Source: Mesohalobacter halotolerans
GTDB lineage: Bacteria; Bacteroidota; Bacteroidia; Flavobacteriales; Flavobacteriaceae
Assembly: GCF_006120725.1 (NCBI RefSeq)
Contig: NZ_SWMU01000001.1
Span: 62,001 to 126,000, forward strand
Length of the DNA stretch: 64,000 bases
Direction: 5' to 3'
Made by a program: the position numbers and the translations under genes
Shown here: positions 1 through 64,000 of the stretch, piece after piece
How the letters are laid out: every line of letters begins with the position of its first letter
How positions within the stretch are numbered: position 1 is the stretch's first letter
Notes under the pieces: model-generated
Told to the model about the DNA's origin: nothing
The model's input: only the letters and a program-made list of their open reading frames with translations
Databases searched by the model: none

Positions 1-2
1 AA

Positions 3-482
3 AGCATGTTTGATATTCCGCCATTGATTTGGTATCTCAGAAAAATTCATCCTAAATTTATTAGCAAAAAAGAGCTTGGCAAAGGCATCCCATCGGTATC
101 CTATAATTTACGGCACGGCGGTTCGGTTTTAATTGACAGAAACGATCGTGAAAGTGCTGTCGAAGCGATTAAGGGATTTGGGGAATACCTCTGTAAAACT
201 AATCGTACCGGTGTTATTTTTCCAGAAGGTACGAGAAGTCGCGACGGCAAATTGAAGCGCTTTTCTGAAAATGGTTTGAGAAATCTAATTGAAAACTGCC
301 CCAGAGCAATTGTCATCCCAGTGAGTATTGATAATTCATGGCAACTTCAAAAATTTGGGATGTTCCCATTACCTATTGGTGTAAAGATTCGGTTTAAAGT
401 TCACAAACCCATAGAAATAAAGTCACATAAATTTGATGAAATAATGGAGTATTCTAGAGGTGTAATAGTTAAAGAACTGTAG
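3..482 (+). CDS. plsC: 1-acyl-sn-glycerol-3-phosphate acyltransferase, 5' end outside window
   Basis: This is the C-terminal part of a PlsC-family acyltransferase, which transfers a fatty acyl chain to the sn-2 position of lysophosphatidate at the inner membrane during phospholipid synthesis. The FPEGTR block (about residues 72-77 counted from the first visible Met) and the downstream IVIPVSI block are the family's glycerophosphate-binding and conserved hydrophobic motifs. The catalytic NHxxxxD block is not visible. The frame stays open to the left edge, so the Met at position 6 is probably internal and the gene begins before the window. The substrate is inferred from the family; other lysophospholipid acyltransferases share these motifs. 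Confidence 0.85.
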   Translation, partial: SMFDIPPLIWYLRKIHPKFISKKELGKGIPSVSYNLRHGGSVLIDRNDRESAVEAIKGFGEYLCKTNRTGVIFPEGTRSRDGKLKRFSENGLRNLIENCPRAIVIPVSIDNSWQLQKFGMFPLPIGVKIRFKVHKPIEIKSHKFDEIMEYSRGVIVKEL

Positions 483-603
483 GTTGTTTTTGTCTAAAGT
501 TATTAGAACTTCATTGACTTTTTAAATAAAAAATAAAAATTAACATATTTAGATTAGGAATTTTACTATAATTATTGTTTTAATTAAACTTAAAAATCAG
601 ACT

Positions 604-1200
604 ATGAAACCAATACTTTACCTTTTATTTTTATACTGTGTTCCCATTACACTGTGTGCTCAAAACAGTCAAGAATCTACAGATTCTGAAAAAAGACTCG
701 ATACATTTACAGAAGCCAAAAGGCATGAACTTTCATTAGATGTTACTGCGGCCTTGACATTACCTGCTATTCAACCAAGATATGAATATGTTTTAGGAAG
801 ATATTCAGGTATAGGTGCTGATATTTTTATAGCCCTAGATAGTGATGAAGTTCAAACAGAAGAACTTGAAAAACTCTCAATCACGCCGTTTTATAGACAA
901 TATTTCTTTAGTAAAGAAGATTATGGCGCTAAAGGCTTTTATGCCGAAGGTTTTTTGAAAGCCTACACTTATGAAAGCGATGATTTTAATAATCAATTTG
1001 CAAATAACATTTCAGAAGACGAGACCTTTTTTGAAACTGCTTTAGGCGTGTCCATAGGTTGGAAATGGGTCAGTAATTCGGGCTTTATGATTGATTTAGG
1101 TTTGGGTATAGGCCGAAATCTTGGTTTTTCAGATGAACCTGATGAATTCAGACCAGATATTATGCCAAGAGGTGGAGTGCATTTTGGTTGGCGATTTTAA
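604..1200 (+). CDS. secreted hypothetical protein, probable small outer-membrane beta-barrel
   Basis: The function is not recognised. The first 20 residues form a clear signal peptide (hydrophobic core ending in LCAQ, the usual flavobacterial signal peptidase I site). The mature part is about 178 residues, rich in alternating aromatic and small residues, with several candidate amphipathic strands such as GIGADIFIAL and FMIDLGLGIG, and it ends in Phe (HFGWRF). A terminal aromatic residue is typical of beta-barrel proteins inserted in the outer membrane. It stands alone between the acyltransferase and the convergent metG. An outer-membrane location is inference; no family assignment can be made by eye. 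Confidence 0.7.
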   Translation: MKPILYLLFLYCVPITLCAQNSQESTDSEKRLDTFTEAKRHELSLDVTAALTLPAIQPRYEYVLGRYSGIGADIFIALDSDEVQTEELEKLSITPFYRQYFFSKEDYGAKGFYAEGFLKAYTYESDDFNNQFANNISEDETFFETALGVSIGWKWVSNSGFMIDLGLGIGRNLGFSDEPDEFRPDIMPRGGVHFGWRF

Positions 1201-1222
1201 ACCGTAAAAACCAAACCTATTA

Positions 1223-3286
1223 TTAAGCGATAGTTTTACCATTGGGTGTATTTTCATCCGGATTGACAAACACTAATTCACCTTTTTTACTTTCGGTCAT
1301 CAGAATCATGCCTTCGCTTAATGTTCCTCTTAATTTAATAGGTTTTAAATTAATAACGACACTCACTTGTTTACCAATAATATCTTCAGCCTTAAAATAT
1401 TCAGCAATCCCTGAAACAATAGTGCGTTTCTCTAAGCCAATGTCAACCTTTAAGACCATCAACTTCTTGGTTTTTGGCATTTTTTCTGCTTCAGTGATAA
1501 CTCCAGTTCTGATATCCAATTTGCTAAAATCTTCGAAAGTAATTTGTTCTTTTTGTGGCGTCAGATCTTGAGTGTTATTTTCGTTATCCATTTTACTTTG
1601 CTTCAATTTATCTAATTGTTTTTGAACTTGCTCATCTTCAATTTTTGAAAATAGTAAATCTGCTTTTTCTATAGTATGATTTGTCGGTAACAACACCTCT
1701 AACTCAGCAATATTTGACCAATTGAGTTTTTCAGCTAGCCTACCTAAACTTAAAATATGATTTAATTTTTTAGACGTATGTGGTAAAAAAGGCTCGCTTA
1801 ATACAGCAAGTGCAGCAGATATTTGTAAAGCGACAAACATAATATTTTGGGTTCTGACTGGATCTGTTTTAAAGTGTTTCCATGGTTCTTCATCAGCTAA
1901 ATACTTGTTGCCAAGTCTGGCCAGCTCCATCAATTTTTGTTGCGCTTCTCTAAAGCGGTACTTTTCAATAGATTGTCCAATTTTTTCTGGAAATGCTTTT
2001 ACCGCCTTAAGCGTTTGATTATCTATTTCAAGTAAATTATTTGCATTTGGCACTTCTCCATCGTAATATTTGTGAGTTAACACAGCTACGCGATTGATGA
2101 AATTACCATAAATGGCTACAAGCTCATTGTTGTTTCTGGCTTGAAAATCGGCCCAAGTAAAGTCATTGTCTTTAGTTTCCGGTGCGTTGGCTGTCAAGAC
2201 ATAGCGCAAAACATCTTGTTGATTTGGAAAATCCTCTAAATATTCGTGTAACCAAACCGCCCAATTTTTTGATGTTGAGAGCTTTTGCCCTTCTAAATTT
2301 AAAAATTCGTTAGCTGGTACATTATCAGGTAGCTTAAAACTGCCTTCGGCTTTAAGCATGCAAGGGAAGATGATACAGTGAAATACAATATTATCTTTTC
2401 CGATAAAGTGTAGCAGTTTGGTATCTTCACTTTTCCAGTAATCTTCCCAATTTTTACCAACTTGTTTAGCCCAGTCTTTGGTCGCTGAAATATAGCCGAT
2501 TGGTGCATCAAACCAAACGTAAAGCACTTTACCGTCGGCTTTATTTAAAGGCACCGGAATGCCCCAATCTAAGTCTCGAGTCACTGCTCTTGGACGTAAG
2601 CCTTCATCAATCCAAGACTTACACTGACCATAAACATTGGGTTTCCAGTCCTGTTTATGATCTTTTATAATCCATTCTTTTAAAAATTCATCATATTGAT
2701 CAAGTGGTAAAAACCAGTGCTTTGTCGTTTTTAGCGTAGGTATATTTCCTGTAATAGCCGATTTTGGACTGGTCAAATCTGTGGCATTGAGTGAAGTTCC
2801 ACAATTTTCACATTGATCACCATAGGCTTCTTCATGACCGCATTTGGGACAAGTTCCCGTCACAAAACGATCAGCTAAAAACTGTTGAGCTTCTTTATCG
2901 TAGAGTTGTTCGGTGGTTTGTTCTACAAATTTATTGTTATTGTATAAAGTCTTAAAAAAATCAGAAGCTGTATCTTTATGTGTCTTAGAAGTCGTTCTTC
3001 CATAATGATCAAAGGCGATACCAAATTCTTCAAAAGACGATTTTATCATATTGTGATAACGGTCAACAACATCTTGTGGAGAAACGCCTTCCTTTTTGGC
3101 TTTTATCGTGATTGGCACACCGTGCTCGTCACTACCACAAACAAAGAGCACATCTTTATTTTGTAATCTTAAATAGCGGGCATAAATATCTGCAGGCACA
3201 TAAACACCGGCTAAATGGCCAATATGAATGGGTCCATTGGTATAAGGCAAAGCTGCAGTGATGGTATATCGTTTTGGTTTATCCAT
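1223..3286 (-). CDS. metG: methionine--tRNA ligase
   Basis: MetG charges tRNA-Met with methionine, using ATP, in the cytoplasm. The class I signatures are both present: HIGH at residues 21-24 and KLSTS near residue 335. A zinc knuckle with two CxxC pairs (CPKCG and CENCG) lies in the connective-peptide region around residue 145. The C-terminal part from about residue 585 ([11 protein letters not shown]) is the EMAP/Trbp111-like tRNA-binding domain, which gives the long, dimerising form of the enzyme. At 687 residues it is full length for the Bacteroidota type. It is convergent with the upstream barrel-like gene (22 bp between stops) and appears monocistronic, with a plausible promoter at 3323-3356. 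Confidence 0.97.
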
Positions 3287-3322
3287 AGTAAAACTGTATT
3301 TCTGAATTTTTCAGAGAAAATG

Positions 3323-3356
3323 CAAAATTACATAAACTTAAATGGTTAAGGTCAAA
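3323..3356 (-). promoter_or_regulatory. probable metG promoter (TTTG / TAnnTTTG)
   Basis: On the minus strand TAATTTTG (3323-3330) fits the Bacteroidota -7 consensus TAnnTTTG, and a TTTG lies 22 bp upstream at 3353-3356. The inferred transcript start would give a leader of roughly 30 nt before the metG ATG. Confidence 0.5.
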
Positions 3357-3418
3357 ATTTTGCATTTTAGCGTGATATACACTTGAAATAATTTCATATT
3401 AATGAAAAAAATATAATT

Positions 3419-3964
3419 ATGAAAAAAATAAATTTATTTCTAATAAGCTATGCGTTAGTATTTTTCACAGTTTCTTGTTCTAGTGATGATGACGGAGATG
3501 TTTTGAATAATCCGGGGACGCTTTCAATAGGAGATACCGAAATACAACTTAAAGCCGGAGCTCTTGAAAACATTGAGAGTTTTAATGGCATTACCAATTT
3601 TAATTTAATATTGTTAGATTCTAATATTACAATTGTTCAGGGTCAACCTTTTCCGGAAAACAATGTGATAACGGCTATTAATTTTGAGTTATTTACAGAC
3701 GCTTCACAAGATTTGGCGGAAGGTGTATATCTGCTTGATGACTCCTTTGAGATTACACCTCAAACCATAGGTTCAGTAGCTATACTTGAAAATGTTGATG
3801 TAAATTCAGAAACAGAAATTGACGAACCTCCGTTTTTTGTTGAGGGCAGTCTTGAAATTATCAGCAATGGTCCTCAGTATGAGATTGAATTTTCTGGAGT
3901 AGATAATTTGGGGCGAGATATCAACGGCAGTTACCAAGGCACCTTGACGGTTATTGAAGAATAA
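3419..3964 (+). CDS. putative lipoprotein of unknown function
   Basis: The product is not recognised. The N-terminus is a lipoprotein signal peptide: a charged start, a hydrophobic stretch, then FTVSC, with Cys at residue 20 followed by SSDDDGD. Acidic and serine residues right after the lipobox Cys fit the flavobacterial surface-lipoprotein export signal, so surface exposure is possible. The mature 160 residues contain beta-type sequence (GSLEIISNG, YEIEFSGVDN, GSYQGTLTV), suggesting a small beta-sandwich. It is divergent from metG and ends 27 bp before a bidirectional terminator that it shares with rplU-rpmA. Confidence 0.75.
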   Translation: MKKINLFLISYALVFFTVSCSSDDDGDVLNNPGTLSIGDTEIQLKAGALENIESFNGITNFNLILLDSNITIVQGQPFPENNVITAINFELFTDASQDLAEGVYLLDDSFEITPQTIGSVAILENVDVNSETEIDEPPFFVEGSLEIISNGPQYEIEFSGVDNLGRDINGSYQGTLTVIEE

Positions 3965-3990
3965 TCTTAAGATATTGATGTGTTAAAACA

Positions 3991-4024
3991 AAAAAGGATA
4001 TTCATTAATTTGAATATCCTTTTT
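3991..4024. terminator. bidirectional rho-independent terminator
   Basis: A perfect 14-bp inverted repeat (3991-4004 and 4011-4024) with a 6-nt loop begins with an A run and ends with a T run. It can therefore stop transcription from the lipoprotein gene on the plus strand and from rpmA on the minus strand. Confidence 0.9.
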
Positions 4025-4047
4025 TGTTGTAGTGTTTACTTTTGCTT

Positions 4048-4308
4048 CTAGGCCTCAAATGGCTCTACAGAAACATAAGATTTATCACCTTTAGATTTTT
4101 GAAATTTTACAATGCCATCAACTTTGGCATGTAAGGTATGATCTTTACTGGCGTAAACATTTTCACCTGGCCTGTGTGCTGTTCCACGCTGTCTAACGAT
4201 AATGTTACCAGCTGTAGCAGGTTGACCACCAAATATTTTTACACCGAGTCGTTTCGATTCTGATTCTCTTCCGTTTTTGGAACTTCCAACGCCTTTCTTG
4301 TGTGCCAT
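4048..4308 (-). CDS. rpmA: 50S ribosomal protein L27
   Basis: L27 sits at the peptidyl-transferase end of the large ribosomal subunit and contacts the tRNA acceptor ends. The start [14 protein letters not shown] and the [13 protein letters not shown] block are family signatures, and 86 residues is the normal length. The N-terminus begins directly with the AHKKG segment, so no cleavable leader of the Firmicutes kind is present. It follows rplU by 4 bp in a two-gene operon and ends before the shared bidirectional terminator at 3991-4024. Confidence 0.97.
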
Positions 4309-4312
4309 GGTT

Positions 4313-4897
4313 TTATGATTTAAAGTTTTTTATTGCTTCTATAAGCTCTGCTTTTTTAAGAGTTGAGTAGCCTTCTAGACCGATATCTTTAGCGTGAGCT
4401 TTTAATTCTGCTACCGTCATATCAGAAAGTTTGGCAGAAGCATCATCTTTTTTTGGAGTATCCTTTTTAGGTTGCTCTTTTTTGGCTTCAGCTTTTTTTG
4501 GTGCTGATTTAGACTTTGGTGCTGATTTTTTTTCAGCTTTCTTTTCTGTTTTTGCTTCTGCTTTAGATTCTGTTTTTTTAGCCCCTGAAGCGACAATACT
4601 CTCAATTTGTATCTCAGACAAAAATTGTCTGTGACCGTTTTTCTTTTTGTAACCTTTACGCCTTTTCTTTTTAAAGACAATGACTTTGTCACCTTTAAGG
4701 TGTCTTAAAATTTTAGCACTAACTTGAGCGCCTTTTATAGCCGGGGCGCCAACTTGTACTTTGCCATCGTTTTCTAGAAGAAGGACATTGTCAAAGTTGA
4801 CTTTAGCACCTTCATCTTCTTGTAAACGATGAACAAAAACTTTTTGGTCTTTTGCAACTTTAAATTGCTGCCCTGCTATCTCTACAATTGCATACAT
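4313..4897 (-). CDS. rplU: 50S ribosomal protein L21 with C-terminal extension
   Basis: Residues 1-103 are a normal L21 (start [14 protein letters not shown], end [18 protein letters not shown]), a 23S rRNA-binding protein of the large subunit. The protein then continues for about 90 residues: a Lys/Ala/Ser/Pro-rich linker (about 110-155), followed by a compact segment ([20 protein letters not shown], then [10 protein letters not shown]) that resembles the Rho N-terminal/SAP-like fold. Typical L21 is close to 103 residues. Extended L21 forms are, from memory, common in Flavobacteriia, so this is probably a lineage trait, but the role of the extension is unknown. It is the first gene of rplU-rpmA, with a strong promoter at 4931-4962. 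Confidence 0.95.
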
Positions 4898-4930
4898 AGC
4901 TTAATGATTTTGTTCAATTTTTAAGGATTG

Positions 4931-4962
4931 CAAATGTAAAGTAAGTTTTTAAGATATACAAA
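4931..4962 (-). promoter_or_regulatory. rplU-rpmA promoter
   Basis: On the minus strand the -33 TTTG (4959-4962) and -7 TACATTTG (4931-4938) match the Bacteroidota sigma-factor consensus exactly, with 20 bp between them. The -7 element lies 33 bp before the rplU ATG. Confidence 0.75.
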
Positions 4963-4963
4963 C

Positions 4964-5401
4964 TTAATTTTTCGGGTTTTTATACAATTGCATTACCGTG
5001 AGTGTTAAAACGACTGCTGTTGCAAAACCCATGAGAGCTACTACAAAAATGAATGTCCCAATACCTACTTCAAAATTGTTATCCCAACTTGTCAACAAAT
5101 TATTAATAAAACTTGGATTGAGTTCTGTCGCATAAATCGCCATAAAAATTGAAAAAATAATAGTAGCGACAAATCCTGCTGTGATACCGCAGGAAAAACC
5201 AGTAGAATATGTGTACTTTGGGCCATATTCTATACGTCTGTAGCGAATGCCTTCAAAAATACCAAAACCCGTAATTACACCATTAAATAAGCTATAAAAG
5301 GGATTTGTATGTAAATCGAATAATGATAAAAACAGAAAATAACCAATTAAAGAACCACTTATGGCTACACCAAATCGAAGAGGTAAAATAAATTTATTCA
5401 T
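4964..5401 (-). CDS. DUF4199-type integral membrane protein
   Basis: The function is unknown. The 145-residue protein has four hydrophobic segments (around residues 5-27, 38-50, 68-92 and 115-140) and the layout of the DUF4199 family, small four-helix membrane proteins frequent in Bacteroidota. The GFGIFEGIRYRR turn and the GFSCGITAGFVATIIF helix fit that family. The gene is unlinked to an obvious pathway: the next gene on the same strand is HMG-CoA lyase 100 bp upstream. The family call rests on topology and pattern only. Confidence 0.6.
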   Translation of the reverse strand: MNKFILPLRFGVAISGSLIGYFLFLSLFDLHTNPFYSLFNGVITGFGIFEGIRYRRIEYGPKYTYSTGFSCGITAGFVATIIFSIFMAIYATELNPSFINNLLTSWDNNFEVGIGTFIFVVALMGFATAVVLTLTVMQLYKNPKN

Positions 5402-5500
5402 AAAATAGTATTTTTTACAAGCCGAAATTTAACATTTATAATTTAATAATTCGAAGTTTTCTAAATTCCTTAACCATTTAAGGTCAAATCAGGACTAAAT

Positions 5501-6355
5501 CTAAATAAAAACATCTGAAGCTTTGTTGTATGCGGTTTCAAAACGCGTCATCTTTACGCCATGATCAACTTTTTTGGTATTAAAATATGACAAAAGTTTT
5601 TCGGTTGGCATATTTCCTGTTAAGTCGTCTTTTGCCATTGGGCATCCGCCAAATCCTTGAATAGCGCCATCAAATCTTCTGCAGCCCGATTGATAAGCCG
5701 CTTCAACTTTTTCATGCCATGTATGTGGTGTGGTGTGTAAATGGGCACCAAATTCTATATTAGGATATTTTGGGATGAGTTTTGAAAACAATTCTTTTAT
5801 AATGCTTTTGTTTGAACTGCCAATGGTATCAGATAACGAAAGGATTTTGACCCCCAGACTAGAGAGTTTTTCTGTCCATTCAGCTACAATATCTGCATTC
5901 CAAGGATCGCCATAGGGGTTGCCAAAACCCATAGATAGGTAAGCTACAACCCTTTTATTTTGCTTATTTGCTAAATCAATTATACTTTTTAAAATTTCAA
6001 TTGACTCTGAAATTGTTTTGTGTGTATTTCGCATTTGAAAATTTTCTGAGATCGAAAATGGATAGCCTAAATAATCGATTTCAATAAATTGACAAGCATC
6101 TTTAGCACCTCTCAAATTAGCTACGATAGCCAAAAGTTTGGATTGTGTTTCCGATAACTCAAGTTGCTTTAAGACTTCAGCGGTATCCTTCATTTGCGGA
6201 ATCGCTTTAGGGGAAACAAAACTGCCAAAATCTATCGTATCGAACCCACAACTTAACAGGCTTTGTATGTATTTCACTTTTTCTTCTGTCGAGATGAAGG
6301 GTTTTATGCCTTGCATGGCATCTCTAGGACATTCAATAAGTTTGACTTTGGACAT
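5501..6355 (-). CDS. hydroxymethylglutaryl-CoA lyase
   Basis: The enzyme cleaves 3-hydroxy-3-methylglutaryl-CoA to acetyl-CoA and acetoacetate, the last step of leucine breakdown. The sequence is a DRE-TIM family TIM barrel. It begins KLIECPRDAMQGI (the conserved xxRDxxQ metal/substrate site), carries the metal-binding HxH (GAHLHTT) and ends with the lyase signature GFGGCPMAKDDLTGN, which includes the catalytic Cys. At 284 residues it is full length. It is a single gene. The complete branched-chain pathway is not visible, although an enoyl-CoA hydratase and a 2-oxoacid dehydrogenase occur near 47-53 kb. Confidence 0.93.
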   Translation of the reverse strand: MSKVKLIECPRDAMQGIKPFISTEEKVKYIQSLLSCGFDTIDFGSFVSPKAIPQMKDTAEVLKQLELSETQSKLLAIVANLRGAKDACQFIEIDYLGYPFSISENFQMRNTHKTISESIEILKSIIDLANKQNKRVVAYLSMGFGNPYGDPWNADIVAEWTEKLSSLGVKILSLSDTIGSSNKSIIKELFSKLIPKYPNIEFGAHLHTTPHTWHEKVEAAYQSGCRRFDGAIQGFGGCPMAKDDLTGNMPTEKLLSYFNTKKVDHGVKMTRFETAYNKASDVFI

Positions 6356-6391
6356 GCCTCAAATATACAATTAATGTCTTTTTGAAAACGC

Positions 6392-7468
6392 TTAATCGGG
6401 TATCATTTCATGTAATATATTCCAAAATTTTCTATGAAAAATTAAAGCCGACATTCCATCATTAGGTTTTTCTCCCATTCTCACAATAACTAGATGTTTA
6501 CTTGGCACAACATCAATAATTTGACCATTTTTTCCGAGAGCAGATATCATATCTTGGGGTGCAGAAGGCACTAAATCCTGTTGAATAGTATTTGTCATAG
6601 TTGGTATTATTATTTCAGATTTCCCATTAAGCCACCACAAGTATCCATAAGATGGGTTTATAGATTGAGAGGTTGAGGTCATTTGTTCAAAATAATTTTT
6701 GTCTTTTAAAATGACTTGCTCATCCCAAATCCCTCTGTTTAAAATAAGCAAACCAAATCGAGCAGCACTTCTTGGTGTACTTAAATACAGGTTATTATTA
6801 TTTTTAGTTAGCTTCCAAAACCCATCCGCCCCAATTTTAGAGATTATATTATCTTGGGTATATTGATTGATATTATGCCCGGATGCAGTTTCTAAAACTT
6901 GGCGTAAGAGCGTGTATGGCGCATTGTGGTAGTACCATTGCTTTCCGGGCATAGCTTTGAATTTTAAGCAATCAGCTGTTGTACAATTTTTATTGTTTAC
7001 AGTATAATCCAACCCTGTTGTCATGGTTAATTGGTGCTTGATCTTAATGGCATCTTCTCTTTTTTGAGGCATCGAAGTCCATGAACCCAAATATTGACTG
7101 GTTGGGTCTTCTAGGCTTAAAAGCCCTTGCTGTTCAGCTATACCTATTAAACAAGCTGTTAAAGATTTGCCTGCTGATGCCCAATACCAATAAGAATGTT
7201 TGTCGAAATCAGCACCTCTAAAGTTTTTACCCCAATACTCCTCTATTAATATTTTCCCCTCTTTTAAAACGATAAACGCTCTTGTGTTTTCTTGCTCAAG
7301 AAGGTGATAGAGTTTGTCTTTTAAAGGTGTTTTCCAGCCTTCTGCTTCAAAATTTGTTGTTGCCCATTCCGCAGGTTCGTTTGGAGGAAAATAAGTTGCC
7401 GATGCTTTTTCCTGACTATTAATGTTTGTAACATTTAAAAGAAATAATAAATAAATGAATAGTCTCAT
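6392..7468 (-). CDS. serine hydrolase, beta-lactamase/class C (PBP-like) family, exported
   Basis: The protein has a signal peptide (first about 18 residues, ending NSQ) and the fold markers of the beta-lactamase-related serine hydrolases: SxxK as SAGK near residue 98, with Ser as the expected nucleophile, and YxN as YHN near residue 178. The C-terminal part includes ALGKNGQIIDVVP, equivalent to the usual GxxGQ segment. The real substrate is unknown; family members act on peptidoglycan peptides, esters or D-amino-acid peptides, and most are not resistance enzymes. It is a lone gene between HMG-CoA lyase and hemW. Confidence 0.85.
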   Translation of the reverse strand: MRLFIYLLFLLNVTNINSQEKASATYFPPNEPAEWATTNFEAEGWKTPLKDKLYHLLEQENTRAFIVLKEGKILIEEYWGKNFRGADFDKHSYWYWASAGKSLTACLIGIAEQQGLLSLEDPTSQYLGSWTSMPQKREDAIKIKHQLTMTTGLDYTVNNKNCTTADCLKFKAMPGKQWYYHNAPYTLLRQVLETASGHNINQYTQDNIISKIGADGFWKLTKNNNNLYLSTPRSAARFGLLILNRGIWDEQVILKDKNYFEQMTSTSQSINPSYGYLWWLNGKSEIIIPTMTNTIQQDLVPSAPQDMISALGKNGQIIDVVPSKHLVIVRMGEKPNDGMSALIFHRKFWNILHEMIPD

Positions 7469-7589
7469 GATATAGATTTTGAACTTAAAAATAATCTATG
7501 ATTTAATAACTTTTTAAGACACAGCCCCGAAGCTTAAGAATAATAGACTAAAGCTAACTTTTTTGATGCTGAATACTCTTTAAATACTT

Positions 7590-8720
7590 TTAAAACTCAA
7601 TTTTAAATAAATCTGCAGCAATACCATCTGATAAAAACTTAGCTTCTCTAGTAATATGAATATGATTTTGACGAATCTCTAATTGATTCAGGTCTAAATG
7701 CGATTGCGCCTGTAACATCAAATAATCCAAATAAGCTTCACCAAATTGTGTTTTGATGTCATCTATATTTACGCCCCATTTGGTCCTTAGTCTGGTCATA
7801 ATATATTCATTGTAAAGATCGGTTTTGGTTAAATTTTCTGTAGTTTGAGGCAATTGATTATCATTGATGGCTTTGATGTATTTAAGGTTGTTTTTAATAT
7901 TCCAAGTTCTTTTGTTTTTACCATCATAGCTATTGCCAGAAGGACCTATGCCAAGATAAGGTTTGCCTGTCCAATAATTGATATTGTTTTGTGAAAAATA
8001 ACCTGGTTTGCCAAAATTTGAAAACTCATAATGTTCAAAGCCTCTTGAAGTCATAGTGTTGTATAAATGACCAAAATGAGCTGCCGCTTGTTCCTCATCA
8101 GGTTGCGCAATAATGTCTTTTTCTATAAATCTGTTAAGAGCGGTATTGGGCTCAACCGTTAAAGCATAGCACGACAAATGCGGAATGCCAAAATCAAGAG
8201 CAATCTCAAGGTTTTTTTGCCAACGCACCAAGTCCATATCAGGCATGCCATAAATCAAATCAATGGAGTAATTGTCAAAATACTGTTTTACTAGATTAAT
8301 GCTGTTTTTGGCTTCTTCAACGTCATGCGCCCGATTCATAAGTTTTAAATCTTTTTCAAAAAAGGATTGCACGCCCAAACTCAACCTGTTGATGCCTTGA
8401 AATTTTAAGGTTTTGAGCAATTTATCTGTGATGTCGTCAGGATTGGCTTCTAAGGTAATCTCAGGATGATCTGCCACTTGATAATATTTGTAAATCGTTT
8501 TAAAAATTTGATCTAAATCTGTCTCTGATAATAGACTAGGCGTGCCTCCTCCAAAATAAATACATTCCAAAGAATTTTGAAACTCATCTTTTCGCAAAAT
8601 CAATTCATTACAAATCGCCTCAACCATGTTATCTTTATGCTTAAGTGAGGTTGAAAAATGAAAATCACAATAATGACAAGCTTGTTTACAAAATGGAATA
8701 TGAATGTAGATGCTGGCCAT
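7590..8720 (-). CDS. hemW: HemW, coproporphyrinogen III oxidase-like radical SAM heme chaperone
   Basis: This is a radical SAM protein with the 4Fe-4S motif CxxxCxxC at Cys11, Cys15 and Cys18 (CKQACHYCDFHF), then FGGGTPS and a SAM-binding beta region (ITLEANPDD). The motif has Phe after CDF, and the length (376 residues) and C-terminal HemW domain match HemW, which inserts heme into client proteins, rather than HemN, which decarboxylates coproporphyrinogen and has an extra N-terminal segment. A -7 element TAACTTTG is visible on the minus strand at 8736-8743, about 15 bp before the ATG; no clear -33 TTTG accompanies it. Confidence 0.92.
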   Translation of the reverse strand: MASIYIHIPFCKQACHYCDFHFSTSLKHKDNMVEAICNELILRKDEFQNSLECIYFGGGTPSLLSETDLDQIFKTIYKYYQVADHPEITLEANPDDITDKLLKTLKFQGINRLSLGVQSFFEKDLKLMNRAHDVEEAKNSINLVKQYFDNYSIDLIYGMPDMDLVRWQKNLEIALDFGIPHLSCYALTVEPNTALNRFIEKDIIAQPDEEQAAAHFGHLYNTMTSRGFEHYEFSNFGKPGYFSQNNINYWTGKPYLGIGPSGNSYDGKNKRTWNIKNNLKYIKAINDNQLPQTTENLTKTDLYNEYIMTRLRTKWGVNIDDIKTQFGEAYLDYLMLQAQSHLDLNQLEIRQNHIHITREAKFLSDGIAADLFKIEF

Positions 8721-8839
8721 TTAATGTTTTAGATACAAAGTTAGCCTTATGTTACTCACAATGACGCAGAGATATGAATTTTTTTAGTTCTTATACAAAT
8801 ATTATTTCTGGACTCTTACTCCGGAAAAATTTATTTAAA

Positions 8840-9601
8840 TTACGGTAAAACTTTGGGGCCAATAATATCTAACCATAGGATAAATCCTGATATTCCACCT
8901 ATCAGTCCGCCGAGAATAAAAGTTAAACGTAATTTTTTGGGTACAACTTCAAATACAATATAAGCAGAGATTAGCAAGCCTAGCATGCCTAGTAGTATAG
9001 GTATTGTTCCAGGCCATAAGTTTAAATCTTTCGAAATAAAATACTCGTCACCGCCAAACCATTTGCCATCCGGAAATATTATTTCTTCGCCAATTGAGTG
9101 AACAAGATTAAATATCTCTCTTAACCAAAAAAGACTAAGAAAAACAGCAAGCCAATCCAATATTTTTAATCCGTTAATTTGAATAGTTTTCTTCCGAAGC
9201 CTTAAAATAATAAGCCCAATAATTCCAGTTAAAATTGTCTGCAGTGGACCACCAATAGATATAAATAAACTTTTATTATTTTTCTCATTTTCCTCATCCC
9301 AATAACGCTTTTCTAGTAACTTAATGTATTTATTTGCTTTTTCTTTAACCTCATCAGGTGTAGAATCATATTCTACATTAATATAGTTTTCACTTAAAGA
9401 CTCTAAGGCTTTGAAATTGGGATCATCTAAATAGCCTTTGGGGTGAAAATTCATACTTCCGTAATGCAGGGTCGTATCATAACCATATATTTTAGCAATA
9501 GCAATGTGTCCGTATTCGTGACTTATAGTTCCAATAACTGTAAACAGTATAAATACTAATGTAAAACTTAAAAAGAATTTTATGTCTATTTTGATGTCCA
9601 T
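8840..9601 (-). CDS. M50-like membrane metallopeptidase homologue of unknown role
   Basis: The 253-residue protein has five or six hydrophobic segments. Near the end of the first one it carries HEYGH (residues 28-32), an intact HExxH zinc site in the membrane-proximal position used by site-2 proteases. A GGPLQT segment (about residue 117) recalls the conserved GGPxxN region of M50 proteins, and a hydrophobic stretch FWLREIFN follows where the third metal ligand is normally found. No PDZ domain is present, so this is not RseP (which is at 23556). An acidic, charged 55-residue insert lies between helices 1 and 2. Either an active intramembrane protease or a divergent member is possible. Confidence 0.55.
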   Translation of the reverse strand: MDIKIDIKFFLSFTLVFILFTVIGTISHEYGHIAIAKIYGYDTTLHYGSMNFHPKGYLDDPNFKALESLSENYINVEYDSTPDEVKEKANKYIKLLEKRYWDEENEKNNKSLFISIGGPLQTILTGIIGLIILRLRKKTIQINGLKILDWLAVFLSLFWLREIFNLVHSIGEEIIFPDGKWFGGDEYFISKDLNLWPGTIPILLGMLGLLISAYIVFEVVPKKLRLTFILGGLIGGISGFILWLDIIGPKVLP

Positions 9602-9674
9602 GCAAAAGGCTTACAACTAAAATTTACATTTATAAATATAACTTTTGTAAGATAATATTTGCAGGCTTGCTTGA

Positions 9675-10226
9675 CTATTTTAAGCGTTTTGAGTTTTGCT
9701 TGACAAATGAAGACCAACCTGAATAGGATTTTGAGCCTTGCAGTTTACCTTGGTTATAGAAATGACAGACGGCTGCGGCTAGGCCATCGGTAGAATCTAA
9801 GTTTTTAGGTAATGTTTTTATTTTAAGTAAGTTTTGCAACATGCCGGCGACTTGCTCTTTACTAGCGTTGCCATTGCCCGTAATGGCCATTTTGATCTTC
9901 TTCGGCGAATATTCTGTTATAGGTATTTGGCGAGATAAGCCTGCTGCCATCGCTGTGCCTTGAGCTCTACCCAATTTGAGCATAGATTGCACGTTTTTAC
10001 CAAAAAATGGCGCTTCAATAGCGATATGATCGGGATGATAAGTTTCAATCAATTCAATACTGCGCTCAAAAATGAATCGCAATTTGGTGTAATGGTCGCT
10101 GTATTTTTTCAGGTTGAGTTCATTGAGTTGTAACAACTCCATGGTTTTCTCATGGGTTTTAATCACACCAAAACCCATAATTGTGGTTCCGGGATCAATG
10201 CCTAATATGATTTGTTCTGTGGGCAA
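9675..10226 (-). CDS. ruvC: crossover junction endodeoxyribonuclease RuvC
   Basis: RuvC cuts Holliday junctions late in homologous recombination. The catalytic acidic residues are visible: Asp11 in GIDPGTT, Glu71 in IAIEAPFF and the NLDSTDGLAAA motif (Asp144 and Asp147). The length of 183 residues is normal. The start codon is TTG (plus-strand 10224-10226); no in-frame ATG is found just upstream, and LGIDPGT must be near the N-terminus, so TTG is well supported. ruvA and ruvB are not in the window. The upstream gap holds a dispersed ATTCGTG repeat. Confidence 0.93.
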   Translation of the reverse strand: MPTEQIILGIDPGTTIMGFGVIKTHEKTMELLQLNELNLKKYSDHYTKLRFIFERSIELIETYHPDHIAIEAPFFGKNVQSMLKLGRAQGTAMAAGLSRQIPITEYSPKKIKMAITGNGNASKEQVAGMLQNLLKIKTLPKNLDSTDGLAAAVCHFYNQGKLQGSKSYSGWSSFVKQNSKRLK

Positions 10227-10254
10227 GATGTTATAATTACTTTCACCACTAATG

Positions 10255-10288
10255 CACGAATGTTTATGAGATTATTCGTGTATTCGTG
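10255..10288. repeat. dispersed intergenic ATTCGTG-type repeat
   Basis: CACGAAT (10255-10261) is followed by ATTCGTG at 10274-10280 and again at 10282-10288, giving an inverted plus a direct repeat in a 34-bp block between ruvC and the divergent membrane protein gene. Similar wording is, from memory, common between genes in Flavobacteriia; copy number cannot be judged from one window. Confidence 0.5.
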
Positions 10289-10311
10289 GCTATTTTTAGT
10301 TTAATTTGCGT

Positions 10312-11256
10312 ATGCCAAAGATACAAGACAAAATAGGACATAAATTAATTTGGAGCTTAAAAATTTTTATGACGCTCATCGGTTTTGCACTTGTCATTTG
10401 GTTTGTGCAATCCTCAAAAACAGAATTTGACTTGTTATCCAACCACTGGCAAGCCCAGCCAATACTTACAGTTTGGGCAGTATTGATTTTGATTTTAGGA
10501 TCTGTGTTAAATTGGTATGGTGAGATTAAAAAATGGCAAAAATTAGTAGGTTATATTTCTTTTTTAGAAGCTATTAAGCAGAGTTTAGTTGGGCATAGTT
10601 TATCCCTTTTTACAACAAACAAGTGGGGTGAATATGGCGGAAAATGTTTGTTTTGTGCTAAAGCACAATCTTCAAAAATTATCGCTTTAACTGGACTCGG
10701 GCATTTAAGTCAATTGATGATCACTTTGATTTTTGGGTTGCTTGGGCTTATTATGATTTACAATAAATTTGATTTATTTGAAGTATTAGAGTTAAAATGG
10801 TCTTGGTTGATATTATTATCATTAATTTTAATTGGAATTGCCATAAGTTTTAAAGTCGTAAGACAAAAACTTTTGTCGATTTGGCTTCAGTTTAAAAGTA
10901 TAAAACAAGAGAAAACTACATCTGCTTTATTTTGGAGTGGTTTTCGGTATATTGTTTTTGCCCATCAATTTTTATTGTTGTTATGGTGTTTTGATGCAGA
11001 TGTAGGTTATGTGTTGGGGTTAAGCTTAATCAGTTCAGTTTATATTTTGTCATCAATTGTGCCTGTTTTAGCCATAGGTGATGTCATGGTTAAAGGCAGT
11101 TTGGCTGTGATGTTGATGTCGTTCTTTGAGTTCCCGGTTTCGGCCGTTTTAATCACTGTATTTTTAATGTGGATTGGCAATGTTATTTTGCCGGCAGTGT
11201 TTGGTCTTCTGTGGCTATGGTCCTTGCAGCCAGCCTATTTAAAATCCAAAGTATGA
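10312..11256 (+). CDS. lysylphosphatidylglycerol synthase-like (flippase-type) membrane protein
   Basis: The protein is about 314 residues with some seven or eight transmembrane helices and the pattern of the LPG synthase/UPF0104 membrane domain: N-terminal helix, LGSVLNWYGEIKKWQKL, then AIKQSLVGHSLSLFTTNKWGEYGGK, with a conserved Gly-rich cytoplasmic turn. The soluble transferase domain of MprF is missing, so lipid or polyprenyl transport, or regulation of it, is more likely than lysyl transfer. A TTG lies two codons upstream; the ATG at 10312 is the better start. The stop overlaps the ATG of the next gene (ATGA), so it is translationally coupled to the glycosyltransferase, which suggests a joint envelope-glycolipid role. 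Confidence 0.65.
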   Translation: MPKIQDKIGHKLIWSLKIFMTLIGFALVIWFVQSSKTEFDLLSNHWQAQPILTVWAVLILILGSVLNWYGEIKKWQKLVGYISFLEAIKQSLVGHSLSLFTTNKWGEYGGKCLFCAKAQSSKIIALTGLGHLSQLMITLIFGLLGLIMIYNKFDLFEVLELKWSWLILLSLILIGIAISFKVVRQKLLSIWLQFKSIKQEKTTSALFWSGFRYIVFAHQFLLLLWCFDADVGYVLGLSLISSVYILSSIVPVLAIGDVMVKGSLAVMLMSFFEFPVSAVLITVFLMWIGNVILPAVFGLLWLWSLQPAYLKSKV

Positions 11257-12377
11257 TTTTTTTTGGTCTGCTGATAGTTTTGATTTATTTGGCAGCAATG
11301 TTGTTTTATGCCTTTAAATTTAAAACCTTTAATACATCTCAAAGAGGCTCGATTGATGCCCAAACTCACTTTTCAATTTTAATTCCTTTTAGGAATGAAG
11401 CTGAAAATTTACCACAACTTTTAAAGTGTTTGAGTGAATTAAACTATCCGCAACATTTATTTCAAATTTTTCTTGTTGACGATCATTCTGAGGATGATTC
11501 CCATAACATTTGCTTAAAATACATTGAAAAATTAAGTTTAAAAAATGTTCGGGTTTTAGAGAACCAAAACTTAGCTACATCACCCAAAAAAAGTGCAATT
11601 CTAACAGCCCTGGAATATGTTAATACAGGTTATGTCGTGACGACAGATGCAGATTGTTTGCTGCCGGAGGATTGGCTATTATACTTCGATAATTGTATAC
11701 AACAAACAAAGGCTGATTTAATCGCTGGGCCAGTGCGAATGATAGAAGAAAATTCATTTTGGCAAAAATTTCAAGTGTTAGATTTAATGAGTTTACAAGT
11801 AATTGGTCTAGGCAGCTTTAATGCTAAAACACCTCTGATGTGCAATGCCGCTAATTTGGCTTACAATGCTAAAACACTCAAGAGTTTAAATGCTTTTGAA
11901 AAGCATCAACAACACATCAGCGGTGATGATATTTTTACACTTGAAGCTATTCATAAAGCTGGGAAAATCGTAAAAGCAGTTGTTCATCTGGAGGCTACCA
12001 TTTGGACAAAAGCACAACAGGATTTTAAAGAGTTGACTCAACAACGCATTCGCTGGGCTTCTAAGGCTAAACATTACCAAAGCCAAAAATTGATAGGACT
12101 CGGTGTATTAGTGTTTTTAACAAACTTGATTTTAGTTTTAAGCTTAGGTTTAGCGTTTGTCTTTGAGGGTTTTAAATTTTGGTTTTGGTTATTGTGGGTT
12201 TTGAAAATAACGACAGACTTTGTTGTATTGTATGTAGGAAAACAATTTTTTAAAACAGGGATGTGTTCTAAAGATTATCTATTGATGTTGCTCATTTATC
12301 CTTTTGCCAATGTTTATTTTGCGCTTTTATCTTTTGGAGGAAAATTCAATTGGAAAGGTAGAGCTTACAAAGTCTAG
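11253..12377 (+). CDS. family 2 glycosyltransferase, membrane-anchored
   Basis: This is an inverting GT-A glycosyltransferase. After an N-terminal membrane helix the catalytic domain opens with FSILIPFRNEAENL, carries the first Asp-rich site VDDHSED, the metal-binding DxD equivalent TTDADC and the acceptor-side motif QQRIRWASKAK (QxxRW type). Three hydrophobic segments form the C-terminus. That arrangement fits processive or lipid-linked GT2 enzymes. The start at 11253 overlaps the stop of the preceding gene as ATGA; a longer reading from 11169 would run through the upstream coding region and is unlikely. Donor and acceptor sugars cannot be read from the sequence. Confidence 0.88.
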   Translation: MIFFGLLIVLIYLAAMLFYAFKFKTFNTSQRGSIDAQTHFSILIPFRNEAENLPQLLKCLSELNYPQHLFQIFLVDDHSEDDSHNICLKYIEKLSLKNVRVLENQNLATSPKKSAILTALEYVNTGYVVTTDADCLLPEDWLLYFDNCIQQTKADLIAGPVRMIEENSFWQKFQVLDLMSLQVIGLGSFNAKTPLMCNAANLAYNAKTLKSLNAFEKHQQHISGDDIFTLEAIHKAGKIVKAVVHLEATIWTKAQQDFKELTQQRIRWASKAKHYQSQKLIGLGVLVFLTNLILVLSLGLAFVFEGFKFWFWLLWVLKITTDFVVLYVGKQFFKTGMCSKDYLLMLLIYPFANVYFALLSFGGKFNWKGRAYKV

Positions 12378-12384
12378 CACTACA

Positions 12385-12762
12385 TTAACAATCAATATTT
12401 CCACCATGATCCCAATAATCAATAGTTTTTTTGATAAGCACTTCAAGTTGCGTTTCTGAAATATTAATGCTTTTTTTAATTCTGATACAGCCTTTTCCAA
12501 TATCAAAATCTTTTAATAATTCTTCACCATTTTTAACTTTTTTAATCGTGCCTACATATATACTGACATAGTTCTTTTGAGCGTTGAGATGAAATATATT
12601 TTTAGCGTTTTTCCCAAAAGCTAGCATTTTATACTCGATATTTTCATTTAAGTCTGAACCGTGCTTTAAAATTAAGTCCCGAACCAATTGGAGTTTTTCT
12701 TTTCGCCAATCTGGCTCAAGATGTTTTAAATGTTCGACTGGGGTTTTGTCATTATATTGCAT
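12385..12762 (-). CDS. DUF1801-type small protein
   Basis: The 125-residue cytoplasmic protein resembles the DUF1801/YdhG-like family: short helix, the conserved NENIEYKMLAFGKN segment, a beta strand pair (YVSIYVG), then GKGCIRIKKSINIS and a C-terminal helix. Members have been linked to iron handling or are of unknown role. It lies 7 bp before the small lipoprotein gene in the same direction and is convergent with the glycosyltransferase (8 bp between stops). Confidence 0.65.
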   Translation of the reverse strand: MQYNDKTPVEHLKHLEPDWRKEKLQLVRDLILKHGSDLNENIEYKMLAFGKNAKNIFHLNAQKNYVSIYVGTIKKVKNGEELLKDFDIGKGCIRIKKSINISETQLEVLIKKTIDYWDHGGNIDC

Positions 12763-12769
12763 GATAAGA

Positions 12770-13225
12770 TTACTTTGATTTTAAACTCAAAATAATTGGT
12801 AATTCTAAATTAACACTCACAGGTACACCGCGTTTTTGAGCCGGATAAATTTCAGGTGATTTATTAAAAATACGCTGAAATTCATGGCTTAAATCCATTT
12901 TAGAATAGAGTGAATCTAGTTTAATTTTTCCTGTTTTGTCAATTTTTAAAAAAAGAAGCAATGTATCTGTTTGAGCAATTTCGACTTCTATGGTGTCTAT
13001 GTAAGGTTTGAGCCATTGATGTAAATGCTGTTCAAAGCAATTCTGCTGTATTCTTCTTGAAGCCGTCTCATCGCAGGTTTTGAATAAAGGAAAACGGTCA
13101 ATTTGCTTAAAATCTATAGTTTGAAGTTGCTTATTCGCAATATCATTAGCATCTACTTTTTTAAAGTTGTCTTGCTTGCACGACCAAAAAATTGCGAGTA
13201 CAAAAAAATAGACCAAAAGTTTCAT
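12770..13225 (-). CDS. small lipoprotein with TonB C-terminal-like domain
   Basis: The start is set at 13225, where a lipoprotein signal begins (charged start, hydrophobic stretch, FWSC with Cys at residue 16); the reading can be extended 14 codons upstream, but that would bury the signal. The last about 60 residues (GKIKLDSLY, then EIYPAQKRGVPVSVNLELPI) resemble the TonB C-terminal fold, with the usual P-A-x-x-R-G-x-P-V-x-V ending. The N-terminal membrane anchor and proline-rich spacer of true TonB are absent, so it is a lipid-anchored periplasmic protein of unknown role rather than an energy transducer. Confidence 0.6.
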   Translation of the reverse strand: MKLLVYFFVLAIFWSCKQDNFKKVDANDIANKQLQTIDFKQIDRFPLFKTCDETASRRIQQNCFEQHLHQWLKPYIDTIEVEIAQTDTLLLFLKIDKTGKIKLDSLYSKMDLSHEFQRIFNKSPEIYPAQKRGVPVSVNLELPIILSLKSK

Positions 13226-13327
13226 AGTGTAAAAATAAGCATTCTCAGTAGAAATTAAATTAGGCAAATCGCTTTATGTATGATTTTGATGAATATTTTC
13301 GGATATTTGCACTCATAAATTGAGACT

Positions 13328-14329
13328 ATGACCGAGGGTAATTTTGTAGATTATGTCAAAATACATATCAGATCTGGCAATGGTGGTAAAGGCTCTGCGC
13401 ATTTGCGTCGGGAAAAATATATTCCAAAAGGTGGTCCAGACGGTGGTAATGGTGGTCGTGGTGGTCATGTCATTGTAAAAGCCAACAAAAACTTATGGAC
13501 ACTTTTTCACTTAAAGTTTAAACGTCACATTCGTGCTGAGCATGGTGGTAATGGTGGCAAACAAAACAGCACCGGGGCTGATGGTGAAGATCAAATCATT
13601 GAAGTCCCGCTCGGGACCGTGATTCGTGATACCGAAACCCAGAAGATCATCAAAGAGTTGACTGAAAATGGTCAGGAATATATTGCAGCAAAAGGCGGTC
13701 AGGGCGGTTTAGGGAATACGTATTATAAAAGCTCTACCAATCAAACACCGCGATACGCCCAAACTGGTATGGAAGGTGTAGAAAGAGACATTACTTTAGA
13801 GTTAAAAGTCTTGGCCGATGTGGGTCTGGTTGGATTTCCCAATGCCGGAAAATCGACATTACTTTCTGTCATCACTGCAGCAAAGCCGAAAATAGCCGAT
13901 TATGAATTTACCACGCTCAAGCCCAATTTAGGTATTGTAAAATACAGGGACTTTAAAACCTTTGTCATTGCCGATATCCCGGGAATTATTGAAGGCGCTG
14001 CTGAAGGCAAAGGCCTTGGTCATCGGTTTTTAAGGCATATTGAAAGGAATTCCACATTACTTTTCCTCATTCCAGCTGATGCCAAAAATATCAAAAGAGA
14101 ATACGATATTTTACTTGAAGAATTAAAACGCTACAACCCTGAATTGTTAGATAAAGATCGTTTAGTGGCCATCTCCAAAAGTGATATGCTCGATGAAGAA
14201 TTGCAACAAGAAATGAATGCAGAACTCAAAAATGCTTTTAAAAATATTCCCTATCTATTTATTTCCTCAGTAGCTCAACAAGGTTTGCAAGATTTGAAAG
14301 ATAGACTTTGGAGCATATTGAATAGTTAG
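13328..14329 (+). CDS. obgE: GTPase Obg
   Basis: Obg is a GTPase tied to late assembly of the large ribosomal subunit and to stress control. The N-terminal 155 residues are the glycine-rich Obg fold (many GGNGG runs). The G domain follows with G1 GFPNAGKS (about residues 167-174), switch region TTLKPNLG, G3 DIPGIIEGA and G4 SKSD. The length of 333 residues is the short form, without the C-terminal OCT domain, as usual in this phylum. The ATG at 13328 fits the universal N-terminus (NFVDYVKI). A near-consensus -7 GATATTTG lies at 13302-13309. Confidence 0.96.
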
Positions 14330-14436
14330 GTTTTGTTGATAATTGGTAGTTGAAATTTTAAGGTTTGAAAAAATTAAATATGGTTTAATTTTTAAATCTT
14401 CAAGTTACCGAATCCTCAAATCTTTAAATATTCAAA

Positions 14437-15789
14437 CTAAACCCACGCTTTCAATTCATCAAAATCTAAACCACCATAGTTGCCACTACTCATCAGCAAC
14501 AACACGTGATTGTCAAAATGTTTGGCTTTAAGAAAAGCTTTAAAATCTTCAGCATTGGTATAAATACTCAGGTCTTCTCGGCTGAAAGCTTCTTGGATTT
14601 GATCTTTGGACAGCTCTGGCATCTGTTTGATTTCTATAGCTTTTTTAGAATAAAAAATCACAACCTCATCAGCTTTGTCTAACGTTTGATGATATTCTTT
14701 TAAAAAAGATGCTGTCAAACTGCTGTAAGTATGCAATTCAAAACATACCAATAGAGTTTTATCCGGAAATTGTTGTTTAACAGCCTTTGTGGTCGCGTCA
14801 ACTTTTGATGGACTATGCGCATAATCTTTAAAGACTTGGCATCTAGGCGTGTTTATAATTTCTTCCAAGCGTTTTGAAGCCCCTTTAAAACTAGCAATAG
14901 CTTCATAAAAATCATCTTCATCAACGCCCATATGTTGGCAAATCCACTTAGCGCCGGCAATATTTTGCAGATTATGTTCACCAAAAACCTCAATAGGCAT
15001 TGGGCCTTCATTGGTTTCAAGATAAGTCACACCATCTTCTATCTGATGTTCGGGAATGTGATAGGCGTGTTTACGTGTGGGTTTTGTTGTATTTAGAGCA
15101 ATGTCTTTTAAAAGCTCATCGCCTTCATTATAAACTAAAGTGCTCCCATTGGTCATGGATTCTACAAAATCTTCAAATTGTTTTTTATACACATCAAAAT
15201 CCGGAAAAACGTTAACATGATCCCAAGCAATCCCGCTAATCAATGCAATATTGGGTCGATACCATAAAAATTTAGGCTTGGGATCAATAGCAGAAGACAA
15301 ATATTCATCGCCTTCAAGCAAAATAAAATCGTTTTCTTCGGTGAGATGCACCATATTATCGAAACCCTCAAGTTGAGCCCCAACCATAAAATCGGTGGGC
15401 TTTTCGTGATAATTCAAGACATGTAAAATCATAGAGGTTATCGTCGTTTTACCATGAGAACCGGCGATTACTACTCTGGTTTTCTTTTTTGAATGCTCGT
15501 ATAAATATTCAGGATAGGAATAAATTTTTAGGCCTAACTCTTGAGCTTTCAACAATTCGGGATTGTCAGATTTAGCATGCATGCCGAGAATAATCAAGTC
15601 GATATCTGTTGTGATCTGGTCTGGATACCAGCCCATTTTATCAGGCAAAATATCCTGTTGATTTAATCTCGAATACGAAGGTTCAAAAATGTCATCATCA
15701 CTGCCTGTTATGGTTTCGCCTTTGAGTTTTAGAGCAATAGCTAAATTGTGCATGGCGCTACCGCCAATAGCTATAAAATGAATATGCAT
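14437..15789 (-). CDS. mpl: UDP-N-acetylmuramate--L-Ala-gamma-D-Glu-meso-DAP ligase (murein recycling)
   Basis: Mpl joins the recovered tripeptide L-Ala-D-Glu-meso-DAP to UDP-MurNAc, returning recycled peptidoglycan to precursor synthesis. The N-terminus MHIHFIAIGGSAMHNLAIAL matches Mpl rather than MurC, and the ATP-binding loop is GSHGKTT (about residues 108-114). A central domain and the C-terminal YAHSPSKVDAT segment (Mur ligase C domain) follow. The length of 450 residues is normal. A -7 element TATATTTG is present on the minus strand at 15809-15816, inside the end of the TPR gene region, so mpl probably has its own promoter. Confidence 0.93.
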   Translation of the reverse strand: MHIHFIAIGGSAMHNLAIALKLKGETITGSDDDIFEPSYSRLNQQDILPDKMGWYPDQITTDIDLIILGMHAKSDNPELLKAQELGLKIYSYPEYLYEHSKKKTRVVIAGSHGKTTITSMILHVLNYHEKPTDFMVGAQLEGFDNMVHLTEENDFILLEGDEYLSSAIDPKPKFLWYRPNIALISGIAWDHVNVFPDFDVYKKQFEDFVESMTNGSTLVYNEGDELLKDIALNTTKPTRKHAYHIPEHQIEDGVTYLETNEGPMPIEVFGEHNLQNIAGAKWICQHMGVDEDDFYEAIASFKGASKRLEEIINTPRCQVFKDYAHSPSKVDATTKAVKQQFPDKTLLVCFELHTYSSLTASFLKEYHQTLDKADEVVIFYSKKAIEIKQMPELSKDQIQEAFSREDLSIYTNAEDFKAFLKAKHFDNHVLLLMSSGNYGGLDFDELKAWV

Positions 15790-15821
15790 AGTTGTAGAAA
15801 TTGAACGACAAATATAAAGAA

Positions 15822-16775
15822 TTAGAGTTGCTCTATACGTTTAAGCTCAGTTTTTGCTTGCATAGAATCTGGATTATACGATAAAGCCTGTTTTAAGCAG
15901 TATCTAGCTTCATCAATTTGACCAAGTTTTTGATGTAGTTTTGCTTTTACAATTAAGGCTTCATCTTTACTATATTTTGATGCGCTTTGATCATCAAGAA
16001 ATGTATCAATTGTAATTATTGCTTCATCAATTCTTGAATTGGCTTTAAGAGCTATTTGAGAAAATCTAAATTGAAAATCTCTGTGATTTAGATTGACTAT
16101 GGCTTCTTTGGTGGTCGTCAAGGCTTTATCATATTGCTTGTTTTTCATGTACAAATCAATTAGTTTGTTGTAACAAGTTAAAGAACCGCCAATTTTTACA
16201 GCTTGTTTATATTGTTTTTCCGCAGTATTAAAATCCTCTTCATAATCAGCTATTCTACCAAAAGCTAAGGCACCATCTACTGGACTGATTTTTTGAAGCT
16301 GTAACGCATAATTTTTAGATTTATCTACACTTCCACCAATAACACCGGGCAATTCTAAATACAGTTCGAGCAATGCCCATCTTACGTCTACGTGTTTAGG
16401 GTCAAGGTCAGCTGCTTTTTTGAGGTATTTTTTAACATCATCAAGCATCAATAGTGCAGTAAAATTATTAGAGTTTTTAGCTTTCAAACCCATTGTGCCG
16501 CCGTACTTAAAATTGTAATCGGGATTATTAGGTTGTTTTTCTACTAGATATTCAAAAACCTCTATAGCTTTATCCCATTCTTTTTGAGCGGCATAAGTAT
16601 CACCCAAATATTCATAAGCTTTATAATTATTTGGGTTTTGATTGATGATGGCATTAAACTGAACTTCAGCTTTAGAGTAATTTTGATCATCAAAATTAGC
16701 AATAGCTTTATCTATCTGATTTTGTGCAGATAACATCAAAGGGAAACATATTATAATGAAATATATTTTTCTCAT
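15822..16775 (-). CDS. exported tetratricopeptide repeat protein
   Basis: The protein is a chain of TPR helix pairs across about 300 residues (for example NYKAYEYLGDTYAAQKEWDKA and ALSYNPDSMQA), preceded by a signal peptide (MRKIYFIIICFPLMLSAQ). The start is therefore set at 16775; a reading starting six codons upstream would place extra residues before the signal. TPR arrays mediate protein-protein contacts; the partner is unknown, and the place is periplasm or outer surface. A perfect -7 box TATATTTG (16781-16788) ends only 5 bp before this ATG, so the mRNA may have almost no leader. Confidence 0.8.
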   Translation of the reverse strand: MRKIYFIIICFPLMLSAQNQIDKAIANFDDQNYSKAEVQFNAIINQNPNNYKAYEYLGDTYAAQKEWDKAIEVFEYLVEKQPNNPDYNFKYGGTMGLKAKNSNNFTALLMLDDVKKYLKKAADLDPKHVDVRWALLELYLELPGVIGGSVDKSKNYALQLQKISPVDGALAFGRIADYEEDFNTAEKQYKQAVKIGGSLTCYNKLIDLYMKNKQYDKALTTTKEAIVNLNHRDFQFRFSQIALKANSRIDEAIITIDTFLDDQSASKYSKDEALIVKAKLHQKLGQIDEARYCLKQALSYNPDSMQAKTELKRIEQL

Positions 16776-16865
16776 ACCAACAAATATATTCAAAACCCTT
16801 GATTAGAATTTTTTTGAAATTAGTTTTAGCAATAGGTTAACGTAATATAATTAAAAGTTTAGAGT

Positions 16866-18837
16866 CTATGCGTTTAATTTTTCTTTAAAGTCATTTATGA
16901 TGCCTCCTTTAAGCAAAACCTGAATTTGTCTTCCACTCATGGAATGTATAACCTTGATCTGTTTTTCTTCACCAGAAGCCTTAATCAATTTAATATTAAT
17001 TTCTCTGCCATTTTTAACCTGTTCAATCATATTGTCAAGTGATATTTCATCATCTTGTTCAATCTTATCATAATCTGACTCATTTGTAAATTCAAGTGGT
17101 AAAATCCCAAAGTTGACTAAATTTTGCCAAGCTATTCTGGCATAACTCTTAGCCAATACAGCAACTTGCCCCAAATATTTTGGCGCTAATGCTGCGTGTT
17201 CTCGACTTGAACCTTGAGCGTAATTTTCAGCGGCAACAACAATGTGGCCACCATGACTATCTTTTGCTTCTAGTGCTCGGTCATGAAAGGTATCATCTAT
17301 TACCGTAAAAGAATATTTGCTAATTTCAGGGAGGTTACTTCTTAACGGTAATACTTCTGCAACGGCTTTCAGAATTTCATCTGTAGAAATATTGTCACCC
17401 ATTTTTAGTAAAATCGAAACGCGATAGCTGTCTTTTAATTCTGGTATTTCAGGTAAACTTTTAATGTTTTCACCTTTTTCAAGTTTAACAGACTCATGAT
17501 CATCAATTGGAGCGATAAGCATTTCGCGATTAATCAATTCGTATGTTGGGTATTCAAATTTTGGATACGACATACCGTGCGATTTTTCTAAGGTTCGTGG
17601 GTCGGTTATTTTACCTGTTAAAGCAGAAGCCGCCGCTGTTTCCGGACTACATAAATGCATTTGATCGTCTTTTGTTCCACTTCTATCGGGAAAGTTTCTT
17701 GGCATGGTTCGCAAACTAATGGTTCCACTAGCCTGCGCTAATCCCATACCTATACAACCCATACAACCCGACTGGTGATATCGAGCGCCTGCTGTAATTA
17801 AGTTTGCAAATGTTCTGTTTTCAATCATATTTTGCATGACTTGGCGAGACGTTGGGTTGATGTCAAAACTTACTTCTGGACTTACATTTTGACCTTCAAC
17901 AATTTTCCCCGCTATCCAAAAATCACGTAATCCGGGATTGGCAGATTAACCAATAACGACTTGACTTATCGACTTTCCTGCAACTTTCACAACAGGAACA
18001 ACATTTCCTGGACTGGTTGGCAATGCAATGAGTGGCACTAAATCATCTAAAACAATTTCTTCATGGTATTGGTATTTGCAAGCTTTATCGGCTTTTAACT
18101 CGCTCCAATCGTCTTCTCTTTCTTGAGATTTTAAAAATTTTCTGGTTCCTTCATCACTGGGAAAAACTGTTGTTGTAGCGCCGAGCTCTGCACCCATATT
18201 GGCAATGACATGGCGATCCATAGCGCTTAATTCTTTTAAGCCTTCACCGTAATATTCAATAATTTTGCCTACACCACCTTTGACATCATGACGGCGAAGC
18301 ATTTCTAAAATCACATCTTTGGCGCTTACCCAATCTGGTAATTTACCTGTTAATTTTACGCCCATCACTTCGGGCATTTTTACATAATACGGTTTACCCG
18401 CAATGGCTGCAGCAACGTCGATACCGCCAGTTCCTATGGCGAGCATTCCAAGAGAACCCGCTGCACAAGTGTGCGAATCTGAACCTACCATGGTTTTACC
18501 CGGTTTTCCAAACCTTTCCATATGAACTGGATGACTCACTCCATTGCCGGGACGGCTGAACCACAAGCCAAAGCGCTATGCTGCAGATTTTAAAAATCGA
18601 TGATCGTCTGCATTCTTAAAATCGGTTTGTAGAAGGTTGTGATCTACATATTGCACGGCAACTTCAGTTTTAGCACGATCTAAATTCATGGCTTCAAGCT
18701 CAAGCTGAACCAAAGTTCCTGTCGCATCTTGCAAAAGCGCGTGATCAATTTTTTAAACCTATCTCGCTGCCGGGTTTTAATTCACTTTCTATCAGATGTG
18801 CTTTTATTAATTTTTCTGTGACGTTTAGTTTTTCCAT
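16866..18837 (-). pseudogene. aconitate hydratase, Aquifex type, inactivated by three lesions
   Basis: Read together, three pieces make one aconitase of about 650 residues, the length of the Aquifex-type subfamily. Aconitase isomerises citrate to isocitrate in the TCA cycle. From the start at 18837: a T run at 18749-18754 appears one base too long and breaks the frame after codon 28; a TAG at 18576-18578 lies in frame where homologues have Lys or Gln, just before RFGLWFSRPGNG; and at 17946 an apparent 9-bp loss removes the SCTN motif (first 4Fe-4S cysteine) and leaves TAA. The other two cluster cysteines (GCMGCIGMG) and the C-terminal swivel domain remain. It is divergent from sdhCAB. A second, functional aconitase elsewhere in the genome is likely. 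Confidence 0.85.
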
Positions 18838-18967
18838 AATAGATTTTTATTAAACATAACATTATAAAATGTTGAAAACAAAAGAATAACAAAACTTTAA
18901 AAATTCTCATCTGCATTCCATAAGGCGTTTAAATCTATTCTAAATTAAGTTTAAAAAAATGCAGCGT

Positions 18968-18999
18968 TTTGGTGGATAGTGCATTTAGCTTTACTTTTG
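18968..18999 (+). promoter_or_regulatory. sdhCAB promoter
   Basis: TTTG at 18968-18971 and TACTTTTG at 18992-18999, 20 bp apart, match the Bacteroidota promoter consensus. The -7 box ends 26 bp before the sdhC ATG. Confidence 0.75.
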
Positions 19000-19025
19000 T
19001 ATTGAATTTTATTAAAATTTAAATA

Positions 19026-19706
19026 ATGAGAGGAATCATCAAGTCTTCAATTGCCAGAAAAGTCGCTATGGCATTATCTGGTTTATTTTTAGTTGTGTTT
19101 TTGGCGCAACACTTTACCATCAATATTACTTCAGTAATTAGCCCAAATACCTTTAATGAATGGTCTCACTTTATGGGAACCAATGTTTTAGTTCAGGCCG
19201 TGTTGCAACCTATTTTGATTTTTGGGGTTGTATTTCACTTCGTTATGGGTTTTATTCTAGAATATCAAAACAGAAAAGCCAGAGGTGATGTTGGCTATTC
19301 TATATTTAGAGGGTCAGCAAACTCAAGCTGGTTCTCTAGAAATATGCTGATATCTGGAATTGTAATACTATTGTTTTTAGGATTACATTTTTATGATTTC
19401 TGGATTCCAGAGATTACAACCAAATATATCGAAGGCGATATGTCTGGTATGCACAATGGCGAATTCAGATATTATGAGGAAACCGTAGAAAAATTTGCCA
19501 ATGATCCCTATAGAACCGGTTTGTATGTTTTAGCTTTTGTATTTTTAATTTTTCATTTATTGCACGGATTTTCCTCTGCTTTTCAATCTGTGGGCTTCAA
19601 CAATAAATATTCAAAAGCCCTTAAAACTTTTACCAAAGCTTTTGCAATTGTTATTCCTCTTGGATTTGCTTTTATTGCTATTTTTCACTTCGTAACACAT
19701 TTATAA
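19026..19706 (+). CDS. sdhC: succinate dehydrogenase cytochrome b subunit (B type)
   Basis: This is the membrane anchor of succinate dehydrogenase/fumarate reductase (respiratory complex II). It has five hydrophobic helices and histidines in helices suited to ligate two hemes (AQHFTIN, GVVFHFVMG, GLHFYDF, FHLLHGFSSA), the pattern of the single-subunit di-heme (type B) anchor. A separate sdhD is therefore not expected and none is present. At 226 residues it has the usual length. It is the first gene of sdhCAB, 9 bp before sdhA, behind a clear promoter. Confidence 0.95.
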   Translation: MRGIIKSSIARKVAMALSGLFLVVFLAQHFTINITSVISPNTFNEWSHFMGTNVLVQAVLQPILIFGVVFHFVMGFILEYQNRKARGDVGYSIFRGSANSSWFSRNMLISGIVILLFLGLHFYDFWIPEITTKYIEGDMSGMHNGEFRYYEETVEKFANDPYRTGLYVLAFVFLIFHLLHGFSSAFQSVGFNNKYSKALKTFTKAFAIVIPLGFAFIAIFHFVTHL

Positions 19707-19715
19707 TTTTAGATT

Positions 19716-21719
19716 ATGTCAAAATTAGATGCCAAAATACCTGAAGGTCCACTCGCAGAAAAGTGGACAAAACATAAAAACGATATTAATCTGGTTAATC
19801 CCGCTAATAAGAGAAACATTGATATTATAGTTATAGGTACAGGTTTAGCTGGAGCTTCTGCAGCAGCTACGCTTGCAGAATTAGGTTATAATGTTAAAAC
19901 CTTTTGTTTTCAAGATTCGCCACGACGAGCACACTCCATTGCCGCTCAAGGCGGAATTAATGCTTCTAAAAACTATCAAGGTGACGGCGATTCTGACTAC
20001 AGGTTATTTTACGATACAGTAAAAGGCGGTGATTACCGCTCACGCGAGGCTAATGTCTATAGATTAGCTGAAGTTTCTGGCAATATCATTGACCAATGTG
20101 TTGCACAAGGGGTGCCATTTGCTAGAGAATATGGTGGTTTACTTGATAATCGTTCTTTTGGTGGTGTTTTGGTCTCTAGGACATTTTATGCCAAAGGTCA
20201 AACAGGACAACAACTTTTACTCGGTGCGTATTCTGCAATGAACAGACAAATTAACCGTGGAAAAATAAAATCTTACACCCGTCACGAAATGATGGATGTA
20301 GTGCTCATTGATGGTAAAGCAAGAGGCATCATTGCTCGAGATATGATTAGTGGTGAAATAGAGAGACATTCTGCTCATGCTGTGGTTTTAGCTTCAGGAG
20401 GTTATGGTAATGTTTTCTTTTTATCAACTAATGCTATGGGTAGTAATGTCACGGCCGCTTGGCGTGCACATAAAAAAGGTGCATTTTTTGCCAACCCTTG
20501 TTTCACGCAAATTCACCCGACTTGTATTCCTGTTTCTGGTGAATTACAATCTAAATTAACCTTGATGTCCGAGTCGTTAAGAAACGATGGACGAATTTGG
20601 GTGCCTGCTAAAAAAGAAGATGCTGAAGCTATACGCGCTGGAAAACTCAAACCTACTGAAATCCCCGAAGAAGATAGAGATTATTATCTTGAAAGACGTT
20701 ATCCGGCATTTGGAAATTTAGTCCCTCGTGATGTAGCTTCTAGAGCAGCTAAAGAACGCTGTGATGCTGGTTTTGGTGTGAATAAAACCGGTGAAGCTGT
20801 ATACTTGGATTTTGCAAGTGCCATTGAACGTTATGGTAAAGAAAAAGCCTTTAGTTCAGGTATAGAAAATCCAACTCAAGAGCAAATCAAAAAGTTTGGT
20901 GATGAAGCCATTGAAAATAAATATGGTAATTTATTTGAAATGTATGAAAAAATCATAGATCAAAACCCATATCAAACACCGATGATGATTTATCCTGCGG
21001 TGCATTACACTATGGGCGGTTTATGGGTAGATTATAACTTAATGACAACGATTCCAGGTTGTTATGCTACTGGAGAAGCCAACTTCTCTGATCATGGTGC
21101 TAATCGTCTAGGTGCCTCTGCATTAATGCAAGGCTTGGCAGATGGATATTTTGTTTTACCTTATACTATTGGAGATTATCTGTCTGATGATATTAGAACA
21201 GGACCTATCCCAACAGATCACGAAGCTTTTGATGAAGCTGAAAAAGCAATTAAAGATCAACTTCAAAAATTGGTCGATATCAAAGGAGATACACCTGTTG
21301 ATGATTTCCACAAAAAACTTGGAAAAATTATGTGGAATAAGTGTGGTATGGCTAGAAATGAAAAAGATTTAAAATCGGCTATTAATGAAATTGCGGAGCT
21401 CAGAGACGATTTTTATAAAAATGTAAGAGTGCCCGGTAAAGTCAGTGCCAAAAATGCTGAACTGGAAAAAGCCGCTCGTGTAGCTGATTTCTTAGAGTTA
21501 GGAGAATTGTTTGCGAAAGATGCATTACATAGAAATGAATCTTGCGGCGGTCACTTTAGAGATGAATACCAAACCCCTGAAGGTGAAGCTTTAAGAGATG
21601 ATGAAAACTTCAGATATGTCGCCGCATGGGAATACAAAGGAGAACCTAAAGACGCTGTTTTACATAAGGAAGAATTAATTTACGATAATATAGAACTCAA
21701 AACGAGAAGTTATAAATAA
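19716..21719 (+). CDS. sdhA: succinate dehydrogenase flavoprotein subunit
   Basis: SdhA oxidises succinate to fumarate on the cytoplasmic side, passing electrons to SdhB. The dinucleotide-binding motif [10 protein letters not shown] (about residues 41-50) is followed by HSIAAQGG, with His73 the expected site of covalent FAD attachment. The substrate-site elements HPTCIP and the active-site Arg region ([18 protein letters not shown]) are intact, as is the FAD-binding [15 protein letters not shown]. At 667 residues it is full length for the B-type enzyme. It sits between sdhC (9 bp) and sdhB (17 bp). Confidence 0.97.
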
Positions 21720-21736
21720 TAAAAAATTGTATTGAA

Positions 21737-22483
21737 ATGAAACTAACATTAAAAATTTGGAGACAAGAAGATGCAAATGCAAAGGGTCGTTTTGAGACCT
21801 ACAATATAGATGGCATTGAGGGAGATATGTCCTTCTTAGAAATGCTTGATGTTTTAAACGATGGTCTAGTAAGAGAAGGCAAAGAGCCTGTAGAATTTGA
21901 TCACGATTGTCGAGAAGGTATTTGTGGAACTTGCTCATTACAAATTAACGGCGAACCTCATGGTCCAGACAGAAGAATTACGACTTGTCAATTGCACATG
22001 CGTCGTTTTAACGATGGTGATACCATTGTTATTGAACCCTTTAGAGCAAGAGCCTTCCCTATTGTAAAAGACTTGATAGTAGACCGTTCTGCATTTGACA
22101 GAATACAACAAGCTGGCGGTTTTGTTTCTGTGAATACTTCTGGAAATACCATAGATGCTAATAGCACCCCTATCGAAAAAGAAAAAGCAGATATGTCTTT
22201 TGACGCTGCGACCTGTATAGGTTGTGGTGCATGTGTGGCCGCTTGTAAAAATGCTTCTGCGATGTTATTTACCTCTGCTAAAGTATCTCAGTTTGCTTTA
22301 TTGCCACAAGGTGAAGTTGAAGCCTCTGAGCGTGTGATGCATATGGTAGACCAGATGGATAAGGAAGGTTTCGGTAATTGCACCAATACCGGTGCTTGTG
22401 AAATAGAATGTCCAAAAGGCATTTCCCTTGAAAATATCGCCAGAATGAATCGTGAATATTTATCGGCTTCTGTGGCAGAGTAA
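21737..22483 (+). CDS. sdhB: succinate dehydrogenase iron-sulfur subunit
   Basis: SdhB relays electrons from FAD to the membrane quinone site. Three cluster motifs are visible: 2Fe-2S at Cys58, Cys63, Cys66 and Cys84 (CREGICGTC plus ITTC), then [11 protein letters not shown] and [12 protein letters not shown] for the 4Fe-4S and 3Fe-4S clusters. At 248 residues it is full length. It is the last gene of the operon. No hairpin followed by a T run is obvious right after the stop; the 244-bp gap downstream holds a structured dispersed repeat. Confidence 0.97.
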
Positions 22484-22590
22484 TTTTAGTTTGAAAACTC
22501 ATTTTGACCTAAAAGATTTGTATTTAACTTAATATTTGAGGTTTTTAATTTAGTAATTTCTACAATAATTTTATGATTTTCTAACAACTC

Positions 22591-22703
22591 TGCGTTAGGG
22601 ATTTCTACCTAGGCAGACAGGGCAGTGGAAATCCTGTTGTGAGGTACGAACAAAAGATTGTAGTGGAAAGCCCGACGGAGCCCAAAGGCGAGGGAATACC
22701 CTA
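22591..22703. repeat. dispersed structured repeat with a 20-nt palindromic insert
   Basis: The gap between sdhB and the Sco gene carries a G+C-richer block with two related halves: AGGGATT...AGTGGAAATCCT (22597-22635) and AGATTGTAGTGGAAAGCCC (22655-22673). The first half is interrupted at 22604-22623 by 20 nt that match, in inverse orientation, the palindrome at 49732-49751. AGG-ATTTCT and GGAAATCCT can pair. No reading frame of note is present. From memory the wording resembles an intergenic repeat of Flavobacteriia; it might be a structured RNA, but that is not shown here. Confidence 0.5.
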
Positions 22704-22727
22704 AACCAAAAGTGCTACTGTTTGTAT

Positions 22728-23405
22728 TTAGTCTTTTTGGTATTCTTGTTTTAAAATCTTAATATCTTCAATAGCTTCTTCAATCTCGTCGGGATTAGTG
22801 CCGTCGTAGATACCACGGATACGTTTTTCTTTATCGATAAGCACAAAGTTTTCAGTATGCACCATATCATATTTACCGCCGTCGCCAGTGGTTTTTGTCG
22901 TGAAATATGATTGTCGTGCTAGTTTATAAATCTGTTTTTTATCACCTGTCACCAAATGCCACTTCCCTTTTATCGCGTGGTGTTCGTCAGCATAAGTTTT
23001 TAAACGCTCTACATCATCAATGTTTGGCGTTACCGAATGGGATAACAGCATCACTTCGTCATCGTCCTTAAACGCTTGTTGAATACGCTGCATATGTTCT
23101 GTCATAATTGGACATATGGTCTGGCATGTGGTAAAAAAGAAGTCAGTGATGTAGATTTTATCTTTAAAGTCAGCCTGAGATATCGTGTCGCCATATTGAT
23201 TGATTAGCTTAAAATCACTGATGCGGTGAAATTTACGAACCCGCTGCAAGGAAGAGTCCACCAATTCTTTGGTAAACTGATTGGGCTGATACACACGTAA
23301 TCGAGGTTCTGGCTTGTACAAATTATAAATAATAGTCACAATGATGACCGACAAGATGAATAGCACCACGGCAATAAACTTATATCTCGCAAAAAACTTG
23401 ATCAT
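22728..23405 (-). CDS. Sco1/SenC-family copper-binding thioredoxin-fold protein
   Basis: Sco proteins deliver copper or reducing power for CuA assembly of cytochrome c oxidase. An N-terminal membrane anchor (about residues 10-30) precedes a thioredoxin fold with the copper-binding pair Cys94 and Cys98 (TTCQTICPI) and the third ligand His near residue 182 (DMVHTENF). The length of 225 residues is typical. A -7 box TATCTTTG (minus strand, 23418-23425) lies 12 bp before the start; a good -33 is not evident. No oxidase genes are adjacent in the window. Confidence 0.92.
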   Translation of the reverse strand: MIKFFARYKFIAVVLFILSVIIVTIIYNLYKPEPRLRVYQPNQFTKELVDSSLQRVRKFHRISDFKLINQYGDTISQADFKDKIYITDFFFTTCQTICPIMTEHMQRIQQAFKDDDEVMLLSHSVTPNIDDVERLKTYADEHHAIKGKWHLVTGDKKQIYKLARQSYFTTKTTGDGGKYDMVHTENFVLIDKEKRIRGIYDGTNPDEIEEAIEDIKILKQEYQKD

Positions 23406-23555
23406 GCCATTTTTTTACAAAGATAACTATTGCTTGAGAGAGTGAGTCCGTTGAATATTCTCAATATTTTGTTAAGTTAAACATTTAAAAAAGGCATATT
23501 TTTTTATACAATTTTAAAAGTCTATTTTTGTCAACTTTTTGATATAAAAATTTTT

Positions 23556-24884
23556 ATGGAAACCTTTTGGATAAAAGCTGCTCAACTCATTTTAAGTTTA
23601 TCAATCCTTGTCGTCTTGCACGAATTGGGTCACTTTATACCGGCAAAACTGTTTAAAACTAAGGTTGAAAAGTTTTACCTCTTTTTTGATGTGAAGTTTT
23701 CTTTATTTAAAAAGAAAATTGGTGAGACGGTTTATGGCATTGGTTGGCTACCCCTTGGTGGTTATGTAAAAATTGCCGGAATGATAGATGAGAGTATGGA
23801 TAAAGAACAAATGGCCAAACCTCCACAACCTTGGGAGTTTAGAAGCAAACCGGCTTGGCAACGTCTTATTATCATGTTGGGTGGCGTGACAGTAAATATT
23901 ATCATTGGGATAGTGATTTACATTATGGTGCTTTTTGTTTGGGGCACAGATTATCTTCCAAAGGAAAATTTAAATAATGGTTTAGCAGTAAATGAAGTTT
24001 TATATGAATATGGTTTTCAAGATGGTGATATCATCCTGAGTATTGATGACGAACCTTTGAACAATCAACCTGAAGTCAATAAATATTTGATGTTGAGAAG
24101 TGTTGAAACGATTACCGTAGAGCATCAAGATGGAAGTATTGAAACTATTGACATCCCGGAAGATATTGGGAGTCAGCTCTTTCAAAAAGGTGTTATGGTT
24201 CCGTTTGGCCTTAAGTTAGAGCCGGTTATCGACTCCGTTCTACCCAATGAACCGGGAAAAATTGCTGGCTTAAAAAAAGGTGATAAAATGCTGGCCGTAG
24301 ATGGTCAACCTACGCCCTATTGGGATGATTTTACTAAAGCAGTCGCCGATGCAAAATCAGATACAATTCAATTGACTTATATGAATACCAACGAAGAAGA
24401 AGTCGATACTCAAATTATTTTAAATGAAGATAAGAAGATAGGTATTGCCGTCCAAAATTCACTTGCCGGGCAATTTGAACATAAAAACTATTCCTTGTCT
24501 GAGAGTTTTGCTTCTGGGTTTAGTTATGGCTACTGGACTTTAAGAGATTATATCGCTCAATTTAAATATGTATTTACTAAAAAAGGCGCGACTCAAGTTG
24601 GCGGTTTTGGAGCTATAGGAAGCCTCTTTCCTTCCGCATGGGACTGGCAATCCTTTTGGATGACTACAGCTTTTATATCTATAATTTTAGCTTTTATGAA
24701 CATTTTACCTATTCCTGCACTAGATGGCGGACATGTTGTCTTTTTGCTTTATGAAATGTTAAGCGGAAGAAAGCCAAACGAAAAAGTTTTGGAGTACGCA
24801 CAAATGATTGGGTTTTTCTTACTTATTGCATTAGTACTTTTTGCAAATGGTAATGATATCTATCGTTTTATTTTTGATAACTAA
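23556..24884 (+). CDS. rseP: RIP metalloprotease RseP (site-2 protease)
   Basis: RseP is an inner-membrane zinc protease that cleaves anti-sigma factors and signal-peptide remnants within the membrane. HELGH (residues 22-26) is the zinc site in helix 1; the third ligand motif is in NILPIPALDGGHVVF (about residue 388). PDZ sequence lies between (LNNGLAVNEVLYEYGFQDGD and a second copy near GKIAGLKKGDKML). At 442 residues it is full length. A -7 box TATTTTTG is seen at 23523-23530. The tRNA-Asn locus follows downstream. Confidence 0.95.
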   Translation: METFWIKAAQLILSLSILVVLHELGHFIPAKLFKTKVEKFYLFFDVKFSLFKKKIGETVYGIGWLPLGGYVKIAGMIDESMDKEQMAKPPQPWEFRSKPAWQRLIIMLGGVTVNIIIGIVIYIMVLFVWGTDYLPKENLNNGLAVNEVLYEYGFQDGDIILSIDDEPLNNQPEVNKYLMLRSVETITVEHQDGSIETIDIPEDIGSQLFQKGVMVPFGLKLEPVIDSVLPNEPGKIAGLKKGDKMLAVDGQPTPYWDDFTKAVADAKSDTIQLTYMNTNEEEVDTQIILNEDKKIGIAVQNSLAGQFEHKNYSLSESFASGFSYGYWTLRDYIAQFKYVFTKKGATQVGGFGAIGSLFPSAWDWQSFWMTTAFISIILAFMNILPIPALDGGHVVFLLYEMLSGRKPNEKVLEYAQMIGFFLLIALVLFANGNDIYRFIFDN

Positions 24885-24920
24885 AATGACATTATTTTTT
24901 CAAAAATTGAAAAATAAGTT

Positions 24921-24949
24921 TTTGATATTTAAAATTTAAATTATATTTG
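24921..24949 (+). promoter_or_regulatory. promoter driving the tRNA-Asn repeat array and tRNA-Asn
   Basis: TTTG (24921-24924) and TATATTTG (24942-24949) are 17 bp apart and match the Bacteroidota consensus. The predicted start falls just before the first tRNA-derived unit at 24962, so all three units should be on the same primary transcript as the tRNA. Confidence 0.75.
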
Positions 24950-24961
24950 CACTCGCAAAAT

Positions 24962-25210
24962 TCCTCCTTAGCTCAGTTAGTTAGAGTCCCGCACATGCGG
25001 GATTAATCAGAGGAGCTAATGAGATTGAAATAAAAGAGTTAAATTCCTCCTTAGCTCAGTTGGTTAGAGTCCCGCACATGCGGGATTAATCAGAGGAGCT
25101 AATGAGATTGAAATAAAAGAGTTAAATTCCTCCTTAGCTCAGTTGGTTAGAGTCCCGCACATGCGGGATTAATCAGAGGAGCTAATGAGATTGAAATAAA
25201 AGAGTTAAAT
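24962..25210 (+). repeat. three tandem 83-bp units derived from tRNA-Asn
   Basis: Units start at 24962, 25045 and 25128 and run without spacers into the intact tRNA at 25211. Each begins with the first 25 nt of tRNA-Asn (acceptor 5' strand and D arm), then has TCCCGCACATGCGGGA in place of the 5' half of the anticodon arm, then TTAATCAGAGG as in the tRNA, then GAGGAGC as at the tRNA 3' end, with the T arm missing, and finally an A+T-rich linker. Units 2 and 3 are identical. Unit 1 differs at 24979 (the D-loop GG is AG). CTCCTTAGCTC (24964-24974) can pair with GAGCTAATGAG (25013-25023) in 10 of 11 positions, enclosing the inner 6-bp hairpin, so each unit can fold into one long rod. Confidence 0.9.
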
Positions 25211-25284
25211 TCCTCCTTAGCTCAGTTGGTTAGAGCATCTGACTGTTAATCAGAGGGTCCAAGGTTCGAGTCCTTGAGGAGGAG
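25211..25284 (+). tRNA. tRNA-Asn (anticodon GTT)
   Basis: A complete cloverleaf is present: acceptor TCCTCCT/AGGAGGA with discriminator G, D arm GCTC/GAGC, anticodon stem TCTGA/TCAGA with loop CTGTTAA (anticodon GTT), and T arm CAAGG/CCTTG around TTCGAGT. The 3' CCA is not encoded (the DNA continues CAAAAA). It is preceded by three derived units and a promoter, and followed by a terminator. Confidence 0.97.
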
Positions 25285-25293
25285 CAAAAACAG

Positions 25294-25316
25294 CCTAGCA
25301 AAACGCTAGGTTTTTT
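25294..25316 (+). terminator. rho-independent terminator of tRNA-Asn
   Basis: CCTAGC (25294-25299) and GCTAGG (25305-25310) form a 6-bp stem with a 5-nt loop, followed by six T. It lies 10 bp past the tRNA end. Confidence 0.85.
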
Positions 25317-25325
25317 GCTTTGTAG

Positions 25326-25551
25326 ATGTTTTACGTTTATATTTTATTTTCTGAAAAGTTTGACAAATATTACGTCGGTTCTTCTCAAAATCCTTGGAAG
25401 AGACTACAAATACACAACACTTCAACATTTAATACATTTACCTCAAAATACAGACCTTGGGTGTTGAAAGCAGTTTTTAAAGCTGGCAAAACTCGTGGTA
25501 AAGCTGAAAAAATTGAATGTGCATCCCAAATTTATTGATGTAATTCGTTGA
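25326..25551 (+). pseudogene. GIY-YIG nuclease-like small protein, probably frameshifted
   Basis: The reading from 25326 gives MFYVYILFSEKFDKYYVGSS, then RLQIHNTSTFNTFTSKYRPW, a good match to the start of the single-domain GIY-YIG (UvrC N-terminal-like) family, with YVYI...YYVG as the GIY-YIG equivalent and the usual RPW. The frame stops after 70 residues (25538). Homologues continue with a Lys-rich helix and KFIxxxI. In the next frame KFIDVIR can be read at 25528-25548 before TGA, so about 14 bp seem to be missing near 25516-25525. It directly follows the tRNA terminator. A short functional product cannot be excluded. Confidence 0.5.
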
Positions 25552-25670
25552 GAGATTGATTCTTTCTTGCTTAAATCATAAAAATTTATTTTAAAATAAT
25601 AACTAAACAATTAAGCTTTTTTAACCTACTCACAATAAAAAATAATATTTTTGAACTTTAATTCAGTTTC

Positions 25671-26960
25671 ATGAAAAACGATAAAATTGCCATCATTGGT
25701 TTAGGCTATGTTGGATTGCCTTTAGCGCGTCTTTTTGCTACAAAATACAAAGTTTTTGGTTTTGATATTAATCCAACAAGAGTAGATTTGCTTAATTCTG
25801 GACACGACGACACTTTAGAGGTTGAAGATGACATTCTACAGAATGTTTTAATTCAAAAAAAAGATATAAACAAAGAAGAAGCCGGCTTATTTTGTACGAC
25901 TTCACTTTCAGATATTAAGTCCTGCAATATTTTTATTATTACCGTTCCTACACCTGTCGACAAAAACAACCGCCCCATCTTAACCCCGCTAATTAAAGCC
26001 TCGACAAGTGTTGCTCAAGTTCTTAAAAAAGGAGATGTTGTTATTTATGAGAGTACAGTGTATCCGGGGGCGACAGAAGATGAATGTGTCCCAGTTTTAG
26101 AACAACATTCTAATCTTAAATACAATGAAGATTTTTTTGTGGGGTATTCTCCAGAAAGGATAAATCCAGGTGATAAAAAACATACTGTAGAAAAAATACT
26201 AAAAGTCACCTCTGGCTCAACACCGAAAATTGGTGAAAAAATTGACAACTTATACAAAGAAGTTATTACGGCTGGTACACATTTAGCCCCAACTATTAAG
26301 GTTGCAGAAGCTGCCAAAGTCATAGAAAACTCCCAACGCGATATCAATATTGCTTTTGTCAACGAACTGGCTAAAATATTCAACCTTATGAATATCGATA
26401 CCAAAGCTGTTCTAGAGGCCGCTGGAACCAAATGGAATTTTTTACCCTTTAAACCTGGCCTTGTAGGCGGACACTGTATTGGTGTTGACCCCTACTATTT
26501 AGCTCAAAAGGCACAAGAAATAGGTTACCACCCAGAAATTATTTTAGCAGGAAGACGACTTAATGATTCAATGGGTGAATACGTTGCAAGTCAAGTGGTA
26601 AAACTTATGCTTAAAAATGATCTTAAAGTCAAAAGTGCAGATGTATTGGTTTTAGGGATAACTTTTAAAGAAAACTGTCCAGATGTTCGCAATACAAAAG
26701 TTGTTGATGTAGTAAAACAACTGCATGATTATGAAACGCAAGTGACAATATTTGATCCTTGGGCAAACCCTAAAGAAGTTAATCAAGAATATGGTTTAAA
26801 ATCTTACATGGAACTACCTCAAAAAAAGTTTGAAGCTATCGTACTCTGTGTCGCACACGAAAAGTTCAAAAAATTAAATTTTAATCAGCTGAAAAAACCT
26901 AATGCAGTAATTTACGACGTTAAAGGTGTTCTAGGTAATATCAGTGATGGGAAACTTTAA
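25671..26960 (+). CDS. UDP-N-acetyl-hexosamine dehydrogenase (nucleotide-sugar dehydrogenase)
   Basis: The enzyme oxidises a UDP-HexNAc at C6 to the uronic acid with two NAD+. The N-terminal Rossmann motif is [12 protein letters not shown]; the central helix carries [20 protein letters not shown]; the catalytic Cys lies in [16 protein letters not shown]; the C-terminal NAD-dependent domain has [17 protein letters not shown]. The pattern and following epimerase gene fit the WbpO/TviB group (UDP-GalNAc/GlcNAc dehydrogenase) rather than UDP-glucose dehydrogenase. It is the first gene of a six-gene surface-polysaccharide operon. A -7 box TATTTTTG is present at 25646-25653. Confidence 0.9.
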
Positions 26961-26981
26961 ATACTAATACCATTGATCGAT

Positions 26982-27977
26982 ATGATAAACGACAAGATTG
27001 AAAAACTGCAAGGAAAAACCATACTCATTACCGGTGCTGCCGGATTTATTGGCTCTAATTTATGTGAGTTTCTATCAAATCATCATATCACTGTAAGAGG
27101 TATTGACAATTTTGCTACAGGGCACAGAAAAAATATTCAAAATTTAAAAGCACACAAAAATTTTGAGTTTATACAAGGAGACATTTGTAATTTAAAGGAC
27201 TGTCAATCAGCTTGTCAGGGCGTAGATTTTGTGCTCCATCAGGCCGCCTTGGGTTCTGTCCCTCGCTCTATTGAGGATCCTATTCGAACCAATGACGCCA
27301 ATATCAATGGCTTTTTAAATATGCTTGTGGCTTCAAAAGATCAAGGTGTACAACGCTTTGTTTACGCTGCGAGTTCGTCTACGTATGGAGATTCTAAATC
27401 GCTTCCTAAAGTTGAGCAAAATATTGGCAAACCTCTTTCGCCTTACGCCATAACAAAATATGTTAATGAATTATATGCTGATAATTTTAAACGCATATAT
27501 GATTTAGATAGCGTTGGTTTGAGATATTTCAATGTCTTTGGGAGAAAACAGGATCCCAATGGTGCTTATGCTGCCGTAATTCCAAAATTTGTGATTCAGT
27601 TGATGAAGCACCAAAGCCCAGTTATTAATGGCGATGGTACTTATTCTAGAGATTTCACCTATATTGATAATGTTATTCAAATGAATATTTTGGCTATTAC
27701 CACAGATCATGAAGACGCACTAAACCAAGTTTACAATACAGCTGTAGGAGATCGAACAACAATATTAGAAATGGCCAATTTGCTAAAAACCTATTTATCT
27801 GAATTTGATTCTAAAATTGCAGATATAAAAATCAAACACGGACCAAACCGAAAAGGCGACGTTCCTCATTCTTTAGCTTCAATAGAAAAAGCTCAAAAAT
27901 ACCTTGGTTATCAACCCAGTCACAAATTTAAAGAAGGCCTTCAAGAAGCTATAAAATGGTATTGGAAACACTATTAA
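26982..27977 (+). CDS. NAD-dependent epimerase, UDP-HexNAc(A) 4-epimerase type
   Basis: This is an extended short-chain dehydrogenase: NAD motif TGAAGFIGSNL, the catalytic Ser region ASSSTYGD, and the YxxxK pair in SPYAITKYVNELYA. WbpP/TviC-like proteins carry the VLHQAALGSVPRSIEDP segment seen here, so 4-epimerisation of UDP-GlcNAc/GalNAc or their uronic acids is the best guess. A TTG three codons upstream could be read, but the ATG at 26982 is preferred. It lies 21 bp after the dehydrogenase; together they supply a HexNAcA sugar donor. Confidence 0.87.
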   Translation: MINDKIEKLQGKTILITGAAGFIGSNLCEFLSNHHITVRGIDNFATGHRKNIQNLKAHKNFEFIQGDICNLKDCQSACQGVDFVLHQAALGSVPRSIEDPIRTNDANINGFLNMLVASKDQGVQRFVYAASSSTYGDSKSLPKVEQNIGKPLSPYAITKYVNELYADNFKRIYDLDSVGLRYFNVFGRKQDPNGAYAAVIPKFVIQLMKHQSPVINGDGTYSRDFTYIDNVIQMNILAITTDHEDALNQVYNTAVGDRTTILEMANLLKTYLSEFDSKIADIKIKHGPNRKGDVPHSLASIEKAQKYLGYQPSHKFKEGLQEAIKWYWKHY

Positions 27978-28010
27978 TACTTAAGATTAAAAATTTTTTA
28001 AAACAATTAA

Positions 28011-29066
28011 ATGTCAAAATCAAACAATATTCTCATAACTGGTGGAGCTGGATTTATAGGAAGTCACGTCGTAAGACTTTTTGTAAAGAAGTATCCCAAA
28101 AGTCACATTTACAACCTAGATGCACTTACCTATGCAGGAAACCTTGAAAACCTTAAAGATATTGAGAATGCTAAGAACTACACCTTTTTAAGAGTTGATA
28201 TTTGTAATCAAAAAAAAATTAAATCCCTTTTTGAAAAGTATCAATTTGACACTATAATTCATCTGGCAGCCGAATCGCATGTCGATCGTTCAATCAGCAA
28301 TCCCTTTGCATTTGTAGAAACTAATATTATGGGAACTTTAAATCTACTTCATGCTGCTCATCACCTATGGAAAGATAGTAATGATAAGCATCTTTTCTAT
28401 CACATAAGTACAGACGAAGTCTACGGAACACTTGGATCAACCGGTCTTTTCACAGAAGATACGTCTTATGACCCCAATTCGCCATATTCAGCTTCAAAAG
28501 CAGGTTCTGACCACTTTGTAAGAGCCTTTGGAGAGACTTACGGTTTGCCTTATGTCATTAGTAATTGCTCTAATAATTATGGACCAAACCAATTTCCGGA
28601 GAAATTAATTCCACTTTTTATCAATAATATCATCAACAAAAAAGCCTTACCCGTCTATGGTGATGGCAATTATACTCGTGATTGGCTTTATGTGATTGAT
28701 CATGCTGAGGCTATCGACTTAATCTATAATCAGGGCAGTATTGGTGAAACCTACAATATAGGCGGTTTTAATGAATGGAAAAATATTGACCTTGTAAAAG
28801 TTTTATGCCAACAAATGGACACTAAGCTTGGGCGAAGACTAGGTGAAAGTGAGAACCTCATCAACTTTGTAAAAGATAGACCGGGTCACGATTTAAGATA
28901 TGCGATTGATGCGACCAAAATCAATAAAAACTTAGGCTGGAAACCCTCAGTGACTTTTGAAGAAGGCTTATCTAAAACCATAGATTGGTACCTCGACAAC
29001 GAAACTTGGCTAAAAAACGTGACGAGCGGCGATTATCAGAAGTATTATGATGAACAATATAAATAG
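28011..29066 (+). CDS. rfbB: dTDP-glucose 4,6-dehydratase
   Basis: RfbB converts dTDP-glucose to dTDP-4-keto-6-deoxyglucose. The sequence has the NAD motif TGGAGFIGSHV, the dehydratase STDEVYGTLG (Thr, Asp, Glu of the active site), and YxxxK in SPYSASKAGSDHF. HLAAESHVDRSI is a specific marker of this enzyme. At 351 residues it is full length. It lies 33 bp after the epimerase and is followed by rfbA. Confidence 0.96.
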   Translation: MSKSNNILITGGAGFIGSHVVRLFVKKYPKSHIYNLDALTYAGNLENLKDIENAKNYTFLRVDICNQKKIKSLFEKYQFDTIIHLAAESHVDRSISNPFAFVETNIMGTLNLLHAAHHLWKDSNDKHLFYHISTDEVYGTLGSTGLFTEDTSYDPNSPYSASKAGSDHFVRAFGETYGLPYVISNCSNNYGPNQFPEKLIPLFINNIINKKALPVYGDGNYTRDWLYVIDHAEAIDLIYNQGSIGETYNIGGFNEWKNIDLVKVLCQQMDTKLGRRLGESENLINFVKDRPGHDLRYAIDATKINKNLGWKPSVTFEEGLSKTIDWYLDNETWLKNVTSGDYQKYYDEQYK

Positions 29067-29117
29067 ATTTTAAGATTATTAACTTTGCATTTTTTAAAGC
29101 CCAAAATCAATAGAACA

Positions 29118-29987
29118 ATGAAAGGTATTATTCTTGCCGGCGGCTCAGGCACGAGGTTGCATCCATTGACTTTAGCAACTTCAAAACAACTATTGCCTAT
29201 ATATGATAAGCCCATGATATATTACCCGCTATCGGTGTTAATGCTAGCTGGAATCAAAGATATCTTAGTGATTTCAACACCTACAGATTTACCTAATTTT
29301 AAAAGACTACTCGGTGATGGTTCTAAATATGGCATCAATCTAAATTATGCAGAACAGCCCTCGCCAGATGGTTTAGCACAAGCTTTTATTATTGGTGATG
29401 AATTTATCGGAAACGATGATGTATGTTTAGTCTTAGGCGACAACATCTTTCACGGTGCAGGCTTGCAAAATCTTTTGTCCAATGCAGTTAAAACTGTTGA
29501 AAGTGATCAAAAAGCTGTTATTTTTGGGAATTATGTCAATGACCCAGAACGTTATGGTGTCGCAGAATTTGATCAAGAAAAAAATGTGGTTAGTATAGAA
29601 GAAAAACCAAGCATACCCAAGTCAAATTACGCCGTTGTAGGTCTTTATTTCTATCCCAATTCTGTTATTAATGTTGGTCAAAATGTAACACCTTCAAATC
29701 GTGGAGAACTTGAAATCACCTCTGTCAATCAGTATTACTTAAAAGAAAACAGCTTAAAGATGCAAATCTTAAGTCGTGGTTTTGCCTGGTTAGACACGGG
29801 TACGCATGAGGCCCTGACCGAAGCGACTGAATTTGTAAAAGCGGTTGAAAAAAGAACTGGATTGAAGATTGCATGTTTAGAAGAGATTGGTTTAAGTAAA
29901 TCCTGGATCAAAAAAGAAGAGGTTCGAAATAATATTAAAAACCTTAAAGGAAACTACTACGACTATTTAAAATCTATTGTAAAATAA
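29118..29987 (+). CDS. rfbA: glucose-1-phosphate thymidylyltransferase
   Basis: RfbA makes dTDP-glucose from glucose-1-phosphate and dTTP. The true N-terminus is [18 protein letters not shown] at 29118; an ATG 33 bp upstream adds residues not seen in the family. GGSGTRL binds the nucleotide, and [15 protein letters not shown]-like [11 protein letters not shown] and [13 protein letters not shown] are further signatures. The length of 289 residues is normal. It sits between rfbB and a cytidylyltransferase-like gene that starts 5 bp downstream. Confidence 0.96.
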
Positions 29988-29992
29988 AGTTC

Positions 29993-30418
29993 ATGAAAAA
30001 AACCGCTATAATTGTCTCAGGTTACTTTAATCCTATTCATAAAGGACATTTGGAGTATTTTCATAATGCAAAAACTCATGCTGATGAATTATTTGTCATT
30101 GTCAATAATGATCACCAAAGAAAACTTAAAGGAAGTAAAGCTTTTCAGGATGAGGACGAGCGCATGATTATTGTCAGTAATATCAAACCCGTTGACAAAG
30201 CATTTTTGTCTATAGATAAAGACCGAACCGTAAAAGCCAGTATTCAAAAGATTGTAGAAAATTACGAAGGTCAATATAATTTTATTTTTGCTAATGGTGG
30301 CGATCAGGACAACCAGAGCATCCCGGAAGCAGAAATATGCAATGAATTGGGAGTAAAACTCTTAGATGGTCTTGGAGATAAAATTCAATCCAGCAGCTGG
30401 CTTTTGAAAAGCAAATAA
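29993..30418 (+). CDS. nucleotidyltransferase of the cytidylyltransferase (HxGH) family
   Basis: A small HIGH-type nucleotidyltransferase: SGYFNPIHKGHLEY contains the nucleotide-binding HxGH (HKGH, about residues 17-20), and QSSSWLL near the C-terminus stands for the ISSTxxL motif. The 141 residues correspond to a single catalytic domain as in TagD or the adenylyltransferase domain of HldE. The substrate (glycerol-3-phosphate, heptose-1-phosphate, or other) is undetermined. The position between rfbA and rfbC, with 1 bp to rfbC, implies a role in the same surface glycan, possibly a phosphorylated substituent. Confidence 0.7.
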   Translation: MKKTAIIVSGYFNPIHKGHLEYFHNAKTHADELFVIVNNDHQRKLKGSKAFQDEDERMIIVSNIKPVDKAFLSIDKDRTVKASIQKIVENYEGQYNFIFANGGDQDNQSIPEAEICNELGVKLLDGLGDKIQSSSWLLKSK

Positions 30419-30419
30419 T

Positions 30420-30971
30420 ATGACAGTAAAAGAGACAGCTTTAAAAGGTTGCTTTACCATTCAGCCTAATGTTTTTGAAGACAAACGCGGTTATTTTTTT
30501 GAAAGTTTTAACCAAGGAAAGTTTGAGGAACACATTGGAATAAAAATTGATTTTGTTCAAGACAATGAATCAAAATCTCAAAAAGGCGTATTACGAGGTT
30601 TGCATTTCCAAATTCCGCCTTATGCACAAGCTAAACTAGTGAGAGTCGTTCAGGGTGAAGTTTTAGATGTCGCAGTCGATTTGAGAAAAGACTCTCCAAC
30701 ATTTGGAAAACATCAAAGTGTGTTATTGACTGCAAAGAATAAAACACAATTTTTTATGCCGCGTGGCTTTGCCCATGGGTTTTTAGTGCTCAGTGATACT
30801 GCAATTTTTTCTTACAAGATTGATAATGTTTATGCCCCTGATCATGATACAGGTATTATTTGGAATGATAAAGACTTAAACATTGATTGGCAATTTGAAA
30901 AGGAAAAGCTCATATTGTCTGAAAAGGATAAAAATCTTCAGAGCTTTAAAAATTTTAAATCCCCTTTCTAA
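30420..30971 (+). CDS. rfbC: dTDP-4-dehydrorhamnose 3,5-epimerase
   Basis: RfbC acts on dTDP-4-keto-6-deoxyglucose to give the L-rhamnose configuration. The cupin fold shows GVLRGLHFQIPPYAQAKLVR (active-site His in RGLHFQ) and FMPRGFAHGFLVLSD. At 183 residues it is normal. It is the last gene of the operon; rfbD, the reductase that completes dTDP-L-rhamnose, is not next to it, and the following gene is on the other strand. Either rfbD lies elsewhere or the cluster uses the keto sugar differently. Confidence 0.95.
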   Translation: MTVKETALKGCFTIQPNVFEDKRGYFFESFNQGKFEEHIGIKIDFVQDNESKSQKGVLRGLHFQIPPYAQAKLVRVVQGEVLDVAVDLRKDSPTFGKHQSVLLTAKNKTQFFMPRGFAHGFLVLSDTAIFSYKIDNVYAPDHDTGIIWNDKDLNIDWQFEKEKLILSEKDKNLQSFKNFKSPF

Positions 30972-31009
30972 AACCAAATTCTAAAGTCTATCTAAAGTAA
31001 TTTCTATAG

Positions 31010-31645
31010 TCAATTTAGTTTGGGCTCAATAGCGTAAACGCATATAAAATCTTCAATTTCATAAAACTTAAGATGGTAATGTTTTTTTAAACCTTGATAA
31101 GTGACTTCAGCATCTGTGGTAGAAGCCTTAAAATCAAAATCTACGACATATATATCGTGTAAAAACAACAAGCCCTGCTTCCCAAACAATTTATACAAAG
31201 ACTCCTTGGCACCCCAAACAATAGTCAGTTTTTTAATTAAATCCTTTCGACCTAACGAACGATATTCTTCTATCGGTGTAAATTTTGGAGCAATGCGCTT
31301 AATCTTTTCACGTTGTTTTTCAATATCAACACCAACTTTTCTATCACTTACAATAACGACCGTAAAGTTATACGAATGTGATATTGAAATATGTTTACCA
31401 TCTTTTAAATGAGGTTTGCCGTTATCGTCATATTCCAAGTCAAAATCGGTATAACCAAAGTTTTGTAGCAAATGTCTAATGCTCATAAACGCCCTTTGGT
31501 GTATTTCAGATTTCATCGCTTCAAAGCGTTCTTTACAGTAATCAGATAGCTCAATACCACTTGAAAGTTCTACTAAAGATTCTTCAACTTTCCAAATCTG
31601 CAATCTTGAAGTTTCATCTATTGTTATTGTTTTGTAAACGGGCAT
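31010..31645 (-). CDS. 4'-phosphopantetheinyl transferase superfamily protein
   Basis: The enzyme moves the phosphopantetheine arm of CoA onto a carrier-protein serine. Both signature segments are present: VGVDIEK (metal-binding Asp/Glu) and WGAKESLYK. At 211 residues it belongs to the Sfp-like group rather than the short AcpS type, and the N-terminal half carries the usual HISISHSYNFTVV. No polyketide or peptide synthetase genes are in the window, so the target is probably the fatty-acid carrier or a distant pathway. It is divergent from ahcY, 53 bp apart. Confidence 0.88.
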   Translation of the reverse strand: MPVYKTITIDETSRLQIWKVEESLVELSSGIELSDYCKERFEAMKSEIHQRAFMSIRHLLQNFGYTDFDLEYDDNGKPHLKDGKHISISHSYNFTVVIVSDRKVGVDIEKQREKIKRIAPKFTPIEEYRSLGRKDLIKKLTIVWGAKESLYKLFGKQGLLFLHDIYVVDFDFKASTTDAEVTYQGLKKHYHLKFYEIEDFICVYAIEPKLN

Positions 31646-31698
31646 AGCATTGTAAAGATTATGTTTATTTTTGCGAAAAATTCAAACAAATATACAAG

Positions 31699-33012
31699 AT
31701 GAGTTCAAAACCCAATACTTACGTTCCTTACAAAGTTAAAGATATTTCACTCGCAGAATGGGGCCGAAGAGAAATCGAACTAGCAGAAGCCGAAATGCCA
31801 GGCCTAATGTCTTTAAGAGAAGAATATGGAGACAAAAAACCTTTGAAAGGAGCCAGAATTGCCGGATGTCTACACATGACTATTCAAACCGCAGTTCTCA
31901 TTGAAACTTTAGTTGAGCTCGGTGCAGAAGTCACTTGGAGTTCTTGTAATATTTTTTCAACACAAGACCATGCTGCCGCCGCTATAGCCGATGCTGGTAT
32001 CGCTGTTTATGCTTGGAAAGGCATGACCGAAGAAGAGTTTAATTGGTGTATTGAACAAACTTTATTTTTTGGTGAAGAACGTAAACCGCTCAATTTAATC
32101 TTGGACGACGGCGGTGATTTAACCAATATGGTTTTAGATGAATTTCCTGAATTGACAAAAGGTATTAAAGGGCTTTCTGAAGAAACTACGACTGGTGTTC
32201 ACCGTTTATACGAGCGTATGAAAAAAGGCACTTTACCTATTCCTGCTATTAATGTGAACGACAGTGTAACAAAATCTAAATTTGACAATAAATACGGTTG
32301 CCGTGAGTCTGCTGTAGATGCCATAAGACGGGCAACTGACACCATGCTTGCGGGAAAAAAAGTCGTGGTTTGTGGCTATGGCGATGTGGGCAAAGGAACG
32401 GCAGCCTCGTTTAAAGGGGCCAATGCAATTGTTACCATCACAGAAATTGATCCGATTTGTGCCCTTCAAGCAACCATGGATGGCTTCGAGGTCAAGCGTT
32501 TAGAGACAGTTTTGGACAAAGCTGATATTGTCATAACAACTACCGGAAACAAAGACATTGTTCGTGGGGAGCACTTTAAGGCTATGAATGACAAAACTAT
32601 CGTTTGTAATATTGGCCATTTTGACAATGAAATTGACGTGGCTTGGTTAAAAAATAATGCGGAAGAAAAAGTAGAAATCAAACCACAAGTTGATAAATAT
32701 ACCATTGACGGCAAAGATATTATTCTATTAGCTGAAGGGCGTTTAGTTAACCTTGGTTGTGCAACCGGCCACCCAAGTTTTGTGATGAGCAACTCTTTTA
32801 CTAATCAGACTTTAGCACAAATGGAATTGTGGGAGAATGAAGATAAATACAAAAATGAAGTTTACATGTTGCCTAAGCACCTTGATGAAAAAGTCGCAGA
32901 GCTACACTTAAGCCGAATTGGTGCTGAACTCACAAAACTCAAACAAGACCAAGCCGATTATATCGGCGTTGAAGTCAAAGGGCCGTTTAAGCCTGAATAT
33001 TACAGGTATTAA
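31699..33012 (+). CDS. ahcY: adenosylhomocysteinase
   Basis: AhcY hydrolyses S-adenosylhomocysteine to adenosine and homocysteine, relieving inhibition of methyltransferases. The NAD-binding motif [12 protein letters not shown] (about residue 225), substrate-site residues in [16 protein letters not shown] and the C-terminal [12 protein letters not shown]...PEYYRY end are diagnostic. At 437 residues it is the standard bacterial form. A -7 box TATTTTTG lies at 31666-31673, about 25 bp before the ATG. A long hairpin terminator follows at 33049-33107. Confidence 0.97.
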
Positions 33013-33048
33013 AAGTTTATAAAACAACAAGAAGGATAAATCAAATTT

Positions 33049-33107
33049 AAACTTCACAGGTTACGTTGACAGAGAGAATTCGAAGTCAAACCTGTGAGGT
33101 TTTTTTA
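33049..33107 (+). terminator. rho-independent terminator of ahcY
   Basis: A 14-bp stem (33049-33062 with 33089-33102, one G-T pair) encloses a 26-nt apical region that itself can pair (TTGAC/GTCAA), and is followed by a T run to 33106. Confidence 0.85.
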
Positions 33108-33238
33108 GTTATAAATTATCATTTTGTTTAATTTTTTTTGAGGGATACAACTAATCAATTTTTGATTTCAATTGATTTTTTAAATTTTAAAGATAAAGCC
33201 TACTTGCAAAAAACAATAAGCTTGAGTAGTTTTGAAGC

Positions 33239-35340
33239 ATGACCAAACCAATTCAACTTCTCAAAAAACACTTTGGCTACGACAGTTTCAAACCCAATCA
33301 AGAAGCTGTTATTCAGTCTATTTTAGAAGCTCAAGATGTTCTAGCTATTATGCCAACTGGCGGAGGAAAGTCGATTTGTTTTCAATTGCCAGCTTTAATG
33401 CTCGACGGTGTTGCTATTGTCATTTCACCGCTTATAGCTTTGATGAAAGACCAAGTCGATGCGCTGAGAGCGAATGGTATTTCTGCTCATTTTTACAATA
33501 GCTCGCAATCTCAAGATGTTCAAAATGAAGTGTTGCAAAGTCTTCACAACCAAACTACTAAATTGCCTTATGTAGCCCCTGAGAGTTTAAAAATTTTGTT
33601 ACCACATCTCAATAATTCAAAAATCAGTTTGTTTGCTATTGATGAAGCCCATTGTATTTCGGCTTGGGGTCATGATTTTAGACCTGCTTACAAAGAGTTG
33701 GGCAGTTTAAAACAAGTTTTTCTAAAATCCCTGTGGCTGCCTTTACCGCAACAGCCGATGTGGCTACACAAGATGATATTTTAAATCAACTCAATATTCC
33801 TAAGGCCAAAAAATTTGTGAGTTCGTTTAATCGGAAAAACCTTTATCTTGAAGTCAGACCTGGTACTAAAAGAATACAACAGATTTTACAATTTTTAAAA
33901 GGGCGAAAAGAAGAGAGTGGAATCATTTACTGTCTAAGCAGAAAGAGCACAGAAACACTGGCAAACAAGTTAAATGATTATGGTTATAAGGCAAAAGCTT
34001 ATCATGCGGGCTTAGATGCCGAAGTCCGCAGTGAAATACAAAACGACTTTGTAAGTGATAAAACACCAATTATCGTTGCTACCATTGCTTTTGGCATGGG
34101 CATCGACAAAAGTAATGTGCGTTGGGTTATTCATTATAATTTGCCCAAAAATATCGAAAGCTACTATCAAGAAATAGGTCGTAGCGGTCGCGACGGTCTG
34201 CCAGCGCATACCTTATTATTTTACAGTTATGCCGATGTTGTGCAGCTCCAAAGATTTATTGAAAATGCTACCAACAAAGAAATTCAAGAAGCTAAACTCA
34301 AACGTATGCAACAATTTGCAGAAGCTTTAAGTTGTAGACGAATTGCCTTGCTTAATTATTTTGGTGAACATACCGCTGAAAAATGCAACAATTGTGATAA
34401 TTGTAAAGTCCCACCTCAATTTTTTGGCGGCACTATTTTAACTCAGAAAGTTTGCTCAGCTGTTTATCGATTACAACAAAATGAACCTTTAAATATGATA
34501 GTCGATGTGTTGCGTGGTTCAAGAAATGCTCAGGTCTACGATAAAGGTTATCAAAATATTAAAACTTACGGAGCTGCGCGTGATGTCTCATGGCTAGACT
34601 TACAACAGTATATCATTCAGATGATTAACCAAGGTATTCTGGAAATTCGTTTTCACGAAGGCGGTCGCTTGTTACTGACGCCTTTGGCAAAAAAAATCTT
34701 ATTTAAAGACTATAAAGTAAAGCTGGCTCGACCTCAATTGAAACCAAAAACCCCAGAACTAGACGATACCATTGCAATTGAAAAGTCGGGTTTATTTGAA
34801 GAACTTCGACAATTGAGAAAAGAAATTGCTGATAAAGAAAATGTGCCTCCTTATATTGTTTTTAGTTATGCTAGCTTAAGAGATATGGAAAAACAGTTGC
34901 CAAAAGACGGGAAAGATTTTCTACAAATCAGCGGTGTTGGTGAGGCTAAAAACAAAAAATATGGCCGTCAATTTTTAGCAATCATTAAAACTTATCTTAA
35001 TGACAGAAGTAAGCCCAAACCCAAAAAGAAAACTAAAAAAACCCCTACAGAGCACATTACTTTTCAATATTACCAAGAGGGTTTAAACATTTCTGAAATA
35101 GCACAAAAAAGAGAATATACAGAAGGTACGATATACGGACACCTCATAAAATTGCACAAAGCCGGCAAACCCATTGACCTTTGGCAATTTATAACCAAAG
35201 CAGAAGTTGAAAGCATCGTAAAAGCAAAAGCAAAATTAGACTTAGAAGAAGAAGCCCTAAAACCCTATTATGAGTATTTTAAAGAAAAAATGCCGTATTG
35301 GAAAATCAAAATGGGATTGTATTTAGCTGAAAACAATTAA
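33239..35340 (+). pseudogene. recQ: ATP-dependent DNA helicase RecQ, single-base frameshift
   Basis: RecQ unwinds DNA during repair and fork restart. Joined, the two frames encode about 700 residues: Walker A PTGGGKS (about residue 40), DEAH (about 134), helicase C domain (GIIYCLSRKSTETLA, YYQEIGRSGRDG), the zinc-binding Cys set CNNCDNC, the RQC winged helix, an HRDC domain and a C-terminal helix-turn-helix segment (GLNISEIAQKRE). The frame breaks at a T run (33717-33721): with six T instead of five the reading becomes [20 protein letters not shown], the expected family sequence. Everything else is intact, so this is a fresh mutation, a phase-variation-like slip, or a sequencing error. Confidence 0.88.
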
Positions 35341-35449
35341 CCAATTTAAAAATGGGGTTATTTGAAAATTTGAAATTGTAGTAAAAGGATAGAAGAATTA
35401 TTTTCTAGTGTAGCAATTAAAATTCACAAAGACAAACCCTTTAGTTTTA

Positions 35450-35493
35450 CGTTTCAAAACGCAAAATTATAACTATATTTGCGTTTTTAAACG
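35450..35493 (+). promoter_or_regulatory. promoter with twin CGTTTnnAAACG operator
   Basis: The -7 box TATATTTG (35474-35481) has a TTTC at 35452-35455, 18 bp upstream, as the -33 element. Two copies of CGTTT-N2-AAACG (35450-35461 and 35482-35493) lie 32 bp apart, one over the -33 region and one right after the -7 box. This is the layout expected of a repressor operator. The downstream gene starts at 35501. Confidence 0.6.
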
Positions 35494-35500
35494 AAATTTT

Positions 35501-36640
35501 ATGATAAAGAGGGCTTTAGAAGATAATATAATAGAACGTCTCGAAAGAAATAAAATACTCTATATACCAGGCCCAAGGCAAGTTGGTAAAACAACCTTAT
35601 TAAAAACAATTAAGTTCAGTCTAAAAGAACCTATTTTGTGGCTAAACGGTGATGAAGCTGACGTAAGAGCTATGCTTTTAAATTCAACATCAACCAAGTT
35701 AAATCAAATCATTGGAGATAATAAGACTGTTATAATTGATGAAGCCCAAAGAATAAACAATATAGGTTTGGTTTTAAAATTGATAAAAGATAATATTGAA
35801 AGTGTTGATATTATTGTGACAGGGTCTTCTGCATTTGAATTGTCTTCCAAAATAAACGAGCCTTTAACAGGCAGAAAAATAGACCTGTTTTTATATCCAA
35901 TTTCTTTTGTGGAAATGGAAAGGCATACCTCACGACTAGAAGAAAAAAGGCTTCTTGATCATAGACTTATTTATGGCTCTTATCCTGAAGTTATAACATC
36001 TCACGGTCATGAAAAAGAAGTTCTAAGAGGTTTAACAGATGGTTACTTGTATAAAGATATTTTTGCCTTAGACTACATCAAAAAGCCAAGTCTTATAGAA
36101 AAGTTATTACAAGCCCTTGCTTTACAATTAGGCCATGAAGTGTCATATAATGAGTTATCAAAACTCATTGGAGCCGATAATGAAACTGTTGAACGGTATA
36201 TAAACTATTTAGAGCAAGCCTATGTCATTTTTAAGCTCAACTCTTTCAGCAAGAACCATAGAAACGAAATCAAAAAAGGAAAAAAAATATATTTTTATGA
36301 CAATGGCATCAGAAATGCAATAATAAAAAACTTCAACCCATTGTCACTAAGACAAGATACAGGAGCTTTATGGGAAAACTATTTAATTGTTGAAAGAGCT
36401 AAAAAAAACAATTATACCCATCAATGGATTAATACGTATTTCTGGAGAACATTCTCTCAAAATGAGATCGATTACATAGAAGAAAGAGATGGTATATTGT
36501 ATGGTTTTGAGTTTAAATGGAATAAAAAAAAGAAACCAAAAATGCCAAAATCTTTTAAAGAGAATTACCCTCAATCAAAATTTGAAGTTATAAATAGAGA
36601 AAACTATACTGATTTTATAACGCACAACTCTAAAATCTAA
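35501..36640 (+). CDS. AAA ATPase with DUF4143 domain
   Basis: An N-terminal AAA domain has Walker A GPRQVGKTT (residues 24-32), Walker B TVIIDEAQ (about 75-82) and the sensor segment IVTGSSAFEL. The C-terminal half (from about residue 190) is the DUF4143 region, with a winged-helix-like part (YNELSKLIGADNETVERYINYLEQA) and a C-terminal restriction-nuclease-like core (FFWRTFSQNEIDYIEERDG, FEFKWNKK), where Asp, Glu and Lys are arranged as in PD-(D/E)xK folds. Proteins of this kind are widespread, multicopy and of unknown function; defence or stress roles have been suggested. It has its own promoter and twin palindrome. Confidence 0.85.
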   Translation: MIKRALEDNIIERLERNKILYIPGPRQVGKTTLLKTIKFSLKEPILWLNGDEADVRAMLLNSTSTKLNQIIGDNKTVIIDEAQRINNIGLVLKLIKDNIESVDIIVTGSSAFELSSKINEPLTGRKIDLFLYPISFVEMERHTSRLEEKRLLDHRLIYGSYPEVITSHGHEKEVLRGLTDGYLYKDIFALDYIKKPSLIEKLLQALALQLGHEVSYNELSKLIGADNETVERYINYLEQAYVIFKLNSFSKNHRNEIKKGKKIYFYDNGIRNAIIKNFNPLSLRQDTGALWENYLIVERAKKNNYTHQWINTYFWRTFSQNEIDYIEERDGILYGFEFKWNKKKKPKMPKSFKENYPQSKFEVINRENYTDFITHNSKI

Positions 36641-36715
36641 ACGGGTTTATTTATGTTTTTTCAAGGTATAATTTTCCATTAATTTTATAGCTTTTGCTAA
36701 ACTGGAAATACTCGC

Positions 36716-37426
36716 CTAACGCTTTTGGTTTTTCCTAAACCTTATATTCAGCATTTCAATGATTAATGAAAAGAACACGGCAAAATAGATGTAGCCTTTA
36801 GGCACGTGATAGTGCAAAGCTTCAACAAAAAGCATAAACCCAATCAGGATTAAAAACGACAGTGCTAAAATCTGAATGGTTGGATACTTGTTGACAAAAT
36901 CACTCACTTTTTTGGCAAAAATCATCATGACAATGATGGAAACGATGACGGCAATGATCATCAAAATGATTTCTTCTGTTAGTCCAACCGCAGTGAGAAT
37001 AGAATCAAAAGAAAACACTAAATCTAAAGCAACGATTTGAACAATAGCTTTACTAAACGAACTCACGTTTTTGACCGCGGTTTCCTTCTCGTCACCTTCG
37101 ACTTTATGGTGAATTTCAAAAATACTTTTCAGAATTAAAAAGGTGCCTCCAACTGCTAGGATAATGTCTCTCCAACTCAAATCAAAATTAAAAATACTCA
37201 AAACGGGCTCAGTTAAACCAATGATCCAGGTGATGCTGAAGAGTAAAGCAATCCTTATTAACAAAGCCAAAGTCAAACCGACATACATGCTTTTTTGCTG
37301 TTGATCTTTTGGGAGTTTACCGGAAATAATAGAAATAAAAATGATGTTGTCTATGCCCAAAACAATCTCCATGAAAATTAATGTGAGTAAGGATATCCAG
37401 ATTTCGGGTTGAAGAAAAATTTCCAT
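36716..37426 (-). CDS. TerC-family integral membrane protein
   Basis: TerC/Alx-type proteins are membrane proteins connected with metal (manganese) export and tellurite resistance in other bacteria. The sequence has about seven helices and the conserved acidic motifs LGIDNIIFI (near residue 25) and ALDLVFSFDSI (near residue 135), which are the expected metal-coordinating sites. At 236 residues it is the short form. No yybP-ykoY-like leader could be made out upstream. A long perfect palindrome lies 113 bp before the start. Confidence 0.88.
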   Translation of the reverse strand: MEIFLQPEIWISLLTLIFMEIVLGIDNIIFISIISGKLPKDQQQKSMYVGLTLALLIRIALLFSITWIIGLTEPVLSIFNFDLSWRDIILAVGGTFLILKSIFEIHHKVEGDEKETAVKNVSSFSKAIVQIVALDLVFSFDSILTAVGLTEEIILMIIAVIVSIIVMMIFAKKVSDFVNKYPTIQILALSFLILIGFMLFVEALHYHVPKGYIYFAVFFSLIIEMLNIRFRKNQKR

Positions 37427-37538
37427 AAAGCTGTGGTGATTAGAATAAAATTATTTCAAAATCAAAATTAACATATAAAATTTACATTTTGATTTCTAAA
37501 GAGATGCATTGTTGAAATATAAAACCACAATAGCTACA

Positions 37539-37571
37539 GTACAATTTTGCAATTGAATTGCAAAATTGTAC
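37539..37571. repeat. 33-bp perfect palindrome
   Basis: A 16-bp inverted repeat (37539-37554 and 37556-37571) is separated by a single G. The arms read GTACAATTTTGCAATT. It lies between the end of the CIA30 gene and the start of terC, both on the minus strand. No T run follows on either side, so it does not look like a simple terminator. Confidence 0.85.
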
Positions 37572-37610
37572 GTTTAGATAAACTAAAAGTTGATATTTTA
37601 TTCTTGTTTT

Positions 37611-38156
37611 TTACTCCAATCCAATAGATTTTACAAGTAACTTAAAATCCTCCTCTTTTTTATTAGCGATCAAAAATCGCACTTCTTCAATTTTTGAGAA
37701 GTTGAAATTTGGTAAGTCTAAAGCTCTACCTCGAAATTGAGGTGAAAATCCACTTAATTTCAACTTTATAGTTTGCCATTCGCCATTGGTTTTGAATTCC
37801 TGAACATAAGATTGCGGTTGACTTTGATCTCCCTTCAGTCGAAATTGGTAGTTTTTACCATCACCTTTAAGATACAGTATTACATGTTGATATTCTGAAT
37901 TGATTTGTATATTGGTAAGCAGTCTCATAGAAGCAAACCCACCGTTATTCTCTAAAGAGACATGTCCTGAAAATTGTCCATATCCTTTTTCAGTTAAGGT
38001 GAGTTTACTCTCCGATAAACCACCCATGACACCATCGTTGACGATCTGCCATTCCTCAGTTGAATTGGCTTGTGGAAATGAAAAAATAGTCTGTTGTGCA
38101 TTAACGCTCATACCTAAACATATTAAAATCAAAGTTAATCTTAGAGAGATCCTCAT
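37611..38156 (-). CDS. CIA30 (complex I intermediate-associated protein 30)-family protein, exported
   Basis: A signal peptide (about residues 1-20, ending SVNAQ) precedes a galactose-binding-like beta sandwich typical of CIA30/NDUFAF1-type proteins: NDGVMGGLSES, FSGHVSLENNGGFASMR and GDGKNYQFRLK are family segments. In bacteria the role is unknown. The start is placed at 38156, one base after the stop of the upstream peptidase gene (TAA-T-ATG), so the two genes are coupled. A longer reading from 38219 overlaps the peptidase and lacks a signal peptide at its start. Confidence 0.82.
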   Translation of the reverse strand: MRISLRLTLILICLGMSVNAQQTIFSFPQANSTEEWQIVNDGVMGGLSESKLTLTEKGYGQFSGHVSLENNGGFASMRLLTNIQINSEYQHVILYLKGDGKNYQFRLKGDQSQPQSYVQEFKTNGEWQTIKLKLSGFSPQFRGRALDLPNFNFSKIEEVRFLIANKKEEDFKLLVKSIGLE

Positions 38157-38157
38157 A

Positions 38158-40305
38158 TTATTTTGAATTGGGTAAAGTTTTAAATCCCATATTATAAAGC
38201 GTAAACGCAAAAATATCAACTTGTTCTTGTATAATCATAGAGGTTGGTTTACCTGCACCGTGACCCGCATCAGTTTCAATACGAATCAAAACTGGGTTAT
38301 CCCCTGCTTGCTTGGCTTGCAACTCCGCTGCAAACTTAAAGCTATGGGCTGGCACAACTCTGTCATCGTGGTCGCCTGTTGTGATTAAGGTTGCCGGATA
38401 TTCAGTACCTTCTTCCACGTTATGAACTGGCGAATATCCATAAAGGTATTCAAACATCTCTTTACTATCTTCTGAAGTTCCATAATCGTAAGCCCAACCT
38501 GCACCTGATGTAAAGGTATGATAGCGCAACATATCTAAAACACCAACAGCGGGCAAAGCGACTTTCATCAAATCAGGACGTTGGGTCATAGTTGCTCCAA
38601 CTAATAGACCGCCGTTAGAACCACCACGAATCGCTAGATAGTCTGAAGAAGTGTAGTTTTTACTAATCAAAAATTCTCCTGCAGCAATGAAATCGTCAAA
38701 CACGTTTTGTTTTTTCATTTTGGTCCCAGCTTTATGCCAAGCTTTTCCGTATTCGCCACCTCCACGGAGATTGGCAACTGCATAAACGCCGCCTTGTTCT
38801 AACCAAATGGTATTGGCTGTACTGAAACTGGGAGTCAATGAAATATTGAAACCCCCATAACCATATAAAATTGTTGGATTTTGTCCGTTAAGCTCTAAAC
38901 CTTTTTTATGGGTAATAATCATTGGGATTTTTGTTCCATCTTTAGAAGTATAAAAAACTTGCTTGCTTTCATAGTTTTCTGTATTAAAGTCGATCGCAGA
39001 TTTTCTATATAATTCAGATTTACCATTTTCAATATCATATTTATAAATTGACCCTGGCGTGACGTAATTTGTAAAACGGTAATATAATTCTGTTTCGTCT
39101 TCTTTTGCCCCAAAACCACTTATTGTCCCAATGCCCGGCAGCTCGACTTCCCGAACGAGTTTTCCTGTTTTATCATATTGTTTTACCTGAGAAATGGCAT
39201 CGACCATATATTCGGCAAAAATATATCCACCACCAGTTGATGGGCTGAGTACATTTTCGGTTTCCGGAATTACATCTGTCCAGTTTTCTGGAGAAAGTTC
39301 AGGAAAAGTTGCACTGACTATTCGGCCATTTGGTGCTTGATGATTAGTGTACATAATAATTCTTTCGCCGTCATTATCTAAGATACTCACATCACTTTGG
39401 TAATTATTCATAACCGGAATAAGCTTGGGGTTTTCGCTAGTTAAATCTTTTACAAACAGCTGATTGCCAGAAGTCGATTTAGAAGCCGAGACAATTAAAA
39501 AACGATTATCTTCAGTTACACTTCCTCCAACATAACGGTGTTTTTCTTCTAATGTTCCTCCAAATATCACCTCATCATTCTTTTGAGATGTGCCGAGTTT
39601 ATGATAATATAATTTATGCTGGTCTGTTTTGGCAGAGAGTTCACTGCCTTCAGGTTTGTCATAACTGGAATAGTAAAACCCATCGTTAGCTTTCCATGAA
39701 ATTCCACTAAACTTAACATCTTTAATGGTATCTTCCATTACAGCTTTGGTTTCTGCATTCATGACAATAATCTTACGCCAGTCACTTCCACCTTCAGATA
39801 TTGAATGTGCAGAAATTGACCCGTCTTCTGAAAAACTTAAGCCTGCCAATGATGTTGTGCCATCATCACTAAATGTATTTGGGTTTAAAAACACTTCGGC
39901 ATCAGCTTCTGTCTGGTCTTTTTTGTAGCGATAAATTACCGATTGGTTTTGCAGTCCATCGTTTTTAGAAAAATACACATAATCGCCTTCAAAAAAAGGT
40001 GCGCCAACTTTTTCATAATTCCATATTTCAGTCAGGCGTTTGTTTAACTTATCTCTATAAGGAATGTCTTTAAGAAAAGACTGCGTGACTTTATTTTGTG
40101 CTTTGACCCAAGCTTCGGTTTCTTCACTACGGTCGTCTTCCAACCAACGATAAGGATCTTTCACTTCGGTACCGAAATAAGTATCTACAGTATCAACTGT
40201 TTTGGTTTCAGGGTATGTAATTGCTGGTGTTGGAGTAGATTTTAAGTTGTCTTGGCAAGCACTCATGGTAATGCAAATTATCAAAAGGGTTAAAAGCGGT
40301 TTCAT
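38158..40305 (-). CDS. prolyl oligopeptidase family serine peptidase (S9A), lipoprotein
   Basis: An S9A peptidase that cuts after proline in short peptides. The signal [17 protein letters not shown] marks a lipoprotein (Cys17). A beta-propeller fills about residues 75-440, and the alpha/beta-hydrolase domain follows. The catalytic triad is visible: Ser in [10 protein letters not shown] (about residue 562), Asp in GDHDDRVVP (about 644) and His in DAGHGAGKP (about 680). At 715 residues it is full length. It likely faces the periplasm or cell surface. It leads a two-gene unit with the CIA30 protein. Confidence 0.94.
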
Positions 40306-40451
40306 ATTGTTATATTTTTGTTTTAAAAATACTAAAATAAAATCGATATGATTACTAAAAACGTGAGTTCGACTAATAACGTATAATGTTTTTTAACTCA
40401 AAAGATGAAAAATAACAATTATATTTTCATCATAAAGCCTAATTTCGATAC

Positions 40452-40514
40452 TCCCGAGATATTCGGGATTCTTCGTTTTACTCCAAAAAATCACCTGCCT
40501 GCCGGCGAGGCAGA
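40452..40514. repeat. two short G+C-rich palindromes in a 319-bp gap
   Basis: The gap 40306-40624 has no gene. It holds TCCCGAGATATTCGGGA (40452-40468), a hairpin of the same type as in the tRNA-Asn units, and CCTGCCTGCCGGCGAGGCAGA (40494-40514), a copy of the 20-nt element also found at 22604 and 49732. AAAGCCT (40434-40440) and AGGCTTT (40525-40531) bracket both. The nrdA terminator lies at the right end. Confidence 0.6.
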
Positions 40515-40572
40515 CTCAATTTGAAGGCTTTACAAAACTGAATTATTTAAATCTTACTCAGGTTTAAAGTAA

Positions 40573-40600
40573 AAAACCGACCTGTTGAAAGATCGGTTTT
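40573..40600 (-). terminator. terminator of nrdB-nrdA
   Basis: AAAACCGA (40573-40580) pairs with TCGGTTTT (40593-40600) around a 12-nt loop; on the minus strand the stem is followed by a T run. It lies 25 bp past the nrdA stop. Confidence 0.8.
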
Positions 40601-40624
40601 TATGTTCAGAATACTTATGATAAA

Positions 40625-43093
40625 TTATGAGCCACACATCAAACAGTCATCGCCTTCAGATTCTTTGGATTGTTTGATTAATTGCTTTAACTCTTCGGGT
40701 GATAGTGATGAATTATCAGGAGCGACGACATTTTTGTTTTTAGCCTCGTGCTGCTTTAGTTTTTCAGCATTAGCTTCGGCAACTTTTTCTGTGCTTTGTT
40801 CTGCTGGTAATTCCTGAGTTTTCTTTTCCTTTTTAAGGGTAAACTTAATCGCATCAACAGCAGATTTTGTTCTCAGGTAATACATACCAGTTTTTAAGCC
40901 ACTTTTCCATGCGTAAAAGTGCATAGAAGTCAATTTAGCTAAAGTTGCACCTTCCATAAAGAGGTTGAGTGACTGCGACTGATCGATGAAATAGCCACGC
41001 TGACGACTCATATCGATAATATCTTTCATAGAAAGTTCCCAAACGGTTTTATAAAGTTCTTTGATATCTTCTGGAATAATGTCGATATTTTGAACTGAAC
41101 CGTTGGCACGCATAATGGCGTCTTTAACTTCGTCGGTCCATAAGTCACGATCAACTAGGTCTTTGAGCAAGTGTTTATTGACGACAATGAACTCTCCTGA
41201 AAGTACTCTTCTAGTATAAATATTTGAAGTATATGGTTCGAAGGCTTCATTGTTGCCAAGGATTTGAGATGTCGATGCTGTAGGCATTGGCGCTAGGAGT
41301 AAGGAATTTCTTACACCGTTTTCTTTAACTTTATCTCTTAGGGCTTCCCAATTCCATCGTCCACTAAGGTCTTTGTCTTTTAATCCCCATAAATTATACT
41401 GGAATTCGCCTTGACTAATTGGTGAGCCTTCATAACTTGAATAGGTTCCTTCAACTTTTGCTAATTCCATAGAAGCTTCCACAGAAGCATAGTATAAGGT
41501 TTCAAAAATTTCTTGATTTAGTTTTTTGGCTTTATCACTTGTAAATGGCAGTCTTAACATTATAAAAGCATCTGCCAATCCTTGAATTCCTAAACCAACA
41601 GGTCGATGACGCATGTTAGAGTTTTCGGCTTCTTTAACAGGATAGTAGTTTCTGTCAATAACTTTATTTAAGTTTTTGATGACACGCTTAGTGATTTTGT
41701 ATAATTCTTTATGGTCAAAATCACCATCTTTTACAAACATTGGTAAAGCGATTGAGGCTAAATTACAAACTGCAACTTCATCTGGACTAGTATATTCTAA
41801 AATTTCAGTACACAGGTTTGAAGATCGGATTGTTCCCAGATTTTTTTGATTTGATTTTCTATTGGCTGCATCTTTATACAGCATATATGGTGTTCCCGTT
41901 TCTATTTGAGATTCTAAAATCTTTTCCCACAGCTCTCTGGCTTTTATGGTCTTTCGGCCTCGACCTTCTTTTTCATATTTTTCATAAAGGGCTTCAAATT
42001 CTTCGCTATGGCTATCAAAGAGGTCTGGACATTCGTTAGGGCACATCAGCGTCCATTCACCATTTTCCTCAACGCGTTTCATAAACAAGTCTGGCACCCA
42101 CATGGCATAAAACAAATCTCTAGCTCGCATTTCCTCTGCACCGTGATTTTTTTTGAGGTCAAGGAAATTCATAATGTCTGCGTGCCAAGGTTCGATATAA
42201 ATGGCAAAAGATCCTTTACGTTTTCCACCACCTTGGTCAACATATCTTGCCGTATCATTAAATACACGAAGCATAGGAACGATACCATTAGAAGTACCAT
42301 TGGTTCCAGCAATATATGAACCTGTGGCTCTAATATTGTGAATAGATAACCCAATACCACCGGCAGATTGGGAAATTTTGGCTGTTTGTTTAAGGGTGTC
42401 ATAAATCCCATCGATACTGTCTTCTTTGGTGGTTAACAAGAAGCAAGATGACATTTGTGGTTTGGGTGTTCCGGAGTTAAATAAAGTTGGTGTCGCATGT
42501 GTAAAATACTTTTTGGACATCAACTCATAGGTTTCGAGTGCCGCATCAATATCATCAATGTGAATTCCTATAGATACACGCATCAACATGTGTTGTGGGC
42601 GCTCTGCTATTTTACCATCAAGCTTTAAGAGGTAGGAACGTTCTAAGGTTTTGAACCCAAAATAGTCGTAGTTGAAGTCACGACTGTAAATAATATGAGA
42701 ATCTAAAGTGTCCTTGTGCTCTTCAATTACTTTGTAAACTTCATCTGAAAGTAATGGTGCTTTTTTACCTGTATGTGGATTGACATATTCGTACAGATCT
42801 GTCATGACCTCGCTAAAGGTCTTTTTTGTATTTTTATGTAAATTAGAAACAGACACTCTTGCGGCAAGCTGAGCATAATCAGGATGAGTCGTTGTCATCG
42901 TTGCAGCTACTTCTGCGGCGAGGTTGTCCAATTCGCTAGTGGTTACACCATCGTATAAACCTTCAATGACACGCATGGCGACTTTGGTCGGTTCAACTAA
43001 TGGGCTTAAGCCGTAGCATAGTTTTTTAATTCGGGCAGTAATCTTATCGAACATTACCGGCTCCTTTTGTCCGTTTCGTTTTATGACATACAT
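40625..43093 (-). CDS. nrdA: ribonucleoside-diphosphate reductase, alpha subunit (class Ia)
   Basis: NrdA holds the active and allosteric sites that reduce ribonucleotides to deoxyribonucleotides. An N-terminal ATP-cone (about residues 1-95) is followed by the barrel domain with [17 protein letters not shown], the active-site loop containing CNLASIALP and the [15 protein letters not shown] segment near residue 600. The C-terminal tail ends in Cys817 and Cys820 (CLMCGS), the redox relay to thioredoxin. A charged Lys/Glu/Ala-rich linker (about 755-800) precedes this tail. At 822 residues it is full length. It is preceded by nrdB, with an 84-bp gap that contains a perfect hairpin. Confidence 0.97.
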
Positions 43094-43110
43094 GGTAAAA
43101 TAGTTTTAGG

Positions 43111-43133
43111 TTAAATCTGATATTCAGATTTAA
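43111..43133 (-). promoter_or_regulatory. 10-bp hairpin in the nrdB-nrdA intergenic leader
   Basis: TTAAATCTGA (43111-43120) and TCAGATTTAA (43124-43133) form a perfect 10-bp inverted repeat with a 3-nt loop, 18 bp before the nrdA start. No T run follows on the minus strand, so it is more likely an mRNA-processing or stabilising hairpin, or a protein site, than a terminator. Confidence 0.5.
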
Positions 43134-43177
43134 GTAATTAATAAATAGTTAGTTATAAGTAATCGTTTTAACGAGTT

Positions 43178-44158
43178 TTAAAAATCTTCGTCAAAACTTA
43201 TTTTGTTGTCTTTCTCTTTATCTTTAGACATCACGCCAGCTTTTTGGTATTCGCCAACGCGTTTTTCAAAGAAATTGGTTTTACCTTGAAGGTTGATCAT
43301 ATCCATAAAATCAAATGGATTGGTGGCATTATATTCTTTTTCGCACTCAAGTTCAACAAGTAAGCGGTCTGTTACGAACTCCAAATATTGTGTCATGAGT
43401 TTGGCATTCATACCGATTAAGCTCACCGGTAGCGATTCTGTAATGAACTCACGCTCAATATCTAATGCATCGACCAAAATTTCTCTAATGCGTTCTTTAG
43501 ATACTTTGTTGACAATATGCTCATTGTGTAAATGCACAGCAAAATCACAGTGTACGCCTTCGTCTCTAGAGATCAATTCGTTTGAAAAGGTTAAACCGGG
43601 CATTAAACCGCGTTTTTTCAACCAAAAAATCGAGCAAAATGCGCCTGAAAAGAAAATCCCTTCTACAGCAGCAAAGGCAATCAAACGTTCAGCAAAACTT
43701 GGACTTTCTATCCATTTTAATGCCCAATCTGCTTTTTTCTTAATGGCGGGAAAGTTTTCAATAGCTTTAAATAGTTTATCCTTTTCTGCTTCATCTTTGA
43801 CGTACGTATCTATCAGTAAAGAGTAGGTTTCTGAATGGATGTTTTCCATCATAATCTGGAAACCGTAGAAAAATTTAGCTTCTGTATATTGGACTTCATT
43901 GACAAAATTTTCGGCTAGGTTTTCATTTACTATTCCGTCAGATGCCGCAAAAAAAGCTAAAATATGTTTGATAAAATATTGTTCATCGGCATTGAGTTTA
44001 TTTTGCCAGTCTGAAATATCTTGGTGCAAATCGATTTCCTCTGCCGTCCAAAAACTAGCTTCACATTTTTTATACCATTCCCAAATATCGTGGTGTTTGA
44101 TAGGAAATACTACAAATCGGTCTTTGTTCTCTTGCAAAATCGGTTCTACTTGCGCCAT
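43178..44158 (-). CDS. nrdB: ribonucleoside-diphosphate reductase, beta subunit (class Ia)
   Basis: NrdB carries the di-iron site and tyrosyl radical used by NrdA. The ferritin-like helices include [10 protein letters not shown] (ligand Glu), [10 protein letters not shown] (ligands Glu and His in the ExxH arrangement) and [29 protein letters not shown] supplies the second ExxH pair. At 326 residues it is normal. It is the first gene of the nrdB-nrdA operon. A 239-bp gap upstream, down to 44397, is A+T-rich; I see no clear NrdR-type box there, only a weak CAAATATC near 44200. Confidence 0.96.
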
Positions 44159-44397
44159 GATTAATGTGTTTTAAATGTTAAATTTGATTATTTCAGCACC
44201 AACAAATATCTAAAATAAATCCAGTTTTATCTTTACAGCAATGTTTAGGTTTTCAACAAGTTTTCAACATTTATCTAAGTTAACTGATTGTTAAGTAGTT
44301 ATTTAACGTATTGTTTGTCAATTACTTAAATTTTTTCGTATTAAATTTCGCCCATTTTTAAAGGGCTTGAAGAGTGGTAAGTATTTTGAAAAATAAA

Positions 44398-46410
44398 TTA
44401 TGAAATTTGTTTTTTTAACACTTCTATACTTTCTTTTAGATTTGTTAAAGGAATAGAGCAAGTTTTATTCTGGCAAATAAATATTTGATCTCTTTTTGGA
44501 TTAATTTTATGTTCAAGTAGAGGAATATTTTCTGATATTCCTCCGCAAAAATTGCATATTGGCCAATAATGCTTTTGGAGTTTTTGGGTATTACTTAGCG
44601 CATTTGGTCCTGTTATTGCGACATCAATTTGACCTTTTAAAACAGCGATATTTAACTTGTGCCAGTTAGCAAAATACAAACTGTATTTTTTATAAAGCGG
44701 CCTAACTTTTTGCAACATGTTTTTAGTTCTAACAATATGGTTTTCAATAGAAAATAGGTGGCCAAGTCGCCATAGGTTTTCTGCCATAACAGCATTTGAA
44801 GACGGAATGACATTATCACTAAATTCAATTTTTCTAGCAATGAGTTTTGTGGACTTTTCTGTATAATAAAATAGGTCTTGTTGTTCGTTATAAAAGTTGT
44901 CTAAAGTATACTGCATTAAATGTTCTGCAATTTCTAAATATTTCACTTGAAAAGTATTTTCATAAGTTAGAATCATGGCTTCTATAACAAATGCATAATC
45001 ATCTAAAAAACCGTCTAAATCAGGCTTATCCATTATTCGCCTAACAGAATAATCCTCATTAATGCTGTTATTGATAAGACTATCTACTAACTCTAAAGCT
45101 ATATTTTTATACTCTTTATTTAAAAATGCTTGATAAGCTTTTATTAAACCTTTTACCAACATAGCGTTATGGGCAGTTATAAGTTTATTATCTATTCCTG
45201 GTTTCTGACGTTTATCTCTAGTAGTTTTTAGTTTATTTTTAATTCTAGATAAGTAATTTTGCGTTTCCTCTAAGCTTATTTGAAATTTATCTGCTAAGGG
45301 TTCTAATGCTAAATTTTGGGACAATATATTTCTTCCATTTTCCCAGTTTCCATTAGACCTTAAGCCAAAAAAAGCAGTGGTTAGTTCAAACTCCTCTGCA
45401 CTTAAAATTGCTTTTAATTCCTTTGATGTCCAAGTGTAAAACAAACCTTCTTCACCTTCGGAGTCTGCATCGAGCGCTGAGTAATATCCTAAGTTTTTGT
45501 GCTTCAGCTCTGTGTTTAAAAAATTAATGGTTTCTTCTATACATTTTTTGTAGGCGTTGTTTTGTGTGATTTTATAAACATCAGCATATAGGCTTAGCAA
45601 TTGAGCATTGTCGTAAAGCATTTTTTCAAAATGTGGTGCAAACCAATACCCATCTACACTATAACGTGAAAACCCGCCACCAACCCAATCGTAAATACCA
45701 CCATGCAACATTTTATCTAGTGTGATCTCAACGGCTTGTAGCGCTTTTTCATCTTTGTACAATGCATAATATTCTAACAAACTTTCCCAAACCACAGGCA
45801 TAGGGAATTTAGGAGCTTTGTCTATACCTCCATTGTCAAAATCAATATGTTTATACCAAGATTTGTAGGACGCTATGAGTTCACTTTCAGAAAAGTTAGA
45901 ATTTTGATTTTCTGACTCAAAAATATCAACACTATTAATCCCGTCCGTTAATCGTTTTGCAGTGTTTATTAATGTTTCAGGTTGTTCTTTATAGGCTTGT
46001 GCAATGTTTTCTAAGATTTTGATCCAATTGTCTTTGGGAAAATAGGTCCCGGCGTAAAAAGGTTTGCCGTCAGGTAAGGCAAAAGCATTGAGTGGCCATC
46101 CGCCACGACCGGTTAAGATTTGAGCCGCATCCATGTAGATTTGATCGATATCGGGACGTTCCTCACGGTCTATTTTGATGTTGATAAAATGTTTGTTCAT
46201 CAAACCTGCTACTTCTTTGTCTTCAAAACATTCGTGTGCCATGACGTGACACCAATGGCAAGCGGAGTATCCAATACTAATGAGCAAACACTTGTTTTCT
46301 GCTTTGGCTTTTTCCAAAACTTCATCACTCCATTCTTGCCAGTGCACAGGATTATCTTTGTGCTGAAGTAAATACGGGCTAGCTGATTGTGATAGGTTGT
46401 TTTTGAGCAT
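44398..46410 (-). CDS. thioredoxin domain-containing protein, DUF255/YyaL (SPATA20-like) family
   Basis: An N-terminal thioredoxin-like domain (about residues 1-165) has the pair Cys51 and Cys54 in [12 protein letters not shown], the hallmark of DUF255. The remaining 500 residues form an alpha/alpha toroid like that of N-acyl-glucosamine 2-epimerases and cellulases ([58 protein letters not shown]). The function in bacteria is unproven; a protein-repair or redox role is suggested for the family. At 670 residues it is full length. A -7 box TAATTTTG is at 46430-46437 on the minus strand. Confidence 0.9.
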
Positions 46411-46523
46411 TGCGCAATTTTTTTACCTACAAAATTAATGAAAGCTTTATGAATTCGAATCGATATTAAGATACTGTTGATGCTATTGTTCTTAATATTT
46501 ATTTTATTCAAAATTGTATTATT

Positions 46524-46666
46524 TCACGCAAAGCCGCGAAGGCACAAAGTGTTTCTTGTGGATAGTTTCACGCAGAGCACACAAAGATTTTCACGCAAAG
46601 AAAACATAAAGCCTTAATGCCTCTTAATGTCTTAATGATTTATAACCTTCACGCAGCGGTGCAAAG
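46524..46666. repeat. cluster of dispersed CACGCAAAG-type repeat words
   Basis: In the 46411-47075 gap, related words occur at 46524-46549 (TCACGCAAAGCCGCGAAGGC...), 46568-46605 (two adjoining copies) and 46649-46666. They belong to the same family as words at 49723-49768, 50274-50302 and 51636-51662. No coding potential is seen in this stretch. Confidence 0.55.
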
Positions 46667-46707
46667 ATGTTTTCTCTCTCGTAGATACTTGACTGAATTT
46701 TGTCTCT

Positions 46708-46813
46708 ATGGTTTTTGTCGATTCTATGGTTTCTGTTGATGCTATTGTAAATATTGATTCTGTTGTTACAATAGATAAGATACTATTGATACTATTGTTT
46801 CTATTGTCAATAT
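46708..46813. repeat. degenerate 18-bp minisatellite
   Basis: Four imperfect 18-bp periods run from about 46714 to 46785 (wording such as GTTTCTGTTGATGCTATT) and continue as CTATTGATACTATTG. A related stretch TAAGATACTGTTGATGCTATTG lies at 46468-46489, so 22-23-bp direct repeats with a few mismatches bracket the repeat words at 46524-46666. A short open frame across it is a product of the repeat. Confidence 0.5.
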
Positions 46814-46887
46814 TAAATTTTCAAATCCTCACATTATTAAATCTTCAAATTAGTATCATGAATAGCCCGCTTTCGAGACTTTCAGCA

Positions 46888-47078
46888 TTAATACCTCAAC
46901 AACTCCTCAATCTTCACCTTCACTTTTTCAGTGCTCGGAATCATTGTTTCTTCTAAAGTTGAATTTAAAGGTATTGCCGGCATATTTTCAGACCCAATCG
47001 TCATAACAGGTGCATCGAGGTGTTGAAAACAGTTTTCCTGAAGTTTGCCACCTAAAGCTCTGGCGGATGTGTTGTCTA
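46888..47078 (-). pseudogene. duplicated 3'-end fragment of the 2-oxoacid dehydrogenase E1 gene
   Basis: Read on the minus strand, this fragment encodes the last about 63 codons of an E1 gene with its own stop at 46888-46890 (ending KIEELLRY). It aligns with the intact gene at 47669-47859 at a constant 781-bp offset. 46946-47042 (97 bp) is identical to 47727-47823, while both flanks differ at many bases and several amino acids (for example Phe to Ser and Asp to Val). It abuts the stop codon of the toxin gene, so the toxin-antitoxin pair lies between two copies of the E1 end. Confidence 0.85.
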
Positions 47079-47366
47079 TAAATGGCTTTCAAAATCCATA
47101 TTTTTTTGAAGAATTCTAACTATAAAAATGTAATCTTCTTCTTCAGTGAAAAAAACAACATGAGACTTATAATTATATTTATACAATCCATATATGATGT
47201 GAAAATATGGTCGCCATAATTCTCTATAAAATTTCAGTTTATTGGAAATGTTATGTAAGCCGACTAGATAAGACTTCGCAATAGTAATCCCAAAGTTATT
47301 TATGCCATATCTATATATATCAGAGATATCAGCATCAGCTTTTGTAGATAACTTATACTGCCTCAT
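47076..47366 (-). CDS. RelE/ParE-family toxin
   Basis: The 96-residue protein starts MRQYKLSTKADADISDIYRYG and has the ParE/RelE fold order: two N-terminal helices (with the ADADISDIY motif of ParE-like toxins), then strands ending VFFTEEEDYIFIVRILQKNMD, where the Arg-Ile-Leu strand and following His are usual. ParE members poison DNA gyrase, RelE members cut mRNA on the ribosome; ParE is favoured here by the N-terminal helices, but this is inference. It follows the antitoxin by 5 bp. Its TAG stop lies exactly at the junction with the E1 fragment. Confidence 0.85.
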   Translation of the reverse strand: MRQYKLSTKADADISDIYRYGINNFGITIAKSYLVGLHNISNKLKFYRELWRPYFHIIYGLYKYNYKSHVVFFTEEEDYIFIVRILQKNMDFESHL

Positions 47367-47371
47367 TTTGA

Positions 47372-47611
47372 TTAACCAATATGGTTAATTTCATCCATAA
47401 TGTCTAGGATAGAATGATTGCTAACACCACTTTGTAAACCTTCATGTATAGCTTTTTCCAGCTGTTTTTGCTTAAGGTAATTTTTTTGATCGTTTCGAAT
47501 TAAATCTCTAATATACTCACTTTCGTTTGTGTATAATCCCTTTTGGAGTTGGTGTTTTATCCAATCTTCTTGCTGAGTTGTAAATGTTATGGATTTTCTA
47601 ATTGTTGCCAT
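47372..47611 (-). CDS. ParD-like ribbon-helix-helix antitoxin
   Basis: The 79-residue protein has an N-terminal ribbon-helix-helix segment (RKSITFTTQQEDWIKHQLQKG, then YTNESEYIRDLIR) as in ParD/CopG antitoxins, and a charged C-terminal helix that should wrap the toxin. It precedes the toxin gene by 5 bp, as usual for autoregulated pairs. TTGCATC (47611-47617) and GATGCAA (47655-47661) in the leader form an inverted repeat that could be its operator. Confidence 0.85.
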   Translation of the reverse strand: MATIRKSITFTTQQEDWIKHQLQKGLYTNESEYIRDLIRNDQKNYLKQKQLEKAIHEGLQSGVSNHSILDIMDEINHIG

Positions 47612-47668
47612 TGCATCATTATTATGATTATTGGTGCAATATAATTAATTTTTAGATGCAATTAAAAC

Positions 47669-49708
47669 TTAATACTTTAAAACCTCCTCAATCTTATCCT
47701 TCACTTTCTCCATACTCGGTATCATGGTTTCTTCTAAAGTTGAATTTAAAGGTATTGCCGGCATATTTTCAGACCCAATCGTCATAACAGGTGCATCGAG
47801 GTGTTGAAAACAGTTTTCCTGAATTTTGCCGCTTAAAGCTCTGGCAAAGCTATTGTCAGACGGTTCTTCAGTGACCACTAAGCATTTCTTGCACTTTTTG
47901 ACTGATTTATAGATCGTATCTTCGTCTAATGGTGAAAGCATTCTTAAGTCTATAATTTCTATTTGATTTTTAAAGCCGAGCTCAGCGGAGGCGTTAACCG
48001 CCCAATGTACACCCATACCGTAAGTAATTATGCTGACAGTTTCTTGGTTATCCTGTGGCCAAATTTCTTGCAAAACCCAAGCTTTGCCAAAGGGTAAAAT
48101 ATAATCTTTGTCAGGTTCAACACTTGTTGCGCCTTTTGTGCCAGGCACTTTACTCCAGTATAAACCTTTATGTTCAAAAATGACTACTGGGTTGGGTTCG
48201 TGATAAGCTGCTTTCATCAAGCCTTTTAAATCAGCGCCATTACTTGGATAGGCAATTTTAAGTCCACGGATGTTCGTGACAACACTTTCTACAGAAGACG
48301 AGTGATATGGACCACCGCTACCATAAGCCCCAATCGGGACACGCAAAATCATAGAGACTGGCCATTTACCATTAGATAAGTAACAACTGCGGCTCACTTC
48401 GGTAAACAACTGATTTAACCCCGGCCAAATATAATCTGCAAATTGAACTTCAACAATAGGTTTTAAGCCTACTGCAGACATCCCAACTGTTGAGCCAACG
48501 ATAAATGCTTCTTGAATAGGAGTATTAAATACGCGATGATCACCAAATTTTTGGGCTAAGGTTGCCGCTTCCCGAAACACACCACCTAGTCGACCTCCAA
48601 CATCTTGTCCATACAATAAACATTCAGGGTGCTCTTCCATCAATTCTTCAATAGCAAACAAAGCACAATCGACCATCACCACTTTTTCTGCATTTTTTGG
48701 TGAGCGTTCGCCAACTTCTTCTGTTATGGTTGTTGGGGCAAAATCGTGTGTAAATAAGTCTTCGGGCTTGGGATCTTCAGCCGCTAAAGCTTTGTCGTAG
48801 TCCGATTTGACTTTGGTTTTAATTTCATCTTCGATTGCATCAAGCTCTTTTTTAGAAAACCCCTTGTTCTTCATCAATTCCACAAACTTGGGATACGGAT
48901 CTCTTGCTTTTGATTTATCTAAATCATCGCGATAAAATTCCATTCTCACGCCAGAAGTGTGGTGATTTAGTAGCGGACATTTGGCATGTAATAAAAAGGG
49001 GCGACGTTCTTGTCTTACGGTTTTTAAAATCTTTTCAAAAGTTTGATGAGACTCAATAAAATCCGTTCCGTCTATACTTACGGCTTCTATGCCTTTAAAC
49101 CCTTGAGCAAATTCAAAAGCATTTTGAGCACGGGTTTCTTCTGCGTTGGCTGAAATATCCCAATCATTATCTTGGATTAAGTAAATGATCGGTAATTGCT
49201 TTAAAGCAGCCATTTGTAAAGCTTCTGACACTTCTCCTTCTGTAACAGAAGCATCACCAAGAGAGCAAACGACAACCGCTTGATTTGTGTCTTCATCTAA
49301 CTTTTCTTTATACCAAAATCCCATGGCTGCTCCGGTTGAAGGAATGGCCTGCATACCAGTTGCTGAACTTTGGTGTGGAATTTTAGGCTTGTCATCATCA
49401 CGTAAACTGGGATGCGAGTAATAGGTTCGACCACCGGAAAATGGATCGTCTTTTTTAGCCAAGAGTTGTAACATCAAATCTTGAGGCTGCATGCCAATAG
49501 ATAGTAACATGGCATCATCCCGATAATAGGGGTAAACATAATCTTGAGGTTGCAGCTGCATTCCGACAGCTGTTTGAATAACTTCATGGCCTCGTGAAGT
49601 GGCGTGGACGTATTTGGAGACGACTTTAAAATTGTCTTCGTAAAGTTCAGCCATAGACTTGGCAGTGACTAAGTTTTTAAAGGCTTTTAATAATATTTGT
49701 TTATTCAT
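47669..49708 (-). CDS. 2-oxoacid dehydrogenase E1 component, fused alpha and beta
   Basis: E1 decarboxylates a 2-oxoacid with thiamine diphosphate and passes the acyl group to lipoyl-E2. The alpha half (residues 1 to about 330) shows the ThDP region VVCSLGDASVTEGEVSEAL with LIQDNDWDIS; the beta half has LLYGQDVGGRLGGVFREA, EAFIVGSTVGMSAVGLKPIVEVQFADYI and DLRMLSPLDEDTI. At 679 residues it is the fused form common in Bacteroidota, with branched-chain 2-oxoacids or pyruvate as likely substrate. Its E2 partner is at 50303, separated by a GxxExxY cassette. Its last about 60 codons are duplicated downstream at 46888-47078. Confidence 0.93.
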   Translation of the reverse strand: MNKQILLKAFKNLVTAKSMAELYEDNFKVVSKYVHATSRGHEVIQTAVGMQLQPQDYVYPYYRDDAMLLSIGMQPQDLMLQLLAKKDDPFSGGRTYYSHPSLRDDDKPKIPHQSSATGMQAIPSTGAAMGFWYKEKLDEDTNQAVVVCSLGDASVTEGEVSEALQMAALKQLPIIYLIQDNDWDISANAEETRAQNAFEFAQGFKGIEAVSIDGTDFIESHQTFEKILKTVRQERRPFLLHAKCPLLNHHTSGVRMEFYRDDLDKSKARDPYPKFVELMKNKGFSKKELDAIEDEIKTKVKSDYDKALAAEDPKPEDLFTHDFAPTTITEEVGERSPKNAEKVVMVDCALFAIEELMEEHPECLLYGQDVGGRLGGVFREAATLAQKFGDHRVFNTPIQEAFIVGSTVGMSAVGLKPIVEVQFADYIWPGLNQLFTEVSRSCYLSNGKWPVSMILRVPIGAYGSGGPYHSSSVESVVTNIRGLKIAYPSNGADLKGLMKAAYHEPNPVVIFEHKGLYWSKVPGTKGATSVEPDKDYILPFGKAWVLQEIWPQDNQETVSIITYGMGVHWAVNASAELGFKNQIEIIDLRMLSPLDEDTIYKSVKKCKKCLVVTEEPSDNSFARALSGKIQENCFQHLDAPVMTIGSENMPAIPLNSTLEETMIPSMEKVKDKIEEVLKY

Positions 49709-49722
49709 AATTGTAATTTATA

Positions 49723-49768
49723 TCGCGCAAACCTGTCTGCCGACAGGCAGAGGCGCCAAGACGCAAAG
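49723..49768 (+). repeat. CGCAAAG-type repeat interrupted by a 20-nt palindrome
   Basis: TCGCGCAAA (49723-49731) and GGCGCCAAGACGCAAAG (49752-49768) form one repeat word once the 20-nt insert CCTGTCTGCCGACAGGCAGA (49732-49751) is removed. The insert contains the 6-bp hairpin CCTGTC/GACAGG. It lies between the E1 start and the GxxExxY gene. Confidence 0.65.
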
Positions 49769-49770
49769 TT

Positions 49771-50151
49771 TTATTCTAAGTGATTTACAATTCGTGTTAT
49801 ACCGTTTTTGATAAGCACTTCATTAAAGTTAATTAATAATCCAAGCTTTAAATTAGTTAATTTTAAATAAGTCAAAACTTGTTTAGGATGGACTTGAGCT
49901 AGGTTTTCAACTGATTTTAATTCTATCAATACTTTGTTATTTACAATTAAATCAGCTCTAAAGCCTAATTGTGTTTTATTATTTTTCCAAATTAAAGGAA
50001 TAGGTTTCTGTCTATCCAGATTAAGCCCGTGTGCCTTTAATTCATAAAACATAACTTCTTCATAAACTGACTCTAAAAGTCCTGGTCCAAGTTCAACATG
50101 AATCTGGTAAGCTGTATTTACAATTATTTTTGACAAATCATTTTCATTCAT
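49771..50151 (-). CDS. GxxExxY protein
   Basis: The 126-residue protein has the motif GPGLLESVYEE (Gly-x-x-Glu-x-x-Tyr) near residue 25 that names the GxxExxY family, followed by RADLIVNNKVLIELKSVENL, a strand with Asp and a Glu-Leu-Lys that recalls the PD-(D/E)xK nuclease core (Asp then ExK). Nuclease activity is inference; the family's function is unknown. It is an unlinked small gene sitting between E1 and E2, with repeat words on both sides. Confidence 0.85.
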   Translation of the reverse strand: MNENDLSKIIVNTAYQIHVELGPGLLESVYEEVMFYELKAHGLNLDRQKPIPLIWKNNKTQLGFRADLIVNNKVLIELKSVENLAQVHPKQVLTYLKLTNLKLGLLINFNEVLIKNGITRIVNHLE

Positions 50152-50273
50152 AATATATTTTTTATAACTCTGCGCCTTTCAATGAAGCTAATAATCCTCA
50201 GTATAATCCAAATCTGTATTTATTACTATTTTTGAATTTCCATCTTCTATCATATTAAACTCTTTCACATCAT

Positions 50274-50302
50274 CCTTAGCGTCTTTGCGCCTTTGCGTGA
50301 GG
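50274..50302 (-). repeat. CGCAAAG-type repeat word, inverted copy
   Basis: CCTTAGCGTCTTTGCGCCTTTGCGTGAGG is the reverse complement form of the family seen at 46524 and 51636. A shorter partial word lies at 50168-50180. With 49723-49768 it flanks the GxxExxY gene in inverse orientation. Confidence 0.6.
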
Positions 50303-51625
50303 TTAATTATCCTCCAAATAATCTGCAATACGTCTTAAAAAACTTCCCGCTAAAAAGCCATCCACAATCCTATGGTCAAAAGATAAGGACAAATACATCA
50401 TTGATCGGATTTCAATTTTGTCTTCATCATCTTCTTCAATAACTTCTGCACGCTTTTTGATGATTCCTGTGGCTAAAATTGCCGCTTCTGGCTGATTGAT
50501 AATTGGTGTACCCATCAAACTTCCGAAGGTTCCGACATTAGATATTGTGAATGTTCCGCCTTTAGTTTCATCATTGTTTAATTTATTATCTCTTGCCTTT
50601 GCTGCAAAACTATTAACTTCTTTTGCTAAAGTTTCTAAATCTTTTTTATCAGTGTTTTTGATGACGGGAACAATCAGATTTCCACTTGGTAAAGCCGTTG
50701 CCATACCAATATTGATATGGTCTTTAACGATAATATGGTTGTCACCTAAAGACGAATTAATCTTTGGAAAATCTTGAATGGCTTTGGTTACGGCTTGAAT
50801 AAATAATGGTGTAAAACTTAATTTTTCACCAGTTTTATTCTGAAATTTCTCTTTATTGTCGTTTCGCCAATTGACCAGATTAGTCATATCAGCTTCTACG
50901 TAAGCGGTAACATGAGGCGATACATGTTTGGAATAAACCATGTGATCAGCAATCATTTGGCGCATACGGTCCATTTCAATGCGTTCTCCTTTTCCGAGAT
51001 CAAATTTTAAATCAGGGAGTTGAAAACCTTGCGGTTGAGAACTTGCGGGTTGTGCAAATTGAGCTGGTCGACCGGCTTTGATGTATTTAAAGATATCAGA
51101 TTTACGCAATCGGTCATTAGCACCGCTCGCAGGTATTCTAGCTAGCTCTTCGTAGCTTATGTGGTAATCTTTGGCAATTTGTTCGACAAGTGGAGAATAA
51201 AAGTTATTATGTCTGTCGGAAGGTGTCCATGTTTGAGGTATCTCTTTAGGTTTTTGGGATGCCTTAGGGGCTTTGGGCAGTTGTTTTGATTGAGTTGGTT
51301 TTTCAGTTTGATCTTCTGATGTGCTGGTTCCTTGATCCTTTTTAGGTGACTGTTCTGATGTTTCTTCAAGTGTAGCAATGATCTCCCCAATTTCAACTAC
51401 ATCTTTGGGTTGGTATTTCTTTTCAATTAAAATTCCAGAGAATGGCGCAGGCACTTCATTGTCGACTTTATCTGTTCCAACCTCAACTAAAATATCGCCT
51501 TCGTTGAATGTTTCACCCTCATCAACTAACCAGTTGAGAATGGTGCCTTCTGTGATGCTTTCTCCCATTTTGGGGAGTTTGAATTCTACTATTTCTGAGG
51601 TGTTTGTGTTATTTTGATTCTCCAT
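50303..51625 (-). CDS. 2-oxoacid dehydrogenase E2, dihydrolipoyllysine acyltransferase
   Basis: E2 carries the swinging lipoyl arm and transfers the acyl group to CoA. Residues 10-85 are a lipoyl domain with Lys53 in GTDKVDNE as attachment site; a Pro/Gln/Ser-rich linker follows, then the peripheral subunit-binding domain (SPLVEQIAKDYHISYEELAR, about 140-180) and the CoA-acyltransferase core with SFDHRIVDG (catalytic His about residue 418). At 440 residues it has one lipoyl domain. It partners the fused E1 gene downstream; E3 is not in the window. Its leader contains a CGCAAAG-type repeat. Confidence 0.93.
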   Translation of the reverse strand: MENQNNTNTSEIVEFKLPKMGESITEGTILNWLVDEGETFNEGDILVEVGTDKVDNEVPAPFSGILIEKKYQPKDVVEIGEIIATLEETSEQSPKKDQGTSTSEDQTEKPTQSKQLPKAPKASQKPKEIPQTWTPSDRHNNFYSPLVEQIAKDYHISYEELARIPASGANDRLRKSDIFKYIKAGRPAQFAQPASSQPQGFQLPDLKFDLGKGERIEMDRMRQMIADHMVYSKHVSPHVTAYVEADMTNLVNWRNDNKEKFQNKTGEKLSFTPLFIQAVTKAIQDFPKINSSLGDNHIIVKDHINIGMATALPSGNLIVPVIKNTDKKDLETLAKEVNSFAAKARDNKLNNDETKGGTFTISNVGTFGSLMGTPIINQPEAAILATGIIKKRAEVIEEDDEDKIEIRSMMYLSLSFDHRIVDGFLAGSFLRRIADYLEDN

Positions 51626-51635
51626 GATTTATGTC

Positions 51636-51662
51636 TCTCGCAAAGACGCTAAGGCGCTAAGC
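51636..51662 (+). repeat. CGCAAAG-type repeat word in the E2 leader
   Basis: TCTCGCAAAGACGCTAAGGCGCTAAGC, 11 bp upstream of the E2 start, belongs to the same word family as the copies at 46524, 49723 and 50274. Confidence 0.6.
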
Positions 51663-51676
51663 TTTATTAAATTTCA

Positions 51677-52285
51677 TTAATCACTATTGTTATTTTTAAA
51701 CTCATTTAAAGTCTCATAAAAATTTTCTTGTTTTGGTCGGTTTTTGGGGATTTCTCGCAAAGGTTCAACTTCTTCAAGGCTTTTGTGACAGTCTGTTGGT
51801 AACTGTTGATATAGTTTTGTTCCTGCAGTTTTCCAAGCTATCATATCATCTGACACTGATTTGATAATTTTACCAGGATTACCAACAACTAAACTTCTCG
51901 GTGGGATATTAGTTTCAGCTTTGATAAAAGTCATAGCTCCAATAATAGACTCCTCACCAATATATACATCGTCCATAATAACAGCATTCATCCCAACCAT
52001 ACAATTACGACCCAGATTTGCACCGTGAATGATTGCTCCATGTCCTACATGCGCACTTGTTTCCAATCGGATGCTTTTGCCCGGAAACATATGAATGGTA
52101 CAATTTTCCTGAACGTTCACACCGTCTTCCAGAATTATTTCACCCCAGTCGCCACGAATTGCAGCGCCAGGTCCAATGTAACAGTGTTTGCCAATGATGA
52201 CGTTCCCCGTTACGGTGGCCTGAGGGTGCACAAAACTTGAGGAGTGAATTACTGGAATATGGTTTTTGAATTTGTAGATTGCCAT
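51677..52285 (-). CDS. gamma carbonic anhydrase-like hexapeptide-repeat protein
   Basis: The protein is a left-handed beta-helix of hexapeptide repeats (GNVIIGKHCYIGPGAAIRGDWGEIILEDG, and so on), with His residues in VGHGAIIHGANLG placed like the zinc ligands of gamma carbonic anhydrases (the H-x4-H pattern). PaaY/CaiE-type thioesterases and gamma-CA homologues share this form, so enzymatic function is not certain. At 202 residues it is typical. It lies between E2 and the four-helix-bundle gene. Confidence 0.85.
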   Translation of the reverse strand: MAIYKFKNHIPVIHSSSFVHPQATVTGNVIIGKHCYIGPGAAIRGDWGEIILEDGVNVQENCTIHMFPGKSIRLETSAHVGHGAIIHGANLGRNCMVGMNAVIMDDVYIGEESIIGAMTFIKAETNIPPRSLVVGNPGKIIKSVSDDMIAWKTAGTKLYQQLPTDCHKSLEEVEPLREIPKNRPKQENFYETLNEFKNNNSD

Positions 52286-52289
52286 TTTT

Positions 52290-52316
52290 TAGTAATTAGC
52301 TTTTAGTCGTTAGCTA
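52290..52316 (+). repeat. left inverted repeat of the four-helix-bundle cassette
   Basis: TAGTAATTAGCTTTTAGTCGTTAGCTA matches the reverse complement of 52713-52739 in 21 of 27 positions. It overlaps the last codons of the four-helix-bundle gene. Confidence 0.6.
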
Positions 52317-52680
52317 TAATTTTTAATTTTTTTCTTAATGAAGTATTCATTTTAGATATTTCACTAATTTGTCTACTTACTTCTTCATTTTCTTCATCTG
52401 ATATATATCCTCTAAGTCTGGCTTTTGTAGATGCAGATATACACTCATTTGAGCTACCTTGAGATATAATTAGGTGACGATTAAAATTTGCATCTGAGCC
52501 TGATGTTCCTTCAGCAATATTAAGTGCTATAGAATCTGAAGCTCTACTGAATTGAGATGAAAGTTTGTAAATTTCATGTTTAGGAAACCGTTCAATTAGC
52601 TTATTTATATATTCACCAAGGATTATAGCTTTTTGGTAAATTTTTAAATCTTCAAATTTAAAGTGGTATCTACTTTTCAT
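52303..52680 (-). CDS. four-helix bundle protein (23S rRNA intervening-sequence type family)
   Basis: The 125-residue protein shows the family pattern: FEDLKIYQKAIILGEYINKL, then LSSQFSRASDSIALNIAEGT (the conserved NIAEG) and a long C-terminal helix. Members were first known as reading frames within intervening sequences of 23S rRNA genes and are now found as stand-alone genes; the function is unknown. Here it is not linked to rRNA. It is bracketed by 27-bp inverted repeats, and sits between the hexapeptide protein and the enoyl-CoA hydratase, all on the minus strand. Confidence 0.88.
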   Translation of the reverse strand: MKSRYHFKFEDLKIYQKAIILGEYINKLIERFPKHEIYKLSSQFSRASDSIALNIAEGTSGSDANFNRHLIISQGSSNECISASTKARLRGYISDEENEEVSRQISEISKMNTSLRKKLKIIAND

Positions 52681-52712
52681 GATTTATTGTTTTTAAAAAC
52701 CATTAAAACTAA

Positions 52713-52739
52713 TGGCTAATTACTAAAAGCTAAAGGCTA
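52713..52739 (-). repeat. right inverted repeat of the four-helix-bundle cassette
   Basis: TGGCTAATTACTAAAAGCTAAAGGCTA is the inverse partner of 52290-52316 (21 of 27). It touches the stop codon of the enoyl-CoA hydratase gene. Confidence 0.6.
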
Positions 52740-53492
52740 ATTCCTGTAGGAATTTAACTTCTCTTTAGTAAACTTACTCAACACTAATCGACCGCTAATC
52801 TCTGCGCGTTTCATGAGCAACTCATCCCAATCTTCAGTACCACGCCAGAACATATGTTTCATGTGTTTAACGGCTTCCGGATTGAAGCTGCATAATTCCT
52901 TTGCCAATTTATTGACCGCTTTATCAAGCGCTTCAGTAGTTTCAAAAACATCGGCATAAAGGCCTTTCTGTTTAGCCCAATCTGCACTAAAAAACGTGTT
53001 AGCATCTATGGCAATCTGAGACATTCCGCTTACACCAATCTTACGCTCTACCGCTGGGCCTACAACAAATGGCCCGATACCTAAATTGAGCTCACTGAGC
53101 TTTATGGATGCATATTGTGTAGCTAAACAATAATCCATAGATGAGGCTAAACCGACACCGCCGCCAACTGTTTTGCCTTGCACCCGACCAATGATGAATT
53201 TTGGACAAGTACGAATGGCATTGATAACGTTTGCAAAGCCACTGAAAAAAGCTTTTCCTTGTTTTTCATTTTCGATTGAAACCAGTTCTTTAAAACTGGC
53301 TCCAGCACAAAATGTACGGTTCCCACCAGATTTTAGTACAATGACTAAAATTTCATCATTTTGTCCCAATTTAGTAATAATTTCAGCAAGTTTTGACAAA
53401 ATATTGCTCGGTAATGAATTATGGGCAGGATGAAAAAATTCAATGGTTCCAATATTTTGATTTACTGTATGTTTTACGTAAGGTTCAGTCAT
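52737..53492 (-). CDS. enoyl-CoA hydratase/isomerase family protein
   Basis: A crotonase-fold protein acting on CoA esters: oxyanion-hole segments are FCAGASFKELVS and VQGKTVGGGVGLASSMDY, and the helix with catalytic Glu-type residues follows (KLSELNLGIGPFVVGPAVERKIG). At 251 residues it is full length. Several reactions are possible (hydration, isomerisation, methylglutaconyl-CoA hydration); with HMG-CoA lyase at 5.5 kb and the E1/E2 genes nearby, leucine/branched-chain breakdown is plausible but not proven. It ends at the inverted repeat of the upstream cassette. Confidence 0.87.
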   Translation of the reverse strand: MTEPYVKHTVNQNIGTIEFFHPAHNSLPSNILSKLAEIITKLGQNDEILVIVLKSGGNRTFCAGASFKELVSIENEKQGKAFFSGFANVINAIRTCPKFIIGRVQGKTVGGGVGLASSMDYCLATQYASIKLSELNLGIGPFVVGPAVERKIGVSGMSQIAIDANTFFSADWAKQKGLYADVFETTEALDKAVNKLAKELCSFNPEAVKHMKHMFWRGTEDWDELLMKRAEISGRLVLSKFTKEKLNSYRN

Positions 53493-53583
53493 ATAATTAT
53501 TTTTTAATTCTCAAACGTTTTCGAAAAATTCAAAACTAATTAATGTTAGTGTGTTGAACAAGTAATTATAAAAACCTTAAACA

Positions 53584-53606
53584 AAAAAGCCAGTCTAAAA
53601 AGACTG
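53584..53606 (-). terminator. terminator downstream of ndk
   Basis: CAGTC (53591-53595) and GACTG (53602-53606) pair around a 6-nt loop; on the minus strand the stem is followed by GCTTTTTTGT. It serves transcripts coming from ndk. Confidence 0.75.
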
Positions 53607-53715
53607 ACTTAAGAAATTGAAATGCTAAAAAGTATTTTTTAATCAAGATTTTGAAATAAATTCAGAATGACTGGTATTGAACTCTGGAAGGGATTCAAAA
53701 AATGGAATCGTTAAT

Positions 53716-54135
53716 TTAAAACATTTCACGGCCTGAAAAATGAAAGCTGCTTTCAATTTGAGCGTTATCATCGCTATCACTACCGTGAATAGCATTAGCG
53801 CTGATAGACTCAGCATATTTTTTTCTGATGGTTCCTTCAGCGGCATCCTCAGGATTAGTTGCCCCAATAAGCGCTCTAAAATCTTCCACGGCATTATCTT
53901 TTTCTAAAATTGCAGCAACAATTGGTCCACCTGTCATGTAATCTACGAGCTCGCCAAAAAATGGTCGTTCTTTGTGAATGGCATAGAACGTCTGTGCATC
54001 TTCAGTAGTCATTTGGGTTTGTTTCATTGCGACAATTCTAAACCCGGCTTCGGTAATTTGGTTTAATATAGCTCCAGTATAGCCTTTTTGGACTGCATCT
54101 GGTTTTATCATTGTAAAAGTCCGTTGTCCTGACAT
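53716..54135 (-). CDS. ndk: nucleoside diphosphate kinase
   Basis: Ndk balances nucleoside triphosphate pools by a phosphohistidine ping-pong reaction. The N-terminus [17 protein letters not shown] and active-site NAIHGSDS with His117 are diagnostic. The length of 139 residues is normal. It is a single gene with its own promoter (TACATTTG) and terminator. Confidence 0.96.
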
Positions 54136-54158
54136 AATATATTATTATAAATTTTTTG

Positions 54159-54166
54159 CAAATGTA
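54159..54166 (-). promoter_or_regulatory. ndk promoter -7 element
   Basis: TACATTTG on the minus strand, 24 bp before the ndk ATG, matches TAnnTTTG. The -33 region has only a TTTTC-type sequence. Confidence 0.55.
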
Positions 54167-54297
54167 AATAAAGCCTCTATTCTTTTTGAAAACTTTGGGT
54201 TATTATTTTTACTTTTTAAGCAAAATTGCCCAATCTATGGTTAAATGATATGATTAGAGATATAAATTTTATTAGCTTAGCCAACGTAATTTTATAT

Positions 54298-56160
54298 ATG
54301 AAGCTTAAGGTTTTTTGTAGTTTTATTCTGTTTACATTTGGATTTATGGGTTGGTCACAAATTAGCTTTTGCCCTGGTAATACAGGAGAGGCAATTTTTG
54401 AAGAAGATTTTGGTCAAGGCACAACTAATGGACCACCACTTGGAGCAGATATTACAACTTATACATACGTCAATCAAGCACCACAAGATGGGCAATACAC
54501 CATTTCTTCAAATTTGATGCAGCTTGATGGTTTTCATGATATAAGTGATAATACTGGTAACACTAATGGTAAAGCTTTGATTGTTAACGCAGATTTTGAT
54601 GCAGGCTTATTTTTTCAAATTCCTATAGATGGTTTATGCGAAAACAACCCTTATGAATTTTCTGCATTTTTAGTCAATTTGTACAACATCAGTACTAATT
54701 TTTGTGCAGGCACAGGTATTCCGGTCAATGTCAGGTTTCAAATTTGGGATGAAACTGATACAACATTATTAGTTGAAGGAAGTACAGGCGATATTCCCGG
54801 CACCTCAACGCCTAGTTGGGAACAATATGCTGTGACTTTTGAAACCTTAACAGGTCAAACTTCTGTAATTTTAAAAATGCTGAATAATGGTGACGGTGGT
54901 TGTGGAAATGACTTGGCTATCGATGATATTGTATTTAAATCTTGTGGAGATTTAACTGAAATATTTAATGAAAATGACGAGAATAGCATTGAAATTTGTG
55001 AAAACGAGAGCCTAGATGAACTTTTTCTTTCTGCAGTACCCGATTTTTCTGTATACGATTCACATTTTTACCAATGGCAACAAAGCGATGACAACGTAAA
55101 CTGGACAAATATCCCTGGTGAAACTAATGAAACTTTAGAACTCAATAATTTGAACTCAACTCAATTTTTTAGGGTAAAAGTAGCAGAAGACCAGATTAAT
55201 GTCAATAATAATTTGTGTAATAGTATTTCTAATGTATTTGAAGTCAGTGTTCAAGATTTTATCCCTGCTGAGAGTTTAGGCGATGTTGAAATTTGTGAAG
55301 GTGAAAACGCTGTTTTACAAGTACAGAATAATCCAAACATCAGCGTAGATTGGTATGACGCACCAGTTGGTGGCAATTTATTACTCGAAGATAGTTTTAG
55401 TTTTGAGCCTGAGAGTGAAGGTACTTTTTACGTTGAAAGTACAACTATCCAGGGTAATTGCATAAATCCTACGCGAACAGCTATTAATTTTACTTTAAAC
55501 AATACTCCTGAAAATGAATCCGTTAGTATTGAAATATGCCCAAGTGAAAGCACTATTTTAAATGCTGAAATACCAAATGTCACTTTTTCATGGTCAACAG
55601 GTGAAACTACTGCACAAATTGAGGTTGATGAAGCTGGTACTTATAGTGTAGAACGCACTACAGACGATGGCTGTTCATCCACTAAAGTATTTGAAGTTTC
55701 ACTTCTGGAAGAGGCCGTCGTTCAAGACATTAAAAGTGTTGGTCGTGATATTGTTATTCGTTTAGAAAATGAAGGTGACTTTTCATTTGCTCTTGATGGA
55801 CAAAACTTTCAAACCTCACCGATTTTTGAAAATGTAGCCGGTGGTCTTTACAATATCAGTATCCAAAGTAGTGATTGCGGCATTCAGGTTATAGAGTTTC
55901 CACATTTGGAAATTCCTCAGTTTTTTACACCTAACGGTGATGGCTTTAATGATGTTTTTAGAATCCCTGCCGATCGCTTTTTTGGAGAATTTAGTATCTT
56001 TATATTCGACCGGTACGGAAAGTTGGTCGCCTCGGGAGAAAGTGCACCTTTTGTCTGGGATGGAACCTATAATGGTCGAGATTTACCATCTCAAGATTAT
56101 TGGTATCGATTAGAAGTAGATGGACAAACTTTTACGGGTAACTTTACATTGAAACGATGA
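54298..56160 (+). CDS. T9SS-secreted protein with type B (gliding motility-associated) C-terminal domain
   Basis: The start is placed at 54298, where a signal peptide begins (MKLKVFCSFILFTFGFMGWSQ); the reading extends 24 codons upstream without signal features. Residues 25 to about 215 look like a carbohydrate-binding or jelly-roll domain with Cys pairs (MAM-like), then two Ig-like repeats with CESEN-like and ICEGENAVL segments. The C-terminal about 80 residues (FFTPNGDGFNDVFR, FDRYGKLVASG) are the CHU_C type B sorting domain that directs export by T9SS and retention at the surface. Adhesin or matrix protein is the best guess. The stop overlaps the next start (ATGA). Confidence 0.9.
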   Translation: MKLKVFCSFILFTFGFMGWSQISFCPGNTGEAIFEEDFGQGTTNGPPLGADITTYTYVNQAPQDGQYTISSNLMQLDGFHDISDNTGNTNGKALIVNADFDAGLFFQIPIDGLCENNPYEFSAFLVNLYNISTNFCAGTGIPVNVRFQIWDETDTTLLVEGSTGDIPGTSTPSWEQYAVTFETLTGQTSVILKMLNNGDGGCGNDLAIDDIVFKSCGDLTEIFNENDENSIEICENESLDELFLSAVPDFSVYDSHFYQWQQSDDNVNWTNIPGETNETLELNNLNSTQFFRVKVAEDQINVNNNLCNSISNVFEVSVQDFIPAESLGDVEICEGENAVLQVQNNPNISVDWYDAPVGGNLLLEDSFSFEPESEGTFYVESTTIQGNCINPTRTAINFTLNNTPENESVSIEICPSESTILNAEIPNVTFSWSTGETTAQIEVDEAGTYSVERTTDDGCSSTKVFEVSLLEEAVVQDIKSVGRDIVIRLENEGDFSFALDGQNFQTSPIFENVAGGLYNISIQSSDCGIQVIEFPHLEIPQFFTPNGDGFNDVFRIPADRFFGEFSIFIFDRYGKLVASGESAPFVWDGTYNGRDLPSQDYWYRLEVDGQTFTGNFTLKR

Positions 56161-56645
56161 CAATAAAACCATACTGCAACTATTTAATCAGAACTTCTGC
56201 TTTATTCCTTATCATAAGCCTAGCTTCTTGCGGGATTTCAAAACGTTTGGCAAAAGAAAATAAAGCACAACAAATCACAACTTATGCGAAAAGCTTTTTA
56301 GGAACATCTTACCGTTATGGCGGCACAACATCATCCGGGATGGACTGTTCGGGCTTGGTTTATCGGTCTTTTTACAGACATGGTATTGAATTGTCTCGTA
56401 CATCAAAAGCCATGTCTAAGCGCGGTAAAAAAACAAAGTTGAGAAAAGTTAAAATTGGCGACTTATTATTTTTTAAAACCTCAAATAAATGGGGTGGCGG
56501 CATTAATCATGTGGGGCTTGTTATTAAAGCTGATGGCCGCCATACTAAATTTATTCATTCTACTACTAGTCAGGGCGTTGTTGTGTCAAATCTCAGTCAA
56601 AAATACTGGCGAAAAAGTTTTAAATTTGCTAAACGGGTCTTATGA
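56157..56645 (+). CDS. NlpC/P60 (C40) peptidase lipoprotein
   Basis: A 162-residue lipoprotein (signal ending LASC, Cys at about residue 24) with an NlpC/P60 domain, a cysteine peptidase that cuts cell-wall peptides. Catalytic Cys lies in GMDCSGLVYRSF (about residue 64), His in GGINHVGLV (about 115) and the third residue in FIHSTTSQGV. The start ATG overlaps the previous stop (ATGA at 56157-56160), so it is translationally coupled to the secreted T9SS protein. It is followed by comEC with an 8-bp gap. Confidence 0.92.
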   Translation: MTIKPYCNYLIRTSALFLIISLASCGISKRLAKENKAQQITTYAKSFLGTSYRYGGTTSSGMDCSGLVYRSFYRHGIELSRTSKAMSKRGKKTKLRKVKIGDLLFFKTSNKWGGGINHVGLVIKADGRHTKFIHSTTSQGVVVSNLSQKYWRKSFKFAKRVL

Positions 56646-56653
56646 TTTAAATT

Positions 56654-58666
56654 ATGCGTTTCCTCAATTTCACCTTAATCAAATTGTGTTTAGGTTATAT
56701 TGGTGGAATTTATTTAGGCTTTTTATTAAATCTTCAACTCAAAACATTAGTATTTTATGGATTTAGCTTAGTAGCTTTAATGGTTGTTTTTAGATGGCTT
56801 TGGAACCAAAAACTCCTTTTTTTATGGTCGTGTATTTTGATTTTTGGGGTTTTAGGAAGCTTAACTACACATGTTCATTTACCTCAAAATAAACCAAACC
56901 ACTTGGCACATTTAGATCTAAAGAGCCAAGAAGACGTAACTATTCAAGCAGATATTAGCGAAATTTTAAGGTCTAATGCTTATAATCACAAATACTTATT
57001 AGATAATTTAAATATTGATAACCAAGCATATCAGGGTAAAGTGTTACTTAATGTTTCTAAAGACTCTGTGAAACACAGTTTAAGTCTTGGGTCTAAAATT
57101 ATCATGTTGTCAACACTTCAGCCATTTCGTAAGGCTAGGAATCCACAAACTTTTGATTATGCCAAGTTTATGCAAAACCGAGATGTGTTTGCAGTGATAT
57201 ATGAAGATAAATTTGACCTGATAAAAGGAACGGACTTCAATTTATCGACTAACGCTGGACAATGGCGGCTCAATATAATCTCGGCTTTGCAAGATGCTGG
57301 CTTTAAAGACAAACATCTAGAACTCATTCAAGCTTTAATTTTAGGTCAAAAACAAGCCATTAATAAAGAGACCTACAATGAATTTGCTGAAGTTGGTGTT
57401 GTTCATATTTTGGCGGTTTCAGGTCTGCATGTGGGCATTGTTTTTTTAATTCTCAACTTTCTTTTTTCGCCTGTTTTAAGACTTCAATACGGTAGACTAT
57501 TTAAAGTCTTGTTGACTATTTTATTCCTTTGGGGATTTGCGGCTCTTGCTGGATTTTCGCCATCGGTCATGCGTGCCGTAACCATGTTTTCTTTTTTAGC
57601 CTTAGGACAACTATTTAGGCGAAAAACTAACAGCATCAATATGTTATGCCTATCTGCTGTTGTGCTTTTGATTTATAGACCACAACTATTATTTGAAGTC
57701 GGTTTTCAATTGTCTTATGCGGCGGTATTTGCTATAGTTATGCTATATCCTGTATTATCAAAACTCTATCAACCAAAATATAAAATTCCCAAAATATTTT
57801 GGGACACGGCTTATGTCAGTTTAGCAGCGCAAATTGGGGTTTTACCCTTTCAACTGTATTATTTTCATCAATTTCCGGGGTTGTTTTTATTAGGAAATCT
57901 CGTCATTATTCCATTTTTAGGTGTATTGATAAGTGGCGGTCTATTTTGTATGGTTTTGGCTTTATTAGATATTTTGATTTTTCCATTTGTAAAAACCTAT
58001 TCTTTTTTATTAGACCTATTAGTAGGTTATGTGGATTGGCTTTCACAATTCAAAGAATTTGTATTTCAAGAAATTTTCTTTACCAAACCTATGTTTTTAG
58101 GCATTTTACTTTTAGTACTGAGTTTTATGTTTATGATGAGAGAATATAAAAAATCTTACATTGTAGTTTTTTCGTTTTCACTTTTAGCATTTGTATTGGT
58201 CAGTATTTCTGAGATTGCCGAAATAGACAAGCAATCTGAATTCATTATCTTTCATAAAAATCGGCAAAGCCTTATTGGTATCAAGCAAGGCCGACAACTA
58301 CAAATATTTTCTGATAAAACCGATAATCTTACTGACACTTATTTGTTAAGTAATTATCAACTGATAAATCGAATAGACCTCACTGAAATTCATACTTTAA
58401 AGAATAGTTTTAAATTTAATAATCAAATTTTGACAGTAATTGATAGTTCGGGTATTTATTTAGAAGAAGTCAATCCTGATGTATTGATTTTAAGTCAGTC
58501 GCCAGATATTCATTTAGAAAAACTCATCAAAACAATTCAACCCAAACGTATAGTTGCTGATGGCAATAATTATAAAAGCTATGTTGAACGATGGCGACAA
58601 ACAGCTCAAAAATACAACATAGCTTTTCATTCAACTTATGAAGAAGGGTATTTTAATTTACCTTAA
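56654..58666 (+). CDS. ComEC/Rec2-family DNA internalisation protein
   Basis: The 670-residue membrane protein has an N-terminal OB/DUF4131 region, then the competence domain with VGVVHILAVSGLHVGIVFLILN and LAGFSPSVMRAVTMFSFLALGQLF, a run of about nine helices, and a C-terminal part where a full metallo-beta-lactamase domain is absent (only about 130 residues follow the last helix). ComEC forms the channel for single-stranded DNA uptake. The lack of the hydrolase domain is seen in many Bacteroidota ComEC proteins. Its 3' end overlaps the convergent thioredoxin-like gene by 14 bp. Confidence 0.9.
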   Translation: MRFLNFTLIKLCLGYIGGIYLGFLLNLQLKTLVFYGFSLVALMVVFRWLWNQKLLFLWSCILIFGVLGSLTTHVHLPQNKPNHLAHLDLKSQEDVTIQADISEILRSNAYNHKYLLDNLNIDNQAYQGKVLLNVSKDSVKHSLSLGSKIIMLSTLQPFRKARNPQTFDYAKFMQNRDVFAVIYEDKFDLIKGTDFNLSTNAGQWRLNIISALQDAGFKDKHLELIQALILGQKQAINKETYNEFAEVGVVHILAVSGLHVGIVFLILNFLFSPVLRLQYGRLFKVLLTILFLWGFAALAGFSPSVMRAVTMFSFLALGQLFRRKTNSINMLCLSAVVLLIYRPQLLFEVGFQLSYAAVFAIVMLYPVLSKLYQPKYKIPKIFWDTAYVSLAAQIGVLPFQLYYFHQFPGLFLLGNLVIIPFLGVLISGGLFCMVLALLDILIFPFVKTYSFLLDLLVGYVDWLSQFKEFVFQEIFFTKPMFLGILLLVLSFMFMMREYKKSYIVVFSFSLLAFVLVSISEIAEIDKQSEFIIFHKNRQSLIGIKQGRQLQIFSDKTDNLTDTYLLSNYQLINRIDLTEIHTLKNSFKFNNQILTVIDSSGIYLEEVNPDVLILSQSPDIHLEKLIKTIQPKRIVADGNNYKSYVERWRQTAQKYNIAFHSTYEEGYFNLP

Positions 58667-59198
58667 ACTCAGGTTCAAATTCCGCTTGATACTCTTGCCA
58701 AGCTTCAGCTGTAGTCACAGCTTTATAATCGTCACTGGCAATCATTTTTAAATATATTTCTAGATCTTCTGCAGATTTATAACCTTTTACAGGAGATATG
58801 ATATTACCTTTTTCATCAAAAAACACAATAGCGGGATAAGACGTAATCTGTAAAGCATCAGCAAAAAAGTGCTGGTAATTGCGTCCTTTTCGGTTAGGGT
58901 CATAATTGGGATTGGTGTATTCAAAATCTTTGTAATTCACTGTTTCTGTACCTTCACCATTAAAGTTGACAGCGTAAAAATGTTTGTTGACATATTTTAT
59001 CAAATCCTTATTGACAAAGGTATTTTCATTCATCTTATGACAGTAGCCACACCATTCGGTATAAACAAAAAGTAGAATTTTTTTGGGGTTATCGTCTTGT
59101 TTCTCAAGCGCTTCATTCATCGTCATCCACTCAATTTGTTGAGCAGAAATTCCAAAATTTACTAATAAAAAAACGCTAAAAACTATAGTTTTAAACAT
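58653..59198 (-). CDS. exported thioredoxin-family protein
   Basis: A signal peptide (ending GISAQ) precedes a thioredoxin fold with Cys50 and Cys53 in TEWCGYCHKMNE, then SYPAIVFFDEKG with the cis-Pro of the fold. The CGYC pair suits disulfide reduction or exchange in the periplasm. At 181 residues it resembles thioredoxin_7/DUF255-type small proteins. It is convergent with comEC, overlapping by 14 bp, and its promoter side faces the T9SS type A gene. Confidence 0.88.
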   Translation of the reverse strand: MFKTIVFSVFLLVNFGISAQQIEWMTMNEALEKQDDNPKKILLFVYTEWCGYCHKMNENTFVNKDLIKYVNKHFYAVNFNGEGTETVNYKDFEYTNPNYDPNRKGRNYQHFFADALQITSYPAIVFFDEKGNIISPVKGYKSAEDLEIYLKMIASDDYKAVTTAEAWQEYQAEFEPEFKVN

Positions 59199-59270
59199 GA
59201 ACCTTTTGAAAGTATAACGACAAATTTACAAAATGATTGTTTCACAATATATTTCAATATTATAATTAAT

Positions 59271-60179
59271 CTATTCTTTCACTAATTTTTTTCTCACAAT
59301 ACCCCGATTGCTTGTTAAAACCAGAACATACAAACCACGCGCAATATTGCTTACATCTAGAGTTTGAGCATCTAGATTGTTGAAAGTTTTGACGAGTTGA
59401 CCTTGAAGGCTAAATATTTTTGCGGATTTGAATTGTAGATTATCGGCTTTAATATTTATAATACCACTTGTAGGGTTAGGACTGATGCTTACCGATTCCT
59501 GATTAAATCGTTTAGTGTTTAAGGAGCAGGTTTCAGAAAAAAAGTAGGGGTTGTTGTTGGCGCTAATTGTCCAAGTGCTATAAACGCCTGTGCCTGCTGT
59601 GGCGGCGGCAGCATCTGTAACTTTTATACAAAAATCTTGTTGCTGAGCCGACGAGGCTTGATCTGCTGGGGGCGGAAGCGGGGCACTAATATCAATATTT
59701 ATACTCAAGTTACTCACATCGGTTGTACCAGATTTTAAATCTATTTGTTTTAAAGGCCAAATTCCAGGCGTTTGAATTTGATTGATATTAGGATTTTCAC
59801 TCAAATCTATTTTTTCTACAAAGTGCGTAATAGCATCGTCTCCACCAATCATCGTTAAGGTTTCTAACATGGTGTTAGCCGTAAGATCAAGCGATAAATT
59901 GCTGCTACTATTTGATAAATCCAGATTATCTATCGTAAGGTTTTGAAGCTGAGCAAAGTCTTGTAGTCCAGTTAAATCGCTAATAACATTAAATCCTAAA
60001 TTTAATACGTTTATATTATTAATGTCGCTGGTAAAAACTTGACCATTTAAAATACCATCTGAATCAATATTTTGGTCTAAAAGGGTTTGCTCAAAGTTTT
60101 GGTCGGGTATTAAAGTGATTTGGGCATTTGTAAAAAAGCAAATGAAAAATGTAATTATTGAAAATATTTTGAGTTGCAT
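59271..60179 (-). CDS. T9SS-secreted protein with type A sorting domain
   Basis: A signal peptide (MQLKIFSIITFFICFFTNAQ) is followed by a leucine-rich-repeat-like part (VLNLGFNVISDLTGLQDFAQL, LQNLTIDNLDLS) to about residue 155, a Pro/Ala/Gln-rich link, and the type A C-terminal domain from about residue 225 (SISPNPTSGIINIK, FSLQGQLVKTF, LYVLVLTS...VRKKLVKE). It is exported by T9SS and probably surface-bound. The binding partner is unknown. Confidence 0.9.
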   Translation of the reverse strand: MQLKIFSIITFFICFFTNAQITLIPDQNFEQTLLDQNIDSDGILNGQVFTSDINNINVLNLGFNVISDLTGLQDFAQLQNLTIDNLDLSNSSSNLSLDLTANTMLETLTMIGGDDAITHFVEKIDLSENPNINQIQTPGIWPLKQIDLKSGTTDVSNLSINIDISAPLPPPADQASSAQQQDFCIKVTDAAAATAGTGVYSTWTISANNNPYFFSETCSLNTKRFNQESVSISPNPTSGIINIKADNLQFKSAKIFSLQGQLVKTFNNLDAQTLDVSNIARGLYVLVLTSNRGIVRKKLVKE

Positions 60180-60297
60180 AATTTGATGTTTTAATGTCTA
60201 CAATGACATTCTATTGCCAAGTTAATAATATATTGACAATCCATAAATTTAGGAATTTTATTCTCAAGTAAATATTTATTCGTGAATTACTCGTTTT

Positions 60298-62406
60298 CTA
60301 CTTCACCCCATGCATTAATTTATTCACCACTTTACCTAGCGATATGATTAATAAACCGAAGGCGGCTGGCACAATAGTAAAAATTAAAAAGAATGTGGAT
60401 AAGGAATATTCTTCAGTGATGTTTTCGATTTCCCCACCAAAAACAGCAGCAAGCTTATTTCCAATAGCAATAGCCAAATACCACATGCCAAACATAAGTG
60501 CAATCATTCGTGCCGGCACTAATTTACTCACATAAGATAAGCCAATAGGAGAAGAGCAAAGCTCACCAAGCGTATGGAATAAATAGGCTAAAACCAACCA
60601 GACCATACCGACTTTCATCCCTTCTTGGATACCGTGTGAACCCCAAGCTAAAACCCCAAAACCGATAGCCATAATGATAAGGCCAAGACCATATTTCATG
60701 GTAGCCGATGGATTGTATTTGCTATCAAACCATTTGGAGAAAAAGGATGCAAACGCAATAATAAAAAAGGAATTCAAAATACTAAACCACGACACAGGAA
60801 TTTCAATTTCGTTGTCTAAAACTTCAACAACTTCGGCTTTTATCACTTTGTTATCTACATTGAGTTTTTCAGCTTTGAGTCTGGTATCTTTTAACTTTTC
60901 CGGGGTGAGATACCCAAAAGTTGAATTGACATTATCTTTGGTAATCATAGGGATTTCTTGACCAACTTCTAACTCATAGGTTTCTGCCAGACGCACAGTT
61001 TTGTCGACAACCTTATCATCAGATTGGACTTGATAATTTTCTGAAATTGGAATATATTCATATACAGGTTTGTCATTATCATCAACTTTGGGCTTGCCAT
61101 CTTCAACTACTTGTTGTTCAACTGCTTGATATGATACTTCATAAGCATTGGTATTCCAATCTCTGTTCAACATCCAAAGGGTCAATGCCCAGACGCCTAA
61201 AAATGTAATGGCTAAAACAATATTTGAACCAGGTATTTTTGAAAAAGACCGCTTGGACAACATATACAAAACATAAGTAATAATAAGAAGCGGTATAATA
61301 GTCAATGCTGTATTAATCACATTATAAGCAATAGCTGCACTTCCGCTAAGCGTTCTGTCCACAAAGTCTCTAGCAAAAATAATTAACGAAGAAGCGCCTT
61401 GTTCAAAAGACATCCAAAAAAATACCGTAAAAAAGGCAAAAATGATAAAGGCTATCATCCTATCTCTGACTACACCGGCATAGCGAATAATCCTTCCTAT
61501 AACCAATATTAAAAAGAGACCTAAACCTAATAATACCACAACGTACTGTCCGGAAATACTTGGTGTTTCGGCCCAAGCAAACATATCAAAGTCAGCTATT
61601 TTTGACATGGGATCATTTATAGCATAGCCTAAACCAATAATGGCTGATAAAACGATTAAAATTTTATCTAAAGTCGTAAACGGATTAGGTTTGACTTGGT
61701 CTTTTTCATCTTGACTTAATTCTACTCCAGTGTCTTTTTTGTCCTCTACATCACGCTTTTTCGGCACATCACCAATGCTCCCAAAAAGTGGTTTGGCCAG
61801 CCAAAATTGTAAAGTCCCAAGAAGCATAAAAACACCTGCCAAACCAAAACCGTAAGCCCAACCTAACTTTTCAGCCAAATATCCACAAAGCAGCATTCCG
61901 AAAAAAGCCCCTGCATTGACACCCATATAAAAAATGGTATACGCACCATCTTTTTTCTCTGGTAAAAACTTATACATCTCTGAAATGATGGATGTAATAT
62001 TGGGTTTAAAAAAGCCAGTTCCAATAATGATTAGACCTAAACCAATATAAAGCGAAGCTTCAGTTTCCAAAGCCATACTCGCGTGACCAGCAGTCATTAA
62101 GATAGAGCCAATAACCACAGCCCAATTATAACCAGTTAATTTATCGGCAATGATACCACCCAAAATTGGGGTAATGTAAAGTAACATGGCATAGGTTCCA
62201 AACAATGCCGTAGCATTTTCTGGCACCCATTCCCAGCCGGGATTATAGCTAATGACGGCCATAGTTAAAAAATTGACCAAAAGCACGCGCATCCCATAAA
62301 AGGAAAAACGTTCCCACATCTCTGTAAAAAACAAAACAAAAAGCCCAGCCGGGTGACCAAGCACTTTAGAATCAAAAAAATCGGGTTGGTTGGTGGTTGG
62401 TTTCAT
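60298..62406 (-). CDS. proton-dependent oligopeptide (POT) family transporter with long insert
   Basis: An MFS transporter of the POT/PTR2 family taking up di- and tripeptides with protons. Family motifs are FFTEMWERFSFYGMRVLL (ExxERFxYY type) and GFFKPNITSIISEMY. The 702 residues are far longer than the usual about 500: a hydrophilic insert of about 110 residues (about 415-530, rich in Glu, Val and Lys) lies between hydrophobic segments, where it would be on the periplasmic side. It is upstream of a paralogous POT gene on the same strand (gap 105 bp). Confidence 0.92.
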   Translation of the reverse strand: MKPTTNQPDFFDSKVLGHPAGLFVLFFTEMWERFSFYGMRVLLVNFLTMAVISYNPGWEWVPENATALFGTYAMLLYITPILGGIIADKLTGYNWAVVIGSILMTAGHASMALETEASLYIGLGLIIIGTGFFKPNITSIISEMYKFLPEKKDGAYTIFYMGVNAGAFFGMLLCGYLAEKLGWAYGFGLAGVFMLLGTLQFWLAKPLFGSIGDVPKKRDVEDKKDTGVELSQDEKDQVKPNPFTTLDKILIVLSAIIGLGYAINDPMSKIADFDMFAWAETPSISGQYVVVLLGLGLFLILVIGRIIRYAGVVRDRMIAFIIFAFFTVFFWMSFEQGASSLIIFARDFVDRTLSGSAAIAYNVINTALTIIPLLIITYVLYMLSKRSFSKIPGSNIVLAITFLGVWALTLWMLNRDWNTNAYEVSYQAVEQQVVEDGKPKVDDNDKPVYEYIPISENYQVQSDDKVVDKTVRLAETYELEVGQEIPMITKDNVNSTFGYLTPEKLKDTRLKAEKLNVDNKVIKAEVVEVLDNEIEIPVSWFSILNSFFIIAFASFFSKWFDSKYNPSATMKYGLGLIIMAIGFGVLAWGSHGIQEGMKVGMVWLVLAYLFHTLGELCSSPIGLSYVSKLVPARMIALMFGMWYLAIAIGNKLAAVFGGEIENITEEYSLSTFFLIFTIVPAAFGLLIISLGKVVNKLMHGVK

Positions 62407-62511
62407 GATTTTTATATTTCTATTTAAAAATTAAAAAATTTAAGAGCTTAAAATGTTTTCTCAAATTTACTACTGGCTAAAGTTTCGCAAACATTACTAC
62501 TCAGTAATCAA

Positions 62512-64000
62512 TCATTTAACTTCATCATCTGCCAGCTCAAAGCCTTCTTGTTCTAAACCTTCTATTTCTTTTTCTTCAGCACCGTGGGTCAAGCGTTTGA
62601 GTGGTTTTAATAACAAAATAACCAAAACGCCAAAAATCACGCAAAAAATAGTAATCCCGGCAAAAGTCCTAAACTCTAAGTCGGTTTGAAACTGATCAAC
62701 TACAATCTGACCTATATATTTATCATTTTTATAATCAAAATTTAGAAATACAGTTAATGACTCACTTGATGAAGCCTCATACCCATTCAAACGATTAACA
62801 AATTCTTCTTTAGATTTTGCTTCTTTAAATTTAAAAATTTCTGAAATATCACTTTTGTCAAAAGCAAAATTACCATTGCTCACAAAGGCTTGGCTTTCAA
62901 TTGTAAAAGCCTTGTTTTTAGCAAAAATACTGTCAGTTTTATTTTCGGTCAACAAAGGTTTAACTTGATCTGCAGATGCATTTAACTCAATTCGAATGGG
63001 TTCTGCTTGTGAAGATTCGCCTATAATTCCAGCCACTTTGTTTCCTAAGCCGGTAGCTGCAAAATAGACCCCCATCATCAATGCCCCATATTTGACCGGA
63101 GCTAATTTGGTGATAAAGGACAAAGCAACAGGAGAAGCCGATAACTCTCCTATGGTATGAAGTAAATACGCAAAAATTAACCAATACAGTGCTGCTGAAC
63201 CATTTGCTGCATATTGTTGTGTGGCAAACACCATAAAAACAAAGCCAAGCCCCATGATAATAACACCTACCGCCATTTTAAAAATAGAGGAGGCTTCTTT
63301 CCCTTTATTTTTTATCCACTGCCAAAAAATAGCTACCGGCAAACCAAATATAATGATATAAGTCGGGTTTAAAGATTGAAAAAATGCCGCAGGAATTTCC
63401 CAACCACCTAGCATTCTATCTGTCTTCTGCTGCGCATAAATATTTAACAATCCTCCAGCTTGTTCAAAAGCGCCCCAAAACACTATCACAATTAAAAAAG
63501 AAAGTAACAAAACCAAGTATCGGTCTTTTTGAATTTTGGATTCTAAGTCTTGATAAACCGTCATCATAAATCCGACAACTAAAGTGAGGAATAGAAAGAA
63601 TATGACATAGGCCGAGACTTCAGTTTCCATAAAATTAAGTGGAATAAATACTGATGTAGCAGCCAATAAAACAATAACAATCAAAGTGTTTTTAGTGCTA
63701 AACATTTGACTAAAAATTTGATTGAGCGACACATCGTGGTCGCTAGCCGTGGCTTTTGTAGGTTTATTACCTACGTGGGTTAAAAATCGTGTCCCATAAA
63801 CGTAGACCAATTGACCAAGAACCATTCCAATGGCTGCAAGTCCAAAGCCGTAGTGCCAACCGTATTCGGCAGCAACCCAACCTACTAATATACTGGCTAC
63901 AGCCGCACCGACATTAATACCGATATAAAATATTGAAAAGCCTTTATCACGTCTCGGATCGCCTTCTTTATAAAGACCACCAACCATGGTTGAAATATTG
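62512..64000 (-). CDS. POT family peptide transporter, 5' end outside window
   Basis: A second POT transporter, reading off the right edge: the frame is still open at 64000 (codons before the Met at 63987 read NIST), so the N-terminal helices and the ExxERFxYY motif are missing. FSIFYIGINVGAAVASILVGWVAAEYGW and TIGELSASPVALSFITKLAP are POT motifs. A hydrophilic insert of about 110 residues (about 325-435) precedes the last helix, at a different place from the insert in the neighbouring paralogue. The pair probably arose by duplication, and the substrates may differ. Confidence 0.9.
   Translation of the reverse strand, partial: NISTMVGGLYKEGDPRRDKGFSIFYIGINVGAAVASILVGWVAAEYGWHYGFGLAAIGMVLGQLVYVYGTRFLTHVGNKPTKATASDHDVSLNQIFSQMFSTKNTLIVIVLLAATSVFIPLNFMETEVSAYVIFFLFLTLVVGFMMTVYQDLESKIQKDRYLVLLLSFLIVIVFWGAFEQAGGLLNIYAQQKTDRMLGGWEIPAAFFQSLNPTYIIIFGLPVAIFWQWIKNKGKEASSIFKMAVGVIIMGLGFVFMVFATQQYAANGSAALYWLIFAYLLHTIGELSASPVALSFITKLAPVKYGALMMGVYFAATGLGNKVAGIIGESSQAEPIRIELNASADQVKPLLTENKTDSIFAKNKAFTIESQAFVSNGNFAFDKSDISEIFKFKEAKSKEEFVNRLNGYEASSSESLTVFLNFDYKNDKYIGQIVVDQFQTDLEFRTFAGITIFCVIFGVLVILLLKPLKRLTHGAEEKEIEGLEQEGFELADDEVK

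Follow-up and report, generated by a model that had tools for sequence, protein, structure and literature searches.

Integrases classically use tRNA genes as landing sites, and in E. coli the rtT repeats of tyrT form tandem units downstream of the tRNA that contain its 3′ end. In holding a piece of the adjacent tRNA these tandem units resemble the array ahead of tRNA-Asn described here, but to our knowledge they have no palindrome in a tRNA arm and no GIY-YIG gene. SLX1, which cuts branched DNA, and UPF0213 are likewise related to the nuclease described below, being single GIY-YIG domains and its nearest solved structures by sequence and fold, with SLX1 differing in having further domains and a partner, SLX4, and with the matches to the protein encoded next to tRNA-Asn being weak.

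SegB of phages T4 and T6 is a free-standing GIY-YIG homing endonuclease (PMC13096335; PMC2988022), with cleavage peaks within tRNA genes and an activity required for tandem amplification, according to PMC13096335. SegB offers a tested precedent in which tandem amplification at tRNA genes depends on a nuclease and, like the cassettes described here, is a GIY-YIG enzyme adjoining tRNA genes (PMC13096335). How SegB spares its own genome is given as an open question (PMC13096335). Read on the opposite strand, its motif RAWTSGAAC appears to us to resemble the T loop GTTCRA. SegB is a phage gene, however, and the accessible text describes no insertion within a tRNA arm, no palindrome cap and no tRNA-encoded C-terminus (PMC13096335).

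In fungal mitochondria, mobile ORFs have been described in which an endonuclease ORF inserts, a replacement 3′ part keeps the gene whole and the native 3′ part is displaced downstream (PMC3630166; Allomyces as cited there). The cassettes found at tRNA-Asn (the Asn type) have the same order of intact gene, ORF and displaced native end, with a tRNA in the place of the protein gene. The fungal elements differ in lying in mitochondrial protein genes and in being mostly LAGLIDADG, with GIY-YIG in atp9, and under the word 'hairpin' no palindrome was found in the accessible text (PMC3630166). Searches of an open-access library listed no account of GIY-YIG cassettes embedded in the tRNA genes of bacterial chromosomes, which is weak evidence of absence, with most subscription papers and all bioRxiv preprints outside that scope.

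The 83-bp array upstream of tRNA-Asn

The window, by which is meant the whole 64,000-nucleotide stretch of Mesohalobacter halotolerans DNA analysed, contains three 83-bp units that abut an intact tRNA-Asn gene directly (Table 1). The units had been placed in the preliminary description, and both an exact check and Tandem Repeats Finder (period 83, 3.3 copies, 99% matches) reproduced them, with units 2 and 3 identical, as had been claimed, and unit 1 one base off. Each unit begins with tRNA-Asn nt 1-25, has TCCCGCACATGCGGGA replacing nt 26-35, resumes the tRNA at nt 36 with TTAATCAGAGG and closes with AGC and a tail of 28 nt, and the T arm is missing from every unit; the anatomy first proposed, in which 25 nt of the tRNA 5′ end are kept, the T arm is missing and the 5′ side of the anticodon arm is replaced, holds wherever checked. 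The intact tRNA-Asn is the sole tRNA called in the window by ARAGORN and Rfam. By eye, the tails of the Asn units (window 25183-25210) and those of the tRNA-Met units of another genome, G010 (L087), have ~12 nt in common, ATGAGATTG followed by an A-rich stretch.

Table 1. Positions of the array, the tRNA-Asn gene and neighbouring features in the window.
Feature	Position	Strand	Remarks
Promoter-like TTTG-N17-TATATTTG	24921-24949	+	Pattern match; precedes array and tRNA
Unit 1	24962-25044	+	Palindrome 24987-25002; tRNA-Asn nt 1-25 with one change
Unit 2	25045-25127	+	Palindrome 25070-25085
Unit 3	25128-25210	+	Palindrome 25153-25168; identical to unit 2
Intact tRNA-Asn, anticodon GTT	25211-25285	+	ARAGORN, Rfam
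Intrinsic terminator-like hairpin, 3′ of tRNA	25292-25312	+	
Truncated GIY-YIG ORF, 70 aa	25326-25538	+	PF01541, 1.9e-11

The rod into which each unit had been suggested to fold was borne out, with 10 of 11 pairs in the predicted outer stem and a folding energy for unit 2 of -32.2 kcal/mol vs a shuffled mean of -15.3 (z -5.9; 0/200 shuffles as good), while unit 1 gave a z of -4.4. The promoter proposed ahead of the array fared less evenly. The TTTG-N17-TATATTTG motif, which we take to be the Bacteroidetes promoter, is present, but it occurs five times in the window vs a shuffle mean of 3.8, with at least five occurrences in 32/100 shuffles; since the pattern is not enriched, the match alone proves nothing, and the argument for this putative promoter is its location ahead of the tRNA unit. 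As had also been stated, no terminator-like site lies between the units and the tRNA when 24850-25350 is scanned, the inverted repeat 3′ of the tRNA, called on both strands, being the sole such site in that stretch. A search of 24900-25330 in Rfam (E up to 5) returned no curated RNA family for the array, since apart from the tRNA it gave three matches that fell short of the gathering score, and Rfam found no group I intron in the window. No downstream palindrome copy was found after the tRNA-Asn of the window.

The array is not confined to one assembly, a restriction that would have counted as a refutation in the preliminary description, relatives having been searched for the unit as had been proposed there. 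The search covered 60 genomes, 27 of them from the genus (Psychroflexus), with many further matches coming simply from ordinary tRNA-Asn genes, at their 5′ end. Of the genus genomes 3/27 have upstream units (G000, G010 and G018), with four in G010, a genome in a single contig that also has downstream palindrome copies, and one in G018 beside one downstream copy; G001, G008 and G026 have a single downstream copy each. Outside the genus, Indibacter alkaliphilus, of another family, has three upstream units and G625, from another family of the class, has one. In G013 the promoter and leader are as in the window with the tRNA directly after them and no array, and the same promoter stretch also precedes the array in G010.

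Folding of the upstream units was strong in that from G018 (z -3.9) and in three of the four from G010 (-4.5 to -5.4), with -2.1 for the remaining one. Those of Indibacter and G625 folded less well (-3.1 to -2.0), and the units of the array at the G010 tRNA-Met barely exceeded chance (-2.1 to -0.7). Unit 2 of the window differs from unit 4 of G010 at 2/83 bases, and the flanks are about 80-83% identical to the window (79.8 and 83.5 in G013; 83.0 in G010, for a stretch that includes the array). That the units are more alike than their flanks fits constraint, gene conversion or recent exchange.

GIY-YIG cassettes downstream of tRNA-Asn

Neither a GIY-YIG ORF 3′ of the tRNA nor the replacement of an arm by a palindrome at other tRNA genes of the genome formed part of the preliminary description. 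In G010 the order is tRNA, terminator, a GIY-YIG ORF of 101 aa, the 3′ half of tRNA-Asn and a second terminator. The last codons of the ORF are the tRNA D arm and the palindrome (GKLAQLVRVPHVRD), with the stop in TAATCAG, and the ORF starts of two such blocks are 382 bp apart. The ORF of the window, at 70 aa, is truncated vs the 101 aa in relatives in which it ends in the tRNA D arm and the palindrome, with PF01541 matching at 2.3e-12 in G010 and 1.9e-11 in the window. The order of tRNA, terminator, ORF and broken tRNA was read in G010, G018, G001, G008 and G026, and again in G229 with the ORF broken. At the two loci compared, the displaced 3′ half is identical to the resident tRNA in G026 and differs from it in G229.

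A protein scan of the genome collection gave 17 loci, at 12 of which the match runs up to the tRNA-encoded end; these full-length loci span several families of Bacteroidota and come from Psychroflexus, Olleya, Zeaxanthinibacter, Indibacter, Mesonia, Tamlana, a Flammeovirgaceae MAG and other MAGs. tRNA-Asn lies upstream on the same strand in 9/12 (four of the nine established through the same contigs); of the other three, two are cut off by the contig end within the tRNA tail and L062 has its tRNA-Asn on the opposite strand. Among 20 Psychroflexus tRNA-Asn loci, 10 have a GIY-YIG match at most 1.5 kb downstream, one being a relic. Three of these 10 (G004, G015 and G025) have no palindrome as defined by the search pattern. 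In general, small GIY-YIG genes are not tied to tRNAs, 5/48 lying at most 400 bp downstream of a tRNA among the matches listed, a count of downstream ORFs in 40 hand-picked regions of which the pattern missed 6.

Where it could be computed, dN/dS of the body of the Asn-type ORF was 0.08-0.32, a rough estimate with synonymous sites near saturation in most pairs, which on such estimates shows the ORF to evolve under purifying selection. Its AlphaFold model (pLDDT 88) comes closest to structures of SLX1, followed by UPF0213, while I-TevI gave a weaker match, and the best E in the fold comparison was 7e-4 (6seh). A sequence search of solved structures agreed on SLX1 (6e-4) and UPF0213 (0.002), weak matches at ~20-30% identity. 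No relatives of the Asn-type protein were found in phages, viral contigs or plasmids, a further difference from SegB. A search for defence and phage families gave one weak PADLOC match (E 0.032) and none in PHROGs. The GIY-YIG protein tree, with 1/13 inner branches starred, gives no basis on which to judge transfer.

Across carriers and non-carriers, 30 of 31 intact tRNA-Asn genes have the same anticodon arm, compared at 30 loci chosen for likeness to the window; Lewinella (L065), with a different anticodon arm and a short GIY-YIG match, was left out. The insertion thus spares its presumed target, and the altered or lost target by which a homing endonuclease is recognised in carriers was not seen. 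That carriers keep an unaltered tRNA speaks against homing of the textbook kind.

Several further arrangements were observed. Between the second and third copies of the element after tRNA-Asn in G010 (L024 1766-4400) lie an AraC-type regulator and an ORF pair split by a stop, the latter with no Pfam match, which could possibly be cargo inside a tandem array. At L027 1263-1562, and at the same place in L026, the same broken tRNA-Asn contains a different second GIY-YIG ORF (PF01541), whose end lies in the T loop at another palindrome, CCCCGATAACTATCGGGG, so that two cassettes are nested in one tRNA copy. By eye, the end of the truncated ORF of the window (25500-25540) resembles this second kind (IECAS..), and the ORF looks as if a deletion had fused two cassettes. 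Six tandem GIY-YIG ORFs, of the subfamily found beside the tRNA-Met of G010, are present in L096 (G012), with no tRNA called in its 5.9 kb.

Palindromes and broken copies at tRNA genes

Fourteen variants of the palindrome were found at the Asn anticodon site. Covariation was counted on 13 of them, one Indibacter variant being left out and palindromes at other positions not included. The helix pairs in 98.9% of cells, with two-sided changes at 3/7 pairs (9 cells) and four invariant pairs. None of 500 shuffles reached the pairing percentage, the number of two-sided cells or the covariation score, with 8 reaching the number of two-sided pairs and 44 that of pair types; in slid controls 24-58% of cells are paired. 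A TCCCG/CGGGA core is common at the Asn site across families with the inner pairs covarying. Two different palindromes are present in neighbouring copies in G460, and in G388 a palindrome at another position has a mismatch. The Asn palindrome itself seems to be kept, because protein coding does not call for covariation. The Asn type is sparse, as a strict palindrome search of the family sample found it in 3/299 genomes (one, G181, L045, without a tRNA in 3 kb) and a looser pattern in 7/395 genomes of the phylum sample.

The survey of the window's own genome took in all 37 listed tRNA genes with their flanks, at 23 loci, with a partial copy defined as an exact match of at least 13 nt in the flank of the tRNA. 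Such copies lie on the same strand in 17/37 and on the opposite strand in 0/37, the control with tRNAs of other loci giving 11/814 and 0/814, respectively; a BLAST version of the count gave 15/37 and 0/37 with controls of 11/814 and 1/814. The pattern is far stronger here than elsewhere, since same-strand partial copies were found at 2/30 tRNAs of the congener G019, 2/31 of G460 (same class) and 1/32 of G417 (same phylum), in samples of 20 loci each that covered 30/35, 31/38 and 32/44 of the tRNAs. GIY-YIG ORFs lie within about 450 bp of 7/37 own-genome tRNAs.

At nine own-genome tRNA genes a GC-rich palindrome lies at the edge of the fragment, with a tenth, Ile, sharing the palindrome assigned to Ala, in a listing for which a 9-nt match on one side suffices, which has no shuffled control and which includes two unrelated rows in G417. 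The junctions fall in the T loop, the anticodon arm or the D arm, and the T-loop palindromes begin directly 3′ of GGTTC. The genome has 23 palindromes of the form CCCGA-N(2-8)-TCGGG vs 4 for the reversed control pattern, and 13/23 lie at most 500 bp from a tRNA vs 0.27 expected, a P value that overstates the case because the pattern was chosen after such palindromes had been seen beside tRNAs. In L120 and L121 of the same genome (tRNA-Lys and tRNA-Ile), a second palindromic sequence, CTGAGCTTGTCGAAG, occurs in the broken copies beside the TCCCGA..TCGGGA kind, and related letters are present in the tRNA-Met units of G010.

Two layouts recur. Downstream, the intact tRNA is followed by a terminator, an ORF in some cases, a tRNA piece, the palindrome, a further tRNA piece and a terminator, while upstream a tRNA piece, the palindrome and in some cases an ORF, present at tRNA-Arg and tRNA-Cys, precede the intact tRNA. 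The array of the window has the upstream layout without an ORF, and its nearest parallel is found in G010, where seven units of 125-128 bp, likewise free of an ORF, form an array 5′ of the tRNA-Met. Congeners also have tandem cassettes 3′ of tRNA-Phe (L105) and 5′ of tRNA-Arg (L098).

Origin of the array

The array is probably an ORF-less upstream satellite of a family of small GIY-YIG elements living in the tRNA genes of Bacteroidota. As read from the sequences compared, the loci show a cassette lying beside an intact tRNA gene together with a displaced piece of the same tRNA, which is broken at an arm (the anticodon arm for Asn; the D or T arm for other tRNAs) and joined to a palindrome at the break, and show units recurring in tandem with or without the ORF. 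Nuclease-driven mobility would be consistent with this arrangement, with both mobility and cleavage being predictions from sequence. The GIY-YIG nuclease would cut hairpin DNA or an arm of the tRNA gene. The cassette would then be placed by repair from another copy, either neighbouring or incoming, and such repair would also drive tandem gain and loss. Alternatively, the enzyme may be SLX1-like and act on branched or hairpin DNA, which would fit the palindromes. The three units of the window would be remnants of this process of placement and tandem growth, forming hairpins in the 5′ leader of pre-tRNA-Asn that would be removed when the tRNA 5′ end is made, and a separate RNA function would not be needed.

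Plain duplication and decay, in which slippage and template switching at tRNA genes with strong hairpins leave tandem fragments and perfect palindromes with the GIY-YIG genes as later guests, seems unlikely as an explanation. Most own-genome fragments have no adjoining ORF (GIY-YIG at 7/37 tRNAs, fragments at 17/37), the ORF of the window is broken and template switching could make palindromes, all of which would suit such an origin, but the core at the Asn site is constant across families while its inner pairs covary, the Asn-type ORF appears to be under purifying selection and the layout at the Asn site recurs in distant genera. It is improbable that the rods of the leader are a functional RNA acting as a decoy, a processing signal or a regulator of tRNA-Asn. 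The strong rod fold and the near-identity of unit 2 to its G010 counterpart (2/83 bases changed), set in flanks about 80-83% identical, are as such a role would have them; the units are present upstream in 3/27 genus genomes, however, the folding of those in Indibacter and G625 and of the tRNA-Met array is weaker (z -3.1 to -0.7), no Rfam family fits and their similarity may stem from gene conversion or exchange. Among the interpretations offered in the preliminary description, duplication would form part of the answer, while a decoy, mimic or processing substrate found no positive support.

REP-like palindromes moved by a RAYT (Y1) transposase and landing in tRNA copies by chance would be in keeping with short GC-rich palindromes in AT-rich DNA and with the second palindrome kind held by some copies. 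This candidate was rejected and is very improbable, with a Y1_Tnp (PF01797) match absent from the one genome searched, the window's own, and with 13/23 palindromes of the searched kind lying near tRNAs. Scars at the attachment sites of integrase islands that use tRNA genes are hardly credible as a source: integrases commonly duplicate tRNA 3′ ends, but the fragments here lie tens to a few hundred bases from the tRNA, include 5′ pieces and have palindromes at arm junctions.

The hairpin-capped tRNA fragments, some beside a tiny GIY-YIG gene, look like an undescribed kind of mobile element. Such tRNA-gene cassettes would be grouped with the known nuclease-borne selfish elements, with a fair chance that they deserve a class of their own. 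The chances are roughly even that they represent a new class of bacterial mobile element in which cassettes of ~80-400 bp colonise tRNA arms, bear a covarying DNA hairpin cap and encode a lone SLX1-like GIY-YIG nuclease that reads either the tRNA gene or the hairpin structure, and in which tandem multiplication yields ORF-less satellites like the window array. If this is true, invasion of tRNA genes by a lone nuclease domain, hairpin-capped and growing in tandem, would stand in parallel to that by integrases as a further way to inhabit essential genes, some small bacterial GIY-YIG genes would acquire a role, and whether the enzyme reads sequence or DNA structure becomes a question that can be tested.
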